Shown piece by piece: positions 1-64,000 of a stretch of DNA of 64,000 nucleotides (within the stretch, counting starts at the first letter, position 1; each line of letters starts with the position of its first letter). The position numbers and the translations under genes are program-made. The stretch is from Synergistaceae bacterium. Its GTDB lineage: Bacteria > Synergistota > Synergistia > Synergistales > Aminobacteriaceae. Where the stretch lies: positions 1 through 64,000 of the forward strand of contig WRHH01000001.1 of assembly GCA_009783355.1 (NCBI GenBank). Direction: 5' to 3'. A model generated the notes under the pieces. The model saw only the letters and a program-made list of their open reading frames with translations, was not told where the DNA came from and made no database searches.

Positions 1-98
1 TTTAGTATCCATATATCCGCCCATGCGTCGCTTGCCGCTATCGCTGTGACAAGAAATATTAATAAAGAGACATAGAGCCTCTCAGTTATTTTTTTCAT
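1..98 (-). CDS. 5' end of a secreted protein gene (partial)
   Basis: An ATG at 98..96 opens a frame that runs off the left edge of the window. The 32 visible residues start MKKITERLYVSLLIFLVTA and look like a signal peptide: a basic start, then a hydrophobic stretch, then small residues (IAASDAWA) suitable for cleavage. The start overlaps the stop of the upstream C69 peptidase gene by four bases (ATGA), so the two are probably translationally coupled in one operon. Too little is visible to name a family. Confidence 0.6.
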   Translation of the reverse strand, partial: MKKITERLYVSLLIFLVTAIAASDAWADIWIL

Positions 99-1915
99 CT
101 CACCAACTGAACGATGCAAGTTCCCACAAAGACATTACCGGCAGGGTCTTTACCCTCTAACACCATGTATATAGAACCCGGATAGGTCATTTCCGTCCAT
201 TCCTTTTTCGACTTGAATGTAACCACGAGATCTTTTTTTCCATTTTTATTTACATCCAGCATTTCGCTTTCGACAAGCGAGCCGCTTATATTCTCAAGTT
301 CTTCGCCGGGGAACGCAGGGGAAAGACGCAGTGTGTCTTTGTCAATGGCGCTTACGTCGATTTTTCCGCCTGCAAGAAGCGCTATTTTCACGACATCCTC
401 TTTTGCAAAGTTGACTTGCCCGCTAAGCACTTGAAGTTTAATTCCCGCAAGCTTGGCGGACAAATCCTTGGCGCCCTTTACCGCTTTTGCAGCCTGCTGT
501 TCTGTATATTCTGCCATTAGTTTTTTTCCAGCAGCTTTATTTCTTGAGTACGAGTTCATGATTCTTTTGTCTACAGCTGCCTGTTCCTTCGCCCAATCCT
601 TCTCCAATTTATCGCGCCAGGCTGTAATCTGCGGAATTACACTGCGATACTGGGGATCGGCCAGATACTGAAGCTCCTGGAAAGCCCACCACGCGCGGGA
701 AGGATTATAGCTTATGTCAGAAGCTTCCGGCGAGAAGTGCGTAGCCCTGCCGAGCTTTGGTTCAATCCAGCCGAAAGACGCCGGAACTTTCTCGCCTCCC
801 ACATACCATGGTACAAACGGTGAAGTGCAAGGATGTCCTGTCGTTTTCCACATAACGGTCAATGCGGGATTCTCGCGAAGCTGAATCACGACGCTCTCAT
901 GAGTGCTCGGCGCGCATATGACGCGGTTTCTTGTAAGATGGGGGGAAGGAGCGCTGTCCGTCGTCAAATCGTCGCGCGTTCCGTCGTAATGTGTGCGTAA
1001 TACCCTCTTAACGTCGTCTATACCTATCTTATTTTTGGTTTTAAAAGAGAAAGGCAGCTCTTGAGTCTGGTCGAATTCCTCGCCGGTCAAAATGGAAATA
1101 CCGTGGGCGTGCCTTAACAGGTTGCTGGGATGACGGAAATACTCCGGCCTCTGGTAAGTTACGGCAAAATCAAAATCCGAGTAATCGCCTTCCTTCGCAG
1201 GCTTGTACCAACCGCGCATAATCGCGTACTTAACGAGGCCGGGAGATGTAACGAAATTCTCCTTGTCGTCGAAATCTATCTTGCGAATGATGTAATGGTT
1301 CGGTATTACGAGGACTTCATCGTCCGGAACCCTTCGTGCGGCATAATTCTTGCCGTTAACTACCTGCAGAACCCAAGCTTCATCCTTGTCCGCTATCTGA
1401 TAAGAACGCCCTGAAGAATCGTATCCATATTTATCCAATAATTCGACAGCAATTTCGACCGCCTCCCTCGCGGTTTTCGCCCGTTCCGCCATGAAGCGCC
1501 TTATGCCGTGCTTTATGCCGCCGCCTGAAATTTCAGGCGCGGTCTCAATCGACGGCCAGCAACTGTTGCTGACGATGGCAACGCCCCATTCATTGACAAA
1601 ACCGTCGCTGAAAGACGATCCCGGATACGGGGCGCGCGTTTCCGTCCAAAAATAGCCCCACGTTTCCTCAACTTGCGGAATTTTCGCGTTTGCGCCTTCC
1701 AACACTACTAACTCGCCAGCCGCTTGTTTTGCCCTTGGCACGTAATACTGCACCATTATCAAAGGAGGATCATTATCCTCGTTATGCCCCAATAAAACTT
1801 CGCCGGTAGCCGAGGCGTTCTTGCCTACAATCACGGCGGTACACGCGCCCGCCGCTTCTGCCAATGCTAAAGTAATCATCACAACCAACAATAAGATAGC
1901 CACATATTTTCTCAT
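95..1915 (-). CDS. Secreted C69-family dipeptidase
   Basis: This 606-residue protein resembles peptidase family C69 (PepD-like dipeptidases, Ntn-hydrolase fold). Residues 1-24 form a signal peptide ending in AEAAGA, and Cys25 follows directly. In this family an N-terminal Cys exposed by processing is the nucleophile. The next stretch, TAVIVGKNAS and then LGHNEDND, matches the family start, and conserved blocks such as NEWGVAIVSNS and EAWVLQVV follow. The last ~150 residues extend beyond the core and may be an extra beta domain. The ATG start has a strong ribosome site (AAGGAGGAG, about 6 bases upstream). It probably degrades dipeptides outside the cytoplasm, in keeping with a peptide-fermenting lifestyle. 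The next gene overlaps it by four bases. Confidence 0.88.
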   Translation of the reverse strand: MRKYVAILLLVVMITLALAEAAGACTAVIVGKNASATGEVLLGHNEDNDPPLIMVQYYVPRAKQAAGELVVLEGANAKIPQVEETWGYFWTETRAPYPGSSFSDGFVNEWGVAIVSNSCWPSIETAPEISGGGIKHGIRRFMAERAKTAREAVEIAVELLDKYGYDSSGRSYQIADKDEAWVLQVVNGKNYAARRVPDDEVLVIPNHYIIRKIDFDDKENFVTSPGLVKYAIMRGWYKPAKEGDYSDFDFAVTYQRPEYFRHPSNLLRHAHGISILTGEEFDQTQELPFSFKTKNKIGIDDVKRVLRTHYDGTRDDLTTDSAPSPHLTRNRVICAPSTHESVVIQLRENPALTVMWKTTGHPCTSPFVPWYVGGEKVPASFGWIEPKLGRATHFSPEASDISYNPSRAWWAFQELQYLADPQYRSVIPQITAWRDKLEKDWAKEQAAVDKRIMNSYSRNKAAGKKLMAEYTEQQAAKAVKGAKDLSAKLAGIKLQVLSGQVNFAKEDVVKIALLAGGKIDVSAIDKDTLRLSPAFPGEELENISGSLVESEMLDVNKNGKKDLVVTFKSKKEWTEMTYPGSIYMVLEGKDPAGNVFVGTCIVQLVR

Positions 1916-2006
1916 GTAATCTCCTCCTTCATATTTTTGTTTCAGATAACGCCAACACGGGCAAAACTACCAACTACGCTTTTTGTTCATCCCCTCTTTG
2001 TTATAT

Positions 2007-2252
2007 TCAAAACATCCGTTTCCAAACTTTTCTGACGAGTTCTGCAATTTTTAGTTGAACTCGGGACAATTTCATTATCGTCATTTTTCTCTTGATGTCA
2101 ATGCTATTACCATCTCTTGTTTTTCCCCGGACAGAAACAACCTCGCCAAATTTATCCCGCCCTTTTATTCTCTCATTCGGCTCAAAACACGCCACTGCCC
2201 TCATTAATGCGTCAATTTCAGCCGTTTCTGACGAGCTTTTCTGTTCACTCAT
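2007..2252 (-). CDS. Small hypothetical protein
   Basis: An 81-residue, highly charged protein with no signal peptide or membrane segment. The N-terminal part is acidic (SSSETAEIDALMRAV) and the C-terminal third is basic (IKRKMTIMKLSRVQLKIAELVRKVWKRMF). The middle section GEVVSVRGKTRDGNSIDIKR reads like a small beta-rich unit. AGGAG lies about 12 bases before the ATG, a little far. It sits between the C69 peptidase and the kinase gene on the same strand. No family recognised; moderate chance that it is real. Confidence 0.5.
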   Translation of the reverse strand: MSEQKSSSETAEIDALMRAVACFEPNERIKGRDKFGEVVSVRGKTRDGNSIDIKRKMTIMKLSRVQLKIAELVRKVWKRMF

Positions 2253-2317
2253 CCTTTACACACTCCTGAAGTAGGTATATTTTCATTATAGCCCAAAGTC
2301 TCTGGCTTTTGTTTTTT

Positions 2318-5300
2318 CTAATCCCTAGTACCTGTCTTTCCAATGAGCATATCTATTTTATTAATCGCGTCATCATAGTCGCATAATAAAATATGATGTG
2401 CAATTTGTTGCAGGGCGTCTTTTGTTTCGCTGTCGAAATTTTTGCCGGTGAGTTCGTTTAGTATCTTATCCACTGCTATTGTATCCATGTCGTTTAATGC
2501 TTCTTTTAGTTTCGAAAGGCTTCCTTTTAATGTTAGAGAGCTCATCCCATTATCAGCGGCGTTGTTTTCTTTCGTGCCGCTGAACTGTGTTATTGCAGAT
2601 TTTATGTTTTCGAGTAAAATTCGGAGCTTTTCCAGGAATTTTTCATTATTGTCTTTTATGTAAGCTGCATTTTCTTCTTTTCCTGCTATTTCCAGAGATT
2701 TTGCATATTCGGACAGCGAGCTTGCTCCAATGCTGGCAAGAGCGCTTTTCAACGCGTGTATATGAGTTGTATAAAGCTTAAAATCATTTTTAACACTCTC
2801 TTTTAATTCTGCTATTTTATTGTTTCCATCATTATAAAACACTGTAAGTATTTTGAAATAATTATTAACGGATTCGCTTGCCATCAGTACTCCGTATTTT
2901 ACGTTTATTCCTTCTATTTCAAACAGCGGCGCCTCGGTCGATTTCTCTTTTGGCATAACGATATATTTTTCGCGTTTTTCCTTCGAGATCCATTTTTCGA
3001 GTATTTCGTCAAGTATTTTCATTTCAATTGGCTTTGAGAGAAAATCATTGAAGCCGTTTGACAAGAACATTTCTTTCATTCCAGAAACCGCGTTTGCAGT
3101 CAAGGCAATAATAGGCAGGTTCTTGTATTTCGGAGAGTCAAGCCCCCTTATTTCGAGCGTTGCGTCAATTCCATTCATTTCAGGCATCATGTGATCCATA
3201 AAGACAATATCATAACTGTTTGATTCTATCAGCTCAATTGCTTTCTTTCCGCTTTCACAGAGGTCTATCTGCATTTCATACGGCGCCATAAGCCCTTCAG
3301 CCACCTTGAGATTGGTGTTTATATCATCCACTATCAGTATCTTTGCTGAAGGGGCGATGAATCGCACATACTTGTCCTTATTGTTATCGCTATATGAGGA
3401 CTCTTCTGTTATTCCATTTATTATATTTGCTATTGAGAGCGAGTGTAACGGCATGTGATATGTTTTTGCGTCTATAGACTCCAGTCTGTTATGCTCTGCT
3501 AAGAGTATGATTTTTGAGTCTATTGCAAGCTTTTCAATGGTACTTTTCGCGACTTTAAAAATAACGACCGGAAGAAAAATGAAATCATAGATTTTGTTAC
3601 TCAATTCTTCGTAGAAATTTGACTGATTTGTCACGAGCTGACAATTCATTCCCAGATTCTTTATGGAACGCGCGATGGAGTTTGCATATACTTCTCTCGT
3701 CTCATATATCAATATGTTCTTATTTTCCGGATTATCGACGTTTGCAAATTTTTCATACGAGTATACTTTTTGCGGCAACGAGACTTTGAATACACTGCCT
3801 TTCCCATACTCACTCTCAACAGTAATGCTTCCCCCCATGGCCTTGCAGAGGTTTTTGGTTATAGATAAACCAAGCCCTATTCCTTCTATTCCTTTGTTTC
3901 TTATGGCGTCAGCTTGAAAGAACTCTCCAAAGAGATTCGGAATATCATCTTTCTTTATTCCTATTCCGCTATCCGATACTTCGATTTTCATTATGACTGA
4001 ATGTTCATCAATTATTTCGCAGTCTATAGATAGCGAAATATGCCCTTCTTTTGTATATTTTGCCGCATTGCTCAAGAGGTTCAACATTATCTGCCTAATC
4101 CTTATCTCGTCCCCGATAAGGCAGCCCGGAAGATTTGAATCCACGTTTGAGACGAACAGTATCGGTTTGTCCATTAATCTTATGCGCGCGATGTTTATAA
4201 CATCATTTATAATAGATAGAATACCGTATATATCCGATATTATCTCAAGTTTGCCTGATTCAATTTTTGAGAGGTCAAGGATATCGTTGATTATTGAGAG
4301 AAGATTATCGCTGGCTTGCTTTATGGCAATAACGTCCTCATGCGCGGCAAGCGGTATGTCTTCGCGCAGAACCAGCTCTGACATCCCAACTATGGCGTTC
4401 ATAGGAGTGCGTATCTCATGGCTGATTTTTGCCAAAAATTCATTTTTTGCCCGATTTGCGCTTTCTAACTTTCGAATTGTGTTTTCCAGTTCTTTTGTAC
4501 GTTTGGCTACGATCATTTTCAAATTCTTGTTGAGCGACCTGTTTTTCATGAAAAGAGATAATACAGTGAAGAGTCCTATGGTAAGGATTATAGAAACAGC
4601 AACAAGGTAAGGCATTGCATCCATCATCATTTTATGTTCATAATCAAATACCTTGCGCTTCCAACGTTCGGATATATTATATAAATCAATATATCCTTGA
4701 GCTTTGCCTATAATTGAGCATAATACCCTCTCATTCTTGTTAAAGCCAAAATATGTATCAGAAGGGCTGTCGAAAACGATATTTGCCTTAAACCCCGGCT
4801 TTTCCATGTAATTAGTTAAATGCAGCAATAGATTCTGCGATGCCATCAACAGGTCAATTTCTTTTTTCTCAAGAGCTTTGAACGCTTCCTCAGTCGTTAT
4901 GTACGGTTTTGTCTTGACGCTCTCCGGGTACCACTCGTAAAAAACATCCGAGTAAGCGGTGTCCGCTATCAATCCGATGTTCATATACAGCGACTGATTT
5001 ATATCCACAAATGGGAAATCCGTCCTTGAAAGCATTGCGTAATAATTAGAACAGTACGGCTCTTTTGACCATAAAAAACGGTCTTTTCTATTTTCCGTGG
5101 GGATTAATTCCGTAACTATGGAATATTTGCCTTGTTCCAAACCTTGTAGTATTTCCGGCCATGCAGTGTCTTTTTCAGTTCCGATTTCAATTGACATTCC
5201 GGTAATCGAAGCAACTTCCTTCAATATATCGATAGCTATGCCTTGAAATTCATTTTCCTGTACATTGAAAAAACTAGCGGGGTAATTATCCATCTCAGCT

Positions 5301-6211
5301 GCGAGAATAATAGCATTTTCAGGCGCTTTATGCTTTTCTGCGTACTCTATTTCCTCGTCCGTTAGCTTGGATTTCAGTTTGTTTTTGTAATAATCCTTCA
5401 TTCCCTGATTATACAATTGCGTGAGTTCGTATGCGCCCCCATTTCTTAAATACTTTTGAATTATACTGATTACGGGTTGAAGTTTTGGGTTTTTTGTCGC
5501 AATTGAAACCGGCGAGTATGTTAAAGGATAGAAAATATCAACTTTTATAAAGTCATAATTATCAAAATAAGCCTCTTCAACGCTTTCCTCTATGTACGCG
5601 TCAACTTCGCCGCTTCCTAATTGCTTGGCTATTGAATCATCATCAGGCAGAAAAACAGCCTCGGATGGATAAATCCATTTGTCTTTGACCAAAATATATG
5701 TGTTGCTTCCCTCCAAAAATGCGCACTTTATAGGGCGCTCTTTTGCTATCTGGCTCAATTTTTCCGCTTTGCTGCTGGTATATATTTTTATCATTCTTTG
5801 AACAATGGCGTCCGTCATGTGGTACTTGTCGAGCCTTTCGGGAAGAGGAGTTAATTCGCCGGTGAAGTCTACTTCGCCAGAGTCCAGATTATCCATTAGT
5901 TTTTCCCAATCATATTCCGTGGGGATGAACTCTATTCCGAAAAGTTCGGATAGGCGGGCGCACAACAGGCTGGAAAACCCGCCAATTTTGCCGTCCTGAG
6001 TTAAAAATGATTCCGTGGTTATAATAATTCCATAGTTAAAGCTTTCAAATTCCTTGATTATGTTATCAATCTTATCTATGTCTTTTGATGTCACGCCTGG
6101 AATTTCTTTATAGCTTGGATATTGCGCGCTTCCGGAAGCAGAGCAGCATAATGGCATAATCAAAACAATACAGATAATGACAATAAACATACACACATTT
6201 CTCTGCTTCAT
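2318..6211 (-). CDS. BvgS-type hybrid sensor histidine kinase with two periplasmic binding domains
   Basis: A 1297-residue multidomain kinase. A signal peptide (about 1-25) is followed by two tandem SBP_bac_3-like domains (about 45-280 and 295-530), a membrane segment (about 545-567) and a short coiled coil. The HisKA box is ISHEIRTPMN with phospho-acceptor His598, followed by an ATPase domain (NLLSNAAKYTKEG, DSGIGIKKDD, GIGLGLSITKN). A receiver domain (ILIVDD, Asp1006 in FMDHMMPEMNG) and an Hpt domain with His1152 (THIHALKSALASIG) complete a His-Asp-His relay. This is the architecture of BvgS/EvgS-like sensors that bind amino acids or small acids in the periplasm. It follows the HD-GYP regulator by 30 bases. 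The last codons and the TAG (GGTACTAGGGATTAG) resemble the 7-bp repeat family seen elsewhere in the window. Confidence 0.93.
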   Translation of the reverse strand: MKQRNVCMFIVIICIVLIMPLCCSASGSAQYPSYKEIPGVTSKDIDKIDNIIKEFESFNYGIIITTESFLTQDGKIGGFSSLLCARLSELFGIEFIPTEYDWEKLMDNLDSGEVDFTGELTPLPERLDKYHMTDAIVQRMIKIYTSSKAEKLSQIAKERPIKCAFLEGSNTYILVKDKWIYPSEAVFLPDDDSIAKQLGSGEVDAYIEESVEEAYFDNYDFIKVDIFYPLTYSPVSIATKNPKLQPVISIIQKYLRNGGAYELTQLYNQGMKDYYKNKLKSKLTDEEIEYAEKHKAPENAIILAAEMDNYPASFFNVQENEFQGIAIDILKEVASITGMSIEIGTEKDTAWPEILQGLEQGKYSIVTELIPTENRKDRFLWSKEPYCSNYYAMLSRTDFPFVDINQSLYMNIGLIADTAYSDVFYEWYPESVKTKPYITTEEAFKALEKKEIDLLMASQNLLLHLTNYMEKPGFKANIVFDSPSDTYFGFNKNERVLCSIIGKAQGYIDLYNISERWKRKVFDYEHKMMMDAMPYLVAVSIILTIGLFTVLSLFMKNRSLNKNLKMIVAKRTKELENTIRKLESANRAKNEFLAKISHEIRTPMNAIVGMSELVLREDIPLAAHEDVIAIKQASDNLLSIINDILDLSKIESGKLEIISDIYGILSIINDVINIARIRLMDKPILFVSNVDSNLPGCLIGDEIRIRQIMLNLLSNAAKYTKEGHISLSIDCEIIDEHSVIMKIEVSDSGIGIKKDDIPNLFGEFFQADAIRNKGIEGIGLGLSITKNLCKAMGGSITVESEYGKGSVFKVSLPQKVYSYEKFANVDNPENKNILIYETREVYANSIARSIKNLGMNCQLVTNQSNFYEELSNKIYDFIFLPVVIFKVAKSTIEKLAIDSKIILLAEHNRLESIDAKTYHMPLHSLSIANIINGITEESSYSDNNKDKYVRFIAPSAKILIVDDINTNLKVAEGLMAPYEMQIDLCESGKKAIELIESNSYDIVFMDHMMPEMNGIDATLEIRGLDSPKYKNLPIIALTANAVSGMKEMFLSNGFNDFLSKPIEMKILDEILEKWISKEKREKYIVMPKEKSTEAPLFEIEGINVKYGVLMASESVNNYFKILTVFYNDGNNKIAELKESVKNDFKLYTTHIHALKSALASIGASSLSEYAKSLEIAGKEENAAYIKDNNEKFLEKLRILLENIKSAITQFSGTKENNAADNGMSSLTLKGSLSKLKEALNDMDTIAVDKILNELTGKNFDSETKDALQQIAHHILLCDYDDAINKIDMLIGKTGTRD

Positions 6212-6241
6212 CAGTATTTCCCTTTCTTTTGTTGAATGGAG

Positions 6242-7318
6242 TTATGTAGTTTCCGATATCTCCTTAAATTTATGTGAGACGTTCACAAAAATATCAATAA
6301 TTGACGGGTCAAAATGTTTGCCCTTTCCTTCAAGTATTATTTCCATGGTTTTTTCATGCGTAAATGGTTTTTTGTACGGTCTTTCTGAAATCAATGCGTC
6401 ATAGGTATCCGCTATTGCCATTAATCTACCTTGAAGCGGGATGTTTTCTCCAGATAATCCCAACGGGTAACCTGTTCCATCCCATTTTTCGTGGTGAGAG
6501 ATAGCGAATACTTTAGCATGTTGAAGAAATGAGTCCTCAACAGTGCTTTTACTTATCTTATCTATTATCTCTTTTCCGAAAGTCGTATGCGCTTTCATCT
6601 CTTCGAATTCTTCAGGAGTCAGTTTTCCTGGTTTCTTGAGGATGCTGTCGCTTATCGCGATTTTCCCAACATCATGGAGTTGCGCCGATTGTAAAAAAAT
6701 GTTCATGTCCCATGAAGAGACTTCCGTATGATATAGTCCTCTCTCAACCATCTTTTCAAACAGCGCCTTAAGGTAACTCTGAGTTCGCTCTATATGAGAG
6801 CCTGTTATATCATCGCGAAATTCAACCATCTCTGCAACTGTTTTCAAAATTGCGTTTTGCAGGTTGATAACAGTTTTGGTTTTCTCTTTAACCATTTCCA
6901 TTAAGTTATCGTTGTAGTTTTTCAGTTCGTTTTTTTGTTCTTCCACCAACAGGTGAACTTCTATTCGCTTTAACAAAAGCGGAGGTGAAAATGGTTTCGT
7001 TATGTAATCAATAGCTCCTAAAGATAGTCCTTCCAGTTCGTTAGCGGCTTCTGTTTTAGCAGTGAGAAAAATAACAGGAATATTTGATATCCTCTTGTCG
7101 CTTTTTATTATCTTTATGGCTTCATATCCATTCATTTCGGGCATTTCCACATCAAGCAATATAAGATCAGGAACTATTTTTTCAAGCATCTTGAGTAATT
7201 TTTCACCGGATGGAATTGTGAAAACGTTATATTTACCAATAAGGGCATTTTTACCAATAGTCAAGTTCGTAGCGTTATCATCCACTAAGAAAATCTTTTT
7301 TTGATCTGACAGCATCAC
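6242..7318 (-). CDS. Response regulator with HD-GYP c-di-GMP phosphodiesterase domain
   Basis: A 358-residue protein: an N-terminal receiver domain (VDDNATN, phospho-acceptor Asp56 in LLDVEMPEMNG, Lys in KPFSPP), a short coiled linker, and a C-terminal HD-GYP domain carrying LHDVGKIAI and HHEKWDGTGYP. HD-GYP proteins hydrolyse cyclic di-GMP. The intact HD and GYP motifs suggest an active enzyme. It is the first gene of an operon with the hybrid kinase downstream, which probably phosphorylates it; the pair would then link a periplasmic ligand to c-di-GMP level. The start has GGGAG about 8 bases upstream. Confidence 0.93.
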   Translation of the reverse strand: MMLSDQKKIFLVDDNATNLTIGKNALIGKYNVFTIPSGEKLLKMLEKIVPDLILLDVEMPEMNGYEAIKIIKSDKRISNIPVIFLTAKTEAANELEGLSLGAIDYITKPFSPPLLLKRIEVHLLVEEQKNELKNYNDNLMEMVKEKTKTVINLQNAILKTVAEMVEFRDDITGSHIERTQSYLKALFEKMVERGLYHTEVSSWDMNIFLQSAQLHDVGKIAISDSILKKPGKLTPEEFEEMKAHTTFGKEIIDKISKSTVEDSFLQHAKVFAISHHEKWDGTGYPLGLSGENIPLQGRLMAIADTYDALISERPYKKPFTHEKTMEIILEGKGKHFDPSIIDIFVNVSHKFKEISETT

Positions 7319-7444
7319 AATCTCCCGTTTTTACATTAGAATATATGCAGCAAAATATATAAGAATTATCTTTATTATTATCGTAAGATTTTAATACAAA
7401 ATAAATGTATCTGATTGAATTTATCTGCGAGAGAAGAGAAGATA

Positions 7445-8692
7445 ATGAACATAAGAGAAGATGCTGTCAACGCCGTCAAGAAATCAATAGATTTGATGCT
7501 GCCGGAGAATGCTGTAATAAATGCTCTTTCCGGCTTTTATGCGACCGGGAAAATTGTCCTCGCGGCAATTGGAAAAGCTGCCTGGAGAATGTCCAACGCT
7601 GCGCATCAGGCGCTAGGAAATAGAATATCCCGCGGAGTTGTCATAACAAAGGATAAACACTCAATGGGGCGCATTGGGAATTTCGAGATTTTCGAGTGCT
7701 CTCACCCTGTCCCGGACGGTAGAGTAATAAACGCGACCAATAAATTGATTGATGCAGTAAGCGGCCTTTCTGTGAACGACACCGTGTTGTTTCTCGTTTC
7801 AGGAGGAGGCTCCGCTCTATTTGAAAGCCCGCAGGAAGGCGTTTCCCTTGACGATATATCGGACATAACCGGACAACTGCTTGCTTCAGGAGCGGATATA
7901 GCGGAAATGAACTTAATAAGAAAACGCCTGTCCTCCGTGAAGGGAGGAAAGTTTGCAGCGCTATGCGCTCCCGCTTCAGTGACTTCGATAATCCTTTCGG
8001 ACGTTTTAGGCGATAAGCTTGACGCCATAGCTTCCGGCCCCGCTTATCACGATATGAGCGGTAAAGATGACGCGCTTTCCGTAGTAAATAAGTATTCGAT
8101 AAGGGTGAGGCCGGAAATTTACGAATTACTGAACCGACCCGGGATAGGTGAAGTGAGCAATGTGACTTCAATTCTGGCGGGAAATTGTTCCGGTCTTTGC
8201 GGAGCGGCTGAAGAAATTCTAAAAGAATATGGATACAAAGTTGTCACGCTCACGACGACGCTCTCCTGCGAAGCTCGCGCAGCAGGGGAGATTTTTGCGT
8301 GCATAGCAAAAGAAATTTGCGCAACTTCCCGTCCGATAGCCCCGCCGTGCGCGCTCATTATGGGAGGAGAAACCGTCGTCCGCGTAAGAGGAAAAGGGAA
8401 AGGCGGACGTAATCAGGAAATGGCTCTCGCAACGGCTATAGGCATTGAAGGAATGAGTAATACGGCGTTTATTTCCGTGGGCTCCGACGGGACGGACGGC
8501 CCGACCGACGCCGCAGGCGGAATCGTTGACGGAGACACTGTAAGCAGATTAAAGGAAAGTGGAATAAACCCGCAGGAAACGCTTGACAATAACGATTCAT
8601 ACAACGCGCTCAGCGCGTCAGGGGATCTTGTTGTAACAGGACCGACTGGAACTAATGTAAATGACGTTTCGATACTTCTTTTAAATAGTTAG
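7445..8692 (+). CDS. Glycerate 2-kinase (DUF4147/MOFRL family)
   Basis: A 415-residue protein of the GckA/TtuD glycerate kinase family, which phosphorylates D-glycerate to 2-phosphoglycerate. It shows an N-terminal DUF4147-type domain (AIGKAAWRMSNAA, LFLVSGGGSAL, KRLSSVKGGK) and a C-terminal MOFRL domain (GGETVVRVRGKGKGGRNQEMAL, then VGSDGTDGPTDAAGG). The ATG at 7445 is preferred over an upstream in-frame TTG at 7415 because AGAGAAGAG lies just before it and the protein then begins like its relatives. Transcription is divergent from the HD-GYP gene. The stop codon lies in a heptamer repeat tract (AATAGTT AGGAGTT), so the last residues (LLLNS) may be repeat-derived. Glycerate use could connect to serine breakdown. 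Confidence 0.9.
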   Translation: MNIREDAVNAVKKSIDLMLPENAVINALSGFYATGKIVLAAIGKAAWRMSNAAHQALGNRISRGVVITKDKHSMGRIGNFEIFECSHPVPDGRVINATNKLIDAVSGLSVNDTVLFLVSGGGSALFESPQEGVSLDDISDITGQLLASGADIAEMNLIRKRLSSVKGGKFAALCAPASVTSIILSDVLGDKLDAIASGPAYHDMSGKDDALSVVNKYSIRVRPEIYELLNRPGIGEVSNVTSILAGNCSGLCGAAEEILKEYGYKVVTLTTTLSCEARAAGEIFACIAKEICATSRPIAPPCALIMGGETVVRVRGKGKGGRNQEMALATAIGIEGMSNTAFISVGSDGTDGPTDAAGGIVDGDTVSRLKESGINPQETLDNNDSYNALSASGDLVVTGPTGTNVNDVSILLLNS

Positions 8693-8718
8693 GAGTTAGG
8701 AATTAGTAGTGAGGAGTT
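8684..8718 (+). repeat. Degenerate heptamer array at 3' end of the glycerate kinase gene
   Basis: Five consecutive 7-base units can be read: AATAGTT, AGGAGTT, AGGAATT, AGTAGTG, AGGAGTT. The TAG stop of the glycerate kinase gene is formed inside the first two units. The array reads as AGGAGTT on the coding strand and is the inverse of the larger array just downstream. Confidence 0.8.
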
Positions 8719-8777
8719 AAAAGACAAAAGCAAAATACTTCAGCACGGGATGCACTGCGTCTCGCCATGAATTTGTT

Positions 8778-8907
8778 AATAGTGAATAGTGAATAGTGAA
8801 CTCCTAACTCCTAACTCCTAACTCCTAACTCCTAACTCCTAACTCCTAACTCCTAACTCCTAACTCCTAACTCCTAACTCCTAACTCCTAACTCCTAACT
8901 CCTAACT
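8778..8907 (-). repeat. Heptamer tandem array between convergent genes
   Basis: Three units of AATAGTG (8778-8798) run directly into about 15 near-perfect copies of CTCCTAA (8801-8907). Read on the minus strand, the coding strand of lspA, this is (TTAGGAG)n. The lspA stop codon TAG at 8904..8902 falls in the last units. Together with the forward array at 8684-8718 the arrays could pair into a long stem in transcripts from either side, so they may act as a two-way terminator (inference). Confidence 0.92.
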
Positions 8908-9291
8908 TTCTGAAGGGTTCTTAAAATCGCTCATAATTATGCATACAAAGCCCATTATTAACGCTATGTCCGCTATGTTAATATAAAGTCTGTCAATGAA
9001 AGGGAACGGAAAAGGAATCCAGTCAATAACGTAACTCAAGTGAATGCGGTCAATAAGGTTACCGATCATTCCCGCTACGAACAAGGACCATCCAAAATCA
9101 AGCTTTGTCCTGCATTGCACCTTATAGAGCAACATCGCAAAAGTCAGGGCAAAGAAAACCCATACCGGAAGACTCGGGAAGATACCAAATGAAATTCCCG
9201 TATTTGATTTCCATTCCAAGTGTATAACGGCAAGAAATTTTGTCGCCTGATCAATTGTTACTACGTACAGAATTATGAATATGTTCTTCAT
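8902..9291 (-). CDS. lspA: Lipoprotein signal peptidase (short form)
   Basis: A 129-residue, mostly hydrophobic protein with the conserved signal peptidase II motifs: DQATK near residue 14, NTGISFGIF, GMIGNLIDR with a catalytic Asp, and VIDWI...NIADIALIMG with the second catalytic Asp. The enzyme cleaves prolipoprotein signal peptides in the inner membrane. Relatives are usually about 150-170 residues, so this copy is short, mainly before the NTG motif and at the C-terminus. Its last codon and stop lie in the heptamer array, so the original C-terminus may have been replaced. The ATG overlaps the stop of the upstream VWA gene by one base (TAATG), so translation is probably coupled. Confidence 0.85.
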   Translation of the reverse strand: MKNIFIILYVVTIDQATKFLAVIHLEWKSNTGISFGIFPSLPVWVFFALTFAMLLYKVQCRTKLDFGWSLFVAGMIGNLIDRIHLSYVIDWIPFPFPFIDRLYINIADIALIMGFVCIIMSDFKNPSES

Positions 9292-10649
9292 TACTTTACT
9301 TGTTGATTTTTCTGCCTATAGGCCTCGTTGACAACGCTCTTTCTGGTCTCGTTGGACATGTTTTTCTGTTCAATCAAAGTTTCGGATAAAGACTCCAAAT
9401 CTTGCGCGTCGCTTTCAATTTCCGATTTCATGGGTGATGGCGCCATTTTTGCCCGGGCATTGGAGGCGCGGGTTTGTAAGATTTTAGCAGCTTCATCGGA
9501 ACGCCCTTCGTCAGCCAAGCGCACAGCCTCTTCACGAGCTTCCGCGTTACGGGCGATTTCCGCTTGAGAAATAATATCGAAGCGGCGGTTGCTTTCAATT
9601 TCACCTTCATCCGTCACCGGTGTAAGCTTCAAAGGGGCTTTAAATACGACGACTGATTCAGTAGCGGGGTCTAAGTATTCCAGTTTCAACGTAGCGGCGT
9701 CCAAAGCCGCTGCCTTTTCAGTGGCGGGGGCGGGAATTTCTATCTCGAAGAGGGCGTATTTTTCATCGCCGTAAAGGTTGTCTATGGACACTTCGATGCT
9801 CGTTTCATCCTTCTGAGACGCCTTTCGCCCAATCGTGCTTATCGGCCTGACGCCGGAAGCGCATGTCAGCGTCACCTTTACTTTGCGCGCCGTGAGTGTG
9901 GTCGCGTCCAACATGTCGCGCGCGAATATACCGGAAAGCGATTCCGCCTGCTTGGCAAAGTAAGCGTTGCCTCCGCTCTCGGCGGCCAGCGCCGTCATCA
10001 GGTCCTCGTTGTAATCCAACCCCAGCCCTATGGTCGATATGGTCATATCCTGCTTCGCGAGCGAACGCCCGAGGGCGGCCAGTTCCCAGGTTGAGGATGG
10101 TCCCACATTTGCCAGTCCATCGGACAGCAGAATTATGCGCGGCACGTAGCCGTCGCTCACGAACGGTAGAAGCTGTTTCGCGCCCATGCTAACGCCGTCG
10201 TACAGTGCTGTATTGCCGCCCGCGCGTATGCCGGAGATTGCTTTTGTAAAGACATTCATTTCAGAAACAGATTTTGCCGGAACCTTGACTGAAGCTTCAG
10301 TATCATAAACAATAACCGTGGCCACATCCTTAGCGTCAAGTCTCCTCAATGCCTCTAAAGCTCCCAGCTTTGCGTTCTCCATCTTGCCGTCCGAACCCAT
10401 GGAGCCGGACTTGTCGAGCACCAACGCCACCGCTAGTGGAATTCGCTTTCTGATAGTTTCTCCACCTGGACGAACAAGCGCCCTGACAATTACGTTCTGG
10501 TGTTTACCCGCCAGCACAACCGGCGTGTCCGCATCCACTTCAAAAATAATGGCGCCGAAAGCCGCGCCCTGTTGAAGAGCGCACAGCGCGCAGAATATAA
10601 ACCCTGCCGCCACGATTAACAATGAGTGATATTTAACTTTACGCAACAT
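9291..10649 (-). CDS. Secreted von Willebrand factor A domain protein
   Basis: A 452-residue protein from the ATG at 10649, chosen because TGGAGG lies 9 bases upstream and the protein then opens with a signal peptide (MLRKVKYHSLLIVAAGF...). The frame is open to 10730, but that extension lacks such a site. The VWA domain has the MIDAS signature DKSGSMGSDGK, a later Thr (GGNTALYDG) and Asp (LLSDGLANVG), so a metal-dependent adhesion site is likely. A beta-rich region follows, then a charged C-terminal helix region with many Glu and Ala. Similar proteins occur in anaerobes near BatA-like operons, but no MoxR ATPase is adjacent. It shares an operon with lspA. Exact role unknown. Confidence 0.85.
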   Translation of the reverse strand: MLRKVKYHSLLIVAAGFIFCALCALQQGAAFGAIIFEVDADTPVVLAGKHQNVIVRALVRPGGETIRKRIPLAVALVLDKSGSMGSDGKMENAKLGALEALRRLDAKDVATVIVYDTEASVKVPAKSVSEMNVFTKAISGIRAGGNTALYDGVSMGAKQLLPFVSDGYVPRIILLSDGLANVGPSSTWELAALGRSLAKQDMTISTIGLGLDYNEDLMTALAAESGGNAYFAKQAESLSGIFARDMLDATTLTARKVKVTLTCASGVRPISTIGRKASQKDETSIEVSIDNLYGDEKYALFEIEIPAPATEKAAALDAATLKLEYLDPATESVVVFKAPLKLTPVTDEGEIESNRRFDIISQAEIARNAEAREEAVRLADEGRSDEAAKILQTRASNARAKMAPSPMKSEIESDAQDLESLSETLIEQKNMSNETRKSVVNEAYRQKNQQVK

Positions 10650-10811
10650 ATATATCGCCTCCAGTAGGATAGTGTAACTCAGCCTGATTATGACATAGAG
10701 GTGTTTCCCGTTGTTATGATTATACAACAAAAATATATCAGGATATCTTCACTGTAAATTCGTAAAATATGCTGTTATATCTTACTCGCGCGGCGTAAGC
10801 TCAAGTCCGAA

Positions 10812-10916
10812 TTAAACGAAGGGCGATACGGGGGCGATGAAAACGGATGGGTTCATGCCGATGAGGTGAGAGAGCGCTTTAAAGAGCTTGTCTTGTGGAT
10901 TTTCACTGATATCCAT
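10812..10916 (-). CDS. Possible 34-residue ORF
   Basis: ATG at 10916 preceded by AAGGAG (10 bases) opens a short frame, MDISENPQDKLFKALSHLIG and so on, ending in TAA at 10812. The good ribosome site suggests translation, but the sequence could equally be the surviving start of a lost gene, because the surrounding ~350 bases (10731-11080) contain no other gene except the decayed tRNA copy. No family recognised. Confidence 0.3.
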   Translation of the reverse strand: MDISENPQDKLFKALSHLIGMNPSVFIAPVSPFV

Positions 10917-10966
10917 ACTAAGTGATCTCCTTTTTCTCTTTTGTCATGCTTGTCTCTATTACATAT

Positions 10967-11055
10967 TGGCGGAAGATTGGGATTTGAGCCTACGGATCAA
11001 TAAATCGCTCAAATGATTTCGAGTAAATCACCTTCGACATCTCGGCCAACCTTCC
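10967..11055 (-). pseudogene. Decayed tRNA-Ser(CGA) copy
   Basis: This 89-base sequence aligns end to end with the intact tRNA-Ser at 14309-14398, including the CGA anticodon loop and the encoded CCA. It has about a dozen substitutions and a one-base deletion. Damage includes GTGG to GATG in the D-loop, broken pairs in the anticodon stem (ATTTA against TCATT), GTTC to GCTC in the T-loop, and a lost base between T-stem and acceptor. It cannot fold as a normal tRNA. The ~30 bases on its 5' side also resemble those beside the intact copy, up to the stop codon of the adjacent gene. Confidence 0.85.
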
Positions 11056-11080
11056 GCCTAAAATTTACATATTATCTTTA

Positions 11081-12658
11081 CTACATCGGCAGCAACAGCG
11101 GCGTTCCCGGCCCAAGGTCCCATCCCGCAAAGTACCATACGACCAGAAGGAGGGTGAAGCCAAGAATGTAGAAAATAGTATATGGCATCGCCATTGAGAT
11201 GACCGTTCCTACGCCAACCTCAGGGTCGCCTTCCTTCTTATATTGTTCGAGCAGTCCTATGACGACGGGCAGATAATAGGAAAGCGGCGTGATGATGTTG
11301 GTGCAGGAGTCGCCAACCCGGTAGGCAATTTGAGTGAGAGCCGGCGAAAGAGGAGGGTTGAGCTGCGCGAACATCGGCACGAAAATAGGGGCAAGTATAA
11401 GCCACTTGGCGGAACCGCTCATCATAAAGAGGTTCAGGAAAGTCGCCAGAATTATGAAGCCCAAAAGAACCCAAATACCGCCCATATTGAGAGCTTTGAG
11501 CATCTCCGCGCCCTTGACGGACAGGATGGTGTCAAAGCGGCTCATGCGGAAGAGTTCGACGAATAGCGACGCGGGCAGCACAACGACCATGAAGCCGACG
11601 CTGCCTATGAGCCCCTTGCTCATCAGCTTCGGGATATCTTCTCCCTTCTTGATGACGCCAGCGCCGTACCCGTAAGCGATGCCGACGAAGAAAAACAGAA
11701 AGAACAGGATAGGCATTACGCTTGCGAGAAGCGGCGACGAGGGAAGCAGAGATCCGTCCTTCGCGCGGAACAGGGATTCCTGCGGGTTGGTAAGTAAAAC
11801 TATTATACCGATGTAGGCGGCAAGGGCCAAAAGAGCATACAGAAGTCCGCGGTTCTCGGCAGGGGTCACGGTGTGTTTTTTGAGTTCCTCGGCGTCAGCA
11901 GTTCCCGTGCCGTCGCCGAGCAGCTTCACCGTATATTTTTCCGTGACGTAGACGGTCAGAACGACCAAAATGACCGTCGCCGCAACCATGAAATAGTAAT
12001 TGATGAGAGGATGCACCGGGACATCTGCCGGAATGTAGGGCACGCCCTCGATAGCTGATTTTGTTATGCCGGACAGAAGCGCGTCCGTGCCGGCGACGAA
12101 GATGTTCGCTGTGAAGCCTCCGCTCGCCGCCGCGTAACCCACCGCTATACCCACCCAAGGGTTGCGCCCGAGGGCTTTATAGACTGCGGCCGCTATTACC
12201 GGGGTGAAGATTATTCCTGCGTCCGACGCGAGGTTGGCGTTGATGCCGACGAGGGCGATAACGGCTGTTACAAGCCAGCGCGGCGCTCCCAGTATGGTCT
12301 TGCGCATCAGCGCTGAGATCATGCCGGTCTGCTCGACGAGCCCGATGCCAAGCATCATGGTGAGAATAAGTCCCAGCGGGGCAAAGTTGACATATGTCCT
12401 GACGAACCCCGCCAGAAACGTGCGTATTGCGTCGTAACTCAAAAGATTGACGATTGTGGCTTTCGTTTCTGTTGGCGCTTCGCCTGCCTTTGCCGCCATG
12501 TAAGTGACGGAAACCCCGTCAAGCATGTAGGAAAGGAGCATAACGAGCAGCGCCAGAATTGCGAAAAGCCAGAACGGATGAGGAAATTTGTTCCCCACAA
12601 CTTCGATCCACTTGATGAAGCCTTCAAACTTACCTTTTTTTCCAATCTTGTCAGTCAT
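11081..12658 (-). CDS. AbgT-family transporter
   Basis: A 525-residue integral membrane protein of the AbgT family (p-aminobenzoyl-glutamate transporters and related exporters). It has about 10-12 hydrophobic segments, the family block GINANLASDAG in the first half, and SGSAKWLILAPIFVPMF with TQIAYRVGDSCTNIITPLSYY in the second. The N-terminus (GFIKWIEVVGNKFPHPFWLFA) is typical. It is downstream of an M20 amidohydrolase gene (28 bases), the AbgB/AbgT pairing: transport of acyl- or aroyl-amino acids and their hydrolysis. The true substrate is not evident. The stop codon sits in sequence resembling the rpmF 3' flank (see findings). Confidence 0.93.
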   Translation of the reverse strand: MTDKIGKKGKFEGFIKWIEVVGNKFPHPFWLFAILALLVMLLSYMLDGVSVTYMAAKAGEAPTETKATIVNLLSYDAIRTFLAGFVRTYVNFAPLGLILTMMLGIGLVEQTGMISALMRKTILGAPRWLVTAVIALVGINANLASDAGIIFTPVIAAAVYKALGRNPWVGIAVGYAAASGGFTANIFVAGTDALLSGITKSAIEGVPYIPADVPVHPLINYYFMVAATVILVVLTVYVTEKYTVKLLGDGTGTADAEELKKHTVTPAENRGLLYALLALAAYIGIIVLLTNPQESLFRAKDGSLLPSSPLLASVMPILFFLFFFVGIAYGYGAGVIKKGEDIPKLMSKGLIGSVGFMVVVLPASLFVELFRMSRFDTILSVKGAEMLKALNMGGIWVLLGFIILATFLNLFMMSGSAKWLILAPIFVPMFAQLNPPLSPALTQIAYRVGDSCTNIITPLSYYLPVVIGLLEQYKKEGDPEVGVGTVISMAMPYTIFYILGFTLLLVVWYFAGWDLGPGTPLLLPM

Positions 12659-12686
12659 GAAATATTACCGTCCTCTCGTTTACAAA

Positions 12687-13886
12687 TTATTGTTTCTTAA
12701 GATAATCAACTGCGCACGACGCCATAAATCGCACTCCCCATGGGAAACAGCCCTCGTCGGGGGCGAAACGGGAGTTGTGCAGCACGGTCATTTCCTCGGG
12801 CGGCATCCCTGCAGGTCGGCAGCCGAGCCACGCCATCAGCGCGGGTCTTAGGGCCGCGAAATACGAAAAATCCTCGCCTCCAAGATCGGGATTATCGAGA
12901 GTTGCAAAATGCCCTTTACCAAGGGAGGCCGTGACGGTTTCAGAAACCATGCCGTAAAGCTCCCGCGCGTTTATTGTCGGCGGATAGCCGCGAACGTATT
13001 TAAGTTCAGCGTCCCCGCCTAACGCCCGCGCGTAACCCACAATCGCGCGCTCCATCAGTCCGGGCAGCTTGTCCTGAATGGCGGGGTTGATGGTGCGGAC
13101 AGTGCCTTCCATCTCTACCTTGTCCGGAATGACGTTGTAGCGTAATCCGCCTTTGATCGTTGCGACGCCGATGACAACCGGTTCGAGCGGCGGCATCATC
13201 CGCGACACGAGGGTCTGGAGCCCTCCCACTATTTGTGAGGCAATAATTATGGCGTCTGTGCCCTGATGCGGCGCGGAGCCGTGGGCTGCTTTGCCCGTTA
13301 CCGTAATGTAAAAGCGGTCTGACGCGCCCATCATAGGCCCGGGGCGGGAAATGACGGTTCCCGTCTCGAAGGATGGCCACACGTGCAGGGCGAAAAGCGC
13401 GTCAACATGTGGATTTTCAAGCGCGCCGTCCTTGATCATGCCCGGCGCGCCGCCTATGGGGTTGCGCTCCTCAGCGGGCTGAAAGATGAACTTCACGCTT
13501 CCTTCAAGTTCGTCCTTCATCTCGGACAAGACGCAGGCCGTACCCATGAGCATGGCTGTGTGCGTGTCGTGTCCGCAGGCGTGCATGATGTTCGGGACTG
13601 TCGAAGCGAAGGGAAGGCCGGTGTCCTCCTGCAACGGCAACGCGTCCATGTCCGCGCGTAGGGCAATCACTTTTCCATCTCCCTTTCCACCCTTCAGAAG
13701 CCCGACTACTCCATGTCCGCCGACGTTTACACGAACGTCGAGCCCAAGGCTGGTTAAAACGCGCGCTACAAGCGCCGCAGTTTTTTCCTCCTCTGCGCTG
13801 AGCTCAGGCTGAGAGTGAATTGCGCGGCGCCATTCCACAACTTTTGGATTGTGCTTTAGTGCTAATTCTTCAATTCTGCTATACAT
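12687..13886 (-). CDS. M20-family amidohydrolase (AbgB/hippurate hydrolase type)
   Basis: A 399-residue cytosolic metallohydrolase of the M20D amidohydrolase group. Metal-binding motifs are visible: ALRADMDALPLQE, CGHDTHTAML, QPAEERNPIGG and, at the end, HNSRF. The dimerisation domain starts near GKAAHGSAPHQGTDAI. Such enzymes cleave N-acyl or N-aroyl amino acids (hippurate, indole-acetyl amino acids, p-aminobenzoyl-glutamate). The start has a strong site, GAAGGAGG 7 bases upstream. It is the promoter-proximal gene of a two-gene operon with AbgT, so product and transporter probably serve the same conjugate. Confidence 0.93.
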   Translation of the reverse strand: MYSRIEELALKHNPKVVEWRRAIHSQPELSAEEEKTAALVARVLTSLGLDVRVNVGGHGVVGLLKGGKGDGKVIALRADMDALPLQEDTGLPFASTVPNIMHACGHDTHTAMLMGTACVLSEMKDELEGSVKFIFQPAEERNPIGGAPGMIKDGALENPHVDALFALHVWPSFETGTVISRPGPMMGASDRFYITVTGKAAHGSAPHQGTDAIIIASQIVGGLQTLVSRMMPPLEPVVIGVATIKGGLRYNVIPDKVEMEGTVRTINPAIQDKLPGLMERAIVGYARALGGDAELKYVRGYPPTINARELYGMVSETVTASLGKGHFATLDNPDLGGEDFSYFAALRPALMAWLGCRPAGMPPEEMTVLHNSRFAPDEGCFPWGVRFMASCAVDYLKKQ

Positions 13887-13961
13887 ATAACGACCTCCTT
13901 CAAAGATAATTAATTCCGCCCGGGCGACGCCGAAGCGGCGACAGTCTTCATTTTTCAGTTA

Positions 13962-14220
13962 TTATATAGCTTTTTTAACTTCAGCAACACGGGTTAAAAT
14001 GTTTTTTTTCAAGCTATCATAGGTACATGATCCCATTTCTTCCCTTACTGGATATCGGTTAAAATGTTTACGGGCGTCTATAAAAGGTTTTCGTTCCTCT
14101 TCATTTGGATATGCTAAATCTAATATATCAGTTAGTTTTTTTCAACAGTTTCAATCATTATATACATGTCTTCATTATTATCTGCCTGCTTGCGGTTATA
14201 ACTTGAACTATTTTTTAATT
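13962..14220 (-). pseudogene. Remnant of an unidentified gene (3' end)
   Basis: The minus strand carries a stretch that reads like protein but lacks a start. From about 14216 it reads NSSSYNRKQADNNEDMYIM and so on to ETVEK. After a one-base loss in a run of seven A (about 14134-14140) it continues TDILDLAYPNEEERKPF, then HFNRYPVREEMGSC, ending EVKKAI with TAA at 13962. The composition and coherent reading on both sides of the frameshift argue for a decayed gene. The family is not recognised. It lies between the M20 operon and tRNA-Ser. Confidence 0.55.
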
Positions 14221-14261
14221 ATATAATATTATATGATATTCAGACAATGCAGAAAAAAAGA

Positions 14262-14285
14262 AAACCCCTCTAATATAAGGGGTTT
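14262..14285 (-). terminator. Rho-independent terminator of tRNA-Ser / rpmF operon
   Basis: An 8-bp stem (AAACCCCT / AGGGGTTT) with an 8-base loop. On the minus strand it is followed by TTTTCTTTTTTTCTG. It lies 23 bases beyond the 3' end of tRNA-Ser and probably ends transcripts coming through rpmF and the tRNA. Confidence 0.85.
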
Positions 14286-14308
14286 AGACATAACATCAAT
14301 ATATGACT

Positions 14309-14398
14309 TGGCGGAAGATGTGGGATTTGAACCCACGGAGCGATAAATCGCTCAATTGATTTCGAGTCAATCGCCTTCGACCACTCGGCCAACCTTCC
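14309..14398 (-). tRNA. tRNA-Ser(CGA)
   Basis: A 90-base cloverleaf with the acceptor pair GGAAGGT / ATCTTCC, G discriminator and encoded CCA. It has a D-arm GCCGAGTGG...AAGGC, an anticodon stem ATTGA / TCAAT around CTCGAAA (anticodon CGA, reads UCG), a long variable arm GAGCGATTTATCGCTC typical of class II tRNAs, and a T-arm GTGGGTTCAAATCCCAC. It is downstream of rpmF on the same strand and followed by a terminator. Confidence 0.95.
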
Positions 14399-14421
14399 GC
14401 TTTAAATTTGTATTGCTCTCA

Positions 14422-14628
14422 CTACTTTTCTTTTTTCTCTTTATCTGCAGCTACTTTAATAACTTTGCGCCCTCTGTAGTATCCGCACGCATTACAAGCG
14501 CAATAGCTCTGTACGGCTTCTCCGCACTTTGGGCAGCTTGCTATGCTTGGAGCTCTCAGAGCGTTTAGATAATTCGCCCGCCTGTTACACTTACGGGCAT
14601 GCGATGTTTTTCTCTTTGGCGTTGCCAT
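14422..14628 (-). CDS. rpmF: 50S ribosomal protein L32
   Basis: A 68-residue protein with the L32 start ATPKRKTSHARK and four Cys in a zinc-ribbon pattern (CPKCG, then CACNACGYY), followed by GRKVIKV and a Lys/Glu-rich tail. AAGGAGGA lies about 7 bases before the ATG. In many bacteria rpmF follows yceD (DUF177), as here, although a ~250-base repeat-rich spacer separates them in this genome. Confidence 0.97.
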   Translation of the reverse strand: MATPKRKTSHARKCNRRANYLNALRAPSIASCPKCGEAVQSYCACNACGYYRGRKVIKVAADKEKKEK

Positions 14629-14699
14629 GAACAGTCCTCCTTCTTACAATATAAATAAAGCGTAATTCCATTTAGAATCTAATGCATGTGCAAATCTAA

Positions 14700-14905
14700 A
14701 GACTCTGGATTGCTTCGTCGCTACTCTCCTCGCAAAGACTCTGGATTACCATGAAAGTAATCAAAAGGCAAAAACTAAAAGACGACTGGATTGCCGCGCC
14801 GCAAAAAGACGCGGCTCGCAAAGACGTTAATTAGTCAAGTTTCGTTCACTGTGGCGAGAGAAACTCGTGACCATTGCTTCGTCGCTACTCTCCTCGCAAA
14901 GACGA
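14700..14905. repeat. Dispersed repeat element between yceD and rpmF
   Basis: This stretch contains two copies of GATTGCTTCGTCGCTACTC followed by TCCTCGCAAAGAC (14709-14740 and 14874-14903) around a middle part with ACCATGAAA...CTGGATTGCCGCGCCGCA...AAAGAC. The middle part resembles 43660-43770, so a dispersed family is present. The second copy overlaps the 3' end of yceD and supplies its stop codon. No gene is visible in 14629-14884. Confidence 0.75.
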
Positions 14906-15457
14906 GTTCGATGTTTCGTTTAAATTTGCTCCGCACGATGGACACAACCCAAGACAATCCTCTTTACAAAGAAGCCTTAAAGGCAGAAGGAGAACGAGGC
15001 TTTCCCAAACCTGCTCCACTATATCAAGAGTTTTTCCGAAAGCTCCAACCTCAACTATCATTTCTTCGTCTTCGCTTCCTTTTCCACGCAAAGTATAAAG
15101 ATACAACAATTCGTCCGATAATGCAAGCTCCGCTTTTTCGAGACATCTGACGCAAGAGCCCGTAACATGAGTATTCACGCCAAGCCTTACGCTTAAAGTC
15201 GATTCGTCCAACCATGAATAATAAGCGTGTACTTTTAGCGGAGAAGAAAGGGTAAATTCCTGCCCGTCAAAGTGAATCATTTCTTCAAAGGCAAACTCCC
15301 ATTTCTCTTCCGCTTCTTCTCCTCTGCTTTTACGGTCCGGAAGCTGCATAATAAAATGCAGCTTCAAAAATGACTGTTCTGCTGCATTTTTTTCCGTCTT
15401 TTTCGGTGAAGCTGAAGGATGCTTATTGTGTGTGTTTTTTTTAATATTTTTACCCAT
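14885..15457 (-). CDS. YceD/DUF177 family protein (23S rRNA accumulation protein)
   Basis: A 190-residue protein related to YceD/DUF177, needed for normal 23S rRNA or large-subunit accumulation in other bacteria. Visible marks are GSCVRCLE in the middle and CKEDCLGLCPSCGANLN near the end. The position between ackA and rpmF is the common context. A basic N-terminal extension (KKNTHNKHPSASPKKTEK) precedes the domain. The final residues ETSNSSLRGE and the stop are encoded by the dispersed repeat, so the native C-terminus was probably altered by its insertion. The gene starts 8 bases after the ackA stop with no clear ribosome site, suggesting coupled translation. Confidence 0.85.
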   Translation of the reverse strand: MGKNIKKNTHNKHPSASPKKTEKNAAEQSFLKLHFIMQLPDRKSRGEEAEEKWEFAFEEMIHFDGQEFTLSSPLKVHAYYSWLDESTLSVRLGVNTHVTGSCVRCLEKAELALSDELLYLYTLRGKGSEDEEMIVEVGAFGKTLDIVEQVWESLVLLLPLRLLCKEDCLGLCPSCGANLNETSNSSLRGE

Positions 15458-15465
15458 AGTTTAAA

Positions 15466-16662
15466 TTAACTATACAATCGTTTCGTATCCCTAGCTATCA
15501 CAAGTTCTTCATTTGTCGGAACCACCATTACGGCTACTTTTGCGCCGTCTTGGCTTATAATTTTCTCCTTGCCGCGCATATTGTCGTTTTTGCCCGGGTC
15601 AACGCTTATTCCCATGAATTCTAATCCCGCGCATATATGAGCGCGCAGCCCGAAGTCATTTTCTCCTATTCCCGCAGTGAAAACGAGCGCGTCAATTCCG
15701 CCCATTGCGGCCGCGTACGTTCCAATTTGCTTGCGAATGCCGTATGCAAGCACTTCATATGCGAGCTTCGCGCGTTCGTTGCCTTTGTCCATAGCTTCCT
15801 CTATGTCGCGCATGTCGCTGCTCACGCCCGAAATTCCCTGAATGCCGCTTTTTTTGTTAAGTATATTATCGATTTCCGAGACATCTTTCCCTTCTGCTTT
15901 TGCAAGGAATGGAATAATTGCTGGATCAATATCTCCGCAACGCGTCCCCATCAGGACTCCCGGCAGAGGGGTGAATCCCATCGTAGTGTCGACTGACTTT
16001 CCTTCTTTTACTGCGGTTATGGAGCTTCCGTTCCCAAGGTGGCAAGTTACTATTTTCAGAGATTCGACCGGTTTCCCTAAAATTTCAGCCGCTCGGTTCG
16101 CGACGTAAAAGTGGCTTGTTCCGTGAAATCCGTAACGGCGGATTCCGTGCTTTTCATAGTATTCATATGGAATTCCATAAATGTAAGCGTGTTTTGGCAT
16201 TGTCTGATGAAAGGCCGTGTCAAATACTCCGACTTGAGGTATATCCGGGAGCGCTTTAGTCACAGCTTCAATTCCCATGATGTTTGCAGGGTTATGAAGA
16301 GGCGCCAGAGGGACGCATTCGCGCAGCGCATTAATAACTTCTTCCGTAAGCTTCACGGAAAATGCGAATTTTTCGCCCGCGTGAACAACGCGATGCCCTA
16401 TGGCGGAGAGCTCATTAAGGCTCTTCAATGAACCGTGTTCCGGGTGCAGCAGGGCGTCAAGGACTAATTTAATTCCTGCTGTATGATCGGGTATGTCTCT
16501 TTCAATTACAATTTTGTCCATGCCTGTCTTGTAGTGATTGATACGAGAACCTTCGATTCCAATCCTTTCAACGAGCCCTTTTGAGAGCACCTCCTCGTTA
16601 TTCATATCAAAAAGCTGATACTTGAGCGATGAACTGCCGCAATTGATAACCAAAACTTTCAT
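15466..16662 (-). CDS. ackA: Acetate kinase
   Basis: A 398-residue acetate kinase, which makes ATP from acetyl phosphate and ADP. It has the phosphate-binding start [65 protein letters not shown] and FTAGIGEN, all expected in ASKHA acetokinases. The ATG at 16662 has AAGGGAGG upstream; the open frame extends 47 codons further but that stretch does not resemble the family. In this organism acetyl phosphate may come from glycine reductase (grdC/grdD here) as well as phosphotransacetylase. Confidence 0.98.
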
Positions 16663-16722
16663 ACTATGAAAACCTCCCTTTATCGTGTATTCTTGAAAAA
16701 ATGTTAATAAGGAGCATATGCC

Positions 16723-17979
16723 TTGCCGGAAAAAAAGAAACGCATCATATCCTGTGGAATAGCAGCCGAGTACAACCCGTTTCACAACGGTCACCTGCGG
16801 CATTTACAGCAGACTCGCATGAAATTGCCTGACGCTGTTATTATAGCAGTGCTTTCGGCAAATTTCGTTCAACGCGGGCTACCGTCCTTTATTGATAAAT
16901 GGGCGCGCGCTAAAATGGCTCTCAAGAATGGAGTTGACCTTGTTCTTGAATTACCAACTTTTTTTTCCTGCAACAGCGGAATGGTCTTTGCGCAAGGAGC
17001 TGTCGATACTCTCAATGCCGTGGGCGCGTCATTCATTTCATTCGGCGTTGAAGACCTCGCGCAAAGCGAAAATTTCTCTGTTTCGCCGCTGAATTCCATT
17101 TCATGTATCTTATCGCAAGAGAGCGTCTCTTTCAAGCAAGCTGTAAAACATGCTCTTTCAAACGGCGTATCGTACTCAAAAGCGGTTGCTGCTGCGCTCG
17201 AAGCTGAAAGCGCGGGAGCAGGGGAATATGCCTCGAAGCCCAATAATATTCTCGCGTTATCGTATCTTACGCATATAATGAGAAAAAAATATCCAATTGA
17301 TCCTTTGCCGATAAAAAGATGCGGAGGCGGGCACAATGAGTGCGCTTCAAAAATCAGAAGCATAATAAGCTCAAGGGATAAAAATCTTTTCGATTTGCAT
17401 GGTTCTGAAAAAGTCGATGCTGAATTGAATAGTTTTCTGCCTGAAAGCTCAGTTGAAATCATGAATGATTGTTTAAAAAACGGCAGAATTTTTAATGATA
17501 CTTTTAAATTATTTGAATTCATCCGATTTATGTTTTTAAGTTCGGATAAAGAAACACTCGGTAGAATAACCGGAATGGAGGAAGGGCTTTATGGCCTTTT
17601 TGCCGGAAATATAGAGAAATCCGAATCGTACGATGATTTAATCGGACGCTGCGTATGTGCGAGATATACGAGAAGCAGGCTTCAGAGGCAGATGATAAGA
17701 ATTATGCTCGGGATAGATAAATGGACGGATTTGGCTATACAACGAACGGGCGCCAGATACGCGCGGGTACTCGGGTACAACGGCGCGGGAAAAAAGTATT
17801 TGAGAGAGATCTCTAAAACAGCAAAGCTTAGTATTGTTACGAGGCTTGCGGCGGTAAAGGAGCCGTTGGGCAGGTTAATTGCTCAAATAGAATATAAGGC
17901 GTCAAGACTATGGGAATTAGTCTCTGACAGCCGTGTAAATGTACGCGAAGCAGATACGAAACCGATAGATTTCAGCTAA
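16723..17979 (+). CDS. tmcAL: tRNA(Met) cytidine acetate ligase (TmcAL)
   Basis: A 418-residue protein of the TmcAL/YlbM (DUF795) family, which uses acetate and ATP to form N4-acetylcytidine at the wobble base of elongator tRNA-Met. The nucleotidyltransferase motif is [16 protein letters not shown], followed by [11 protein letters not shown]; near the end are [16 protein letters not shown] and [10 protein letters not shown]. The TTG at 16723 is the start: AAGGAG is about 9 bases upstream and the nearby ATG at 16718 is in another frame with an early stop. It is divergent from ackA; in Firmicutes the same gene also neighbours yceD-rpmF. Confidence 0.93.
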
Positions 17980-17980
17980 G

Positions 17981-19012
17981 CTATATGAGTCGGGCTATTA
18001 GGTACAGCAGAAGGACTATGAATAGAATTACCCCACCGGTCATACCAATATTCAAAGGATTTAGAGACAGCTTGGAAAACAAATTTTCGATTCTATCAGA
18101 AGCATTTGACTTCAGTAATATTTTTGGAGATATATTCAATACGCCGGTTATTTCATCGCTAATTTTCAAAAAGAGAACGCAATTGCCGCTATCTAAAACT
18201 TGTACAAGAGTTACCGGAAATGCGAGAGTCTTATTCTGGGTGCGAACGTAATCCATTACCTTTCTTGCGATATCGTTTGATTCTTGTATTGTTACATTTA
18301 CGATATCCCCAATTTTTATCTTTGAGGCAGGGCTTCCTTTTACCGGGTCTATTACAGGCTGGCATATAAGAGGAATACCTTGAAGATTAATAACGTTCAT
18401 AAGGTCTCTGTTGTCGTCTTTTTGATTTTTTTCGGAAGCTGAGGCTTTATCGCGCAGGATGCCTCCTTTTTCCGCCCTGTCTTCTCCAAATATCTCCGCC
18501 TCAACCTTTGTTTCAACAAGGTAACGCAAACCCTTCTCAAGCGTTTTTCTTATTTCTGAAGCGGCAACTTCCGGTTCGTTGGAGTTTTTATAAAGATATT
18601 CCTTAATGTTGCTGGTAAGAGATTTTTCTATGAGAGGCAATAACTTGTCCGATGAATCTTTGTCGAAAGTTCCGATTTTATTCATATCTCTTATGAAGTA
18701 TTCCCATTTTTCAGAGACGTCCGATATTGGCTCCTTATTCGATCGTATTGCCCAGAGTTCGCGAAAGACAACTTTTCCGGTTTCACCTCTGTATATTACA
18801 CAATAGACGCCGGCATTATCAGCTTTTGGCGTGTAAAATATTCCTTTTACTGCGACATAGAACGAATCATCTTGACTACGTGAAAATGATTCGTCATCCA
18901 ATTCTTCATCATGCGGGGGCGTAGCTTCATCGTCCGGTAGGTTTGGCTCTATAATAGCAAAATCATTATTTATTAGTTCTTCTTCCGGCATTGAGGGTTT
19001 CCTCACTTTCAT
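17981..19012 (-). CDS. Unassigned protein with C-terminal membrane anchor
   Basis: A 343-residue protein with no signal peptide. Residues 1-45 are acidic (EEELINND, DDEATPPHDEELDDESF). A middle domain (about 50-190) contains SFYVAVKGIFYTPKADNAG and EKGLRYLVETKVEAEIFGE. A second domain (about 215-310) has KIKIGDIVNVTIQES and GNCVLFLKISDEITG. One hydrophobic segment at the extreme C-terminus (VILFIVLLLYLIARLI) would anchor it with the bulk in the cytoplasm, like a tail-anchored protein. It ends one base from the convergent tmcAL stop and is divergent from the TPR gene, with which it may share a function. Family not recognised. Confidence 0.8.
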   Translation of the reverse strand: MKVRKPSMPEEELINNDFAIIEPNLPDDEATPPHDEELDDESFSRSQDDSFYVAVKGIFYTPKADNAGVYCVIYRGETGKVVFRELWAIRSNKEPISDVSEKWEYFIRDMNKIGTFDKDSSDKLLPLIEKSLTSNIKEYLYKNSNEPEVAASEIRKTLEKGLRYLVETKVEAEIFGEDRAEKGGILRDKASASEKNQKDDNRDLMNVINLQGIPLICQPVIDPVKGSPASKIKIGDIVNVTIQESNDIARKVMDYVRTQNKTLAFPVTLVQVLDSGNCVLFLKISDEITGVLNISPKILLKSNASDRIENLFSKLSLNPLNIGMTGGVILFIVLLLYLIARLI

Positions 19013-19149
19013 AAAGTCGATTTGTTACACTTAATTATCGTCATTTCGCGTCAGAAAATTAAGAAGCAAAATTTGAAGAATTATTAAATTTCAATCTGTA
19101 AGAATATATTTCAAAACTCCATATTTGCGATAGGCCATAATTCATTATG

Positions 19150-19177
19150 TTGACATGTAATGATTAGTTGTCATAAT
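19150..19177 (+). promoter_or_regulatory. Sigma-70-type promoter for the TPR gene
   Basis: TTGACA at 19150-19155 and CATAAT at 19172-19177, 16 bases apart. The start point would fall near 19184, giving a leader of about 28 bases before the TTG start at 19212. The divergent gap 19013-19149 shows nothing else clear. Confidence 0.65.
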
Positions 19178-19211
19178 AGAGTTATTGATTTTAAATCGGA
19201 GGTTTGTAAAT

Positions 19212-21068
19212 TTGACTAAGAAAATTATTTTGTTTTCTTTGGGTTTCGTTTTATCAACAGTATTTCATGGAGTTGCGTTTTCGAGTTCTTTGGATATAGT
19301 GCAAGTGTCGAAAGCATATGTCGGGCAGCCGATAGAATTTGAAGTTACCGGTGAAATTGCAGAAGATGATAAAGTGAGCTTTAAGTGGCTGTTTTCAGAT
19401 AATGTTTCATCAATTCTAATGGGTAATGGAGGACGTTCATGCAGCTTCACAGTGAATAACACTATTCCTGTTGCTATAAATCTAAAAGCGGTGAGCGAAA
19501 ACGGGCGTGTTTTATCTGAAGCATTTCACATGACTTCGGCTCGCGAATATGATGTGGAGATACGTCTTATGCCTGTAACAATGATTCGGTTATGGAACCT
19601 GAAAACACATATGGAAGAGGAAGCAAAGGAATTTTCCGTAAATCAGAGACTTACTTTTGAGCCTTATGTCTCCCCTGACCTGAATGAAAAACTAAAGTAC
19701 AAATGGAAAATATCAGAAGGAGTCCATACTGATATGCCCATTGACGGAAAAAACATGACAGTATGGCGGGAAGAACCGGGGCTATGTTCCATAGAGGTAG
19801 AAGTTGAAAACGTATTCGGAGTTGCTCTTGGAAAGGGAATTATTTTCGAGGAAATAGCTATTTCAAGCGGAGACATCAAAAATTCCACAGATAACAAAAG
19901 TTCGTGGAGTAAATGGAGTGAAGCTCTGGATGTATGGAATAGTTCTAATTTCATGAATATTAATGGATATGAGAAAGCTCTTGATTTGGCTAACGAAGCT
20001 TTAAAGATTAGCGATAAAGATCCCGAAATATTAAATGGAACAGAAAAGATGAAGTCTGATAGCGATATGATTCAGCGAGCGTGGAAATATGCTTTGGAAG
20101 GTAAAGAATTCCGGGAGAGAAGTAAATGGACTGAAAGCCTCGCTTCCTATAGGAGGTCTTTAGCTGCGTGGAGTTTTACAGAAGTGGAAAATGCCATATC
20201 TGAAGTCGAGGAAATTGTGAGAGCTATAAGGATCAATAGAGATAAAGCTACTTGGCTCAGGGATATGGCTCGGGCTTATGAGGAAGAAAACCGTTTCGAG
20301 GATGCTATTAAGTCTTATGAGAAAAGCCTTTTGCTTGACAAGCAGGAGTTGGCCGTAAAAGGTATTGAGAATGCCAGGATTTCGCTCGAAAATTTTAACA
20401 TAGCCAACGCATTGAAAAACGAAGCTGAAAAATTGATATTATCAAAGGACTATTCGGCTGCAACAGACAAATTGAAGGAAAGTATCTCAGTACGAAGCGA
20501 TGATGTTACAAAACGTAAACTTGATGATATTGAAGAATTAATTGCTGAACAAAAAACAAAAGCTTCGCAACAAAAACGGAATGGAAATGAACATGCAAAA
20601 CAAGGCCGGAACGCGGAGGCTCTATTGTGTTTTGTAGAAAGTATGAGATTGTGGGAGGATGCTTCCACTCAGGAGCTGATAACGAAATTTGAAGGAATTG
20701 TCCCGGAGGAGCAAAGGTTGTCGGTCGGGAGTTTATCCCTTGAGAAAGACCCTGAAGCTGCACGCCTGTTAAAAGAGGGAACGGAATTTTACCGGGCGGG
20801 TAATTATAACGAAGCTATCGCGCGCTACAAAAAAAGTTATGAAATTGAAAAAAATCAACAGCTAAGAGACTGGATGGAAAGAATAGAGGGGAGTATGAGG
20901 GCTCAGGCGTCAATAGATGAATCTAACCGGCTTATACGCGAGGGAAATGCTTTATACTCTGTTGGTAAATATAATGAAGCTCTGGAATGTTACATGTCAA
21001 GCCTTGAATTATATCCAAACAATGAGATAAGGGAATTTATAAAGCATATTGAGGAAATTTTAGAATAA
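19212..21068 (+). CDS. Exported protein with PKD-like domains and TPR repeats
   Basis: A 618-residue protein from a TTG at 19212, chosen because CGGAGG lies 8 bases upstream and the product then starts with a signal peptide (TKKIILFSLGFVLSTVFHG). Residues ~35-110 and ~120-215 look like two PKD/Ig-like beta domains (YVGQPIEFEVTGE, FKWLFSDN; KYKWKISEG). From ~235 to the end are TPR-like helical repeats with the A-x-x-x-Y/F pattern (YEKALDLANEAL, FEDAIKSYEKSLLL, YNEAIARYKKSYEI, YNEALECYMSSLEL). Such proteins usually scaffold complexes on the periplasmic side. Divergent from the tail-anchored protein gene. Specific function unknown. Confidence 0.85.
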   Translation: MTKKIILFSLGFVLSTVFHGVAFSSSLDIVQVSKAYVGQPIEFEVTGEIAEDDKVSFKWLFSDNVSSILMGNGGRSCSFTVNNTIPVAINLKAVSENGRVLSEAFHMTSAREYDVEIRLMPVTMIRLWNLKTHMEEEAKEFSVNQRLTFEPYVSPDLNEKLKYKWKISEGVHTDMPIDGKNMTVWREEPGLCSIEVEVENVFGVALGKGIIFEEIAISSGDIKNSTDNKSSWSKWSEALDVWNSSNFMNINGYEKALDLANEALKISDKDPEILNGTEKMKSDSDMIQRAWKYALEGKEFRERSKWTESLASYRRSLAAWSFTEVENAISEVEEIVRAIRINRDKATWLRDMARAYEEENRFEDAIKSYEKSLLLDKQELAVKGIENARISLENFNIANALKNEAEKLILSKDYSAATDKLKESISVRSDDVTKRKLDDIEELIAEQKTKASQQKRNGNEHAKQGRNAEALLCFVESMRLWEDASTQELITKFEGIVPEEQRLSVGSLSLEKDPEAARLLKEGTEFYRAGNYNEAIARYKKSYEIEKNQQLRDWMERIEGSMRAQASIDESNRLIREGNALYSVGKYNEALECYMSSLELYPNNEIREFIKHIEEILE

Positions 21069-21229
21069 TAAAGATTGTGAATGAATATTAGTAATTGTGC
21101 TATAAATTGTAGTATAATTAAAATTTATCAGGGGTTAATTAAATTAGCCTCAGAAAAAATGTTATTTCAATAAGAAATTAAGTTCAGAGTTTAAGTTCTG
21201 GACTGAAGTTTAGAGGAGAGTGTTTTTGT

Positions 21230-22774
21230 TTGTATGTTTTTCTAATTGGCAGCATAATTGTTGCGACTGGTGTTTTATTTGGGGCATTAATTGGTTATTT
21301 TGGAGTACAGAAAATATTTAAAGAAGAAATGGCAACTAAAAAAGCAATAGCAGAAAGCCATTTAAATGAAGCAAAAGATTCAGCGGAGAGATTGAAACGA
21401 GAGAAATTAACTGAAGCAAAAGAGGAAGCGCTTAAGTTACGACAGGAGGTGGATAAAGAAGTTAAAGAACGCCGCGTTGAATTACAACGGGCTGAGAGAC
21501 GACTTGAGCAAAAGGAAGAGAATCTGGATAAAAAGCTTGACCGAGTCTCTCAAAAGGAAGAGGAAGTGAAACAAAAACAAGAGGATTTAAACCTCCGTGT
21601 TATTGAGGTTGATAGACTTAAGAATCAGCAGGTCGAAAAACTTGAGACAATTGCAAAAATGACTCAGCAGGAAGCGCAAGACGTGCTTCTTAAAAAAACG
21701 GAGGAAGAAGCTCAATATGTAATTGGAATGCGGATTAAGGAACTCGAGGAAAAAGCAAAACGTGAATCCGAACGAAAAGCAAGAGACATTATAATTACCG
21801 CCATTCAACGCACATCGACCGAACATGCTCAAGACGCCACAGTAAGCGTCGTTCCTCTTCCTTCCGATGAAATGAAGGGAAGAATAATCGGAAGAGAGGG
21901 GAGAAATATAAGAGCGTTTGAGACTTTGACAGGCGTTGACTTGATAGTCGATGATACTCCGGAAGCTGTTACCCTTAGCAGCTTTGACCCGGTGAGAAGA
22001 GAAATAGCAAGACTGTCTCTTGAGCGTTTGATAATTGATGGCAGGATACATCCTGCGAGAATAGAAGAGTTGATAGATAAAGCGACGCGTGATGTTGAAG
22101 AACAGATAATTGAGGCTGGAGAATCGGCCATTCTTGAAACAGGAATAAAGAATTTAAACGGCGAGCTTCTAAGATTGCTCGGTTGCCTTAAGTTCAGGTT
22201 TAGCTATGGTCAGAATATGCTGGCGCATAGCTTGGAAGTGGCGCATCTTTCCGGTATTATTGCTGCTGAGCTTGGCGTAGATGAAGAACTGGCAAAACGT
22301 TCCGGCCTGTTGCATGATATAGGTAAAGCTGTTGATCATCAGGTCGAAGGATCTCATGCCGCAATCGGAGCGGAGCTTGTCCGCAGATACGGAGAGAAAG
22401 CTGACGTTATAAGCGCAATAGCTTCACATCATGAGAATATAGAACAAACCAGCATTAACGATGTAATAGTTGCCGCAGCGGATGCGATAAGCGCGTCAAG
22501 ACCCGGCGCGAGGCGTGAGAGCGTTGATGCTTATGTAAAGAGACTGGAAAAACTCGAAGAAGTGGCGCAGTCGTTTCCAAATGTAAGTAAAGCTTACGCT
22601 ATCCAAGCCGGTAGGGAAGTTAGAGTAGTTATTAATCCAATAAATACGGATGATGGAATAGTTGATAAACTTGCATACGATATAGCGCGTAAAATTGAGG
22701 AAGAAATGAAATATCCCGGACAAATTAAAATTACAGTTTCAAGGGAAGTACGGGCTACGGAATATGCCAAGTAG
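21230..22774 (+). CDS. rny: Ribonuclease Y
   Basis: A 514-residue membrane-anchored endoribonuclease that initiates mRNA decay. It has one N-terminal membrane segment (FLIGSIIVATGVLFGALIGYF), a long charged coiled coil (about 30-190), a KH RNA-binding domain with GRIIGREGRNIRAFE, and an HD domain with LLHDIGKAVDH around residue 361 and SAIASHHEN. The start is a TTG at 21230 with AGGAGAG about 10 bases upstream. The ymdB-type gene follows after 39 bases, as in Bacillus subtilis. Confidence 0.97.
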   Translation: MYVFLIGSIIVATGVLFGALIGYFGVQKIFKEEMATKKAIAESHLNEAKDSAERLKREKLTEAKEEALKLRQEVDKEVKERRVELQRAERRLEQKEENLDKKLDRVSQKEEEVKQKQEDLNLRVIEVDRLKNQQVEKLETIAKMTQQEAQDVLLKKTEEEAQYVIGMRIKELEEKAKRESERKARDIIITAIQRTSTEHAQDATVSVVPLPSDEMKGRIIGREGRNIRAFETLTGVDLIVDDTPEAVTLSSFDPVRREIARLSLERLIIDGRIHPARIEELIDKATRDVEEQIIEAGESAILETGIKNLNGELLRLLGCLKFRFSYGQNMLAHSLEVAHLSGIIAAELGVDEELAKRSGLLHDIGKAVDHQVEGSHAAIGAELVRRYGEKADVISAIASHHENIEQTSINDVIVAAADAISASRPGARRESVDAYVKRLEKLEEVAQSFPNVSKAYAIQAGREVRVVINPINTDDGIVDKLAYDIARKIEEEMKYPGQIKITVSREVRATEYAK

Positions 22775-22813
22775 CGTTAAAATACACCTTGCTTGCTTGG
22801 CTGGGGTTAAATT

Positions 22814-23590
22814 ATGCGAGTTCTTTTTATTGGAGATGTAGTCGGAAAGCCCGGTCGAAAAGTCTTGGCCGGGCTTTTGCCATCATTGAAAATTGAATTA
22901 AATGCCGATTTTGTTATCATAAATTGTGAAAACGCTTCTTCCGGGAAAGGATTGACCATTAAGTCAATGGAGGAACTCTTTTCACTCGGAATTGACGGAA
23001 TGACGAGCGGCAATCATATATGGGATAAAAGAGATATTTATAGCGCGATAGGAGCGGATAATCGCATAGTAAGGCCGCAAAACATGTCTGCTTCTTGTCC
23101 GGGACAGGGACACACAATCATTACGAGTAACGAAAAGAAGCTTGGATTGCTAAACCTTCAAGGCAGGGTTTTCATGCCTCCCATTGATTGTCCTTTTATG
23201 GCTGCTGACAACATTCTTGAAAATTTCTTCATGGATAATATTCCTATACTGGTGGATTTTCATGCGGAAGCTACGTCTGAAAAAACGGCAATGAGCCGTT
23301 ATCTTGACGGGAGAGTCTCCGCCCTTCTTGGAACGCATACTCATGTTCAAACTTCCGATGAAACAATATTACCCGGAGGAACGGCATATATAACCGATGT
23401 CGGCATGACCGGCGGGCATGGCGGAATAATAGGCAACTCAACTGAAAGCGTTTTGCCCAAGTATTTAACAGGAATGCCTTCAAAATTCGATGTATGCGAT
23501 GAATGTTTAAGAATTAACGCCGTAGTTATTGACATAGATGATGAAAGCTCGCGCGCAGTTGATATAAATCGTATTAATGAGCCGTTTTAA
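22814..23590 (+). CDS. YmdB-family metallophosphoesterase
   Basis: A 258-residue enzyme of the TIGR00282/YmdB family, 2',3'-cyclic nucleotide phosphodiesterases that influence biofilm and gene expression in Bacillus. Di-metal ligands are visible in order: FIGDVVGKPGR (Asp), NCENASSGKG (Asn/Glu), GNHIWDKR (Asn-His), DFHAEATSEK, and GTHTHVQTSDE (His-x-His). The length is as expected. Pairing with rny is conserved and points to a joint role in RNA metabolism. The tig gene follows 24 bases later. Confidence 0.93.
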   Translation: MRVLFIGDVVGKPGRKVLAGLLPSLKIELNADFVIINCENASSGKGLTIKSMEELFSLGIDGMTSGNHIWDKRDIYSAIGADNRIVRPQNMSASCPGQGHTIITSNEKKLGLLNLQGRVFMPPIDCPFMAADNILENFFMDNIPILVDFHAEATSEKTAMSRYLDGRVSALLGTHTHVQTSDETILPGGTAYITDVGMTGGHGGIIGNSTESVLPKYLTGMPSKFDVCDECLRINAVVIDIDDESSRAVDINRINEPF

Positions 23591-23614
23591 AAGAACGAGG
23601 AGGAATGCAGCAAC

Positions 23615-25063
23615 ATGAAATCAGAATTTATCATCCAGGAGAAGAACAGAATTGAAATTAAAGTGGAGTTTGAAGCTTCCGAGTTTAATGCCGAATTGAA
23701 TAAGGTTATCAGTAGTATTTCAGAGCGCGCGAAAATCCCGGGATTTCGAAAAGGGCATGTTCCGCGAAAAACGATTGAGATGCGCTTCGGAAAATCGGCG
23801 ATTCATGAAGAGACGATAGAAAATCTTTTAAATAGTAACATATCAGAGGTTTTAAAAGACTATGATATAGAGCCGCTTTTCCCCCCATCAGTTAAAAGCA
23901 GAGGCGCTGTTGTTGACGGTATGCCTGTCAGCGTCAATTTATCGATAGAGGCAAGACCGGAAGTAAAACTGCCTGAGCTTTCAGATATTGAAGTTGAACG
24001 CCTGATAACCGTCGTTGAAGATGCGGCGGTCGGCAATATGGTTGAAAACATGCGCAAATCTCAAGCAAGGTTTGAAGCTGTTGAATCTCCTGTCCAAGAT
24101 GACAGCGTCGTATCAATAGAGTTCATCATGATAAATATCGGCGCGGACGGCGAGGAGGTATCGCGCAGCAAAAAAGCTGAAATGGCGACTCTTTACATGC
24201 AGGAATTACCGATGGAAGAATTCAGAGAGCCGCTTTTGGGGAAGAGCGCGGGAGAAAGCGCCGTTGTAACAGTTGAAAGTCGAATAGATGTCAATAACTT
24301 AAACGTGCCGCGCACTTCAACGCGATACGAGTTGAAGATTGTTGAAGTCGGCAAAAGAATTTTGCCAGAACTCACCCCTGAGTTCTTCAAGCTTTGCATG
24401 GGTTTTGAATGCGAAACGGAAGAGAAATTCAGGGACGCAATAGCGGAGAGGATGCTGAAGAAATTACAGGACGACGCGGAAGCTGACGCCGAAAGCAGAG
24501 CTGTAAACATCGTAGCGGAGAAATCCGACTTGGAAGTACCGGCTTCGCTTGTGTATCATGAGATGCAGAAGTTAAAAGCATTTGACGAAAGAGATGCAAA
24601 AGAGCGGCATAAGATGGAGTTTAAGGAGCTTTTAAAGTTAAGGGGAATGGAATATGAGGAATACGAAAAACATGTTATGACGAGAGCTTGGATAATAGTT
24701 CGTAATTCGCTTGTAATTGATGAAATCGGGCGCAAATATGAAATTAAAATCGAGCCGCAGCACCTTGACGAATGGATTAAAGACACCGCTGAAAAAGAAG
24801 GCCACGACTTGGAACTGCTTAAAAAAGCATATTATAAAGATAAAGAAAGCGCAAACCTGCTGGTCGATAGAGTGTTCTCCGATAAAGCAATTAAGCTGCT
24901 GATGGAGAAAGTGATAATCAAAGACGTAACCGAACTAACGCCGCCGGAAACAACAGAAACAACAGAAACAACAGAAACAACAGAAACAACAGAAACAACG
25001 GAAATAACAGAAACAACGGAAATAACAGAAACAACGGAAACAACGGAAAATGTAAGTTCGTAA
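23615..25063 (+). CDS. tig: Trigger factor with a repetitive Glu-Thr-Thr tail
   Basis: A 482-residue ribosome-bound chaperone. The ribosome-docking signature is KIPGFRKGHVPRKTIEMRFG near residues 40-60. A central FKBP-like domain (about 155-245) and a helical C-terminal domain follow. After VIIKDVTELTPPE the protein ends in about eleven tandem Glu-Thr-Thr/Glu-Ile-Thr units and NVSS. This tail comes from a 9-base tandem repeat and is not part of the chaperone fold, so its length may vary between strains. The gene heads the tig-clpP-clpX-lon-engB block; a ribosome site (GAGGAGG) precedes the ATG. Confidence 0.95.
   Translation: MKSEFIIQEKNRIEIKVEFEASEFNAELNKVISSISERAKIPGFRKGHVPRKTIEMRFGKSAIHEETIENLLNSNISEVLKDYDIEPLFPPSVKSRGAVVDGMPVSVNLSIEARPEVKLPELSDIEVERLITVVEDAAVGNMVENMRKSQARFEAVESPVQDDSVVSIEFIMINIGADGEEVSRSKKAEMATLYMQELPMEEFREPLLGKSAGESAVVTVESRIDVNNLNVPRTSTRYELKIVEVGKRILPELTPEFFKLCMGFECETEEKFRDAIAERMLKKLQDDAEADAESRAVNIVAEKSDLEVPASLVYHEMQKLKAFDERDAKERHKMEFKELLKLRGMEYEEYEKHVMTRAWIIVRNSLVIDEIGRKYEIKIEPQHLDEWIKDTAEKEGHDLELLKKAYYKDKESANLLVDRVFSDKAIKLLMEKVIIKDVTELTPPETTETTETTETTETTETTEITETTEITETTETTENVSS
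24946..25050 (+). repeat. In-frame 9-bp minisatellite in tig
   Basis: About eleven tandem copies of GAAACAACA and variants (GAAACAACG, GAAATAACA). Because the period is a multiple of three, copy changes keep the frame and only lengthen or shorten the Glu-Thr-Thr tail of trigger factor. Confidence 0.92.
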
Positions 25064-25160
25064 GGGACGCGCCCATGGGCGGGATCGTCTTGAAATTACA
25101 GGGTTTGCCCATGAGAGACGCGCCCGCAGGCGACCCCTCGCTAAAAGCATTGAATTGCGA
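25064..25160. repeat. Short GC-rich direct repeat in the tig-clpP gap
   Basis: The gap contains GACGCGCCCATGGGCG and GACGCGCCCGCAGGCG about 50 bases apart, with CCCATG also repeated between them. Each unit carries a small inverted arm. It may be a dispersed repeat or a terminator-like structure between tig and clpP. No gene is visible here. Confidence 0.45.
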
Positions 25161-25225
25161 ACTGCTGTAGGGATACAAGAGCGTCCGGCAGATTGATTAC
25201 TAAAATAGAATATAGGGAGATAAAC

Positions 25226-25825
25226 ATGCAGTTAATACCATACGTAATTGAACAAACGAATAAGGGAGAGCGGCAATATGACATATACAGCCGGTTGCTT
25301 AAAGAAAGGATAATATTTCTTGGCGATGAAATTAACGAATATACGGCTAATATAGTGGTCGCGCAGATGCTTTTTCTTGAGAGCGACGACTCCGACAAAG
25401 ATATACACCTTTATATCAACAGCCCGGGGGGGATTGTGAGCGCAGGATTAGCAATTTATGACACGATGCAGTATATAAAAAGTCATGTTTCCACTATATG
25501 CATCGGGCAGGCCGCCAGCATGGCGGCGGTTCTCCTGGCTTCAGGACGTAAGGGCAAAAGATTCGCGCTGCCGCATTCAAGAATAATGATACATCAACCA
25601 ATGGGGGGAACCAAAGGGCAGGCAAGCGATATTGAAATTCACGCAAGAGAGATACTTCGCCTTCGTGAAGAGCTTAACGAGATATTCAGTATTCATACAG
25701 GCGTGGATAAGCAACAGGTTAAAACTGACACTGAACGAGATAATTTCATGAGCGCAGACGAAGCCCTCTCATATGGGATCATCGATAAAGTTATAGAATC
25801 AAGGGGAGGAGCAACGAATGCCTAA
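25226..25825 (+). CDS. clpP: ATP-dependent Clp protease proteolytic subunit
   Basis: A 199-residue serine peptidase. The ATG at 25226 is preferred over the upstream in-frame start because AGGGAGA lies before it and the protein starts [20 protein letters not shown] as in its family. The catalytic residues are Ser98 (GQAASMAA) and His123 (RIMIHQP), with the Asp in the [11 protein letters not shown] region. It forms the barrel used by ClpX, encoded next with an 8-base overlap. Confidence 0.98.
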
Positions 25826-27089
25826 GCAACTACATTGTTCCTTCTGCGGAAAAAAAGAAAGCGAAGTTGGAAGGCTTTTCTCGGGAGTGGAAGGCACAAT
25901 ATGCAGAGATTGTATTGCGCTATGCAATATTTTACTTTCTGGGCAAAGCAGTACTGCCAATCACGGCGCCGCAGAAAACAAAAATACCGCGAAGAACAAA
26001 TTTGAGATAAAAAATGCTACTCCAAAAGAGCTGAAAAAATTCCTTGACCTTTATGTCATATCACAGGAGCAGGCAAAGCGTATTGTTTCAGTTGCCGTAT
26101 ACAATCACTATAAAAGGGTAAATAATAATCTCTATGTGAAGAATTCCGACGTGGAGCTTCAGAAAAGTAACGTTCTCATAGTCGGCCCGACTGGGACAGG
26201 TAAAACGCTCATTGCTCAGACGCTTGCCCGCAAGCTCAACGTTCCGTTTGCCATTGCGGACGCAACGACGTTGACTGAGGCGGGATATGTAGGAGAAGAT
26301 GTAGAGAACGTTCTGGTAAGGCTTCTTCAAGCGGCGAATTACGACTTGGCTGCGGCTGAAATGGGAATTGTTTATATAGACGAGATAGATAAAATAGGCA
26401 GAAAATCCGAATCCACTTCGATAACGAGGGATGTTTCGGGAGAAGGAGTTCAACAAGCTATCCTAAAGATTCTAGAAGGCACGGTCGCCAATATACCTCC
26501 AAAAGGGGGGCGAAAGCATCCTCAACAGGATTTCATTCAAATCAACACGACGAATATTTTGTTTATTTGCGGGGGAACTTTTGAAGGCTTGGAGGATATA
26601 GTTGCAAAACGCGAAAACAAAAAAACGATAGGCTTCGGCGCCGACATAACCGGTAAAAGTAAGCAAAAATATGAATTATTGGAGCATGTGCAGCCGGAAG
26701 ATATTGTTTCTTTCGGATTTATACCGGAACTGACAGGGCGGTTGCCGGTTTGCGTTGCTTTGAACGAGCTTGACGAGTCAGCGTTGGTTCGCGTACTAGT
26801 TGAGCCCAAGAATTCACTAATAAAACAATATAAAAAAATGTTCGTGATGGAAGGAGTGTCCCTTGAGTTCAAGGAAGACGCGTATTCCCGTATAGCAGAA
26901 CTTGCTATAGCGCGTAAAACCGGAGCTAGAGGGCTTAGGGCTATTCTTGAGGATAAAATGCTGGATTTAATGTATGAAATCCCGTCAATGGCTGTCAAGC
27001 CTAAAGGCATTGAGATTACCAAAAATTATATAGACGGGAAAGTTGATATTCAATCGTTGCTGAAAGCGGGAAAAAAGGAGGTTGCTTAG
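25818..27089 (+). CDS. clpX: ClpX unfoldase subunit of ClpXP
   Basis: A 423-residue AAA+ ATPase. The N-terminal zinc finger is [11 protein letters not shown]...CRDCI; Walker A is GPTGTGKT and Walker B is [10 protein letters not shown]. The pore and sensor regions are typical ([44 protein letters not shown]). The C-terminal IGF-like loop that docks ClpP would be in the segment around [10 protein letters not shown]. The start overlaps clpP; lon begins directly after the stop. Confidence 0.98.
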
Positions 27090-29450
27090 TTGAGCGAGAG
27101 TTTGCCGCCTCGAATCCCCGTAATTCCTGTTCGTGACGTCATCGTTTTTCCTGGTATCATAACGCCGCTTTTTGTAAAGCGCCCGCGGTCGTTAAAAGCC
27201 ATAGAATCTGCGATGCTTCAGGAAAGGACCGTTCTTGTTGTGGGTCAGCACGTTTCGGATGCTGAAGACCCGACTGCCACCCAGATTTACGATATCGGCA
27301 CTGTTTGCGGAATAATTCAAATGGTACGCATGCCTGGAGGAGCTTCAAAGGTTTTAGTGGAAGGAATTGTACGGGCAAAAGTTACAGCATACGAAACGGA
27401 AGATGATATTTTAATGGCTAATATCATTACGCGCACCTGGGATGAGTCGGATGCAAATCTGTTGCCGCTTCAACGGAGCGTACTTAATCAGTTTGAAAAA
27501 TATAATCAGCTTCAGCAGAAGATTCCGAGTGAGGTCATGGGGTCTATTCTTGGAATAGAAAACCCTCTTCAATTAGTCGAAGTAGTGGGCGCCCACATGA
27601 ATGTGAAGTTAGAGATAAAACAAAAGCTTCTCGAAATATTCAACAGCGAAGAAGCGTTGAAATATATTTTAAAGGTGCTTTTTGAAGAGATAGACATTAT
27701 TGAGGTTGAAAAAAACATTCAGGATAAAGTCCGAAATCAGCTTGAACAGAATAACAGAGAATATTATCTCAGAGAGCAGCTAAAAGCTATTCAATCAGAG
27801 CTTGGTAGCAGCAACATAGATGAAAATGTCGGCGAAATAGGGGAGTTCACAAAAAAGATTGAGTCCGCCGGTATGAGCGAAGAGGCAAAGAATAAAGCCA
27901 TGCATGAGTTAGACCGGATGAAGCGTATGCCGTCCATGTCGCCGGAAGCGGTAGTAATCCGGACATACCTTGATTGGCTCATCTCCCTTCCTTGGCAGAG
28001 CCGTAGTGAGGATATGCTTGATATCTCAAGGGCTGAGAGTATTCTCAACGATGACCATTATGGACTGGAGAAAGTTAAGGAAAGAATACTTGAATTTCTG
28101 GCGGTGAGGAGGCTTGTCTCTGAAGGCCCGTCTCCTGAATCCATGCGGGCGCAAGTATTATGTTTTATCGGCCCTCCGGGGGTTGGTAAAACATCTCTTG
28201 GTCGTTCGATTGCAAGGGCTTTAGGGAAAAACTTTGTGAATTTCTCCCTTGGCGGTATGCGAGACGAGGCTGAAATAAGAGGGCACCGCAGGACTTATAT
28301 AGGATCCCTTCCGGGGAGGATAATTCAGCAGCTTCGCAAGGCGGGCACGTGTAATCCCGTAATGCTGCTTGACGAGATAGATAAGCTTGGGAGTGATTTT
28401 AGAGGGGATCCGGCGTCAGCGTTGCTTGAGGTTTTGGACCCTCAACAGAATCACAATTTTTCGGATCATTTCCTTGATGTTCCTTTTGATTTGCACGAGA
28501 TTCTTTTTATTACCACCGCGAACTCGCATCACACAATTCCGAAGCCTCTCCTTGACCGTATGGAAGTGATACGCCTCTCAGGGTATGTGCAGCAGGAAAA
28601 AATTCAGATAGCGCGCAAGCATTTGATGCCCCGAGTTATGAAAGAAAACGGAGTCCAAAAAGGGAAGCTCAAGTTAAGCGATCAGGCTTTATCGCATGTC
28701 ATAACGGAGTACACGCGTGAAGCGGGCGTGCGCGAGCTTGAACGTCAGATTTCAAATATAGCGCGAAAGGTCGCGCGCAAAATTGTCGATTCCGGAAAAA
28801 GCAGAGAGAAAACTGATCATATTTATCATGTGACTGTCAAGAATCTGAGGGACTATTTGGGAGCGCCGAAACTTTTCGACACCAAAATTGCTTCAGAACC
28901 GTCAAAGGGACTCGCTACGGGGCTGGCCTGGACTGAGTCGGGCGGAGAAGTTTTAATGATAGAGGTCGCTGTCATGAAAGGCAAAGGCAACATCGTTCTC
29001 ACCGGAAACCTTGGTGATGTCATGAAGGAATCCGCAGCCATAGCGATAAGTCATCTTCGCTCAAAAGCCAAGGAGCTGGGCATTCCGCGCGTGGACTGGG
29101 AAAAGAAGGATATTCACGTCCATGTTCCCGACGGCGCCGTCCCCAAAGATGGCCCTTCCGCGGGCGTCACAATTGCCACCGCGGTTCTTTCAGCGTTGGG
29201 CGGGCGGCTTATACGCAACGATATAGCGATGACCGGAGAGATTTCGTTGCAGGGGCGCGTGCTGCCCGTTGGCGGAATAAAGGAAAAGGTGCTTGCCGCA
29301 AAACGTTATAATATAAGTGAAGTGATTTTACCGAAGCCAAATCAGGTAGACATATCCGAGATACCCGAGAATATTATAGCCGGTATGACGTTCCACTATG
29401 CCGTCAACGTCGAAGACGTGTTTGATAAAGCAATGCACAATGCACAATGA
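27090..29450 (+). CDS. lon: ATP-dependent protease Lon
   Basis: A 786-residue protease: N-terminal LON substrate domain ([20 protein letters not shown]), coiled coil ([17 protein letters not shown]), AAA+ domain with [11 protein letters not shown] and LLDEIDKLG, and S16 protease domain with catalytic Ser690 in [12 protein letters not shown] and a Lys in [12 protein letters not shown]. The start is TTG at 27090, directly after the clpX TAG, with AAGGAGG 9 bases upstream. The final residues MHNAQ and the TGA lie in a 7-bp repeat tract (AATGCAC twice, then AATGATC), so the extreme C-terminus is repeat-derived. Confidence 0.98.
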
Positions 29451-29459
29451 TCAATAGAG
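29432..29459 (+). repeat. Heptamer tract at the lon 3' end
   Basis: Four units: AATGCAC, AATGCAC, AATGATC, AATAGAG. The lon stop TGA (29448-29450) is inside the third unit. The following gap (29460-29540) includes an 18-codon ORF (ATG at 29471) that I do not consider a gene. Confidence 0.7.
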
Positions 29460-29540
29460 GCGAATACCTATGTCAATGACGCTAAGGCCGATTGTTTTAA
29501 AGAATAAACATCCAAATTGGTTATAAAAGGAATCTTAAAA

Positions 29541-30197
29541 TTGCAGATAAACGCCGTTGAAAATGGAAATATTCATTCCCATTGGGATGTAAAACTGTTA
29601 TCCACCGCTTTCCTTGAGAATCAGTTCCCCGCAGATGATGAGGATATACGTGAAATCGCCCTTGCGGGGCGTTCAAACGTCGGAAAATCAACTCTCGTGA
29701 ACGCGCTTCTGGGCGCTAAACTTGCACATGTCGCGGCGTCCCCCGGAAAGACGCGCAGCATAAATTTTTACTCCGTCGAGTCGAAAAGAAAACAGGAAGA
29801 GTCGGGTACAATAATAAAGAAATTCCGTATCGTGGATCTTCCGGGGTACGGATATGCCGCGCGCGCCAAAGGGGAGAAGAAGGACTGGTCAAAGCTCACG
29901 TCTTCATACATAGAGAACCGCCGCAATCTTTCACTTATTTTGCACCTTGTCGATATGCGGCACGGCCTTTTCGACAGCGACGCGCAACTTCAGGAATGGC
30001 TGAAAAGCATAAATGTAAATTTTATGGTCGTATTCACGAAAGCCGACAAAATTTCGCGCGGCAGCCGCAAAGGGCTAATGCAGAAATATATACGCGAAGG
30101 GCTGTATTCCGTTGAGATGCCCGTCATAACTTCAGGCGAGACAAGGGACGGGATTGTTGAACTAAGGAACGTGATAGAAAAAGCAATTCGGAATTGA
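29541..30197 (+). CDS. engB: Ribosome biogenesis GTPase EngB/YsxC
   Basis: A 218-residue GTPase needed for large-subunit assembly. G motifs: G1 GRSNVGKST, G2 GKTRSINF, G3 DLPGYGYA, G4 TKADK. The TTG at 29541 is preferred (AAAGGA 10 bases upstream) to an earlier TTG at 29517 lacking a site. It closes the tig-clpPX-lon block, a common arrangement. The C-terminal codons (KAIRN, TGA) coincide with two heptamers AATTCGG AATTGAA, the same tail as the DUF6273 gene at the right end. A decayed fragment of this gene occurs at 40631-40878. Confidence 0.96.
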   Translation: MQINAVENGNIHSHWDVKLLSTAFLENQFPADDEDIREIALAGRSNVGKSTLVNALLGAKLAHVAASPGKTRSINFYSVESKRKQEESGTIIKKFRIVDLPGYGYAARAKGEKKDWSKLTSSYIENRRNLSLILHLVDMRHGLFDSDAQLQEWLKSINVNFMVVFTKADKISRGSRKGLMQKYIREGLYSVEMPVITSGETRDGIVELRNVIEKAIRN

Positions 30198-30314
30198 AGC
30201 TGGAAATGTTTGGCCTCGAATTTTTTCTACTGTTTGTTATTGCATTTTCAAGTTACGATCATACTTTAAATTTCTGTGAAGTTTAAGATAAAATATTGGA
30301 GGAGGAAATTTATA

Positions 30315-31856
30315 ATGTCGACAGTTGGCGTCAAGGGGTATGCTTATTGTTTGAATCATGCGCCTGAAATGGGAATGCGGTATGGAACCACGCCGCATGT
30401 TGAACATAAAACGAGGGGTAATACGGAGTTTTTGCAGCAGCTTCCAAATCATTTACAGACTTACGAGCAGGCGAGAGATTATGCCCCTAATCAGGCGTTC
30501 ATAGGCGGCATTTCTTACGAGGAATTTGAGAATTGCCAACAGCCATGGTACGTGAATCGGCTTCCAAATTCACCCCGCTACGGGAAATTTGGGGAAATAA
30601 TGCCCGAAGATGAATTTCTTGCCCTCATGGATATCTGCGACGTATTTGACCTAATTTGGTTGGAAAAGGGCTTTTCCGCCGCCGCGAAAGGTAAACTCTC
30701 AGAAGACCACGTTATAACGCCCGAAATTATTGCAAGGATGAAGCCCGGGAAGGAACTATCGGAAATAGAAGACGAGATCAAGAACAAAAAGGCTCTTCCT
30801 TTTTATTATGACGGAAAATTAGTCGGCTGCACCAGAAGCGGGCATGAGGTCGATGAGAACCTTTTCCCGATAGTCCTGATGGAAAACCTCGCTGCGAAAG
30901 CGGGCGGAGTGCTTGCAGTGCTACATTTGCTTGCAAACAGCGGGATGAGAGCGGACGAGGTGGATTTCATCATTGAGTGTTCCGAAGAGGGAGCGGGGGA
31001 CGAGAACCAACGCGCGGGCGGAAATTTCGCGAAAGCTATTGCTGAAAGCGCCGGTTGTGCAAATGCCTCCGGCTGCGACATCCGTGGATTTTGCGCGGGG
31101 CCTGCGAATGCGGTTATCGCGGGCGCGTGCCAGGTTGCGGCGGGAGCGCGCAAGAACGTGGTCGTCGTTGCGGGCGGCGCTGTGCCGAAGCTTTTCATGA
31201 ACGGCCGCGATCACGTGAAAAAGAACCTTCCGGCGCTTGAAGATTGCCTTGGTAACTTTGCAGTGTTGCTTGTGCCAGACGGCGGGACTGAACAGAATCC
31301 AGTGATACGCCTCGATAAACTCGGCAAACATTCAGTCGCCGCCGGTTCATCGCCTCAAGCTGTAACGACAGCCCTCATATACGAACCGCTTCAGTCGATG
31401 GGGCTTGGGTTTCTGGATATAGATAAATACGCTGCGGAACTGCAGATAAACGAAATTACGCTGCCAGCCGGAGCGGGAGACGTTCCGCTTGCAAACATCA
31501 AGATGACCGCAGCGCTTGCGGTGATGAAGAAAACGTTTGAAAAGGCGGACATGGAAAAATTCATAAAAGAGCGCGGGATAATAGGGTTTGCCCATACGCA
31601 GGGACACATACCGTCAGGCGTTCCTTTCATGGGAATAGCCTGCGAGGCGATAAAAGCGGGCAAAATGAAGCGCGCTATGATAATAGGAAAGGGCAGCCTG
31701 TTCCTTGCAAGGCTAACGAACCTTGCAGACGGCGCCTCCTTCGTGATAGAAGCGCGCGGCGCCTCAAGCAAGAGCGGAGTAGGCGCAGTCACAAAGGAAG
31801 ACGTGAAATCGTTAATACTGGAAGCATTGTCAGAAATCGCTGGGAAATTATCCTGA
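30315..31856 (+). CDS. grdC: Glycine reductase complex component C, beta subunit
   Basis: A 513-residue protein from the ATG at 30315, which has GGAGGAGG 7 bases upstream. It resembles GrdC of glycine/sarcosine/betaine reductase, a thiolase/FabH-like protein: start STVGVKGYAYCLNHAPEMGMRYG, middle block FIIECSEEGAGDENQRAGGN, then ANASGCDIRGFCAGPANAVIAG with candidate active Cys residues, and later GFAHTQGHIPSGVPF. With GrdD it accepts the carboxymethyl group from selenoprotein GrdA and releases acetyl phosphate. grdD follows, but a small insertion lies between. No grdA, grdB, grdE or trxB is in the window. Confidence 0.93.
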   Translation: MSTVGVKGYAYCLNHAPEMGMRYGTTPHVEHKTRGNTEFLQQLPNHLQTYEQARDYAPNQAFIGGISYEEFENCQQPWYVNRLPNSPRYGKFGEIMPEDEFLALMDICDVFDLIWLEKGFSAAAKGKLSEDHVITPEIIARMKPGKELSEIEDEIKNKKALPFYYDGKLVGCTRSGHEVDENLFPIVLMENLAAKAGGVLAVLHLLANSGMRADEVDFIIECSEEGAGDENQRAGGNFAKAIAESAGCANASGCDIRGFCAGPANAVIAGACQVAAGARKNVVVVAGGAVPKLFMNGRDHVKKNLPALEDCLGNFAVLLVPDGGTEQNPVIRLDKLGKHSVAAGSSPQAVTTALIYEPLQSMGLGFLDIDKYAAELQINEITLPAGAGDVPLANIKMTAALAVMKKTFEKADMEKFIKERGIIGFAHTQGHIPSGVPFMGIACEAIKAGKMKRAMIIGKGSLFLARLTNLADGASFVIEARGASSKSGVGAVTKEDVKSLILEALSEIAGKLS

Positions 31857-31873
31857 TTGCAAAGAGAGGAATC

Positions 31874-31965
31874 TTCATCATGAGTGAAGTTAAAAAATTA
31901 GTAGGCGAAGCTCTTTCCGAAATAATAAGCTCGGCGAAAAGCGGCGGGCCAAAGGTAAAAATCGG
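31874..31965 (+). repeat. Left copy of the grdD 5'-end duplication
   Basis: 92 bases, from TTCATC before the ATG to AAAATCGG, match 32990-33081 with four mismatches. Weaker similarity continues ~15 bases upstream through the ribosome site (GAGAGGAATC against GGAGGACCTT). The repeats flank the AbiEii-type cassette in direct orientation. Confidence 0.93.
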
Positions 31966-31987
31966 GTATTTACAAAATATCCAATAG
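31880..31987 (+). pseudogene. Truncated grdD start
   Basis: The original position of grdD directly after grdC (23 bases). It encodes MSEVKKLVGEALSEIISSAK, SGGPKVKIG and then runs into inserted sequence, YLQNIQ and stop. The first 29 residues match GrdD at 32996 nearly perfectly. A 35-residue peptide could still be translated because the ribosome site is kept. Confidence 0.9.
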
Positions 31988-32002
31988 AAAGAGTGAAATA
32001 AG

Positions 32003-32299
32003 ATGATAAAAAGGAGCTTAGCAGATAGTATAGCTGTCACTCTAAATGTTCCTGCAAATGTATTGATTGATGGAGAAACAATAATAAACATTTTTCAATC
32101 AGGTGAACTTCCTGAAAAATGGCATGAGCATATTGGCAGTATATTTTTAGAGTTTAAAATAAAAAAGCTTCATGTTTTTATGGAGACGTACAATATTCCT
32201 ATTCAAAATGTAAGGAATATTTATGCGGTTACCCCGAAGTTTTATCATTCCGAGAGAATGGATGTTTTTTTAAATGGAAATATGGGAAGAATTGCTTGA
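32003..32299 (+). CDS. Small protein, putative antitoxin partner
   Basis: A 98-residue protein (MIKRSLADSIAVTLNVPANV...). No family is recognised. Its end overlaps the start of the AbiEii-like gene by 26 bases, the layout of type IV toxin-antitoxin operons, where the antitoxin gene usually comes first. It is shorter than AbiEi antitoxins and lacks an obvious N-terminal helix-turn-helix, so the antitoxin role is inference from position. It might also be a truncated relic. The ribosome site is weak (GAAAGAG). Confidence 0.55.
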   Translation: MIKRSLADSIAVTLNVPANVLIDGETIINIFQSGELPEKWHEHIGSIFLEFKIKKLHVFMETYNIPIQNVRNIYAVTPKFYHSERMDVFLNGNMGRIA

Positions 32300-32930
32300 A
32301 ATAGCTGTAAAAATTATCAAGTCGTCGGGGATGCCGCAAAACACAAATGATAGGGTTTTCTGGAGTTTTGGCGGCGGAACTGCAATGATGATTGATTTTG
32401 AACATCGCTTAAGCAAGGATATAGACATTTTTTTAATTGACAGGCAATTACTTGGATACTTTTCACCTCGACTAAACCAAGTAGTAGAATCCGAAGTTGT
32501 TTATTATGAAGAAGAGACAGAATATATTAAGCTGCAAATGCAAAAAGGCGAAATTGATTTTATTTCAGCTCAAAAACTTACAGATGCGCCATATAAAATT
32601 CTACATAAGTTTGGCGCAAGTATTCCGTATGAAACTCCCATTGAGATTGTTGCAAAGAAAATTTTTTATAGGCATAATGATTTTACTTTGAGAGATTTTT
32701 TTGATTTAGCTATTGTGATTGATCATCTTGACGATGATAAAGAAAAAAAGATTCTTCAAGATATTGTGGAGCCATATATTGATGTATTATCGAAAAGGCT
32801 TGAGAGAACAGAGCGGTCTTTTTGGGATACTTCGATGATAACTCCACTCCCAAAAGGAGAAAGAATTCTAAAAGAAGGCAAAGAGATTCTCACAAATTAT
32901 TTTGATTATATTTTTCGACATAAGAAATGA
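32274..32930 (+). CDS. AbiEii/AbiGii-family nucleotidyltransferase toxin
   Basis: A 218-residue protein with the nucleotidyltransferase signature FGGGTAMMIDFEHRLSKDID: the GG[GT] turn, a conserved Arg, Ser and two Asp (DID) that would bind metal. Further on are EIDFISAQ, with a third acidic position, and PIEIVAKKIFYR...LRDFFDLAIVI, seen in AbiEii toxins. This family acts as the toxin of AbiE-type (type IV) toxin-antitoxin and phage-abortive systems; some members modify tRNA ends. The cassette sits inside the grdC-grdD operon and would be cotranscribed with it. Confidence 0.82.
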   Translation: MEIWEELLEIAVKIIKSSGMPQNTNDRVFWSFGGGTAMMIDFEHRLSKDIDIFLIDRQLLGYFSPRLNQVVESEVVYYEEETEYIKLQMQKGEIDFISAQKLTDAPYKILHKFGASIPYETPIEIVAKKIFYRHNDFTLRDFFDLAIVIDHLDDDKEKKILQDIVEPYIDVLSKRLERTERSFWDTSMITPLPKGERILKEGKEILTNYFDYIFRHKK

Positions 32931-32989
32931 TGAAATATTGAAGAATACAAATAGTTCTTCATATTTTAAATCTCGAAGAAGGAGGACCT

Positions 32990-33081
32990 TTCATCATGAG
33001 TGAAGTTAGAAAATTAGTAGGCGAAGCTCTTTCCGAGATATTAAGCTCGGCGAAAAGCGGCGGACCAAAGGTAAAAATCGG
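32990..33081 (+). repeat. Right copy of the grdD 5'-end duplication
   Basis: The matching copy of 31874-31965. It includes the ATG of the intact grdD and its first 28-29 codons. Four substitutions separate the copies; two of them change an amino acid (Lys/Arg at residue 6, Ile/Leu at residue 16). Confidence 0.93.
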
Positions 33082-34147
33082 ACTCATGGCTTCGGGCTCG
33101 GAGCTTGGAGCGGAGGAGCTCGCGAGGGGCGCGCGTATTGCCGCCGCGCAGCATGGAAATGTCATCCCCGTCATGATCGGCCCAAAAATCCCGGGATACG
33201 ATGAGCTCGAATGGATAGAGACGCCAGAATGCGACGCGGATATCGCAGAAACGTTGGAAGCGGCGCTAAAGGACGGACGCATTGCGGGCGCGGTGGCGCT
33301 ACATTTCCCGTTCCCTCTCGGCGTGACCACAATAGGGCGCGTGCTCACGCCCGGACGCGGCAAGGACATGATAATAGCGTCGACGACTGGCACATCAGCC
33401 ACCCAGCGCGGCGAAGCGATGCTAAGGAACGCGGTTTACGGCATTGCGGCCGCAAAAGCGATGGGAAACAGCTCGCCAACAGTAGGGATTTTGAATGTCG
33501 ATACAGCTCAGCCGGTTTTCAGAGCGCTTCAGAGGATGAAAGAGCGCGGATACAATATCAACTTCGGGGCGTCCGTGCGCAAGGACGGCGGGGCAGTGCT
33601 TCGCGGCAACGATATATTAGTGGGCGCCGTCGATGTATGCGTTACTGACACCCTCACCGGAAATGTCTTAATGAAAATGTTTTCGTCATTCACTTCCGGC
33701 GGTTCCTACGAGACGGCGGGATGGGGTTACGGCCCGTCGTGCGGCGAGGGTTGGGAGCATATAGTGTCGATAATATCGCGCGCCTCGGGCGCTCCCGTGA
33801 TTGCGAACGCGCTTGCCTATACGGCTAAAGTTGCGTCCGGTTCGCTCTGCCTGAAAGTCGCGGCTGAGATATCGGCGGCAAAGAAAGCGGGGCTGGAGGA
33901 GGAAATTGCAGCTCTCACTCCTAAAGCGGCGGCAGCGGAAGAGGAGGTAAAGGCGCCTCCTGCGGAGCCCACGGACGAAGAGCTGCATGGTATCGACGTG
34001 TTAGAGATAGAGAATGCCGTGAAATGCCTTTGGAAAGAAGGCATATATGTCGAATCCGCAATGGGCTGCACCGGCCCGGTAGTAAAACTTTCAAAAAAGA
34101 ACGAGGAGAAAGCGCGCGAGCTGTTAAAGCGTAACGGGTATTTATAG
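32996..34147 (+). CDS. grdD: Glycine reductase complex component C, alpha subunit
   Basis: A 383-residue GrdD-like protein of the phosphate-acyltransferase (PlsX-like) fold. Visible blocks: KVKIGLMASGSELGAEEL, VALHFPFPLGVTTIGRVLTPG, ASTTGTSATQRGEAML, GILNVDTAQPVF and, near the end, ESAMGCTGPVV with Cys358, at about the position of the Cys that carries the acetyl thioester in the clostridial enzyme. A Glu/Ala/Pro-rich linker (EEEVKAPPAEPTDEE) separates the two parts. GrdC/GrdD together release acetyl phosphate for acetate kinase. The ribosome site AAGGAGGA precedes the start. DUF4910-like gene follows 5 bases later. Confidence 0.93.
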   Translation: MSEVRKLVGEALSEILSSAKSGGPKVKIGLMASGSELGAEELARGARIAAAQHGNVIPVMIGPKIPGYDELEWIETPECDADIAETLEAALKDGRIAGAVALHFPFPLGVTTIGRVLTPGRGKDMIIASTTGTSATQRGEAMLRNAVYGIAAAKAMGNSSPTVGILNVDTAQPVFRALQRMKERGYNINFGASVRKDGGAVLRGNDILVGAVDVCVTDTLTGNVLMKMFSSFTSGGSYETAGWGYGPSCGEGWEHIVSIISRASGAPVIANALAYTAKVASGSLCLKVAAEISAAKKAGLEEEIAALTPKAAAAEEEVKAPPAEPTDEELHGIDVLEIENAVKCLWKEGIYVESAMGCTGPVVKLSKKNEEKARELLKRNGYL

Positions 34148-34152
34148 CGCTT

Positions 34153-35409
34153 ATGTACGAGCTTGCAAAAAGGCTTTTTAAGATTCCACGCTCAATAACC
34201 GGCGACGGTGTGAGGGAGACATTAAGTATTCTGAAAGAAATATGTCCCCTTATGCAAATATGTGAAATTCCAACAGGGACGAAAGCCTTTGACTGGGAAA
34301 TTCCTAAGGAATGGAACATACGCGAAGCGTGGATAAAAGCCCCTGACGGAAGAAAAATAGTAGACTTCAAAGAAAACAATCTTCATGTTGTCGGCTATTC
34401 CACGCCGATTTGCGGCAAAATTGGGCTTGACTCGTTGTTGCCTCATATCTACACTTTGCCCGATAAGCCCGCACTTATTCCCTACGTGACTTCATACTAC
34501 AAAGAGCGATGGGGCTTCTGCATGAGCGAGCTCCAAAAAAAATCGCTCGCGGACGGCGAATACGAAATTCTAATAGACAGCGAACTCATAGACGGCAGCC
34601 TCACATATGGCGAGATAATCATTCCGGGTGAGGTTGAGAGGGAAATATTCCTCTCGACCTATATTTGTCACCCGCAAATGGCAAACAACGAACTCTCAGG
34701 CCCGTGCGTTGCTATCCATCACGCAAAATGGCTCGCCGCGCGTCAGAATAGGTTTTCCCACAGAATAGTATTTGTCCCCGAGACTATAGGCAGCATAGCT
34801 TATCTGTCGCGCAACATCGAAGCAATGAAAGCGAGGATGGAAGCGGGGTTCGTTATAACCTGCGTCGGCGACGCGAAGGCATATTCATATCTTGAAAGCC
34901 CGTATGCGAACACCTTAGCCGACAGAGCGGCAAGAAATATCCTGAAACATCATGCCCCGAACTATAAAACGTACTCATTTCTGGAAAGAGGCTCGGACGA
35001 AAGGCAATACTGTTCAGCAGGCGTCAGGCTCCCGGTCTGTTCCGTAATGAGGAGCAAATATGGCGAATACCCCGAATATCATACTTCGGCGGATGACCTC
35101 GACTTTATCTCCGCTGAAGGTCTTGAGGGGTCGTTTGAAATATACAGAAAAATACTGCTTGCTCTGGAACAAAATAGAAAATATAAAGTAAAATGCGCGT
35201 GCGAGCCCCAACTGGGGAAAAGGGGCCTTTACCCGACGCTAAGCACGACAGAAACAAAGACCATGGTGGCCGACATGATGAACTTCATAGCCTACGCGGA
35301 CGGAGAGAATGATTTGATAGCAATAAGCGATATTACGGGCGCGAGCGTGGAAAAACTGGCGGGAATAGCGGAGAAGTTGGTGAAAGCCGAAATATTGATA
35401 GCGGACTAA
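34153..35409 (+). CDS. DUF4910-type M28-like aminopeptidase family protein
   Basis: A 418-residue protein of the kind annotated as DUF4910/DUF2172 with a C-terminal winged helix. The start MYELAKRLFKIPRSITGDGVRETL is typical, followed by a conserved EIPTGTKAFDWEIPKEWNI and an M28-like zinc peptidase core (STYICHPQMANNELSGP, with His and Asn/Glu; FVPETIGSIAYLS; ERGSDERQYCSAGV; YHTSADDLDFIS). The last ~70 residues contain a helix-turn-helix-like segment. Relatives are common in polysaccharide and flagellin-modification clusters, where the substrate is unknown. It is cotranscribed with grdCD but belongs in content to the surface cluster downstream. Confidence 0.85.
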   Translation: MYELAKRLFKIPRSITGDGVRETLSILKEICPLMQICEIPTGTKAFDWEIPKEWNIREAWIKAPDGRKIVDFKENNLHVVGYSTPICGKIGLDSLLPHIYTLPDKPALIPYVTSYYKERWGFCMSELQKKSLADGEYEILIDSELIDGSLTYGEIIIPGEVEREIFLSTYICHPQMANNELSGPCVAIHHAKWLAARQNRFSHRIVFVPETIGSIAYLSRNIEAMKARMEAGFVITCVGDAKAYSYLESPYANTLADRAARNILKHHAPNYKTYSFLERGSDERQYCSAGVRLPVCSVMRSKYGEYPEYHTSADDLDFISAEGLEGSFEIYRKILLALEQNRKYKVKCACEPQLGKRGLYPTLSTTETKTMVADMMNFIAYADGENDLIAISDITGASVEKLAGIAEKLVKAEILIAD

Positions 35410-35416
35410 CTGAACG

Positions 35417-36196
35417 TCAATCCTCTTGTCCGTCGTATGTGGCGATATTTCGGCTTTTGTTGTTTATAATGTCAAGGTCTACTAAATCATAAGCTTTACG
35501 CATGTCCAGCAAACTAAACGGTATGTTGTTGACTGTAAACTCTTGAACCGCATTGTTTGCCAGAAACACTTCGTGCATAGGGTTAATCGTAACGGTAACC
35601 TCAGTATCAAGCGGTCGCACATACATAGAATAAGTCCGTAGTTCACATACGCCATTTTCATCTACGTAATTTGCCGAAAAGTCTTTGAGAAACCTATATG
35701 AAACACCGGCCTTTTCTTCGCAATAATGTACAAATGTAGCAGAATTTTTGTAATCAACGTCAATAAACAAATTCTTGTATCCATGCTTATAGAAAAACGC
35801 AAAAGGGGAATCATCTCCAAAAGAGCTTTTGTTATTAAGCGAGCAAAGCGCCTCAGTGTCGTTTCCCCATACGGCAAAAGAATATATGGGGTGTTTAGTG
35901 CGCTTAAAGTCTTTGCGTTTTAGCGCGGTGTTTGTAAGTGAACCAGCTTTAGACGCGGTTTTACAGTAATCGAAAGCATCTCCTCTACAGAATCCCCAAT
36001 TGAACGTCGGGAACACCAATGTTCCATTGTCGCCTATGACTTTAATTATACTGTCAATGAATTGATTTGCATTGAATACTTCACCGTGTGAATAACATAA
36101 AAAAGACAACCTAACGGCGTCTGAAGAGACAAATATCCTGTCATTTTTTACAATACCAATGTTATCTGCAATATTAAGATAGCTTGTGTAGGACAT
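35417..36196 (-). CDS. AAC(3)-family N-acetyltransferase-like protein
   Basis: A 259-residue protein of the aminoglycoside 3-N-acetyltransferase/YokD fold. It has the block GDNGTLVFPTFNW, then FKRTKHPIYSFAVWG and FGDDSPFAFFYKHGYKNLFIDV. In sugar-modification clusters such proteins probably acylate amino groups of surface sugars using an acyl-CoA or acyl-ACP donor; drug resistance is not implied. It is the last gene of a six-gene minus-strand operon (FkbH, ACP, VOC, TylF-like, methyltransferase, this gene) and ends 7 bases from the convergent DUF4910-like gene. AT-rich compared with grdCD. Confidence 0.8.
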   Translation of the reverse strand: MSYTSYLNIADNIGIVKNDRIFVSSDAVRLSFLCYSHGEVFNANQFIDSIIKVIGDNGTLVFPTFNWGFCRGDAFDYCKTASKAGSLTNTALKRKDFKRTKHPIYSFAVWGNDTEALCSLNNKSSFGDDSPFAFFYKHGYKNLFIDVDYKNSATFVHYCEEKAGVSYRFLKDFSANYVDENGVCELRTYSMYVRPLDTEVTVTINPMHEVFLANNAVQEFTVNNIPFSLLDMRKAYDLVDLDIINNKSRNIATYDGQED

Positions 36197-36202
36197 TTTA
36201 CC

Positions 36203-37078
36203 TCATTTCCTCCTGAAAACTCCAATGATTTCCCGACCTAAACCCATTTCTCCAATAACTCTATATAGCTCAATAGTCTTTTTTGGAGAAATACTGTGGA
36301 GAATATTCTCCTGTGCTACTCGTGCTAAATGACAAGATTTTCCAACTGACGGATTTTCGAGATAATTTGTGTTTGGGTTCAGAATATAGAATTCGGTCAA
36401 GTAATTTCCTAGAATATCGACATTATTAAACCCTGTAGCATCACAAATATTTATTAACCCTTCTTTATTAAAATATGAAATATGGTCTAACGCTACGACC
36501 CAATGCGGTTTTGTTATAACTCTGTTTTCGATAAAGTACTTGTGCAATACTGAAAAATCATTTGGAACTTTGATAATTACAATGCCATTCATTGATGTCA
36601 ATTTATAAATCTGCTCAAGCAATCTTTTTGGGTTTTTCACGTGCTCAAGAATGTTATCCATGTTAACTACGTCAAAGAGTTTGCCTTCAGCAATCAAATT
36701 GTTGATACTATCATATAGATCACCAATCAAAACATCATCCATAACATCAATGTTATGGTTTTTTATTCCAGCGCTGCTGTAATCAAGCCCCAATACAGCG
36801 AAACCCTTCTCTTTGAAAAAAGCGACAGCGAAACCCTCTCCGCATCCAACATCAAGAAATGAGTGCTTTTCGGAGGGGGAATGCTCATTTATAAGTAGCA
36901 GTTTTTGTTCAAGCTTAGCATTGAAAAACTTCAGCTCTTGATCAGAATAATGAACTGTATACCTCTCGGAATCATTTTGATAATATTTATCTCTGTAATA
37001 AGCTTCGCGTTCTTCGTCTGAAGGTAGTTTTTTTAATGTATAAAAACCATATTCATTTAGCAGAACATCGTCATACAA
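36203..37078 (-). CDS. Class I SAM-dependent methyltransferase
   Basis: A 291-residue methyltransferase (Methyltransf_23-like). SAM-binding motif I is FLDVGCGEGFAVAFFKEKG, followed by the acidic LGLDYSS, and motif IV-like VNMDNILEHVKNPKRLLEQI. The N-terminus GFYTLKKLPSDEEREAYYRDKYYQND resembles sugar O-methyltransferases of polysaccharide clusters. The start is a TTG at 37078 with GGAG about 9 bases upstream, just after the stop of the TylF-like gene. Confidence 0.85.
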   Translation of the reverse strand: MYDDVLLNEYGFYTLKKLPSDEEREAYYRDKYYQNDSERYTVHYSDQELKFFNAKLEQKLLLINEHSPSEKHSFLDVGCGEGFAVAFFKEKGFAVLGLDYSSAGIKNHNIDVMDDVLIGDLYDSINNLIAEGKLFDVVNMDNILEHVKNPKRLLEQIYKLTSMNGIVIIKVPNDFSVLHKYFIENRVITKPHWVVALDHISYFNKEGLINICDATGFNNVDILGNYLTEFYILNPNTNYLENPSVGKSCHLARVAQENILHSISPKKTIELYRVIGEMGLGREIIGVFRRK

Positions 37079-37084
37079 AACTCA

Positions 37085-37861
37085 TCACTCCACAACAACA
37101 TAAGATGTTAAAGAATTATACGGTACGCGCTTAATCGCGTATTTACCTAATCCGAGGACTTCTTTAAGCGCTATTGTCTCGCCCGGAAACTCTTTACAGT
37201 TTAGCTCGTCAAAGGCTATAACGCTGCCTTTTGTAACATGTTCGTTAATAATTCTCAGGCATTCGAATGTCGGTTTATAAATGTCAAAGTCAAAATATGC
37301 CAGCGCAACTATCGTGTGCGGATTGTCCTCGAAATACTTTTTTACAGTAACGGTTGCATCTCCTTTAATCAATTCATATTTCTTAATGTGTGAAATTGGG
37401 CTTTCAGATTCATGATAATCAAGAATCATCTGTAAAACGTTTTCATACCCGTTTGATACGCTGTAAGCCCCCTCCTGCATGATCACGCCGTCTCCGTCTT
37501 TTTTATCCAGCGAAGTAAAACCCTCAAATGTATCAAACCCGATAATTTTCCTATTGTAGTTAAAGGGCTCGTAAATGCCACGGAAATTTCCAAACAGCGC
37601 CATATTTTGCCCCCAACGTACTCCAAATTCCATAACAACGCCATGTACGTTGATAATTTTCGAATACAACTCGTGCATATATAAAATTCGCGACAGGCTT
37701 TGACGGCTTATAAATAAACCCAAATTGTTCAATCGTTCAGTCTCAGTGATATCGCCTCCTGTGGAAAATAATTTCATAAAGCTCTCTCTTGCAGTTATTT
37801 CCTTCGATGTTGCATTTGACGAAACAATACAGTTTTCTTTGGTATGGCGTTTCTCTCTCAT
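37085..37861 (-). CDS. TylF/MycF-like O-methyltransferase
   Basis: A 258-residue SAM methyltransferase resembling TylF/macrocin O-methyltransferases. Motifs: GVVMEFGVRWGQNMALF (SAM site), IIGFDTFEGFTSLDKKDGD, and ALAYFDFDIYKPTFECLRII with metal-binding Asp, then VIAFDELNCKEFPGE. TylF family enzymes methylate sugar hydroxyls with Mg2+. Similar proteins are often mislabelled crotonobetainyl-CoA:carnitine CoA-transferase. GAGG precedes the ATG. Third from last in the FkbH operon. Confidence 0.82.
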   Translation of the reverse strand: MREKRHTKENCIVSSNATSKEITARESFMKLFSTGGDITETERLNNLGLFISRQSLSRILYMHELYSKIINVHGVVMEFGVRWGQNMALFGNFRGIYEPFNYNRKIIGFDTFEGFTSLDKKDGDGVIMQEGAYSVSNGYENVLQMILDYHESESPISHIKKYELIKGDATVTVKKYFEDNPHTIVALAYFDFDIYKPTFECLRIINEHVTKGSVIAFDELNCKEFPGETIALKEVLGLGKYAIKRVPYNSLTSYVVVE

Positions 37862-37867
37862 TATATA

Positions 37868-38269
37868 TTACCTCATTTCCACAAGTTCAATTATCCCTAT
37901 GTGACTGTTCATTAAGAATGCCACATTCGGGCAACCCGGTATTGCCGGAGCAGGTTTTGGCGGTTGAATTAAAACATATCCCCTGTTAATATTTGTCATT
38001 GTTTCTATTTCGCGCTGCAAATCATCCGTTTCATAGCAAATATGATATGGGGAGTTTCGATATTTTTTGCGCAATCCATAAACGGGCGACGTTTCGCCGA
38101 CTGGCTGAATCAGCTCCACGGCTTGTTCGGCGTTGTATAAAAAAAGAATATAAACCTCCCGCGAAGTATCTTCCACAGTTTCTCCTCTTCTCGAAAAACC
38201 AAGCCTTTCAAATTCTCTCGCGGCATTTTCAATGTTGTCTACCAAATAGCCAATGTGATGAATTTTCAC
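37868..38269 (-). CDS. VOC-family protein
   Basis: A 133-residue protein with a vicinal-oxygen-chelate fold similar to methylmalonyl-CoA epimerase and glyoxalase. Metal-ligand positions include His4/His5 (IHHIGYLVDN), a Glu in AVELIQPVG, His in YHICYETDDL, and a C-terminal GIIELVE. The start is GTG and overlaps the ACP stop by one base (TAGTG), so the two are coupled. Next to an ACP it may act on an ACP-bound acyl group, for example by epimerising or isomerising it (inference). Confidence 0.82.
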   Translation of the reverse strand: MKIHHIGYLVDNIENAAREFERLGFSRRGETVEDTSREVYILFLYNAEQAVELIQPVGETSPVYGLRKKYRNSPYHICYETDDLQREIETMTNINRGYVLIQPPKPAPAIPGCPNVAFLMNSHIGIIELVEMR

Positions 38270-38502
38270 TAATTCAGCTTCCTTTCAATCGTTTCAACTA
38301 TGTCTCCGACATTTTTCAGGTTCTTAATATCGCTCAAGTCAAATTTTATTCCAAATTCTGATTCGCACGTTGCAATGATATTAACTTGCGCAAAACTGTC
38401 CCAGCCTTCAATATCGTTTGACGATGTTTCTCTTGCTATAACGATATCCTCATCGTCAAAAATATCGCGGAATACCTCCTGAAGCTTGTTCAAAATATCC
38501 AT
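38269..38502 (-). CDS. Acyl carrier protein (copy 1)
   Basis: A 77-residue acidic ACP. The phosphopantetheine attachment Ser is in EGWDSFAQVNI (residue 36). It overlaps the FkbH-like gene by 13 bases and the VOC gene by one, so all three are translated together. FkbH proteins load a glyceryl or other small acyl group onto such carriers. It is strikingly similar along its whole length to the ACP at 40988-41221 on the opposite strand. Confidence 0.93.
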   Translation of the reverse strand: MDILNKLQEVFRDIFDDEDIVIARETSSNDIEGWDSFAQVNIIATCESEFGIKFDLSDIKNLKNVGDIVETIERKLN

Positions 38503-40202
38503 TGACCGACATCCTTTTCAGTTTCAATATATTCGTTCTTGCAACGGTATTCGGCAGACATATCAAATTCCCATATTTCATTTGAAATTCTTAGAAAGCC
38601 CAAATCATCCATCAAGTTTGCTACATACCCGTTCTTTTCTGTTGTAAAGTAATATCCGACGAGCTTTTTTATATTTTTGCGCATACAAATCATAACAAGG
38701 TGGTCAAATATCGCAAACTCGAGTTCGCGCTTGAATACTCTGCAGCTCATTACCCACAAGCGAATGTGTAAGTCATTTTCGACAAGCTCGCCAATCAAGG
38801 CGGATACGATACCGTTACTGCCGAACTTGTCATCAAGCGTAGCGTAAAGTGTAATGTAATTTGCATCCTCCGTTATTTTTTCAATTTCGCTGAGACTATA
38901 CCGCTTCGTCGTCAGATTAAACTGGTTTGTCTTGTTGATAAGCTGGGTGATCCTGTCCAAATGCTCTGAAACAAAGGGACGTATTTCGCTCTTCATCTGC
39001 AACGAGTTCAGATATTCTCCGTAATCGACAAAAGTATTTTTCGCTTCATTTCGCTTGGCGTCGGCAGCGTAGTACTCGTTCCGTTTCATATCGTCGCCGG
39101 TATTGCCTGCTGCATAAAAATAACCGGCGCCCTCAATATGCCTTATAAAATCAACAACGTTATTGACTTCAGGAACTTTAACCTCTGGTAAGGCGCGCCT
39201 TACAAGCTCGCGTTCCGCAGGGTTATCGTCAATGAAAACCATGCTCTCCGGCAAAATATTCAGCTGCCCCGCAATTTTCGCTATATTACCCGCTTTGCTA
39301 TCCCAATTTGCGCAGAAAACCGTTATATCATCAAGCCGCAGAACCATGTTTGGATTATTGAAGGCTTCTTTTGCGAGATGCGCGTCATTTTTCGAACATA
39401 CCGCAAGGACAATGCCCTTGTCGTGCAACGCCTTGACATATTTCTGAAAAGCCATATAAGCCTCTCCAACAGCGGACTCCATGCCAAGTTCAATCCCCAT
39501 TGCGCCAACTTCGCCGACAACTCCGCCCCATAGCGTATTGTCAAGGTCAAGCACAAGGCATTTTTGATTTTTACCGTATATGGATTTTATTATTTTAGCG
39601 GTGTTGCTGCAGAGCGCCGGTATCGCGTTTACGCTCTGCGCGTATTTATACAGAAAGTAATCCTGTTCGTCGAACCATCTACCAAGCCCAAATTGGGCTG
39701 ACAAGTATTGAATATCGTTGACATAAAAATCTTTGTTTTCACTGGCGTATTCGTAAATTTTCATGTTTAAACAATTTATTTCCCGGTTGTCGGACTCGCA
39801 GCCAAAAGGAGACAATTCAAAATTGTTTTGAATAACGGTGCATGAGTAAACTTCTTTGATTTTTGCCCATACAGTTTGTAGTTTATCAAAAACTGAATCA
39901 TCTGAAAGGTTTCGCGCAGAAGTATGAATATGAATGATATCCGGCTTGAATTCGGCAAGATCTCGATTTTCAAACATGATATCCTCGTAAAAGCGGCAAT
40001 ATTGCCCTATGTAAAATTGCGGTTTGATCCCATAATTCAAAAGAAAAAGCTCAAGCACATCTTTGATATCGCCTATTGTAGAACCGCTCAAAACGGCAAC
40101 GCGCTTTTCCAGTAAATCGTTTTGCCCAATAAGCTGCCTTTTAAGAGCCTTCTTTCTTTTGAGGATTACACCATTATCGAAAGGATAGTTTATGATGCTC
40201 AT
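38490..40202 (-). CDS. FkbH-like HAD-IIIC protein
   Basis: A 570-residue protein: an N-terminal SGNH-like domain (about 30-190), a HAD-superfamily IIIC domain with nucleophile Asp in CLVLDLDNTLWGGVVGEVG and later MVFIDDNPAERELVRRALP, and a C-terminal GNAT-like domain (TNQFNLTTKRYS, then RVFKRELEFAIFDHL). FkbH enzymes convert 1,3-bisphosphoglycerate into glyceryl-S-ACP in polyketide pathways; related genes occur in surface-glycan and flagellin-modification clusters. It is the first gene of the operon with its ACP partner directly downstream. AAGGAG precedes the ATG. Confidence 0.9.
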   Translation of the reverse strand: MSIINYPFDNGVILKRKKALKRQLIGQNDLLEKRVAVLSGSTIGDIKDVLELFLLNYGIKPQFYIGQYCRFYEDIMFENRDLAEFKPDIIHIHTSARNLSDDSVFDKLQTVWAKIKEVYSCTVIQNNFELSPFGCESDNREINCLNMKIYEYASENKDFYVNDIQYLSAQFGLGRWFDEQDYFLYKYAQSVNAIPALCSNTAKIIKSIYGKNQKCLVLDLDNTLWGGVVGEVGAMGIELGMESAVGEAYMAFQKYVKALHDKGIVLAVCSKNDAHLAKEAFNNPNMVLRLDDITVFCANWDSKAGNIAKIAGQLNILPESMVFIDDNPAERELVRRALPEVKVPEVNNVVDFIRHIEGAGYFYAAGNTGDDMKRNEYYAADAKRNEAKNTFVDYGEYLNSLQMKSEIRPFVSEHLDRITQLINKTNQFNLTTKRYSLSEIEKITEDANYITLYATLDDKFGSNGIVSALIGELVENDLHIRLWVMSCRVFKRELEFAIFDHLVMICMRKNIKKLVGYYFTTEKNGYVANLMDDLGFLRISNEIWEFDMSAEYRCKNEYIETEKDVGQWIF

Positions 40203-40254
40203 GTAAACTCCTTAATTGAGATATTCATGATTTAAAAATCAAATATTTAAGTAT

Positions 40255-40595
40255 TCTAATTATTTATCTTTATCGGTCATCAAATTCTAAACCATAAGGG
40301 TTAAAATTCAAAATTGTTTTAATGACAGGGGAAAATAATATTTCTGAAATATTTCTAATTTAATGGACAAGCTCCAAATCTATCCCATAGATACTTGAAA
40401 GTAATGTCTGGAACGAGTTCTCTTATCCCGTCCCAATCTCTCGTGTCCAATAGCGCGCGCACAGTTGAAGCGCTTATTACAGCATCGTTTTCAGTTTTCA
40501 ATATTTATTTTATCGGTTATTTAATCCTAAACTATGAGGATAAAATTCATAATTATTTGTAATGACAGTTGATGAGTAAGTTTCTAAATATTTTA
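40255..40595. repeat. Imperfect ~95-bp direct repeat around a gene fragment
   Basis: 40255-40352 and 40498-40595 are diverged direct copies, sharing TATCGGT, TCTAAACC/CCTAAACT, AAAATTCA, AATGACAG and TTTCTAA in the same order. The CitC-like fragment (40355-40499) lies exactly between. The gap 40203-40987 contains no intact gene: only these repeats, the CitC-like fragment and the engB fragment. Promoters of both divergent operons must be in it, but I could not pick convincing boxes. Confidence 0.65.
40355..40499 (-). pseudogene. C-terminal fragment of a CitC-like nucleotidylyltransferase
   Basis: The minus strand reads KTENDAVISASTVRALLDT, then RDWDGIRELVPDITFKYL and WDRFGACPLN with TAG at 40355. 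The pattern ISAS-x-VR-x-LL...D...I..LVP.TT..YL matches the C-terminus of [citrate lyase] ligase-type adenylyl/cytidylyltransferases. The rest of the gene is gone. Such enzymes occur in surface-carbohydrate clusters, so the cluster has probably lost a gene. Confidence 0.6.
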
Positions 40596-40630
40596 CCTAT
40601 ATAATAGATTGTAATAAGAGTCATTTATGG

Positions 40631-40878
40631 CTTGCGAACATACTCTAGTCACTTCATCTCTTATAAAGACGCGCAGTATAAATTTTTGCAAAATTGAGCC
40701 GAAAAGAAAACAGGAAGAAACGCGTACAATAATGTAAAAATTCCGTATCGTTAATCTTCACTGGTACGGATATGTAGCGCACAAAAAAAAGGAGCGCATA
40801 ACTGGTCAAAGCTTATAGTTTCATACATACAGAGTCGGTCAAGCCTTCTTATTTAGTAACTTGTTGATATGCTGTTCG
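40631..40878 (+). pseudogene. Decayed fragment of engB
   Basis: About 215-245 bases align with engB at roughly 29730-29965. Shared words include AAGACGCGCAG, CGAAAAGAAAACAGGAAG, TACAATAAT, AATTCCGTATCGT, GGTACGGATATG and ACTGGTCAAAGCT, in order. Stops and substitutions are spread through it. This is the middle of the GTPase domain (G2-G3 region). It has no start and is not expressed as protein. Confidence 0.88.
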
Positions 40879-40987
40879 TAACGAAGAACAGTTAGCGCTC
40901 TTGCACATTTAAATTAAGTTTTTCAGCGCTACTATATAAAAAAACGCAAAGTAAAGCTACTAATAATATTACAGGAGGATGGAAATG

Positions 40988-41221
40988 ATGAGTATTTTGA
41001 ACAGGCTTCAGCCAATATTCCGCGATATATTTGACGACGAAACCCTTATCTTGAAAAGGGAAACATCGGCAGTTGATATAGAGGACTGGGACAGTCTCGC
41101 TCAAGTTAACATAGTCGTGGCCTGCGAATCGGAATTTGGCGTGAAATTTAGTTTAAGTGATTTCTCAAGCATTAAAAACGTGGGAGATTTTGTGGATTTA
41201 ATTGAAAAGAAGATAAATTAA
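40988..41221 (+). CDS. Acyl carrier protein (copy 2)
   Basis: A 77-residue ACP with the attachment Ser in EDWDSLAQVNI. Its sequence is close to copy 1 (both contain FRDIFDDE, RETS, WDS.AQVNI, CESEFG.KF, LSD...KNVGD). The start is placed at ATG 40988 (or 40985) because AGGAGG ends at 40979 and overlaps the first in-frame ATG at 40979. It opens a plus-strand operon with the DUF2920-like hydrolase and a methyltransferase. Confidence 0.92.
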   Translation: MSILNRLQPIFRDIFDDETLILKRETSAVDIEDWDSLAQVNIVVACESEFGVKFSLSDFSSIKNVGDFVDLIEKKIN

Positions 41222-41247
41222 GCCAATTCATTACAACATGGGATAGG

Positions 41248-42540
41248 ATGAGGTTAATGAATACGGAATACAATAGCGGTAATCTTCCACAATCGGAAAA
41301 TTCGTCATTGCAACCTTCAGCAACAGTTGGCGAATCGGACGAGAAAGTATACTCCATACCCGGGCATACGTTGGAATTTGAAGAGGATTTCGAAAGAAAT
41401 ATTGATATTTTCATTAAGGAGCCGTCAAATGGCGTGAATGAGAATACGGGCTATTTTCTTATACTGCATCCCGGTACGGCTAGCGCTGATTCATGGTACT
41501 ACCAAAGGCTTCGCGAGGAATGGAGCGACAGATATAATGTCGTAGCGATAGGTGTGAATTATCTCGGCACAATTAACAGAACATTCTATTACACAGCAAG
41601 GCCAAAATGGACAAAAGAGTGTTTAGATACTTTGTATTCGCTGCTTTCATGGGAACAGCAATCAGAATTAACTGGTTCCGGTCGTTATGACGTAGATACT
41701 ATGTGTAATATGCTACCAAATTACAATGCAACAAAATTATTAAAACTACCGGAAGAAATCCAGCACAGGGAAAGAACGGATTATCGTGATTATGGCTATA
41801 TTCAGACGATGGACTGTCTATATGCGATAAAACATGCGATGAATTTGTGCGATGAAAAAAAACTAATAACAAATAAAAACAGAGTTTTCGTATATGGAAA
41901 CTGTTTTGGGGGACATCTGGCGCAAATATGCGCTAAGTTTGCCCCAAGCACATTTTGTCTGGTTGTTGATAACTCGGGTTTTGTTGAAATGACAAAACAC
42001 TTTCTGGACACGGTTCCTATCAATGGTGTCTATAAGCATAAAAGCGGATTTGCATGCACACTTGTTAGAGAACCTTACTATAGCGACGACCCAAAGAGTA
42101 AATACTTCCTTCATAGGGATATGATAGATATCCGTAACATGACAATCCCTAGACACCTCAAAGTGTTTAGCGAATACTTTAAGGGAAAAATCATTATGTT
42201 TCACGGAGAAAATGACAACACAATAAAAATAAAAAGCAGGATCAGGATGCATGAGTTATATGATTCTGCGGGAATTGATAACTACCTAAGGGTGTTTACC
42301 GAAAAGGATATCGACGGGCAAATAATTAAATCCAGCGGTCATGGGATGGATGCTGACATAAAATTGCTGTTTGAAAAATATTGCGACAAATATGTACTTG
42401 AAAATAGTGAAACTGCTGTTGTAAAAGATGTGCCTTCGGATTATGAGCGAGAATCCATCATAAAATATCCCGGATTGATATTTTATTATTTAATTGACTA
42501 TACGGACAATTTCCCGGCTATTCATTTCATTAAATTATGA
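41248..42540 (+). CDS. Alpha/beta hydrolase, DUF2920-like
   Basis: A 430-residue protein with an alpha/beta-hydrolase fold. It has GYFLILHPGTASADSWYYQR (oxyanion region), nucleophile elbow YGNCFGGHLAQ with Cys in place of the usual Ser, MFHGENDNTIK (acid) and SSGHGMD (His). The overall pattern resembles DUF2920 proteins of Campylobacter flagellin-modification regions. No signal peptide. Directly after an ACP, it may transfer or release an ACP-bound acyl chain (inference). Two nearby Met codons (41248, 41257) are possible starts. Confidence 0.72.
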   Translation: MRLMNTEYNSGNLPQSENSSLQPSATVGESDEKVYSIPGHTLEFEEDFERNIDIFIKEPSNGVNENTGYFLILHPGTASADSWYYQRLREEWSDRYNVVAIGVNYLGTINRTFYYTARPKWTKECLDTLYSLLSWEQQSELTGSGRYDVDTMCNMLPNYNATKLLKLPEEIQHRERTDYRDYGYIQTMDCLYAIKHAMNLCDEKKLITNKNRVFVYGNCFGGHLAQICAKFAPSTFCLVVDNSGFVEMTKHFLDTVPINGVYKHKSGFACTLVREPYYSDDPKSKYFLHRDMIDIRNMTIPRHLKVFSEYFKGKIIMFHGENDNTIKIKSRIRMHELYDSAGIDNYLRVFTEKDIDGQIIKSSGHGMDADIKLLFEKYCDKYVLENSETAVVKDVPSDYERESIIKYPGLIFYYLIDYTDNFPAIHFIKL

Positions 42541-42591
42541 ATATTTGCAGCGTTATTAGGTTATTTTAAAATAAGCGAGGGAAGAAATTTT

Positions 42592-43482
42592 ATGAACGAA
42601 TTTATAGAAAAAATAGTAAATAGGTTTCCATTGCAAAAAAATATTTTGGACATATATTTGAATATAGATGAGGGCGAAAAACAAAGCTTTTTATATCTTT
42701 TGAAATGCGTAAAAGAAGTATATAACATGAATGAAGATGAAATTATTGATTGCTATGGAATGTTGGTAAACGATACGCTTGAAGAAAGCAAATATTTTTA
42801 CGCACATGGTCGTTATAGATACTCAACTTTCAAAGAAGTAGACGAATACATGAAATCTAAAAAAACGCATTATATGCGTGCCTATCAAATAGGCCTGCTA
42901 ATTACGTTGTTTTTATGGCCTAATCATACTGAAATGCGCAAACATTTTGTCAATACTTTTAAAGGAAGAAAAGGTAAAAAATATCTTGAAGTTGGCGTAG
43001 GACATGGATATTATTTTAGTGAAGCAGTAGATAATTCAAATTACGAGTTTTATTTTGGCATTGACATAAACGAAGATAGTTTGAACATGACAAGCTCCAT
43101 ACTAAGAAACAAACCGGATTGCCAAACGAAATGCATTAAATTAGAGTTATTGGATTTTTTCAAACTGGATTCAAATGAAATATATGACGCAATAGTTTCC
43201 GGTGAAATTCTTGAGCATGTAGAGGAACCATGGAAATTTTTACGTAAATTTGCCGGATTGGCGAACGAAAATACTTTAATTTACGTAACTACGGCAATAA
43301 ATGCGCCCGCGATTGACCATATAAGTCTTTTTAGAAATCCAGATGATTTGCACAATTTATTTAAAGATAACGGACTGCGAATTGTTGATATGCAATTTTT
43401 TTTGTATCAAAACAAGCCTTTGGAGGCTTGTATAAGAAAAAAATTGCCTGTGACGGTTGCGATAATTGCAAAGAAAGCATAA
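42592..43482 (+). CDS. Class I SAM-dependent methyltransferase
   Basis: A 296-residue methyltransferase. The SAM motif is KYLEVGVGHGYYFSEAVD with acidic FGIDINEDSL; the post-motif VSGEILEHVEEPWKFLRKFA is typical of Methyltransf_11/23 members. The N-terminal ~100 residues form a separate helical region. GAGGGAAG precedes the ATG. Last gene of the ACP2 operon; it probably methylates the product of the cluster. Confidence 0.82.
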   Translation: MNEFIEKIVNRFPLQKNILDIYLNIDEGEKQSFLYLLKCVKEVYNMNEDEIIDCYGMLVNDTLEESKYFYAHGRYRYSTFKEVDEYMKSKKTHYMRAYQIGLLITLFLWPNHTEMRKHFVNTFKGRKGKKYLEVGVGHGYYFSEAVDNSNYEFYFGIDINEDSLNMTSSILRNKPDCQTKCIKLELLDFFKLDSNEIYDAIVSGEILEHVEEPWKFLRKFAGLANENTLIYVTTAINAPAIDHISLFRNPDDLHNLFKDNGLRIVDMQFFLYQNKPLEACIRKKLPVTVAIIAKKA

Positions 43483-43558
43483 TTAATGAAAATCTAAAAC
43501 AAGGACGAGTTCGCGAAGGTCAGGAAAACCAAGTGCCGCGAAGGCTATGTGTCAGTGT

Positions 43559-43805
43559 GATTGCCGCGCTTCGCTTGAAATGACGACGCGGCAATCGTGA
43601 GTGGTCAGAACCTGCCGCGAGAAAGACAGAAGAAAATACAAAAATTAAAAACACTGGTTACCATGAAAATAGACAAAAGACTAAAGCAAAAAATCTGGAT
43701 TGCCGCGCCGCAGAAAGACTCGGGCATGAAGTGCGGCTTCGCCGAAGCGCAAAGACGTAGTAATTGAATCGTCTTTGCGAGGGCTTTAGCCCGAAGCAAT
43801 CCAGT
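43559..43805. repeat. Dispersed repeat region with nested inverted repeats
   Basis: The gap 43483-43861 holds no gene. It has a 10-bp inverted pair GATTGCCGCG / CGCGGCAATC (43559-43568, 43587-43596) and a second nested structure from CTGGATTGC (near 43690) to GCAATCCAG (near 43803), with CGCAAAGACG / CGTCTTTGCG inside. Part of it (ACCATGAAAAT...CTGGATTGCCGCGCCGCA) resembles 14750-14830. The stems could terminate the convergent transcripts that meet here. Confidence 0.75.
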
Positions 43806-43861
43806 TTTCTTTTGGGTTCATTGTAATTTGATGCATTTTTGTATAATTCTGTAATAAATTT

Positions 43862-44242
43862 TTACGCTTTGACGTCCATTAAGCTGCCGAGTATGTCCTG
43901 AATCCTTGCGATCATCTTGAGCACCTCGTCGGGAGGGATTTGCTTTATAACCTTACCTTCGTTTTTGTCGACTATCGAAACTTGAACTATGCCGGTTTCC
44001 TCATGCGTTTCAAAACGAAGGTCGCGGCTGAACAACTCCATCAACTTATTAGCCTGCCCAATGGCGGCCTGCGTATCCTGTTTGCTCACAACCTGCTTTT
44101 CATGCTCCGCCTTAGTCTTTTTGACATCGGAATCCGCTATCTTCACTTGAGGCGAAGCCGAAAAGGTCGGGGAATAACTGTACTGCCTAGGCTGCAAGCC
44201 CTGATTCAGCGCATTCCCTTCAGACCAAATATTCAACTCCAT
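43862..44242 (-). CDS. flaG: FlaG-family protein
   Basis: A 126-residue protein whose C-terminal half is a FlaG domain: ANKLMELFSRDLRFETHEETG, VSIVDKNEGKVIKQIPPDEVLKMI. FlaG proteins affect flagellar filament length. The N-terminal half is low-complexity. It is downstream of flagellin on the same strand. TAGGAGGAAATT before the ATG is a strong ribosome site. Confidence 0.9.
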   Translation of the reverse strand: MELNIWSEGNALNQGLQPRQYSYSPTFSASPQVKIADSDVKKTKAEHEKQVVSKQDTQAAIGQANKLMELFSRDLRFETHEETGIVQVSIVDKNEGKVIKQIPPDEVLKMIARIQDILGSLMDVKA

Positions 44243-44280
44243 CTCGAATTTCCTCCTAACAGGGTTTTGGTTTCTAACTA

Positions 44281-44304
44281 GGGACGCCGTTTTTACGGCG
44301 TCCC
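44281..44304 (-). terminator. Strong hairpin between flagellin and flaG
   Basis: A 10-bp perfect stem GGGACGCCGT / ACGGCGTCCC with a 4-base loop. On the transcribed (minus) strand no T run follows, so it may be a processing or attenuating stem that lowers flaG expression relative to flagellin instead of a full terminator. Confidence 0.5.
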
Positions 44305-44322
44305 CATTTCTTTTGGGTTTTT

Positions 44323-44371
44323 CTAAGCTCTAAGTTCTAAGCTCTAAGCTCTAAGCTCTAATCCCTAGTCC
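44323..44371 (-). repeat. Heptamer array downstream of the flagellin gene
   Basis: Seven consecutive units on the plus strand: CTAAGCT, CTAAGTT, CTAAGCT three times, CTAATCC, CTAGTCC. On the flagellin coding strand this reads AGCTTAG-type units, each with a TAG. It begins 7 bases past the flagellin stop. Confidence 0.88.
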
Positions 44372-44378
44372 CTGCTTC

Positions 44379-46970
44379 TTACCTAAGGAGTGCAAGAACA
44401 TTCTGCGGAAGCATGTTCGCCTGGCCGAGCATTGAGTTGCCCGCCTGCATCAATATGCTGAGCTTCGTGAAGTTCATCATTTCCTTTGCCATGTCGAGGT
44501 CGCGGATGCGGCTTTCGGCTGCCGTCAGGTTCTCCGCCGCCACCGTCAGGTTGTTGATCGTGTGCTCAAGGCGGTTCTGATAAGCTCCGAGGCTCGCGCG
44601 CTGTTTAGCGACCCTGTCAAGCGCGCCGTCGATTATCGTTATCGAGCGGGCGGCCGACTTCTGGTCGGTCACGAGCACCTTATGAACTCCAAGCGCACGG
44701 GAGCTCATGTCGGCAATGTCGATTCCCATATCCTCGCCCTCGTTGGCGCCTATCTGGAACACTACACTGTTGTCCGCGATGTGGATTATCGTCTCGTAGG
44801 CTTTGCTCTCCTGTGTGGTGTCGTAACGTTTCGCGATGTCGTTCCACACCGTGCTCATGTTAGCTGTCGAGCTGAACTCAAAGTCAAGGTTCGGATGAAG
44901 TATCCCCACCGCGACATTGCCGGATATCTTGGTGTTGTTCGCGATTGGCTGGCCGGTGTGCGCGTCTTGAATCGACACGTAGAACTGGTTCTCTTTCGCC
45001 TGCTGAATTGTGTTTAGCGAGAGCGCCTTTATCAGGTCCTCATCGCCCGCAAATGAGATTGTCCCAGCCTGACCGTTGATTATTGAACGAATAACCATCG
45101 TTCCGCGTACCGATTCGGATGTGTTCGCAGCCTCTTCCATTACAAACGTTACGAACTTACCTGCATCGTTTGAAACTTTGTTGTCAAGATAAAGCGCCTG
45201 TCCAAGTCCGTCCGCTATTGCTTTATTCAGTTTGTCCTGAAGATCCTTGATCGTGTCCGTAGCGTAAATTGTGACCGAAGTCTTCTTTCCGTCGCCCTGA
45301 GTTATTGTGAGCGTCTGCGGGTCGTCCAAGAGGAACCTGCCGTTTGCATCCCAGAACTTGTCAAGGTCACGGAGTTGCGTGTCCATGCGCGCGGTTTGAC
45401 CGATATAGGTTGCCTTGAAGGATGCTATTGAGACTCCGCCTCCGGCTGTAGTCGTAAAGGCAGCGGCAAACGAAGAATACGCAGCAGTATTCATTTTACC
45501 CATAACCAGCGTTATGTTATTCTCGTAAAGCTGGCCATTGCTGGTGTTAAGGTAGAAATTGCGAAGAGCTACATCCTTGTTGAATATTGATGAATTAAGA
45601 GCAAATCCATTATCATTCGCCGCCATCTGCCCTGATTTCCAATAACCTTCCCACTGCGAGTTTTGGGTTGCGGAAATTGTTATGTTGGCAATAGCGCTAC
45701 GATCATCTTGAAATCTTACTAGTGAAATAATTCCTTTTGAACCCAACGCAGATTGATTAACTGGTCCTGTTAACGCATTGAGTACGTTTCCGAGATGCAT
45801 TCCCGTTGCCATTGCTGCTGCACCAACTCCAAGCCCAAATGAAGTCCACCTGAAACCTTGAGCGGTGGTTATCTGAATTCCGTCCTTTACAAATGATTCC
45901 GAAGTCCCGTCCAAATACGTCACAAGCGCTACTGCTTTCATTGTCACAGCATTATTTACGGTATCGACATTTGTAACTTCAAAATAGATTTTTGCAGTGC
46001 CTGAGAAGGCCCCTGCCGTCCCTATGGCAGTAGCGGCGTTGAAAACACCTGCTACTCCAAAAGACTGAGCTAAAAGTGCAGCGCCGGAAGCGTAATTAAA
46101 ATTCAAAGTCATTATACCTGTTCCAGCACCTGGAGCAAATGATGATGCAACACTTCCCGCGCAGTAAGTAGAAGTATCAACATTAATAACAGTATCAATC
46201 CAAATACCAGCTGAGTCGACCCATGCAGAGTATGCTGATGCCCACGTTCCATTCACATCGTAAGATGTCTGAAATTGAGTAGATTTGAGGTTATAGTCTC
46301 CAGCCGGCAGGTTGTCAACTCGCACATCATCAACGCCTGCATTTTTGTTCACTATAAGGTCAGAAAGTACGTTTTTGTGCTTAATCTTGAAGATATCGCT
46401 CTTCTGAACTTCCGCCACGCCCGGGTTTGCAATGATTGAAACTTTATAGTTCCCCTCAGAAACGTTCTTCTGCCCGAACTGGTCTATCTGACGAAGCCCG
46501 CCGCGCACGAACAGTTTCGTGTCTAAGTTGTCCGACGACCAAAGCACTGATGCCGTGCCGTCAAGCAGTTTCTTCTTGTTGAACTGCGTCGTGTTGGCTA
46601 TCCTGTTTATCTCCTCCCTCAGCTGGTCGATTTCTTGCTGAATATATCCTCTGTCCTGTTGGGTGAGGGTGTCGTTTGCCGCTTGGACTGAGAGTTCGCG
46701 CATACGCTGAAGAATTGAGGTCGTCTCCTGAAGCGCGCCCTCAGCCGTCTGGATCATGGAGATGCCGTCCTGGCTGTTCATGACCGCCCTGTCGAGTCCG
46801 CGAATTTGGGCGCGCATCTTTTCGGAGATGGCAAGCCCTGCGGCGTCGTCTGCCGCGCTGTTAATTCTTAATCCCGTTGAAAGTTTCTGAATGGATTTCT
46901 GCAATGCGCTCGTGGTCATCGTGAGTGCATTGTATGCCTGTAGTGCCGGAATATTGTTGTAAATACGCAT
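44379..46970 (-). CDS. fliC: Flagellin with a large central insertion
   Basis: An 863-residue flagellin. The N-terminal D0/D1 region is canonical ([62 protein letters not shown]) and so is the C-terminal one ([47 protein letters not shown]). About 600 residues lie between, far more than in enteric flagellins, rich in Ala, Gly, Ser and Thr and with WVDSAG/Y repeats of aromatic residues. This would form a large outer domain of the filament, a likely target of surface modification. GGGAGG precedes the ATG. FlaG follows. Confidence 0.96.
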
Positions 46971-47026
46971 TATATAATACCTCCCTGTATTTTTGTCTGA
47001 AAGCGTCCATGCTTTCGGTAAATATA

Positions 47027-47055
47027 CCTATATACCAAATCCAAATATTTGTCAA
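47027..47055 (-). promoter_or_regulatory. Candidate promoter of the flagellin gene
   Basis: On the minus strand TTGACA (47055..47050) is followed after 17 bases by TATAGG (47032..47027); TATATA two bases earlier is an alternative -10. It lies about 57 bases upstream of the flagellin ATG. A sigma-28 type site is not convincing here (see rejected items). Nothing else is visible in 46971-47300 except a possible extended -10 (TGCTATAAT, 47268-47276) for the nuclease pseudogene. Confidence 0.45.
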
Positions 47056-47300
47056 GGTGGTTGGCAATAGTTGTTTTTAGTGGTTTTGTTTTTAATAGTT
47101 TTAATGTTTAATATTATTTTTGTCTTGACTATACTATTTCGCTTTATCGGGTAATTCTGTTAGATATATAATTAAATTAAGTGTTTACCACGCAGAAATA
47201 CTGTTGTCCACATTTCTTACATCGTGTTCTGCAACAGATAATATCGTCTATCCAACAGCCATTAGCGTGCTATAATGAATTGGCAGAAAGGGTGAGTCCC

Positions 47301-47594
47301 ATGAAAGCGGATGATGTAAGCGTAATAAACGTGAATATTTTGACTATGACGGTTTCTTCAAAGATTTAGTAGACCGATTTCTTTACTATTTGCTCAAACG
47401 AGCGATACCGGATCTATACGCTATAATTGATGAAAGTCGGAAGCATAGACTTCTTGATAAAGAATTTCGTGATATATTGAACACAGGAGTCCCGGAAATT
47501 CACATGAGTCCGCATTACGCTGATTTTGTGATCGAAATACCATTGAAAAACGGTGAAGAGACTTGGGTGCTGCTTCATTGTGAAGCACAGGGCT
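47301..47594 (+). pseudogene. Rpn-family nuclease gene, 5' part (frameshifted and interrupted)
   Basis: The start of a PD-(D/E)XK nuclease/transposase-family (Rpn-like) gene. From ATG 47301 the frame reads MKADDVSV, then a one-base loss near 47327 breaks it; in the next frame it continues KREYFDYDGFFKDLVDRFLY and HYADFVIEIPLKNGEETWVLLHCEAQG. Asp (DFV), Glu (EIP) and the EAQG segment fit the nuclease core. It is cut at 47594 by the RIT element. The remaining half is at 51080-51718. Confidence 0.88.
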
Positions 47595-47699
47595 TATCCG
47601 AAATATCGGATAAGCCTTGTTATCCGAGCAATTTTATTATCCGAGTAGATACGCTAAGACGAGAGAATACGGTTCGCCAGAGATTTTCTACTCGGATAA
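47594..47699. promoter_or_regulatory. Left-end recombinase sites of the RIT element
   Basis: Five copies of one motif in ~105 bases: TTATCCGA at 47594-47601, TCGGATAA at 47606-47613, TTATCCGAG at 47620-47628 and 47637-47645, CTCGGATAA at 47691-47699. The first two face each other around AATA. 47637-47649 and 47687-47699 form a 13-bp inverted pair. They are likely binding sites of the recombinases. Confidence 0.8.
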
Positions 47700-47703
47700 T
47701 ATC

Positions 47704-48747
47704 TTACCTTAAAAATGCAGGTAACACAATGCCTTGCTCTTGCGTGCTTTCAATTTCTTGGGCTGCATACGGGTCTTTATCCTTCAGATACTTGCTTACC
47801 AATTCAAAATCCGCAGCAACGTAGACCATAGTTGTAGCTATCGACGCATGCCCCAAAAAAGTTTTAATCACCGGCAAAGGAATGCCGCTATCCAGCATAT
47901 GCATCGCTATTGTATGTCTAAAACTGTGCGGTGTGTAATTGTTGCGGAAAAGGTCCGTACGAAGCGTCTTTGCCATTTCGATATACTTCTTAACAATGGC
48001 CTCAAGGCATGAGATAGTCATGTGCTCATGTGTCTGGCTCGAAAAAACATGACAACGTGAGTCTTGAGCAGAATTGTGCGCTCCTTCACATTCGATATGT
48101 CTTTTCAATAAAGCGGCGCATTGCTCTGGAATTACGACAACACGCGTTTTTTCGCCTTTTCCTTTCAGAGCCACTGTTACGGGATCAGCAAAACGCACGT
48201 CGCAAACCCTTATATCGCAAAGTTCCTGCGCCCTTGCTCCTGTGGCATAAAGCGTGCTTAAGATCGTCCTGTCGCGTCTTCCGTTTTTTCTGCCCAAATC
48301 CGGGAGACGCAGCAAAACTGCAATCTCCTCACGTGTCATGTAGGCAGCTGGTGCGCGTTTACAAGTTTTCTTTTTAGGGATGCGTTCGACTTCGGCACAG
48401 AACGAGAGCGCACCATCGAAGTTATTCCGAAGTGCGAACTTTGCAAAAGAGGCAATAGCAGCTAACCGCTGGTTACGTGTTATGGTCGAGCATTCACGTT
48501 TTTCCTCAAGAGAATTGAGCCATTCGACTACCATGCCATTCTCCAGATGAGTGAATTCGATTTTCTCAAACGGCACGCGTCTCCGACCATAAACATACAG
48601 AAGCAGCAATTTAAAAGCATGCCGGTACGACCGCGAAGTATTTTCGCTAAGTCCTCTTGTTTTGGGTAAGTATGTCGAGAAAAAATCAGCCAGCGCCGGT
48701 AGCACGAAAGTTTTCTTCGCCATCTCAATCATCCTCGGGGAATACAT
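47704..48747 (-). CDS. Tyrosine recombinase, third of the RIT trio
   Basis: A 347-residue tyrosine recombinase with a SAM-like N-terminal domain and catalytic motifs: Arg in LYATGARAQELCDI, His-x-x-Arg in PHSFRHTIAMH, His in FLGHASIATT, and the nucleophile Tyr in TTMVYVAAD. Its start overlaps the preceding gene by 23 bases. It fits RitC. Its stop lies just inside the left-end recombinase sites. Confidence 0.92.
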   Translation of the reverse strand: MYSPRMIEMAKKTFVLPALADFFSTYLPKTRGLSENTSRSYRHAFKLLLLYVYGRRRVPFEKIEFTHLENGMVVEWLNSLEEKRECSTITRNQRLAAIASFAKFALRNNFDGALSFCAEVERIPKKKTCKRAPAAYMTREEIAVLLRLPDLGRKNGRRDRTILSTLYATGARAQELCDIRVCDVRFADPVTVALKGKGEKTRVVVIPEQCAALLKRHIECEGAHNSAQDSRCHVFSSQTHEHMTISCLEAIVKKYIEMAKTLRTDLFRNNYTPHSFRHTIAMHMLDSGIPLPVIKTFLGHASIATTMVYVAADFELVSKYLKDKDPYAAQEIESTQEQGIVLPAFLR

Positions 48748-49690
48748 CTTTTGTGTAGGAGGCTATTGTTTTGTGCGACTCGCGATACATCTCGTGACGG
48801 GCATTCAGGTACTTTTCTGTTTCCCTCAGTCCGGAATGTCCCAAGTAAGTTGACAAAAAGGGTACCGTTTCCATGAATGTCCGCCCTTCAACTTCAGCTT
48901 TCAGGAACGAGTGCAGAACGAAAACATGCCTTAAGCTGTGTATACACGGCCCACGTGAATAGAGCTTGGAATTATGCGCGCCTTTGATGCCAAGTTCACA
49001 TAAAATTGAATCAAAGAGGTGCCAATATGAGCTTTTATCCCGTTTTGCCCCATCTTCTTTCTTAAAAAGGAAATCATGGTCCTGCATAGCATAGCAAGGC
49101 GCATTTCTGTAAAGCGTCAGAATTCTCGTGAGCTCCACGCTCATAGGCACAATTCGCTGCTTCTGGTTTTTTGCTTTCCTGACCGTTATTACACCTTCGC
49201 GAAGATTGATATCATCCCAAGTCAAGGATATTGCTTCCCCAAGCCGCAGGCCGCATCCATACAAAATACGAAGCAGGATCGGGAATTCTGCTGCAATACG
49301 CGAAGATGACCTTGTCAGTACCAGATCGTCCGCCGCTTCAAATAGACGCTCCATTTCCTCAATAGTGAAAATATATGGCTCGAAATCTGAAGGGATACGC
49401 GGCAGTTCTGGCAGTGAAGTTTTTATGCCAAGCGTTCCAAGATATCCGGCAAACCTTCGCACGTGCGTAAGCTTGCTTTGCTTTGTGGATGGCTTCACGT
49501 CAAAGTGGCCGAGCCACCTGCTGATCTGTTCGGAAGTGAGTTTTTTTTCATTGATGCCTTCGTCGAAAAGAAAAGAGTCGAGGTCTGCGAGTGTACATTG
49601 GTATGCCTTGTGGTCAACGGCAGAAATTTTGACTAGCTCAATATATTGCGCAAGTTCTCCGCGCAACACACTTTTGAAATATATTTTCAT
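48725..49690 (-). CDS. Tyrosine recombinase, second of the RIT trio
   Basis: A 321-residue tyrosine recombinase. Catalytic motifs: LYGCGLRLGEAISLTWDD (Arg), Lys in VRKAKNQKQR, IHSLRHVFVLH (His, Arg), YLGHSGLRETEKYL (His, Tyr). It begins with ATG overlapping the first gene's TAA by one base (TAATG) and ends inside the third gene. It fits RitB in order and size. Confidence 0.92.
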   Translation of the reverse strand: MKIYFKSVLRGELAQYIELVKISAVDHKAYQCTLADLDSFLFDEGINEKKLTSEQISRWLGHFDVKPSTKQSKLTHVRRFAGYLGTLGIKTSLPELPRIPSDFEPYIFTIEEMERLFEAADDLVLTRSSSRIAAEFPILLRILYGCGLRLGEAISLTWDDINLREGVITVRKAKNQKQRIVPMSVELTRILTLYRNAPCYAMQDHDFLFKKEDGAKRDKSSYWHLFDSILCELGIKGAHNSKLYSRGPCIHSLRHVFVLHSFLKAEVEGRTFMETVPFLSTYLGHSGLRETEKYLNARHEMYRESHKTIASYTKDVFPEDD

Positions 49691-50931
49691 TACAGTCTCC
49701 CCTCCATATCCATGAGATTAACGGCTAACGCTCCGCTCGGCTTGGGAACATTGAGAGCACAGAGCCTAAGACGCCTGACATCCACTCTCACATAGTATTT
49801 CGCAGATTCAGGGTCATCATGCCCAAGCGCCTCAGTGACCACAGCATAAGGAACGCCTTTTGTAACAAGCGAGGTGGCGTAACTCATCCTCAAAGCATGA
49901 GTTCCGCGTCTCCTGCCCGTCGCCGAAATGCCTGCTCTATCGAAGCTCCTTTGCGTTATCGAATATCCTGTTCCGGCACAGAGCGGAGAATATGGAGCCT
50001 GCGTATTCAAAAATACATGTTCATGTTCTGACTGTGGCCTTCCGTGCTTGACGTATTCGTCCAGCGATTCCTCGACGTCGGCGTTCAACACAAGCGTGAG
50101 TGGCTTACCTGTCTTCACTTGGATGATATCTATCGTTTTCTTGTCATAGTCGATATCCTGAAGTTTCAGGTTAACGATATCCGAACTACGCAGCCCTAAT
50201 TTCGCGGCAAGCAAAAGTATTGCGTAGTCGCGCTTTCCCATGGATGTCGAACGGTCGATGGAGGACAGCAGCTTGGACACCTCTTCCCCTGAATAAACCG
50301 AAGGCATGGGTTGCGGTTGTCTCATCTTTGGAATGCAGTCAGAAAGATTTGTTTTGGTAACCTTATTGTCGAAAAGATAATTGAGAAAGCGCCTTGCTAC
50401 AGGCATGAAGCCTGTATGCTGAGCGTGGTTTGTGAGTATTCCATAAATATCGGCCGATGTTAGGCTGCTCAAAGAAGGAACTACCCCCACAAGCCAACTC
50501 AGCATGCGTCCGACATGCCTCTTGTGGTTGCCGATAGTGGAATGCGCGGAGCCGAGTTGCTTCAAATGCTCACAGTAAAGTTCGTAATGAACGGAAAACT
50601 GCGGAGGACATTCAGGCTTCGGTTCGCAGAAACGTGGTGCAAACGATTTGCCGTCAATAATTTCGTTTAAGCGATGAATGACAATTTTCGCATGGCTGAA
50701 GCAACTCGTAGAATGGTGGGCTTGCAAGGTGAATTCGGCAAGGAATCGCTGACCGAATTCTTTCGAGTAGTCTTTTTCTCCATAATCTTCAAGAAAACCC
50801 TGTAGCCAACCAAAGTATGTTAAATAGTTCCTGATAGTATGTGGGCTGTAACGCAAAACCAATAGCCGACGTTCGAACTCCTTCCTGATATGATCAATGT
50901 TACTGGCTTCAATTCTTTGTTTCCGCTTCAT
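49690..50931 (-). CDS. Tyrosine recombinase, first of the RIT trio
   Basis: A 413-residue tyrosine recombinase, the longest of the three as expected for RitA. N-terminal core-binding domain (SPHTIRNYLTYFGWLQGFLED) followed by the catalytic domain: AAKLGLRSSDIVNLKLQD (Arg), VKTGKPLTL (Lys), THALRMSYATSL (His, Arg), ALGHDDPESAKYYV (His, Tyr). Promoter-proximal gene of the operon. The start has GAGGAGGTG upstream. Confidence 0.92.
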   Translation of the reverse strand: MKRKQRIEASNIDHIRKEFERRLLVLRYSPHTIRNYLTYFGWLQGFLEDYGEKDYSKEFGQRFLAEFTLQAHHSTSCFSHAKIVIHRLNEIIDGKSFAPRFCEPKPECPPQFSVHYELYCEHLKQLGSAHSTIGNHKRHVGRMLSWLVGVVPSLSSLTSADIYGILTNHAQHTGFMPVARRFLNYLFDNKVTKTNLSDCIPKMRQPQPMPSVYSGEEVSKLLSSIDRSTSMGKRDYAILLLAAKLGLRSSDIVNLKLQDIDYDKKTIDIIQVKTGKPLTLVLNADVEESLDEYVKHGRPQSEHEHVFLNTQAPYSPLCAGTGYSITQRSFDRAGISATGRRRGTHALRMSYATSLVTKGVPYAVVTEALGHDDPESAKYYVRVDVRRLRLCALNVPKPSGALAVNLMDMEGRL

Positions 50932-51054
50932 TTTTACACCTCCTCAAGTGATTGAAACGGGAATTACGGATGAAACCAGTTTATATTTTGTTAGATATGT
51001 TATCCTAATAAAAAAACAGCGAACTAGGTGTGCTCACTATTGCAGGGTATTTTC

Positions 51055-51081
51055 CTCGGATAATAAAATTGCTCGGATAAC
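51055..51081. promoter_or_regulatory. Right-end recombinase sites of the RIT element
   Basis: Two direct copies of CTCGGATAA (51055-51063 and 51072-51080) forming the perfect inverse of 47619-47645. The outer copy abuts the crossover word, giving TCGGATAA-CAGGGC. The 50932-51054 segment upstream of the first recombinase must carry the operon promoter but no clear boxes were seen. Confidence 0.85.
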
Positions 51082-51718
51082 AGGGCTCTGGAGGCGGAAA
51101 TATCGCAGAGAGAATGAATCACTACAGGTGTTTGATTTACGCTCATTACCGGAGAGAGCCAGCTGCTTTGGCAATCATCACAAGCGGGCATAGGAAAGAG
51201 GAACGGTTTTACTCGCATTCCCATTTTGGCACGGAAATCGTTTATCGGTATAATAACCTCATATTAGCAGACCTTGAAGACGAAGAGCTGCAAATTAGCG
51301 ACAATCCGATAGACCTCGCTTTCTACGCTGCAAAATGCGCTCTGCGAGCCAAAGAGGAGATGCAGAAGTTCAAATACCTGCGAACGCTGCTTGAGCTTCT
51401 TGCAGAACGAGGCTGGAGCAGGGAGGATAAATGGGATCTTCTACTCTTTCTTGAGCGTATCATAGATTTGCGTGATATGGAATTGGAAATGAAATACATA
51501 GAATACAGAAATCAACTGAACAAGGAGGGAAAGATAATGTACATACCGCTTGGGGAAAGAGAACTCGCAAGAGAAATTGAACAGCGCGGCATGGAAAAAG
51601 GTATGGAAAAAAAGGCTAAAGAAATGGCAAAAACCTTTTGGCAAACGGTATATCTCCTGATATCATCGCTAAAAGCGCCGGTTTGCCAATAGAACAAATA
51701 CAAAGCATAATAAACTGA
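51080..51718 (+). pseudogene. Rpn-family nuclease gene, 3' part
   Basis: The second half of the interrupted nuclease gene: SGGGNIAERMNHYRCLIYAHY, then HRKEERFYSHSHFGTEIVYRYNNL and a C-terminal region with LLFLERIIDLRD and EREIAREIEQRGMEKGMEKKAKEM-like repeats. A one-base loss in the T run near 51640 shifts the frame; the family-like end FLANGISPDIIAKSAGLPIE to IQSIIN with TGA at 51718 is in the other frame. So the gene carries two frameshifts besides the insertion and is dead. Confidence 0.88.
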
Positions 51719-51830
51719 CGCCTCTTTTTCTTGCGTTAATGCAATGCCTAACAGAAAAAAGCTGCCCTTGCCTTGAGTGGCTTATTGATTGTGCATTAGC
51801 GCTATCTCTCCATCGGGTATAATTCCAAGT

Positions 51831-52019
51831 CTAACTTGGCAAAGTGTTTTCTATTGAAACTTTCAAAATTTCAGGAGTAAGCAATTCTTCTTCATTGTCA
51901 GGTATAGTGCCCAAATGCAAGCTTCCGCCTTGAGAAAAGAAATCTGGCGGTTTCCTTATTGCAAGTTTACTTTCAAGACCTTCCCAGATAATCCTGTCCC
52001 CAGATTTGATACCATTCAA
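51831..52019 (-). CDS. Possible small ORF
   Basis: A 62-residue frame (MNGIKSGDRIIWEGLESKLAI...PEILKVSIENTLPS) just beyond the nifJ terminator. The reading is protein-like (GDRIIWE...LAIRKPP could be an AbrB-like beta hairpin), but there is no convincing ribosome site and no family match. It may be a gene remnant. The rest of 51719-52084 holds nothing else apart from the terminator. Confidence 0.35.
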   Translation of the reverse strand: MNGIKSGDRIIWEGLESKLAIRKPPDFFSQGGSLHLGTIPDNEEELLTPEILKVSIENTLPS

Positions 52020-52024
52020 AAACC

Positions 52025-52054
52025 AGGGGCGAATCCGTGCATGGACTCGCCCCT
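52025..52054 (-). terminator. Terminator of nifJ
   Basis: A GC-rich stem AGGGGCGA-TCC / GGA-TCGCCCCT with one mismatch and a short loop. On the minus strand it is followed by GGTTTTTG. It starts about 30 bases past the nifJ stop. Confidence 0.85.
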
Positions 52055-52084
52055 AGTTCCTTTAAAAAATTGCGGTTTGATATA

Positions 52085-55000
52085 TTACGCTTTTACAGGC
52101 TGCTGACCAAGCTCGGCCATGGTCTTGTACGTTTCGTAACGTTCTTTTGCTTCAAGCTCCGTCTGTACGAAGAGGGTTTCCGCAACTGCGGGGAAGTCCT
52201 GAAGGAGTGATGCGTATCTGACTTCTCCCATGATGAACTCTCTGAAGCTGGCTTTCGGCTCCTTCGAATCCAGCGTGAATTTCTTGTCGGCGTTGGGGTT
52301 ATAGCGGTACAGGTGCCAGTATCCGGCTTCCACAGCCTTCTTTATCTGCTCCTGCGACTTGCCCATTCCGGCCTTGATCCCGTGGTTTATACAAGGCGCG
52401 TATGCGATTATCAGTGACGGCCCTTTGTGGGCTTCCGCTTCCTGAAGGGCTTTCATCAACTGGTTCTTGTCCGCTCCCATTCCGACCTGAGCTACGTAAA
52501 CATTTCCGTAAGTTATCGCCATGCGGCCGAGGTCCTTTTTACGCGTGCGTTTGCCGCTTGCAGCAAATTTCGCGATGGCGGCGGTTGGAGTAGACTTTGA
52601 GGACTGGCCTCCGGTGTTCGAGTACACCTCGGTATCGAGCACTAATATGTTCACGTCCATACCGCTTGCGATGACGTGGTCAAGCCCGCCGTAGCCGATA
52701 TCGTACGCCCAGCCGTCGCCGCCGAACGCCCATACGGACTTTTTCACTAAGTAGTCCTTGTATTTAAATATTTGCGTCACATGTTTGCAGCTCTCGCACG
52801 GGGCTCCTTCCGAACAGGCGGCGTCGCATTTCATATCCTTGAACTCCTCAAACATCTTGATGAGATTCGCGGCTGCGATTTTTGACTTGTCTCCGTCATC
52901 GTGGTTATCGACCCATTCTTTGATGACAGCCTTCGCGGCGGGCTCCACATGCTCGTCGTCCATGGCAAGCAGAGCGTTAGCGGCTTCAAGCAGGTATTTC
53001 ACAAACACGTTCACGGAAAGTCTCATTCCATACGCGTATTCCGCGTTGTCCTCAAACAGCGAGTTTGCCCATGCGGGGCCTTTCCCTTCCGCGTTTACCG
53101 TGTACGGCATACTTGGCGCCGATCCGCCCCAAATAGACGAGCAGCCTGTGGCGTTCGCGACCATCATCCTGTCGCCGAAAAGCTGGGTAATGAGTTTTGT
53201 GTAGGGAGTCTCTCCGCAGCCTGCGCAAGCGCCTGAGAATTCGAGCAACGGACGCAGGAACTGGCTTCCTTTCACGGTGAACTTGGCCGCAACGTCTGCT
53301 TTGTCCTCTACATTCTCCATTGCGAACGTCCAGTTCGGGATCTGATCCGACTGGGTCGCTATCGGCTTCATTTGAAGCGCGCTCACCGGGCAGATGTCGG
53401 CGCAGTTCCCGCAGCCCATGCAGTCAAGCGGATCGACTTGCATCTTATATTTCTCGTCGGATGCTTTGGGTTTCGTATCTACAGCTCCGAAGCCTTCTGG
53501 AGCTTTCGACAGCTCTTCTTTGTTCAGCAGGAACGGGCGAATGGCGGCATGGGGGCAAACCATAGCGCACTGATTGCACTGAATGCATTTGTCGGAAAGC
53601 CACTCGGGAACGTTTACGGCTACTCCGCGCTTCTCGTAGGCTGAAGTTCCTGACGGGAATTGTCCGTCCTCGCGTCCCTTAAATGTGCTCGAAGGAAGCG
53701 AATCGCCTGCTTGAGCGTTGATGACGTCCACGACATTCTTAATGAAACACGGGACATTGGATGGAAGCCCCGGCTTTGGTTTAGGTTCGCCATGCGCGTC
53801 CTTCCATGAATCCGGGATTTTTACCTCGACAAGCTTCATATGACCGGCGTCCACAGCATCGTTGTTCATCTTGACGACTGCTTCACCCTTACGTCCGTAA
53901 GTATGCTCGACCGCATCCTTCATGTATTTGACTGCGTCCTCTATCGGTATGACGTTCGCAAGCTTGAAGAAAGCCGACTGCATTATAGTGTTGGTACGGT
54001 TACCGAGCCCCAGTTTTTCGGCCTCGTCGGTCGCGTCGATAGTGTAGAACTTAATATTATTTTTCGCAATATATCGTTTCATCTTTGAGGGAAGATTCTC
54101 CTCAAGCTGTTCAAGCGTCCAGTTGGTGTTGAGCAGGAACGAGCCGCCTTTTTTAAGCCCCGCTATGACGTCATACTGGTTGACGTATTCCTGTTTATGG
54201 CACGCTACGAAATCGGAATCGCTCACTAAATATGTTGACTTTATCGGGCTCTTGCCGAATCTCAGGTGGGACACCGTTATTCCGCCGGATTTCTTCGAGT
54301 CATACGCGAAATACCCCTGAGCGTACATATCCGTATGGTCGCCGATTATCTTTATTGAGTTCTTGTTTGCTCCCACAGTGCCGTCCGAGCCAAGCCCCCA
54401 GAATTTGCACCTCGTCATGTCGAGAGGCGCGGTGACTATTTCTTCCTTTATTTCAAGATTGGAGTCGCTGATATCGTCAACTATTCCAATGGTGAAATGG
54501 TTACGCGGTTCGTAAAGCTTGAGGTTATCGAAGGCGGCCTTTATCTGCGATGGAGTTGTGTCCTTTGAACCAAGCCCGTAACGCCCGCCTACGATAGTGG
54601 GAGCACAGCAGCCTTTTTCAAAGAACATCGTGCGAACGTCCTCATAAAGCGGCTCGCCGAGCGCGCCTGGTTCCTTGCAGCGGTCAAGTACGGCTATAGC
54701 CTGAGCTGAAGCTGGAAGCGCCCTGAAGAAGTATTTAGGCGAGAACGGACGGAAGAGGTGTACTTCAATCATGCCCACGCGTTCACCCTGAGCGTTCAGG
54801 TAATCTATGACCTCTTCTGCTGTCTGGCACACCGAACCCATTGCGATGATAACTCTTTCTGCTTCCGGATGCCCGTAATAGTTAAACGGATGGTATTCCC
54901 TGCCGGTTATTTTTTTCATCTCCTGCATGTACTTTTCTACCATGTCAGGGATCAATTCATAGTACGGGGAAGAGGCTTCTTTAGCCTGGAAGAAAATATC

Positions 55001-55684
55001 CGGGTTTTGGGCGGTTCCCTTGTGGTATGGTCTCTCGGGGCGCATAGCGCGATTGCGGAAGTTGCATAGAGCCTCATAATCGACAAGTTTGGCGAGGTCG
55101 TCATAATCCATTACCTCGATTTTCTGCACTTCATGGGAAGTGCGGAACCCGTCAAAGAAATTCAGAAACGGCAGGCTTCCTTTAATAGCGCAAAGATGCG
55201 ATACCGCGGATATGTCCATAACTTCCTGGACGCTTCCTGCAGCGAGCATTGCAAATCCTGCGGAACGGGCGGACATGACGTCGCTGTGATCTCCGAAAAT
55301 TGAGAGCGCGTGACCTGCAACAGCCCTCGCGGAAACGTGAAATACGCCCGGCAGGAGCTCTCCTGCAATTTTGTACATGTTCGGGATCATTAGGAGAAGT
55401 CCCTGAGAAGCTGTGAATGTAGTCGCGAGGCTGCCGGCGGATAACGCGCCGTGAACCGCTCCTGCCGCTCCCGCCTCTGATTGAAGTTCAACTACCTGCA
55501 CCGGATGCCCAAAGATATTCTTTTGTCCGTAAGCTGCCCACTCGTCAACATTTTCCGGCATGTTGGACGAAGGCGTTATCGGGAAGATTGCCGCAACCTC
55601 GGTAAACGCGTAGGCTATATGCGCTGCTGCCATATTGCCATCCATAGTCTTCCACACTTTTTTGTTTTTAGCCATATTTCCCAC
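52085..55684 (-). CDS. nifJ: Pyruvate:ferredoxin (flavodoxin) oxidoreductase
   Basis: A 1199-residue single-chain PFOR converting pyruvate and CoA to acetyl-CoA, CO2 and reduced ferredoxin. Domain order is complete: N-terminal pyrimidine-binding domain ([18 protein letters not shown]), transketolase-C-like domain, gamma domain ([21 protein letters not shown]), two 4Fe-4S sites ([37 protein letters not shown]), and TPP domain ([38 protein letters not shown]). The GTG at 55684 is favoured because AGGAGG is 9 bases upstream; an ATG three codons in is the alternative. Monocistronic with its own terminator. Confidence 0.98.
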   Translation of the reverse strand: [1199 protein letters not shown]

Positions 55685-55739
55685 TTTAAAAAACCTCCTT
55701 CAAAAATTATTGTTTTTAAAACAAAAACAGAACAAAAAT

Positions 55740-55769
55740 GCCGACTCACAAAAAAATTTATGAGCCGGC
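55740..55769 (-). terminator. Terminator of the parvulin gene
   Basis: A 9-bp stem GCCGGCTCA / TGAGTCGGC (one G-T pair) with a 12-base loop, followed on the minus strand by ATTTTTG. It lies 67 bases past the parvulin stop and upstream of nifJ. Confidence 0.8.
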
Positions 55770-55836
55770 GCTTTTGTTAATTTCATAACTTATCACATGG
55801 ACGTTTTGTATAAAGAAACAATGTTAATTGTCCTGT

Positions 55837-56685
55837 TTAGGGATTGATAGCTTCGGGCGCCGGAGTGATTCTTTCAATTTTATACTTTTCTTTAAGCTGT
55901 ACAAGCGCTTCCTGATAAGCCTCGGTTCGCTTTTGATTCAGGAGATAAGCTTTTAGTTGATCCATTACTTCTTCAAGGGGGATTTTTGATTCTGTATTCT
56001 TCGCGTCAAGTCTGATTACATGAATTCCAAACTGAGTTTTTACCGGTTCAGATATTTTCCCAATTTCAAGCTCGAACGCTACCGCTTCAAATTCCGGGAC
56101 CATCTGTCCTTTTCCGAAAAATCCAAGATCTCCGCCATTCTCTTTGGATGGGCAAGTTGAATACTTTTTGGCAACTTCCTCGAAAGCTACTCCCTCTTTA
56201 AGCTCACTCTGGACTTTTTCCATTTCCGCTTCGTCTGCGACCAGGATATGGCTTGCCCTAACCTGCTCAGGTTGAGTGAACTGAGTCGGGTTTTCATCGT
56301 AGAATTTCTTGGCGTCTTCATCCGATGCTACAACATTTTCCATCATTTTATCGACTGTTACTTTCATTAAGGCGTGCTTTTTGAACCTTTCAATTTCATC
56401 AAGAAACTCCTGTGATTTGTCGAGCCCTTCTTCAGTTCCCTTTATTGCAAAAAGACGGGCGTTAATCATCTCTTCGATTAGCGCGGCGCGGCCTTCAGGG
56501 GTTCTGTACATAGCGCCCATTTGCGGGTCGAGGTTATCTAACAATTTATCAATTTCTTTTTCTGTTATGACTTCATTTTCGATTTTTGCAACTATTACAT
56601 CTTCTTCAGGCTCGGCGGCAAAGCTTGTTCCCCATGAAAACAACACCATGAGCGTAATGAATACACATAAAAACTTCCTTTTCAT
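55837..56685 (-). CDS. Periplasmic parvulin-type peptidyl-prolyl isomerase
   Basis: A 282-residue exported protein with a signal peptide (KRKFLCVFITLMVLFSWGTSFA), a SurA/PrsA-like N-terminal helical chaperone part (ENEVITEKEIDKLLDN), and one PpiC domain (VRASHILVADEAEMEKV, FEEVAKKYSTCPSKENGGDLGFFGKGQMVPEFE, QFGIHVIRL). It should help fold exported proteins. Own ribosome site AAGGAGGA. Confidence 0.93.
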   Translation of the reverse strand: MKRKFLCVFITLMVLFSWGTSFAAEPEEDVIVAKIENEVITEKEIDKLLDNLDPQMGAMYRTPEGRAALIEEMINARLFAIKGTEEGLDKSQEFLDEIERFKKHALMKVTVDKMMENVVASDEDAKKFYDENPTQFTQPEQVRASHILVADEAEMEKVQSELKEGVAFEEVAKKYSTCPSKENGGDLGFFGKGQMVPEFEAVAFELEIGKISEPVKTQFGIHVIRLDAKNTESKIPLEEVMDQLKAYLLNQKRTEAYQEALVQLKEKYKIERITPAPEAINP

Positions 56686-56772
56686 ATTTGTTCCTCCTTA
56701 AAAGTTGCCCGTTAGGCGTTTAATTACTGAATAGGATTTTAACACGAATGTATGTAGAAAATGTGAGAAAAA

Positions 56773-58959
56773 TTATAAAATGAAAAAAAGATTATTTAGA
56801 TTATTCAGAAATGCCCCATATAAAGGGGCGCACATTCCGCAACGCATATTTCTATTTTTTGCAATTCCGAATTGCCTTATAGTGCGAATGGAGTTCAGAA
56901 TGGCGAGCACTGCAACGCCCACATCGGCAAAGACAGCCTCCCACATGTTGGCGGCGCCAAACGCTCCGAGCAGCAGAAACGTTGCCTTTACGCCCAGTGT
57001 AAAGGCGATGTTCTGCCAAACAATATGTCTTGTGAATCTGGCTATTTCCACTGCCTCGGCCAGTTTTGAGGGTTCATCGCTCATCAGTACCACATCGGCG
57101 GCTTCTATAGCCGCGTCGGAACCTATTCCGCCCATCGCAACGCCGACGTCCGCCAGCGCCAGTACAGGCGCGTCGTTTATTCCGTCGCCGACGAAAGCCA
57201 ACTTGCCCCGTTTCTGTTCGTTCAGAGCTTCCACTTTTTCGGTTTTTTGCGCGGGCAGCAATCCGCCGTATACTTCGTCAATTTGTAATTCGTTCGCGGT
57301 GGCTTCTGCGATCAGAGGGTCGTCCCCGGTCATCATGACAATTTTTCTGACGCCCAACGCTTTCAACGCTTCAATAGCGTTGCAGCTGTCCGGTTTCATT
57401 TCGTCGGAGACAACAATATAGCCCATAAACTCGTTGTCTGACGCTACATATACTTTAGCGCCCCCCTGCTGCGGCTCAACGAACGTTACGCCTCTATCCG
57501 CCAATAGTTTCTTGCTCCCAGCTGTAATTATTCTGCCTCCGGCATTCGCGCTCACTCCCTGTCCCGCAATCTCATTAAACTCTGTGAGTTCATCTTTATT
57601 AACGTCTTTGCCGTATTCCCGCAAAATGGACAGCGCTATAGGATGATTTGAGAATGCTTCCGCGCTCGCCGCAGCTTCAAGTAGTTCCATAGCGCTGAAG
57701 CCATTGGCGGGGTGAATCGCCGTCACTTTGAACGTTCCTTTTGTGAGCGTCCCCGTCTTATCGAATACCACGTAATCAAGATTACATAGAGCTTCCAGAT
57801 AGTTGCCGCCCTTAATCAGAATGCCTCTTTTTGACGCGCCCCCGATGCCGCCGAAGAAGCCAAGCGGAATGGAAATCAAGAGCGCGCATGGACAGGAAAT
57901 AACAAGAAATATCAAGCCGCGGCGTAGCCAGTCTATCCACAATCCAGCGGACAGAAGCGGCGGGATTATGGCTATAAGCGCCGCGAGTCCGACGACGACG
58001 GGAGTGTAATATCGCGCGAACTTCGTGATGAAGTTTTCAGTCTGCGCTTTCTTAGCAGCCGCGTTTTCAACAAGGTCAATTATCTTTGAGGCGGTCGATT
58101 CCCCGAAGGCATGGGTCACTTCTATCGTCAGCAAACCGTTCTGATTAACGCAGCCTGATAAAACTATATCCGACGCGGACACTCTGCGCGGGACGGATTC
58201 GCCCGTTAGCGAGCTTGTGTCGAGCATACTCTCGCCCTTTAGCACAACGCCGTCAAGCGGAATTTTCTCGCCGGGCTTCACGATTATGACATCGCCAATT
58301 TTAACCGACTCCGGCGAAACCCGTATTAATTGGCCTTCCTTACGCAAATTTGCGTAATCCGGCCTGATGTCCATGAGGGCGGCAATGTCTTTTTTTGATT
58401 TTCGCACAGCAAGATCCTGAAAATACATGCCCACTTGATAAAACAACATGACGCCAAGAGCCTCGGAATACTCTCCTATGGAAAACGCTCCTATTGTGGC
58501 TGCCGCCATGAGGAAGTTTTCGTCAAAAACTCTTCCGCGCGCGATGTTCCGCCCCGCCTGCAGGATGATCTTTCCTCCAAGCATAAGGTAACCGAAAACG
58601 AACAAGGCAAGTGAAATATGTTTGCCAAAGCCCGCCTGCTCAAGCATCGTCCCTGCGGCAAGGATAATTGCCCCCGCTGAGAGCAGGGCAATTTTTGCCA
58701 TGTTCTTCCTGTTTATTTCACTCTGCGCCCGATTCTTTCTTTCGAAAACAAGGACTTCTGATTCATGCTCATGAACAATACGTTCAACGCTTTCATGTAA
58801 TGAATTCCCCGGGAAGCTCCCCGCAATTTCCATTCGCAGCGTCGAGGTTATAAAATTAACCGACGCATTCGACACGCCTTGTAAGCCTTTCACGGAATCC
58901 TCTATAGCAGCGGCGCAATTAGCGCAGCTCAACCCTAGTAATGTGAATTCTCTAATCAT
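56773..58959 (-). CDS. cadA: Heavy-metal P1B-type ATPase (Cd/Zn/Pb exporter)
   Basis: A 728-residue metal-exporting ATPase. The N-terminal HMA domain has LLGLSCANCAAAIEDSV (C-x-x-C). Membrane metal site SCPCALLISIP (CPC), phosphorylation site DKTGTLTKGT, TGES actuator (SLTGESVPRR), HP motif (SNHPIAL) and hinge GDGINDAPVLALAD are present, with a C-terminal Asp region (AVFADVGVAVLAILNSIR) typical of the Zn/Cd/Pb group. The start overlaps the cadC stop by 8 bases, so regulator and pump are translated together. The last 25 residues contain an extra Met/Cys patch (MRCGMCAP). Confidence 0.95.
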   Translation of the reverse strand: MIREFTLLGLSCANCAAAIEDSVKGLQGVSNASVNFITSTLRMEIAGSFPGNSLHESVERIVHEHESEVLVFERKNRAQSEINRKNMAKIALLSAGAIILAAGTMLEQAGFGKHISLALFVFGYLMLGGKIILQAGRNIARGRVFDENFLMAAATIGAFSIGEYSEALGVMLFYQVGMYFQDLAVRKSKKDIAALMDIRPDYANLRKEGQLIRVSPESVKIGDVIIVKPGEKIPLDGVVLKGESMLDTSSLTGESVPRRVSASDIVLSGCVNQNGLLTIEVTHAFGESTASKIIDLVENAAAKKAQTENFITKFARYYTPVVVGLAALIAIIPPLLSAGLWIDWLRRGLIFLVISCPCALLISIPLGFFGGIGGASKRGILIKGGNYLEALCNLDYVVFDKTGTLTKGTFKVTAIHPANGFSAMELLEAAASAEAFSNHPIALSILREYGKDVNKDELTEFNEIAGQGVSANAGGRIITAGSKKLLADRGVTFVEPQQGGAKVYVASDNEFMGYIVVSDEMKPDSCNAIEALKALGVRKIVMMTGDDPLIAEATANELQIDEVYGGLLPAQKTEKVEALNEQKRGKLAFVGDGINDAPVLALADVGVAMGGIGSDAAIEAADVVLMSDEPSKLAEAVEIARFTRHIVWQNIAFTLGVKATFLLLGAFGAANMWEAVFADVGVAVLAILNSIRTIRQFGIAKNRNMRCGMCAPLYGAFLNNLNNLFFIL

Positions 58960-59320
58960 TTATATGTTCAAATCCCTTTTCAAATATATCTCTCACGTGG
59001 CTATCCGTCAGAGAGTAATACACAACTTTACCCTGTTTTTCGTACTTGACAAGATTGGCAAGCCGCAGGGATTTAAGCTGATGCGATATTGCGGATTTCG
59101 TCATGCCTAGCAGAACGGCCAAGTCGCACACGCACAGCACTTCGCGTGATAATGCCCATAAAATCCGTATGCGGGTATTATCCGCGAACATCTTGTAAAG
59201 GTTCGCAAGCTCATAAAAGTTTTTCCAATCCGGCATAACCGCGCGAACCCTCTCAACTGCATCCTCATGGATGACTTCGCAGTCGCAGCAAAATTGCCCG
59301 TTACTATTCAAGCTCCTCAT
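58952..59320 (-). CDS. cadC: ArsR/SmtB-family metal-sensing repressor (CadC-like)
   Basis: A 122-residue winged-helix repressor with the CadC type metal site: Cys pair near the N-terminus (FCCDCEVIHED) and ELCVCDLA-like sequence VLCVCDLAVLL in helix 4. The DNA-reading helix is MTKSAISHQLKSLR. A second possible site is DSHVRDIFEKGFEH. Metal binding would release it from the operator directly upstream and induce cadC-cadA. Confidence 0.95.
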   Translation of the reverse strand: MRSLNSNGQFCCDCEVIHEDAVERVRAVMPDWKNFYELANLYKMFADNTRIRILWALSREVLCVCDLAVLLGMTKSAISHQLKSLRLANLVKYEKQGKVVYYSLTDSHVRDIFEKGFEHIND

Positions 59321-59330
59321 CCTTTCATAT

Positions 59331-59356
59331 AATAATTGAGCAACTATTCAATTATT
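59331..59356 (-). promoter_or_regulatory. CadC operator
   Basis: A perfect 9-bp inverted repeat AATAATTGA / TCAATTATT with an 8-base spacer, 10 bases upstream of the cadC start. Its AT-rich TTGA-type arms resemble known ArsR/CadC operators, so cadC-cadA is probably self-repressed. Confidence 0.75.
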
Positions 59357-59530
59357 ATTGTAATTCATTCACTAACAATTGTCAAGAAAAAAGCGAAGTT
59401 TTAGGCTCCTATATGAAACATCGTCATTTTCAAACGCAACATGACAATGAATGAGATAGCAAGCAACATAAAGTTCTTCTACGGCTTCATGTAGATTATG
59501 AATCTAAATTTGCCTCATTCGGAACTTTGT

Positions 59531-59564
59531 TCCATTACTAAATTATGGAATACTAATGTATAAT
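59531..59564 (+). promoter_or_regulatory. Possible promoter upstream of the M14 peptidase gene
   Basis: TATAAT at 59559-59564 with a weak -35 (TTACTA, 18 bases away). A perfect inverted repeat TTCCAT / ATGGAA (59531-59551) overlaps the -35 and could be an operator. The rest of 59357-59681 shows only AT-rich sequence, a possible early GGAGGG at 59580-59586, and the ribosome site GAGGAGGA before the gene. Confidence 0.35.
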
Positions 59565-59681
59565 GTTAAAAAAAATCAGGAGGGGGTTATTTACAGATAT
59601 TAAAAATATAGTTGGCTTCAACTTGAAAAAGCGAAAATTTTTGTATTGTCAACAACTACTTTATGAGGAGGAACACAGTTA

Positions 59682-62378
59682 ATGAAGAAAGAAATAATGA
59701 AAAAATGTCTGCTTGCATTGATGTTATTGGTGCTTGCGGTGTCAGTTGCAAACGCAGCAGGCCCGCTGGATACGCTGAAAAGCACGTGGGAGCGATGGAT
59801 CGATAATATGACGGATTACGAGCGCACCCAAGCTGTTCTGGGAAAATACACGGCTACTACAGTAGGAGATGTCTCCATTTGGACGAGAATGAACAGAGTT
59901 GTAGGCGCGGCAACTACAACCGCGCAATATCGTACGACCCTGCCGGCAGGTTACCCTGCGGAAGGCGAGGTGCTGCCTTTCGTGAAAATCGTCGCACAGA
60001 ACAGCGGCGGGCGTATCCGTTATGAGACCATTGGCTATAGCCAGCAGGGAGTTCCTATTCCTCTCTTGGTGGTGGGACTTCCAAAGGCGCCAAAAGGTCC
60101 TGAAGAGGTTGGGAACCGAATCATTATCCGCTGGCAGTGCAGCCTGCACGGAGATGAGGGCTCTCCTATCGAAGCCGCTCTTATATTCCTGCGCGAAGCG
60201 GCTCAGGGGAAACATGACGAGCTTCTGAAGGATGCTGTTTTGCTGGTCACTCCGGGCGCCAACCCTGACGGCAGAAATTTATGGCAGCGCGCGTTTGCTT
60301 CCGGTGATGATCCAAACAGATGCTGGGGAGCGGCGCAATTTCCGGAAATCAGAGCTGCGCTCAAACTATACCGCGATTGGGATCCGCATGTAGTGATTGA
60401 CCACCACTGCGCCAGCTTTAAAAATCGTCACATCGTGAGCTTTACAAGCGGGCAATGGGGAAATAACGATCCGGACACCACTGATTTTAATTTTCTTTAC
60501 GCGGAGAGCATTTACGGTGAAGGGCTCGGAAAATATGCAAGCCCGGAAACTAATTTTTATAGAAATTATATGGCAAAGCTGGTCGTTGACTATTCTCCGG
60601 GGAATTCGGCGGGGAATCTGCCTATCTCCCTTTCAGAATCAACAATAGGGAACAACAATACATATTCTCCGGACAGAAATTCATCCCTGACAATTGTATC
60701 AATACCGTATATGGATAGTTCCTTAATTGTTGGGCTGGTATCGCATGACGTCTACCCGCAATACGCGGCTTCGGACGACGCCGGTAACGGCAATATGAGA
60801 GCAATAACCAAACTGCCAAATGCGGGCAGTGATTCCATACGCTCCACCGCAACCGTGCCTCCTTCCAGAAACAGGATTGGCATTCTCACAGAGATCAATG
60901 GCAACCACCACTCCTTCTTGAAGGTTAACTGCATGTACGCAGCGTTCATCAGTGCGGTAGAGCAGGCTGTAAAGCAGAAAAGCGAGATATTTGCCTTCAT
61001 CAGCGCAAAGGACAGCGAATACAGAGGACTCAACAACAGTAGTCCAAAGGAAAACACAACAGTATTCCAAGGCGCAATTGATTACAGACCAACCGCCTCA
61101 AGCGGAGGCAACGAGGGTTCTCCTTTCAGAAAGCCGGTTATGACCGACCATGACATGGGATATGGCGTGGGAAAAATCAAGGTGCAAAGTTATCAATATA
61201 GCGGTTTGACATACAACGCGGTGAACAGGTGGATCGACCGTACATGGGAGCCGATTCTCGAACTCGGCAATCTGTCCCAGTATCCGGTACAGATGGGAGC
61301 TTTCTACATTATGGATCCAAGGGCGTCGAACGCCGCCAACGTGCTCATGAGACACGGGATAGAGGTTTACAAGTTGAAGCAGGATGTAACGCTTCCCAAT
61401 AATGTAACGTATAAGTTCTGCGGCCCCGGCGGGAGCCCCAACTGGCATATAATCAAGAACACCACGCGGTACGCCAGCATGTATACAACGAAAGTGCCGC
61501 GCCCGAGAGCCGAACTCTTGGCCAACGACGGTGGAGTGGGTTGGACTACTAACCCGCTGACAACTTCTCAAATCCCGAATACGACGCTTGCGCCCGAAGA
61601 GGGTGGAGGCGACTGGTTCCCAACCTCGCTGAATCATGTTGCTAAGGCGGGACACTACGTGATTCCGACAGCGCAGCGGTTTGCAAAACTGGCAGGGTTC
61701 GAGCTTGAACCAAGGTCCAATTGCGGCTTGCTTTTCTGGTCACACTGGGATAGCGCCGTTGGAGGCGATGGACGCTATGCGCCGGCAAGCTTCGACTTAG
61801 ACCTTGTCAAAACCTTCGACTATACGGCTATCCCTGCTTCTGCCCTTGAGCTCGTTATTCTCGCGGAGGACGCCAATAGTAAACCTGATGATACTTTTAC
61901 GCCTCCATTCTTTGATTTCGAGGGTTTAACAGGTTTAGTCAATGACGGCGCCAGAGTCGAGAGCGCCGTTCAGGACAGCAAGGCCGAAACAGTCACGGTA
62001 ACAATCAAAGACGCGTGTCTGCACGACGGAATGTGGCTGACGTTCTTCTTCTACGATGACCTGAAAAATGAGCCTATTCCAATCCTCAAGCAGGTGTTCG
62101 AAGGCGAAGAGCCCGGGACGTACAAAGCAGTCTTCACGTTCGAAGAACTCAAGGAAGAAGGGCTCAAATATGGAGTCCCTTATGCCGTTCACTACAGCAA
62201 TGAGGGCGGAGACATCACCGGGTACGGCACGTTCACAAAAGGCGTTCTCGGATTCAATGAAGCCAAAGACGGAGACGGAGACGGCGACGGAGACGGCGAT
62301 GACGATGATAAAGGATGCAACGCTGGATTTGCAACGCTTGCGGTATCGGCGCTCATTCTTTTCGTGAGAAAGAAATAG
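59682..62378 (+). CDS. Secreted M14 zinc carboxypeptidase with Synergist-CTERM sorting signal
   Basis: An 898-residue exported protein. Signal peptide (KKCLLALMLLVLAVSVANA). The M14 carboxypeptidase domain has zinc ligands His156 and Glu159 (LHGDEGSPIE) and His241/His242 (VIDHHCASF), with a candidate catalytic Glu404 (ILTEINGNHH). Later parts are beta-rich. The C-terminus has an acidic Gly-Asp linker, then KGCNAGF, a hydrophobic segment and FVRKK, matching the Synergist-CTERM surface-sorting signal, a mark of the phylum Synergistota. It should be cleaved and held at the cell surface to trim peptides for uptake. AGGAGGA precedes the ATG. Confidence 0.9.
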   Translation: MKKEIMKKCLLALMLLVLAVSVANAAGPLDTLKSTWERWIDNMTDYERTQAVLGKYTATTVGDVSIWTRMNRVVGAATTTAQYRTTLPAGYPAEGEVLPFVKIVAQNSGGRIRYETIGYSQQGVPIPLLVVGLPKAPKGPEEVGNRIIIRWQCSLHGDEGSPIEAALIFLREAAQGKHDELLKDAVLLVTPGANPDGRNLWQRAFASGDDPNRCWGAAQFPEIRAALKLYRDWDPHVVIDHHCASFKNRHIVSFTSGQWGNNDPDTTDFNFLYAESIYGEGLGKYASPETNFYRNYMAKLVVDYSPGNSAGNLPISLSESTIGNNNTYSPDRNSSLTIVSIPYMDSSLIVGLVSHDVYPQYAASDDAGNGNMRAITKLPNAGSDSIRSTATVPPSRNRIGILTEINGNHHSFLKVNCMYAAFISAVEQAVKQKSEIFAFISAKDSEYRGLNNSSPKENTTVFQGAIDYRPTASSGGNEGSPFRKPVMTDHDMGYGVGKIKVQSYQYSGLTYNAVNRWIDRTWEPILELGNLSQYPVQMGAFYIMDPRASNAANVLMRHGIEVYKLKQDVTLPNNVTYKFCGPGGSPNWHIIKNTTRYASMYTTKVPRPRAELLANDGGVGWTTNPLTTSQIPNTTLAPEEGGGDWFPTSLNHVAKAGHYVIPTAQRFAKLAGFELEPRSNCGLLFWSHWDSAVGGDGRYAPASFDLDLVKTFDYTAIPASALELVILAEDANSKPDDTFTPPFFDFEGLTGLVNDGARVESAVQDSKAETVTVTIKDACLHDGMWLTFFFYDDLKNEPIPILKQVFEGEEPGTYKAVFTFEELKEEGLKYGVPYAVHYSNEGGDITGYGTFTKGVLGFNEAKDGDGDGDGDGDDDDKGCNAGFATLAVSALILFVRKK

Positions 62379-62388
62379 TACAAAAGCA

Positions 62389-62468
62389 GTGAGGAGTGAG
62401 GAGTTAGGAGTTAGGAGTTTAAAAAAAGAAAAAGCAAATTTTTGATTTTTCACTCCTCACTCCTAACT
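62389..62468. repeat. Paired heptamer arrays after the M14 gene
   Basis: Forward units GTGAGGA, GTGAGGA, GTTAGGA, GTTAGGA (62389-62416) are followed after ~34 A/T-rich bases by inverse units CACTCCT, CACTCCT, AACTTTC (62451-62471). The arms can pair over 14 or more bases, so the transcript of the M14 gene could end in a long stem here. Confidence 0.85.
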
Positions 62469-62507
62469 TTCTTCGCTCTTCACACTATTATTTAGGAGTG
62501 AAACGTA

Positions 62508-63932
62508 TTGAAGAGATTACTATTTTTTACCGTGATTGCGTTGTATCTTGCCATCGCGCCATTGGTTGCGCAAGCGGTGGACAAAGCGGGCGATATGGCT
62601 ATGGGCGCATGGACGGAGGATCCGCGCTATTTGACCTTTGGCAGCTGCAATGGTCATCCGTTGGTGTGGCGGGTACTGGAGGTAAAGGACAGCGATTCGG
62701 ATTTCAGCGGCGTTAAAACGGCTTTCTTGCTGCTGGACGATTTACTGCGGAGCAACGTCGGCGAAATGGAAGCGTTTGAATTTGGCTCGTCAAACAGTTT
62801 TCCCAACAGCAAGATTAAAAAATGGCTGAATGACGGAGAAAAAGGATTCATGGCAGGGCTTGTTGAATATCAGGCGGATATACTCGACACGACTTACAGC
62901 CCCGGTAATGCTCCCCGTAAATGGTCGGGAGGCCCTGTAAGCGGTACGTCAAAAATATTTTTGTTAAGCGCGGAGGAAGCCAATAATGTAAGCTATTTTG
63001 CAAGCGACGCCGATCGCGTAGCAGATAATAAAGTATGGTGGCTGCGGTCACCGGGCTTCAAAAAAGACATTGCAGCTATTGTAATTGTTATTGGCAGCGT
63101 CGCCCAAAATGGTCTTTACGTCAGTAGCAGAAATGGAGTTCGCCCTGCTTTGAAAATAAGCCTTTCGCCTTCTTCTGTTTTTGCTGATTTGCCCGTTTCT
63201 TACGGATTAAGCGTTAAAACGGATGACGGAAGCAACCCTATTGGCGGCGCGAAAGCTATTTTGGCGCCTTCTTTAACATCGCAAAGCAAGGAGAGTTACT
63301 CAAATTCCGTTGGTATTGCGCGTTTTGCAAATGTTGCGCCAGGCGCTTATACTGTCGCTGTATCTAAACCAGGGTTCGAGACAAAGTCAGAGGACATCAT
63401 CGTTCCGGCAGCTCCTGCGGTAACTCTGACGCCTGACGCGGCTGCTCTGCCGGGCAAAGTAAAGTTCGGCAAATATAACGGAGAGCCTATAGAGTGGGAC
63501 GTACTGGACATCGTGAACAGCAAGGCGCTACTGTTAGCGGGAGCGTTGTTCGAGATGTATTTTGACAATAGCGGGAGCAGCACATGGGCGAATTCTTCGC
63601 TTCGCGCCTATATGAACAGCGCAAATGCCGGAGGTTTCCTGAATGAAACCAACTTCACCGCTGAGGAGGCCGCTGCCATAAATGTCGCTGCGTCGGCTAC
63701 GGGAGATTCCGTTTTTTTGCTTTCAAGCGAGGAAGTATTCAAATATATGCCCGATGCGGACATGCGGGCGTACAATGGTATAAAATGGCACATGCGCACT
63801 CCTTTCGACGGAGCGGATGTGGAGGCAATAAGCCCGAGCGGAGATTACTGCACAAATCCGGCGTATGAACGCGGGATATTCGCCTGGAGCCGCCCCGCCG
63901 CGTGGGTGGATTTGGAAGCAATTCGGAATTAG
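62508..63932 (+). CDS. Secreted protein with two DUF6273-like domains
   Basis: A 474-residue protein with a signal peptide (KRLLFFTVIALYLAIAPLVAQA). Residues ~35-225 form a DUF6273-type domain (LVWRVLEVKDSD, SKIKKWLN, IFLLSAEEANN, VWWLRSPGFKKD, GVRPALKISL). Residues ~235-310 are a carboxypeptidase-regulatory/PEGA-like beta domain (SNPIGGAKAILAP, GAYTVAVSKPGFETKSEDI). Residues ~320-470 are a second DUF6273-like domain (IEWDVLDIVNSKALLLA, SSLRAYMN, VFLLSSEE, IKWHMRTPFDG). DUF6273 proteins are surface proteins of gut anaerobes with unknown ligand. TTG start with AGGAG 9 bases upstream. It ends in EAIRN with TAG inside a heptamer tract. Confidence 0.85.
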   Translation: MKRLLFFTVIALYLAIAPLVAQAVDKAGDMAMGAWTEDPRYLTFGSCNGHPLVWRVLEVKDSDSDFSGVKTAFLLLDDLLRSNVGEMEAFEFGSSNSFPNSKIKKWLNDGEKGFMAGLVEYQADILDTTYSPGNAPRKWSGGPVSGTSKIFLLSAEEANNVSYFASDADRVADNKVWWLRSPGFKKDIAAIVIVIGSVAQNGLYVSSRNGVRPALKISLSPSSVFADLPVSYGLSVKTDDGSNPIGGAKAILAPSLTSQSKESYSNSVGIARFANVAPGAYTVAVSKPGFETKSEDIIVPAAPAVTLTPDAAALPGKVKFGKYNGEPIEWDVLDIVNSKALLLAGALFEMYFDNSGSSTWANSSLRAYMNSANAGGFLNETNFTAEEAAAINVAASATGDSVFLLSSEEVFKYMPDADMRAYNGIKWHMRTPFDGADVEAISPSGDYCTNPAYERGIFAWSRPAAWVDLEAIRN

Positions 63933-63947
63933 GAATTCGGAATTGCT
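63920..63947. repeat. Heptamer tract shared by two convergent gene ends
   Basis: Units AATTCGG, AATTAGG, AATTCGG, AATTGCT. It gives TAG on the plus strand (63930-63932) and TAA on the minus strand (63931..63929), ending both the DUF6273 gene and the possible convergent gene. Confidence 0.78.
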
Positions 63948-64000
63948 TTTTCCATAAACCACCTGGCGCCGATTTTATCTTCTTCCAGGAAAAGATATGC
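63929..64000 (-). CDS. Possible C-terminus of a convergent gene (partial)
   Basis: The minus strand from the right edge reads AYLFLEEDKIGARWFMEKA, then IPNS and TAA at 63929. It looks like a cytosolic protein end. A second frame on this strand is also open, so the assignment rests on plausibility and on the heptamer-derived stop. Family unknown. Confidence 0.35.
   Translation of the reverse strand, partial: AYLFLEEDKIGARWFMEKAIPNS

Follow-up and report, generated by a model that had tools for sequence, protein, structure and literature searches.

A two-gene nucleotidyltransferase cassette between grdC and a rebuilt grdD in a Synergistaceae genome, flanked by two copies of the grdD start

Chromosomal toxin-antitoxin modules are scattered, and the route by which they arrived is often unclear. 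The window analyzed here, a 64,000-nucleotide stretch of a Synergistaceae genome, raises that question at a single locus: how did a nucleotidyltransferase (NTase) gene and its small partner come to stand between grdC and grdD, with a copy of the grdD start on either side of them and with grdD itself intact? The features of the locus, all on the plus strand, are the following.

30315..31856, +: grdC (glycine/sarcosine/betaine reductase component C, beta subunit), the left neighbor, assigned by NF040746
31866..31965, +: R1, outer copy of the direct repeat (grdD leader, ATG, 28 codons)
31880..31987, +: truncated grdD copy, 35 codons and then a stop, from the translation
32003..32299, +: 98-aa partner, probable antitoxin, from a protein of 35% identity that adjoins a related NTase gene in locus L034
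32274..32930, +: MenT/AbiEii-type nucleotidyltransferase, probable toxin, from PF08843, motifs, and model fold
32980..32985, +: strong ribosome-binding site AGGAGG of the rebuilt grdD, from the sequence
32982..33081, +: R2, inner copy of the direct repeat, start of the intact grdD
32996..34147, +: grdD (component C alpha subunit), intact, 383 codons, assigned by NF040747

R1 and R2 form a 100-bp direct repeat of 93% identity with a spacing of 1,116 bp, by far the largest repeat within 7 kb, and the repeated sequence comprises the grdD leader, the ATG, and the first 28 codons. A preliminary description of this DNA had put the repeat at 92 bases with four differences; its length was slightly underestimated, and the count of four is right for the coding part of the repeat, which has seven mismatches over its whole length. 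Identical runs between the copies are 17–27 bp long, and the right edge of the repeat consists of 17 identical bases only. The 1,016 bp between R1 and R2 have 32% G+C, compared with about 40–61% in the 300-bp windows flanking the insert, in agreement with the AT-rich insert of about 1 kb in that description. Beyond R1, the frame continues through a few foreign codons to a stop, producing the truncated grdD copy (MSEVKKLVGEALSEIISSAKSGGPKVKIGYLQNIQ, then the stop) at the 35 codons given earlier, while R2 provides the start of the full-length grdD with its ribosome site at the left edge of R2, just as had been described. The end of the target gene thereby lies within the direct repeats, and the target is restored. 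Both neighbors were assigned by NCBIfam equivalog models, grdC with 705.7 bits against a cut-off of 450 and grdD with 555.9 bits against a cut-off of 350. Between 31866 and 33081, neither a transposase nor an integrase was found, consistent with the earlier remark that no transposase is visible there, and the cassette has no terminator and no convincing promoter.

The state of the junction in related genomes, which the preliminary description had proposed to compare, bears directly on whether the cassette was inserted or whether the grdD start had been duplicated in tandem in an ancestor. A single grdD start follows grdC after a short gap, 4–35 bp, in 28 of the 29 Synergistota relatives whose junction was read, and the truncated grdD start is present only in the window among 188 Synergistota genomes. 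Because the junction is empty in these relatives and the truncated copy is confined to the window, the arrangement is, on sequence comparison, an insertion and not an ancestral duplication, as the earlier claim of an inserted cassette had it, and the long duplication is absent from the empty site. G001, of the same genus, lacks grdD and offers no empty site. The one exception among the relatives (L016/L228, in G011) carries a RelB-family antitoxin gene alone in the grdC-grdD junction (3024-3305, reverse complement) with no duplication, and it represents a further insertion at this site, independent of the one in the window.

The larger gene of the module encodes a protein of 218 aa that matches PF08843 (AbiEii) with 36.6 bits against a gathering cut-off of 22.5, which upholds its original naming as AbiEii-type, and that contains the NTase motifs GGGT...SKDID and RDFFD. 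PF08843 was matched by all 59 of 59 homologues, and the motifs GGGT, HRxSxDIDxF, GEIDF, EIxAKK, and RDxFDL are kept across their alignment. An AlphaFold2 model of the protein (pLDDT 94.9) had MenT4 (6y56, E 1e-5) as its top match in the PDB and MenAT1 (8an5, E 2.4e-5) among the best, both from the family of tRNA-modifying toxins, with a Thermotoga nucleotidyltransferase also among the fold matches, and a profile search of the PDB with the toxin alignment returned a weak AbiEii-family match and nothing more. Weak NucC and PD-(D/E)XK matches were judged to be due to chance. The gene upstream overlaps the toxin gene by 26 bp, and its 98-aa product has no Pfam, NCBIfam, or PADLOC match. Since a 35% identical relative of this partner adjoins a related NTase gene elsewhere in the Synergistota (L034), and since distant toxin relatives have a small partner in the same position, often the C-terminal domain of an HTH protein, the two genes are likely a toxin-antitoxin pair. 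The module shares with MenAT and AbiE a PF08843 toxin, an NTase fold nearest to MenT4 and MenT1, and an overlapping upstream partner gene, but it differs in that the partner is a 98-aa protein outside any Pfam family and not AbiEi; a canonical AbiE system (type IV, with the AbiEi winged-helix antitoxin) was rejected on the lack of an AbiEi match in this partner.

With the toxin as a single-sequence query, no relative could be detected among 82 further genomes of the family, and clear homologues were limited to three genomes from other families of the phylum; close relatives were found neither when genomes and viral contigs were scanned with peptide patterns nor by tblastn in phages, and viral contigs searched for a grdD start as donor contained none. 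A six-sequence alignment was needed to reach relatives, and it retrieved 80 loci from bacterial genomes. The module was found adjoining grdD in no other genome. For each toxin gene, the 1.5 kb upstream was then compared with the 1.5 kb downstream, using 200 cross-locus pairs as the null, with the L076 repeat set aside as paralogous and the L081 repeat as paralogous or distant. A bracketing direct repeat above the highest null pair was present at 8 of about 80 NTase loci (Fisher p about 3e-5), and a within-locus control gave an excess that was smaller and still significant (12/87 vs 6/174, p 0.003). Most NTase loci have no bracketing repeat, and the suggestion in the preliminary description that the same cassette might be flanked by duplicated gene ends elsewhere was borne out for a minority of relatives only.

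The bracketing sequences are mostly gene ends, and in each locus bracketed in this way the downstream copy starts shortly after the toxin gene. The repeats correspond to the 3′ end of tRNA-Phe (L088), tRNA-Val (L056), or tRNA-Lys (L051), to the 3′ part of a BKACE-like gene (named by eye from its sequence, not by a profile), to the 3′ end of the upstream ORF (L086), and to the 5′ end of dusA (L098), where an identical 24-bp core, GTCGCGCCGATGATGGACTGGACC, lies at the outer junction. A reading of the L086 repeat as a 5′ gene end was rejected on this ground. The L056 repeat also holds a second partner-gene start, and that locus may represent a tandem cassette as well as a target duplication. The repeats enclose no integrase in L051, L054, L056, L058, L072, L086, L088, L098, or the window, and NTase relatives with an adjacent integrase are found at L038, L039, L074, and L118.

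A genus-wide search of Polynucleobacter gave about 23 related toxin loci, and in this group about 10 of the 23 NTase cassettes lie between copies of a tRNA-Lys or tRNA-Val 3′ end. At several of the loci (L212-L226), the tRNA-Lys end occurs in three to five copies, and different toxin-antitoxin modules lie between or beside them, among them a zeta-toxin-like gene, a VbhA-like antitoxin, and a second AbiEii gene; at L222, five repeat copies occur at 1784, 4300, 5953, 10224, and 11222. Across Polynucleobacter, the tRNA-Lys end is present in one to several copies per genome. The neighboring unit of the L212 array contains the gene for a tyrosine integrase that has an arm-binding domain, and the arrays look like the product of site-specific entry by an integrase encoded outside the module. 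At dusA, in L098 and L235-L249, the N-terminal regions upstream of the SVAPMMDWT motif cannot be aligned even between close relatives, in which the body of the gene is 76-84% identical, a pattern that suggests repeated replacement of dusA starts through insertions.

We consider it about an even chance (roughly 0.5) that the window holds an integrated cassette, compact and lacking an integrase, with a far end that rebuilds the target. On this reading, the two-gene NTase toxin-antitoxin module would have entered at about codon 28 of grdD, and the two 100-bp repeats would be the att-like left and right junctions of the cassette. R1 would be the recipient's own grdD start, now truncated, and R2 would be a gene-restoring end brought by the cassette, with a new leader, ribosome site, and N-terminus, from which grdD and the operon would survive. 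The joining would presumably have been the work of a tyrosine recombinase that acted in trans or has since disappeared, and the module may function as an active toxin-antitoxin pair that is retained through addiction or defense. In favor of this reading, some of the related cassettes are bracketed by copies of gene ends. Gene ends of this kind are classic integrase targets. The flanks of the window cassette, if they are indeed att-like, stand without integration or transfer genes, as in cis-mobilizable elements, and the cassette lacks the integrase of its own that integrative elements at gene 5′ ends carry. Against it, grdD is to our knowledge not an integrase target, no other insertion with duplication at the grdD 5′ end was found among the 188 Synergistota genomes, the NTase loci are mostly unbracketed, and the right edge has its 17 identical bases only. 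The polarity of R1 and R2 is also weak: at codons 5 and 16, R1 mostly agrees with relatives, as an ancestral copy would, but the nearest relative (L003) splits between the two. The copies at L054, which appear to be sisters, count against it as well.

At L054, the duplication is longer than 570 bp and its outer and inner copies are 92.0% identical; the outer copy is 87.4% and the inner copy 91.2% identical to the nearest relative, and in every comparison with relatives the outer copy is the more distant one. The outer copy there is probably a decayed sister of the inner one, for which target duplication is the better fit. At L098, the inner dusA start resembles a related dusA, that of G422, as closely as the body of the gene does (75.6%); the outer copy is more diverged, at the same distance from either one (64-67%), and the starts of closer relatives are unalignable. 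The toxin family may mix both origins of the repeat copies, imported and duplicated from the target.

A long target duplication is a possible, if less probable, origin for the window as well, in which insertion of the module involved no site-specific recombinase and doubled about 100 bp of the native grdD start, both copies having since diverged. The size fits the long, variable target duplications, on the order of 100 bp, that are ascribed to restriction-modification genes in the summary of Nobusato 2000 and Furuta 2010 given in PMC3874152. Repeat lengths and targets do differ between the NTase loci, from 35 to more than 570 bp, and the decaying outer copy at L054 is what such an event would leave. 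Two further cases in the phylum point the same way. In G149 (L233, reverse complement, 4501-5568), a PIN-domain (VapC-like) toxin module lies within the start of an NTase-partner gene. That start is duplicated over 67 bp with about 90% identity, and its inner copy rebuilds the gene in the same geometry as in the window; the NTase gene downstream is frameshifted. In G049 and G057 (L229, L230), the 3′ end of grdD is duplicated over 148 bp with 97% identity, the copies being about 6.9 kb apart and enclosing about 6.8 kb with a gene cluster that has no evident integrase. Weighing against target duplication are the recurring tRNA 3′ ends, the dusA core, and the arrays with shared repeats, which argue for site-specific recombination in at least part of the family, and, weakly, the observation that the changes in the window are not mainly in the non-functional copy.

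Homologous or homology-facilitated recombination appears improbable. Incoming DNA, with the module preceding a diverged grdD start of its own, would have been joined to the recipient gene by one crossover in grdD, falling in the identical runs of 17-27 bp, and by an illegitimate event at its other end, which would account for both the diverged copies and the absence of a recombinase from the cassette; however, no genome has the module beside grdD, and the tRNA and dusA targets of the relatives would be left unexplained. An assembly artefact or an ancestral tandem duplication of the grdD start is highly improbable and was rejected: the genome is a draft (46 contigs, 80% complete), but the site lies within a long contig, no relative has a duplicated grdD start, and repeat collapse is unlikely because the copies differ at seven sites and the sequence occurs once in the 2.1-Mb assembly.

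Elsewhere in the window's own genome (L299, contig C24: 6000-20000), an integrase island of about 7 kb is located at tRNA-Gly(ccc) with direct repeats of 104 bp and 97% identity, and because of this island imperfect repeats of about 100 bp can be regarded as normal in this genome, a point in favor of the integrated-cassette reading. A separate element in the window, at 47613-51087, consists of three tandem tyrosine recombinases on the minus strand (47704-48747, 48725-49690, and 49690-50931) surrounded by 33-bp inverted repeats that are 97% complementary (47613-47645 and 51055-51087). The trio looks like a recombinase-in-trio (RIT) element, and it apparently splits one ORF (47390-47824 and 51114-51692).

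Each ingredient of the window arrangement is already known. The dusA-specific integrative elements are 22.8-37.1 kb long, carry an integrase and a directionality factor, and have a common 21-bp repeat, and one of them, IMEVchUSA3, gives dusA a new N-terminus that is 61% identical over 35 residues (PMC8409611). Given these islands, the gene-repairing integration raised in the preliminary description is not new in principle. An integrated cassette in the window would share with them a far end that supplies a new, diverged N-terminus while the target stays expressed, and a relative of the NTase cassette, L098, sits at dusA itself; the window cassette differs in having about 1.1 kb, two genes, no recombinase, and grdD as its target. 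Elements without integration genes that keep their att sites (CIMEs; PMC5704250) and arrays of islands at ssrA (PMC3146451) are likewise known, and the loci described here resemble such elements and accretion arrays in their att-like repeat flanks, their lack of integration and transfer genes, and their arrays at tRNA or tmRNA ends. Known CIMEs, in contrast, are regarded as what is left of larger elements after decay, whereas several unrelated loci here carry little beyond a toxin-antitoxin pair. With the restriction-modification insertions, as they are summarized in PMC3874152, the window shares an addiction-type module, a duplication of about 100 bp, and the absence of a transposase, but it has an NTase toxin-antitoxin module and a duplicated gene end by which the target is restored, and several of its relatives lie at integrase sites. 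The combination of a two-gene toxin-antitoxin cassette, no recombinase, a grdD target, and recurrent gene-end repeats around the toxin family was not found in a limited search of the open-licence literature.

In a broader and rather doubtful extension of the integrated-cassette reading, minimal toxin-antitoxin modules would form a general class of non-autonomous cassettes of about 1-1.5 kb, each using a copy of a target end as its attachment and repair sequence, moved in trans, and accumulating in arrays, both at the 3′ ends of tRNA genes and within metabolic operons. For a module that restores its target with the help of a duplicated gene end, entry into an operon can be cheap, and addiction can then maintain it. 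The simple signature that we suggest for such entry, a two-gene module with copies of a gene end on both sides, is searchable across all toxin-antitoxin families and would help to tell site-specific entry from target duplication.
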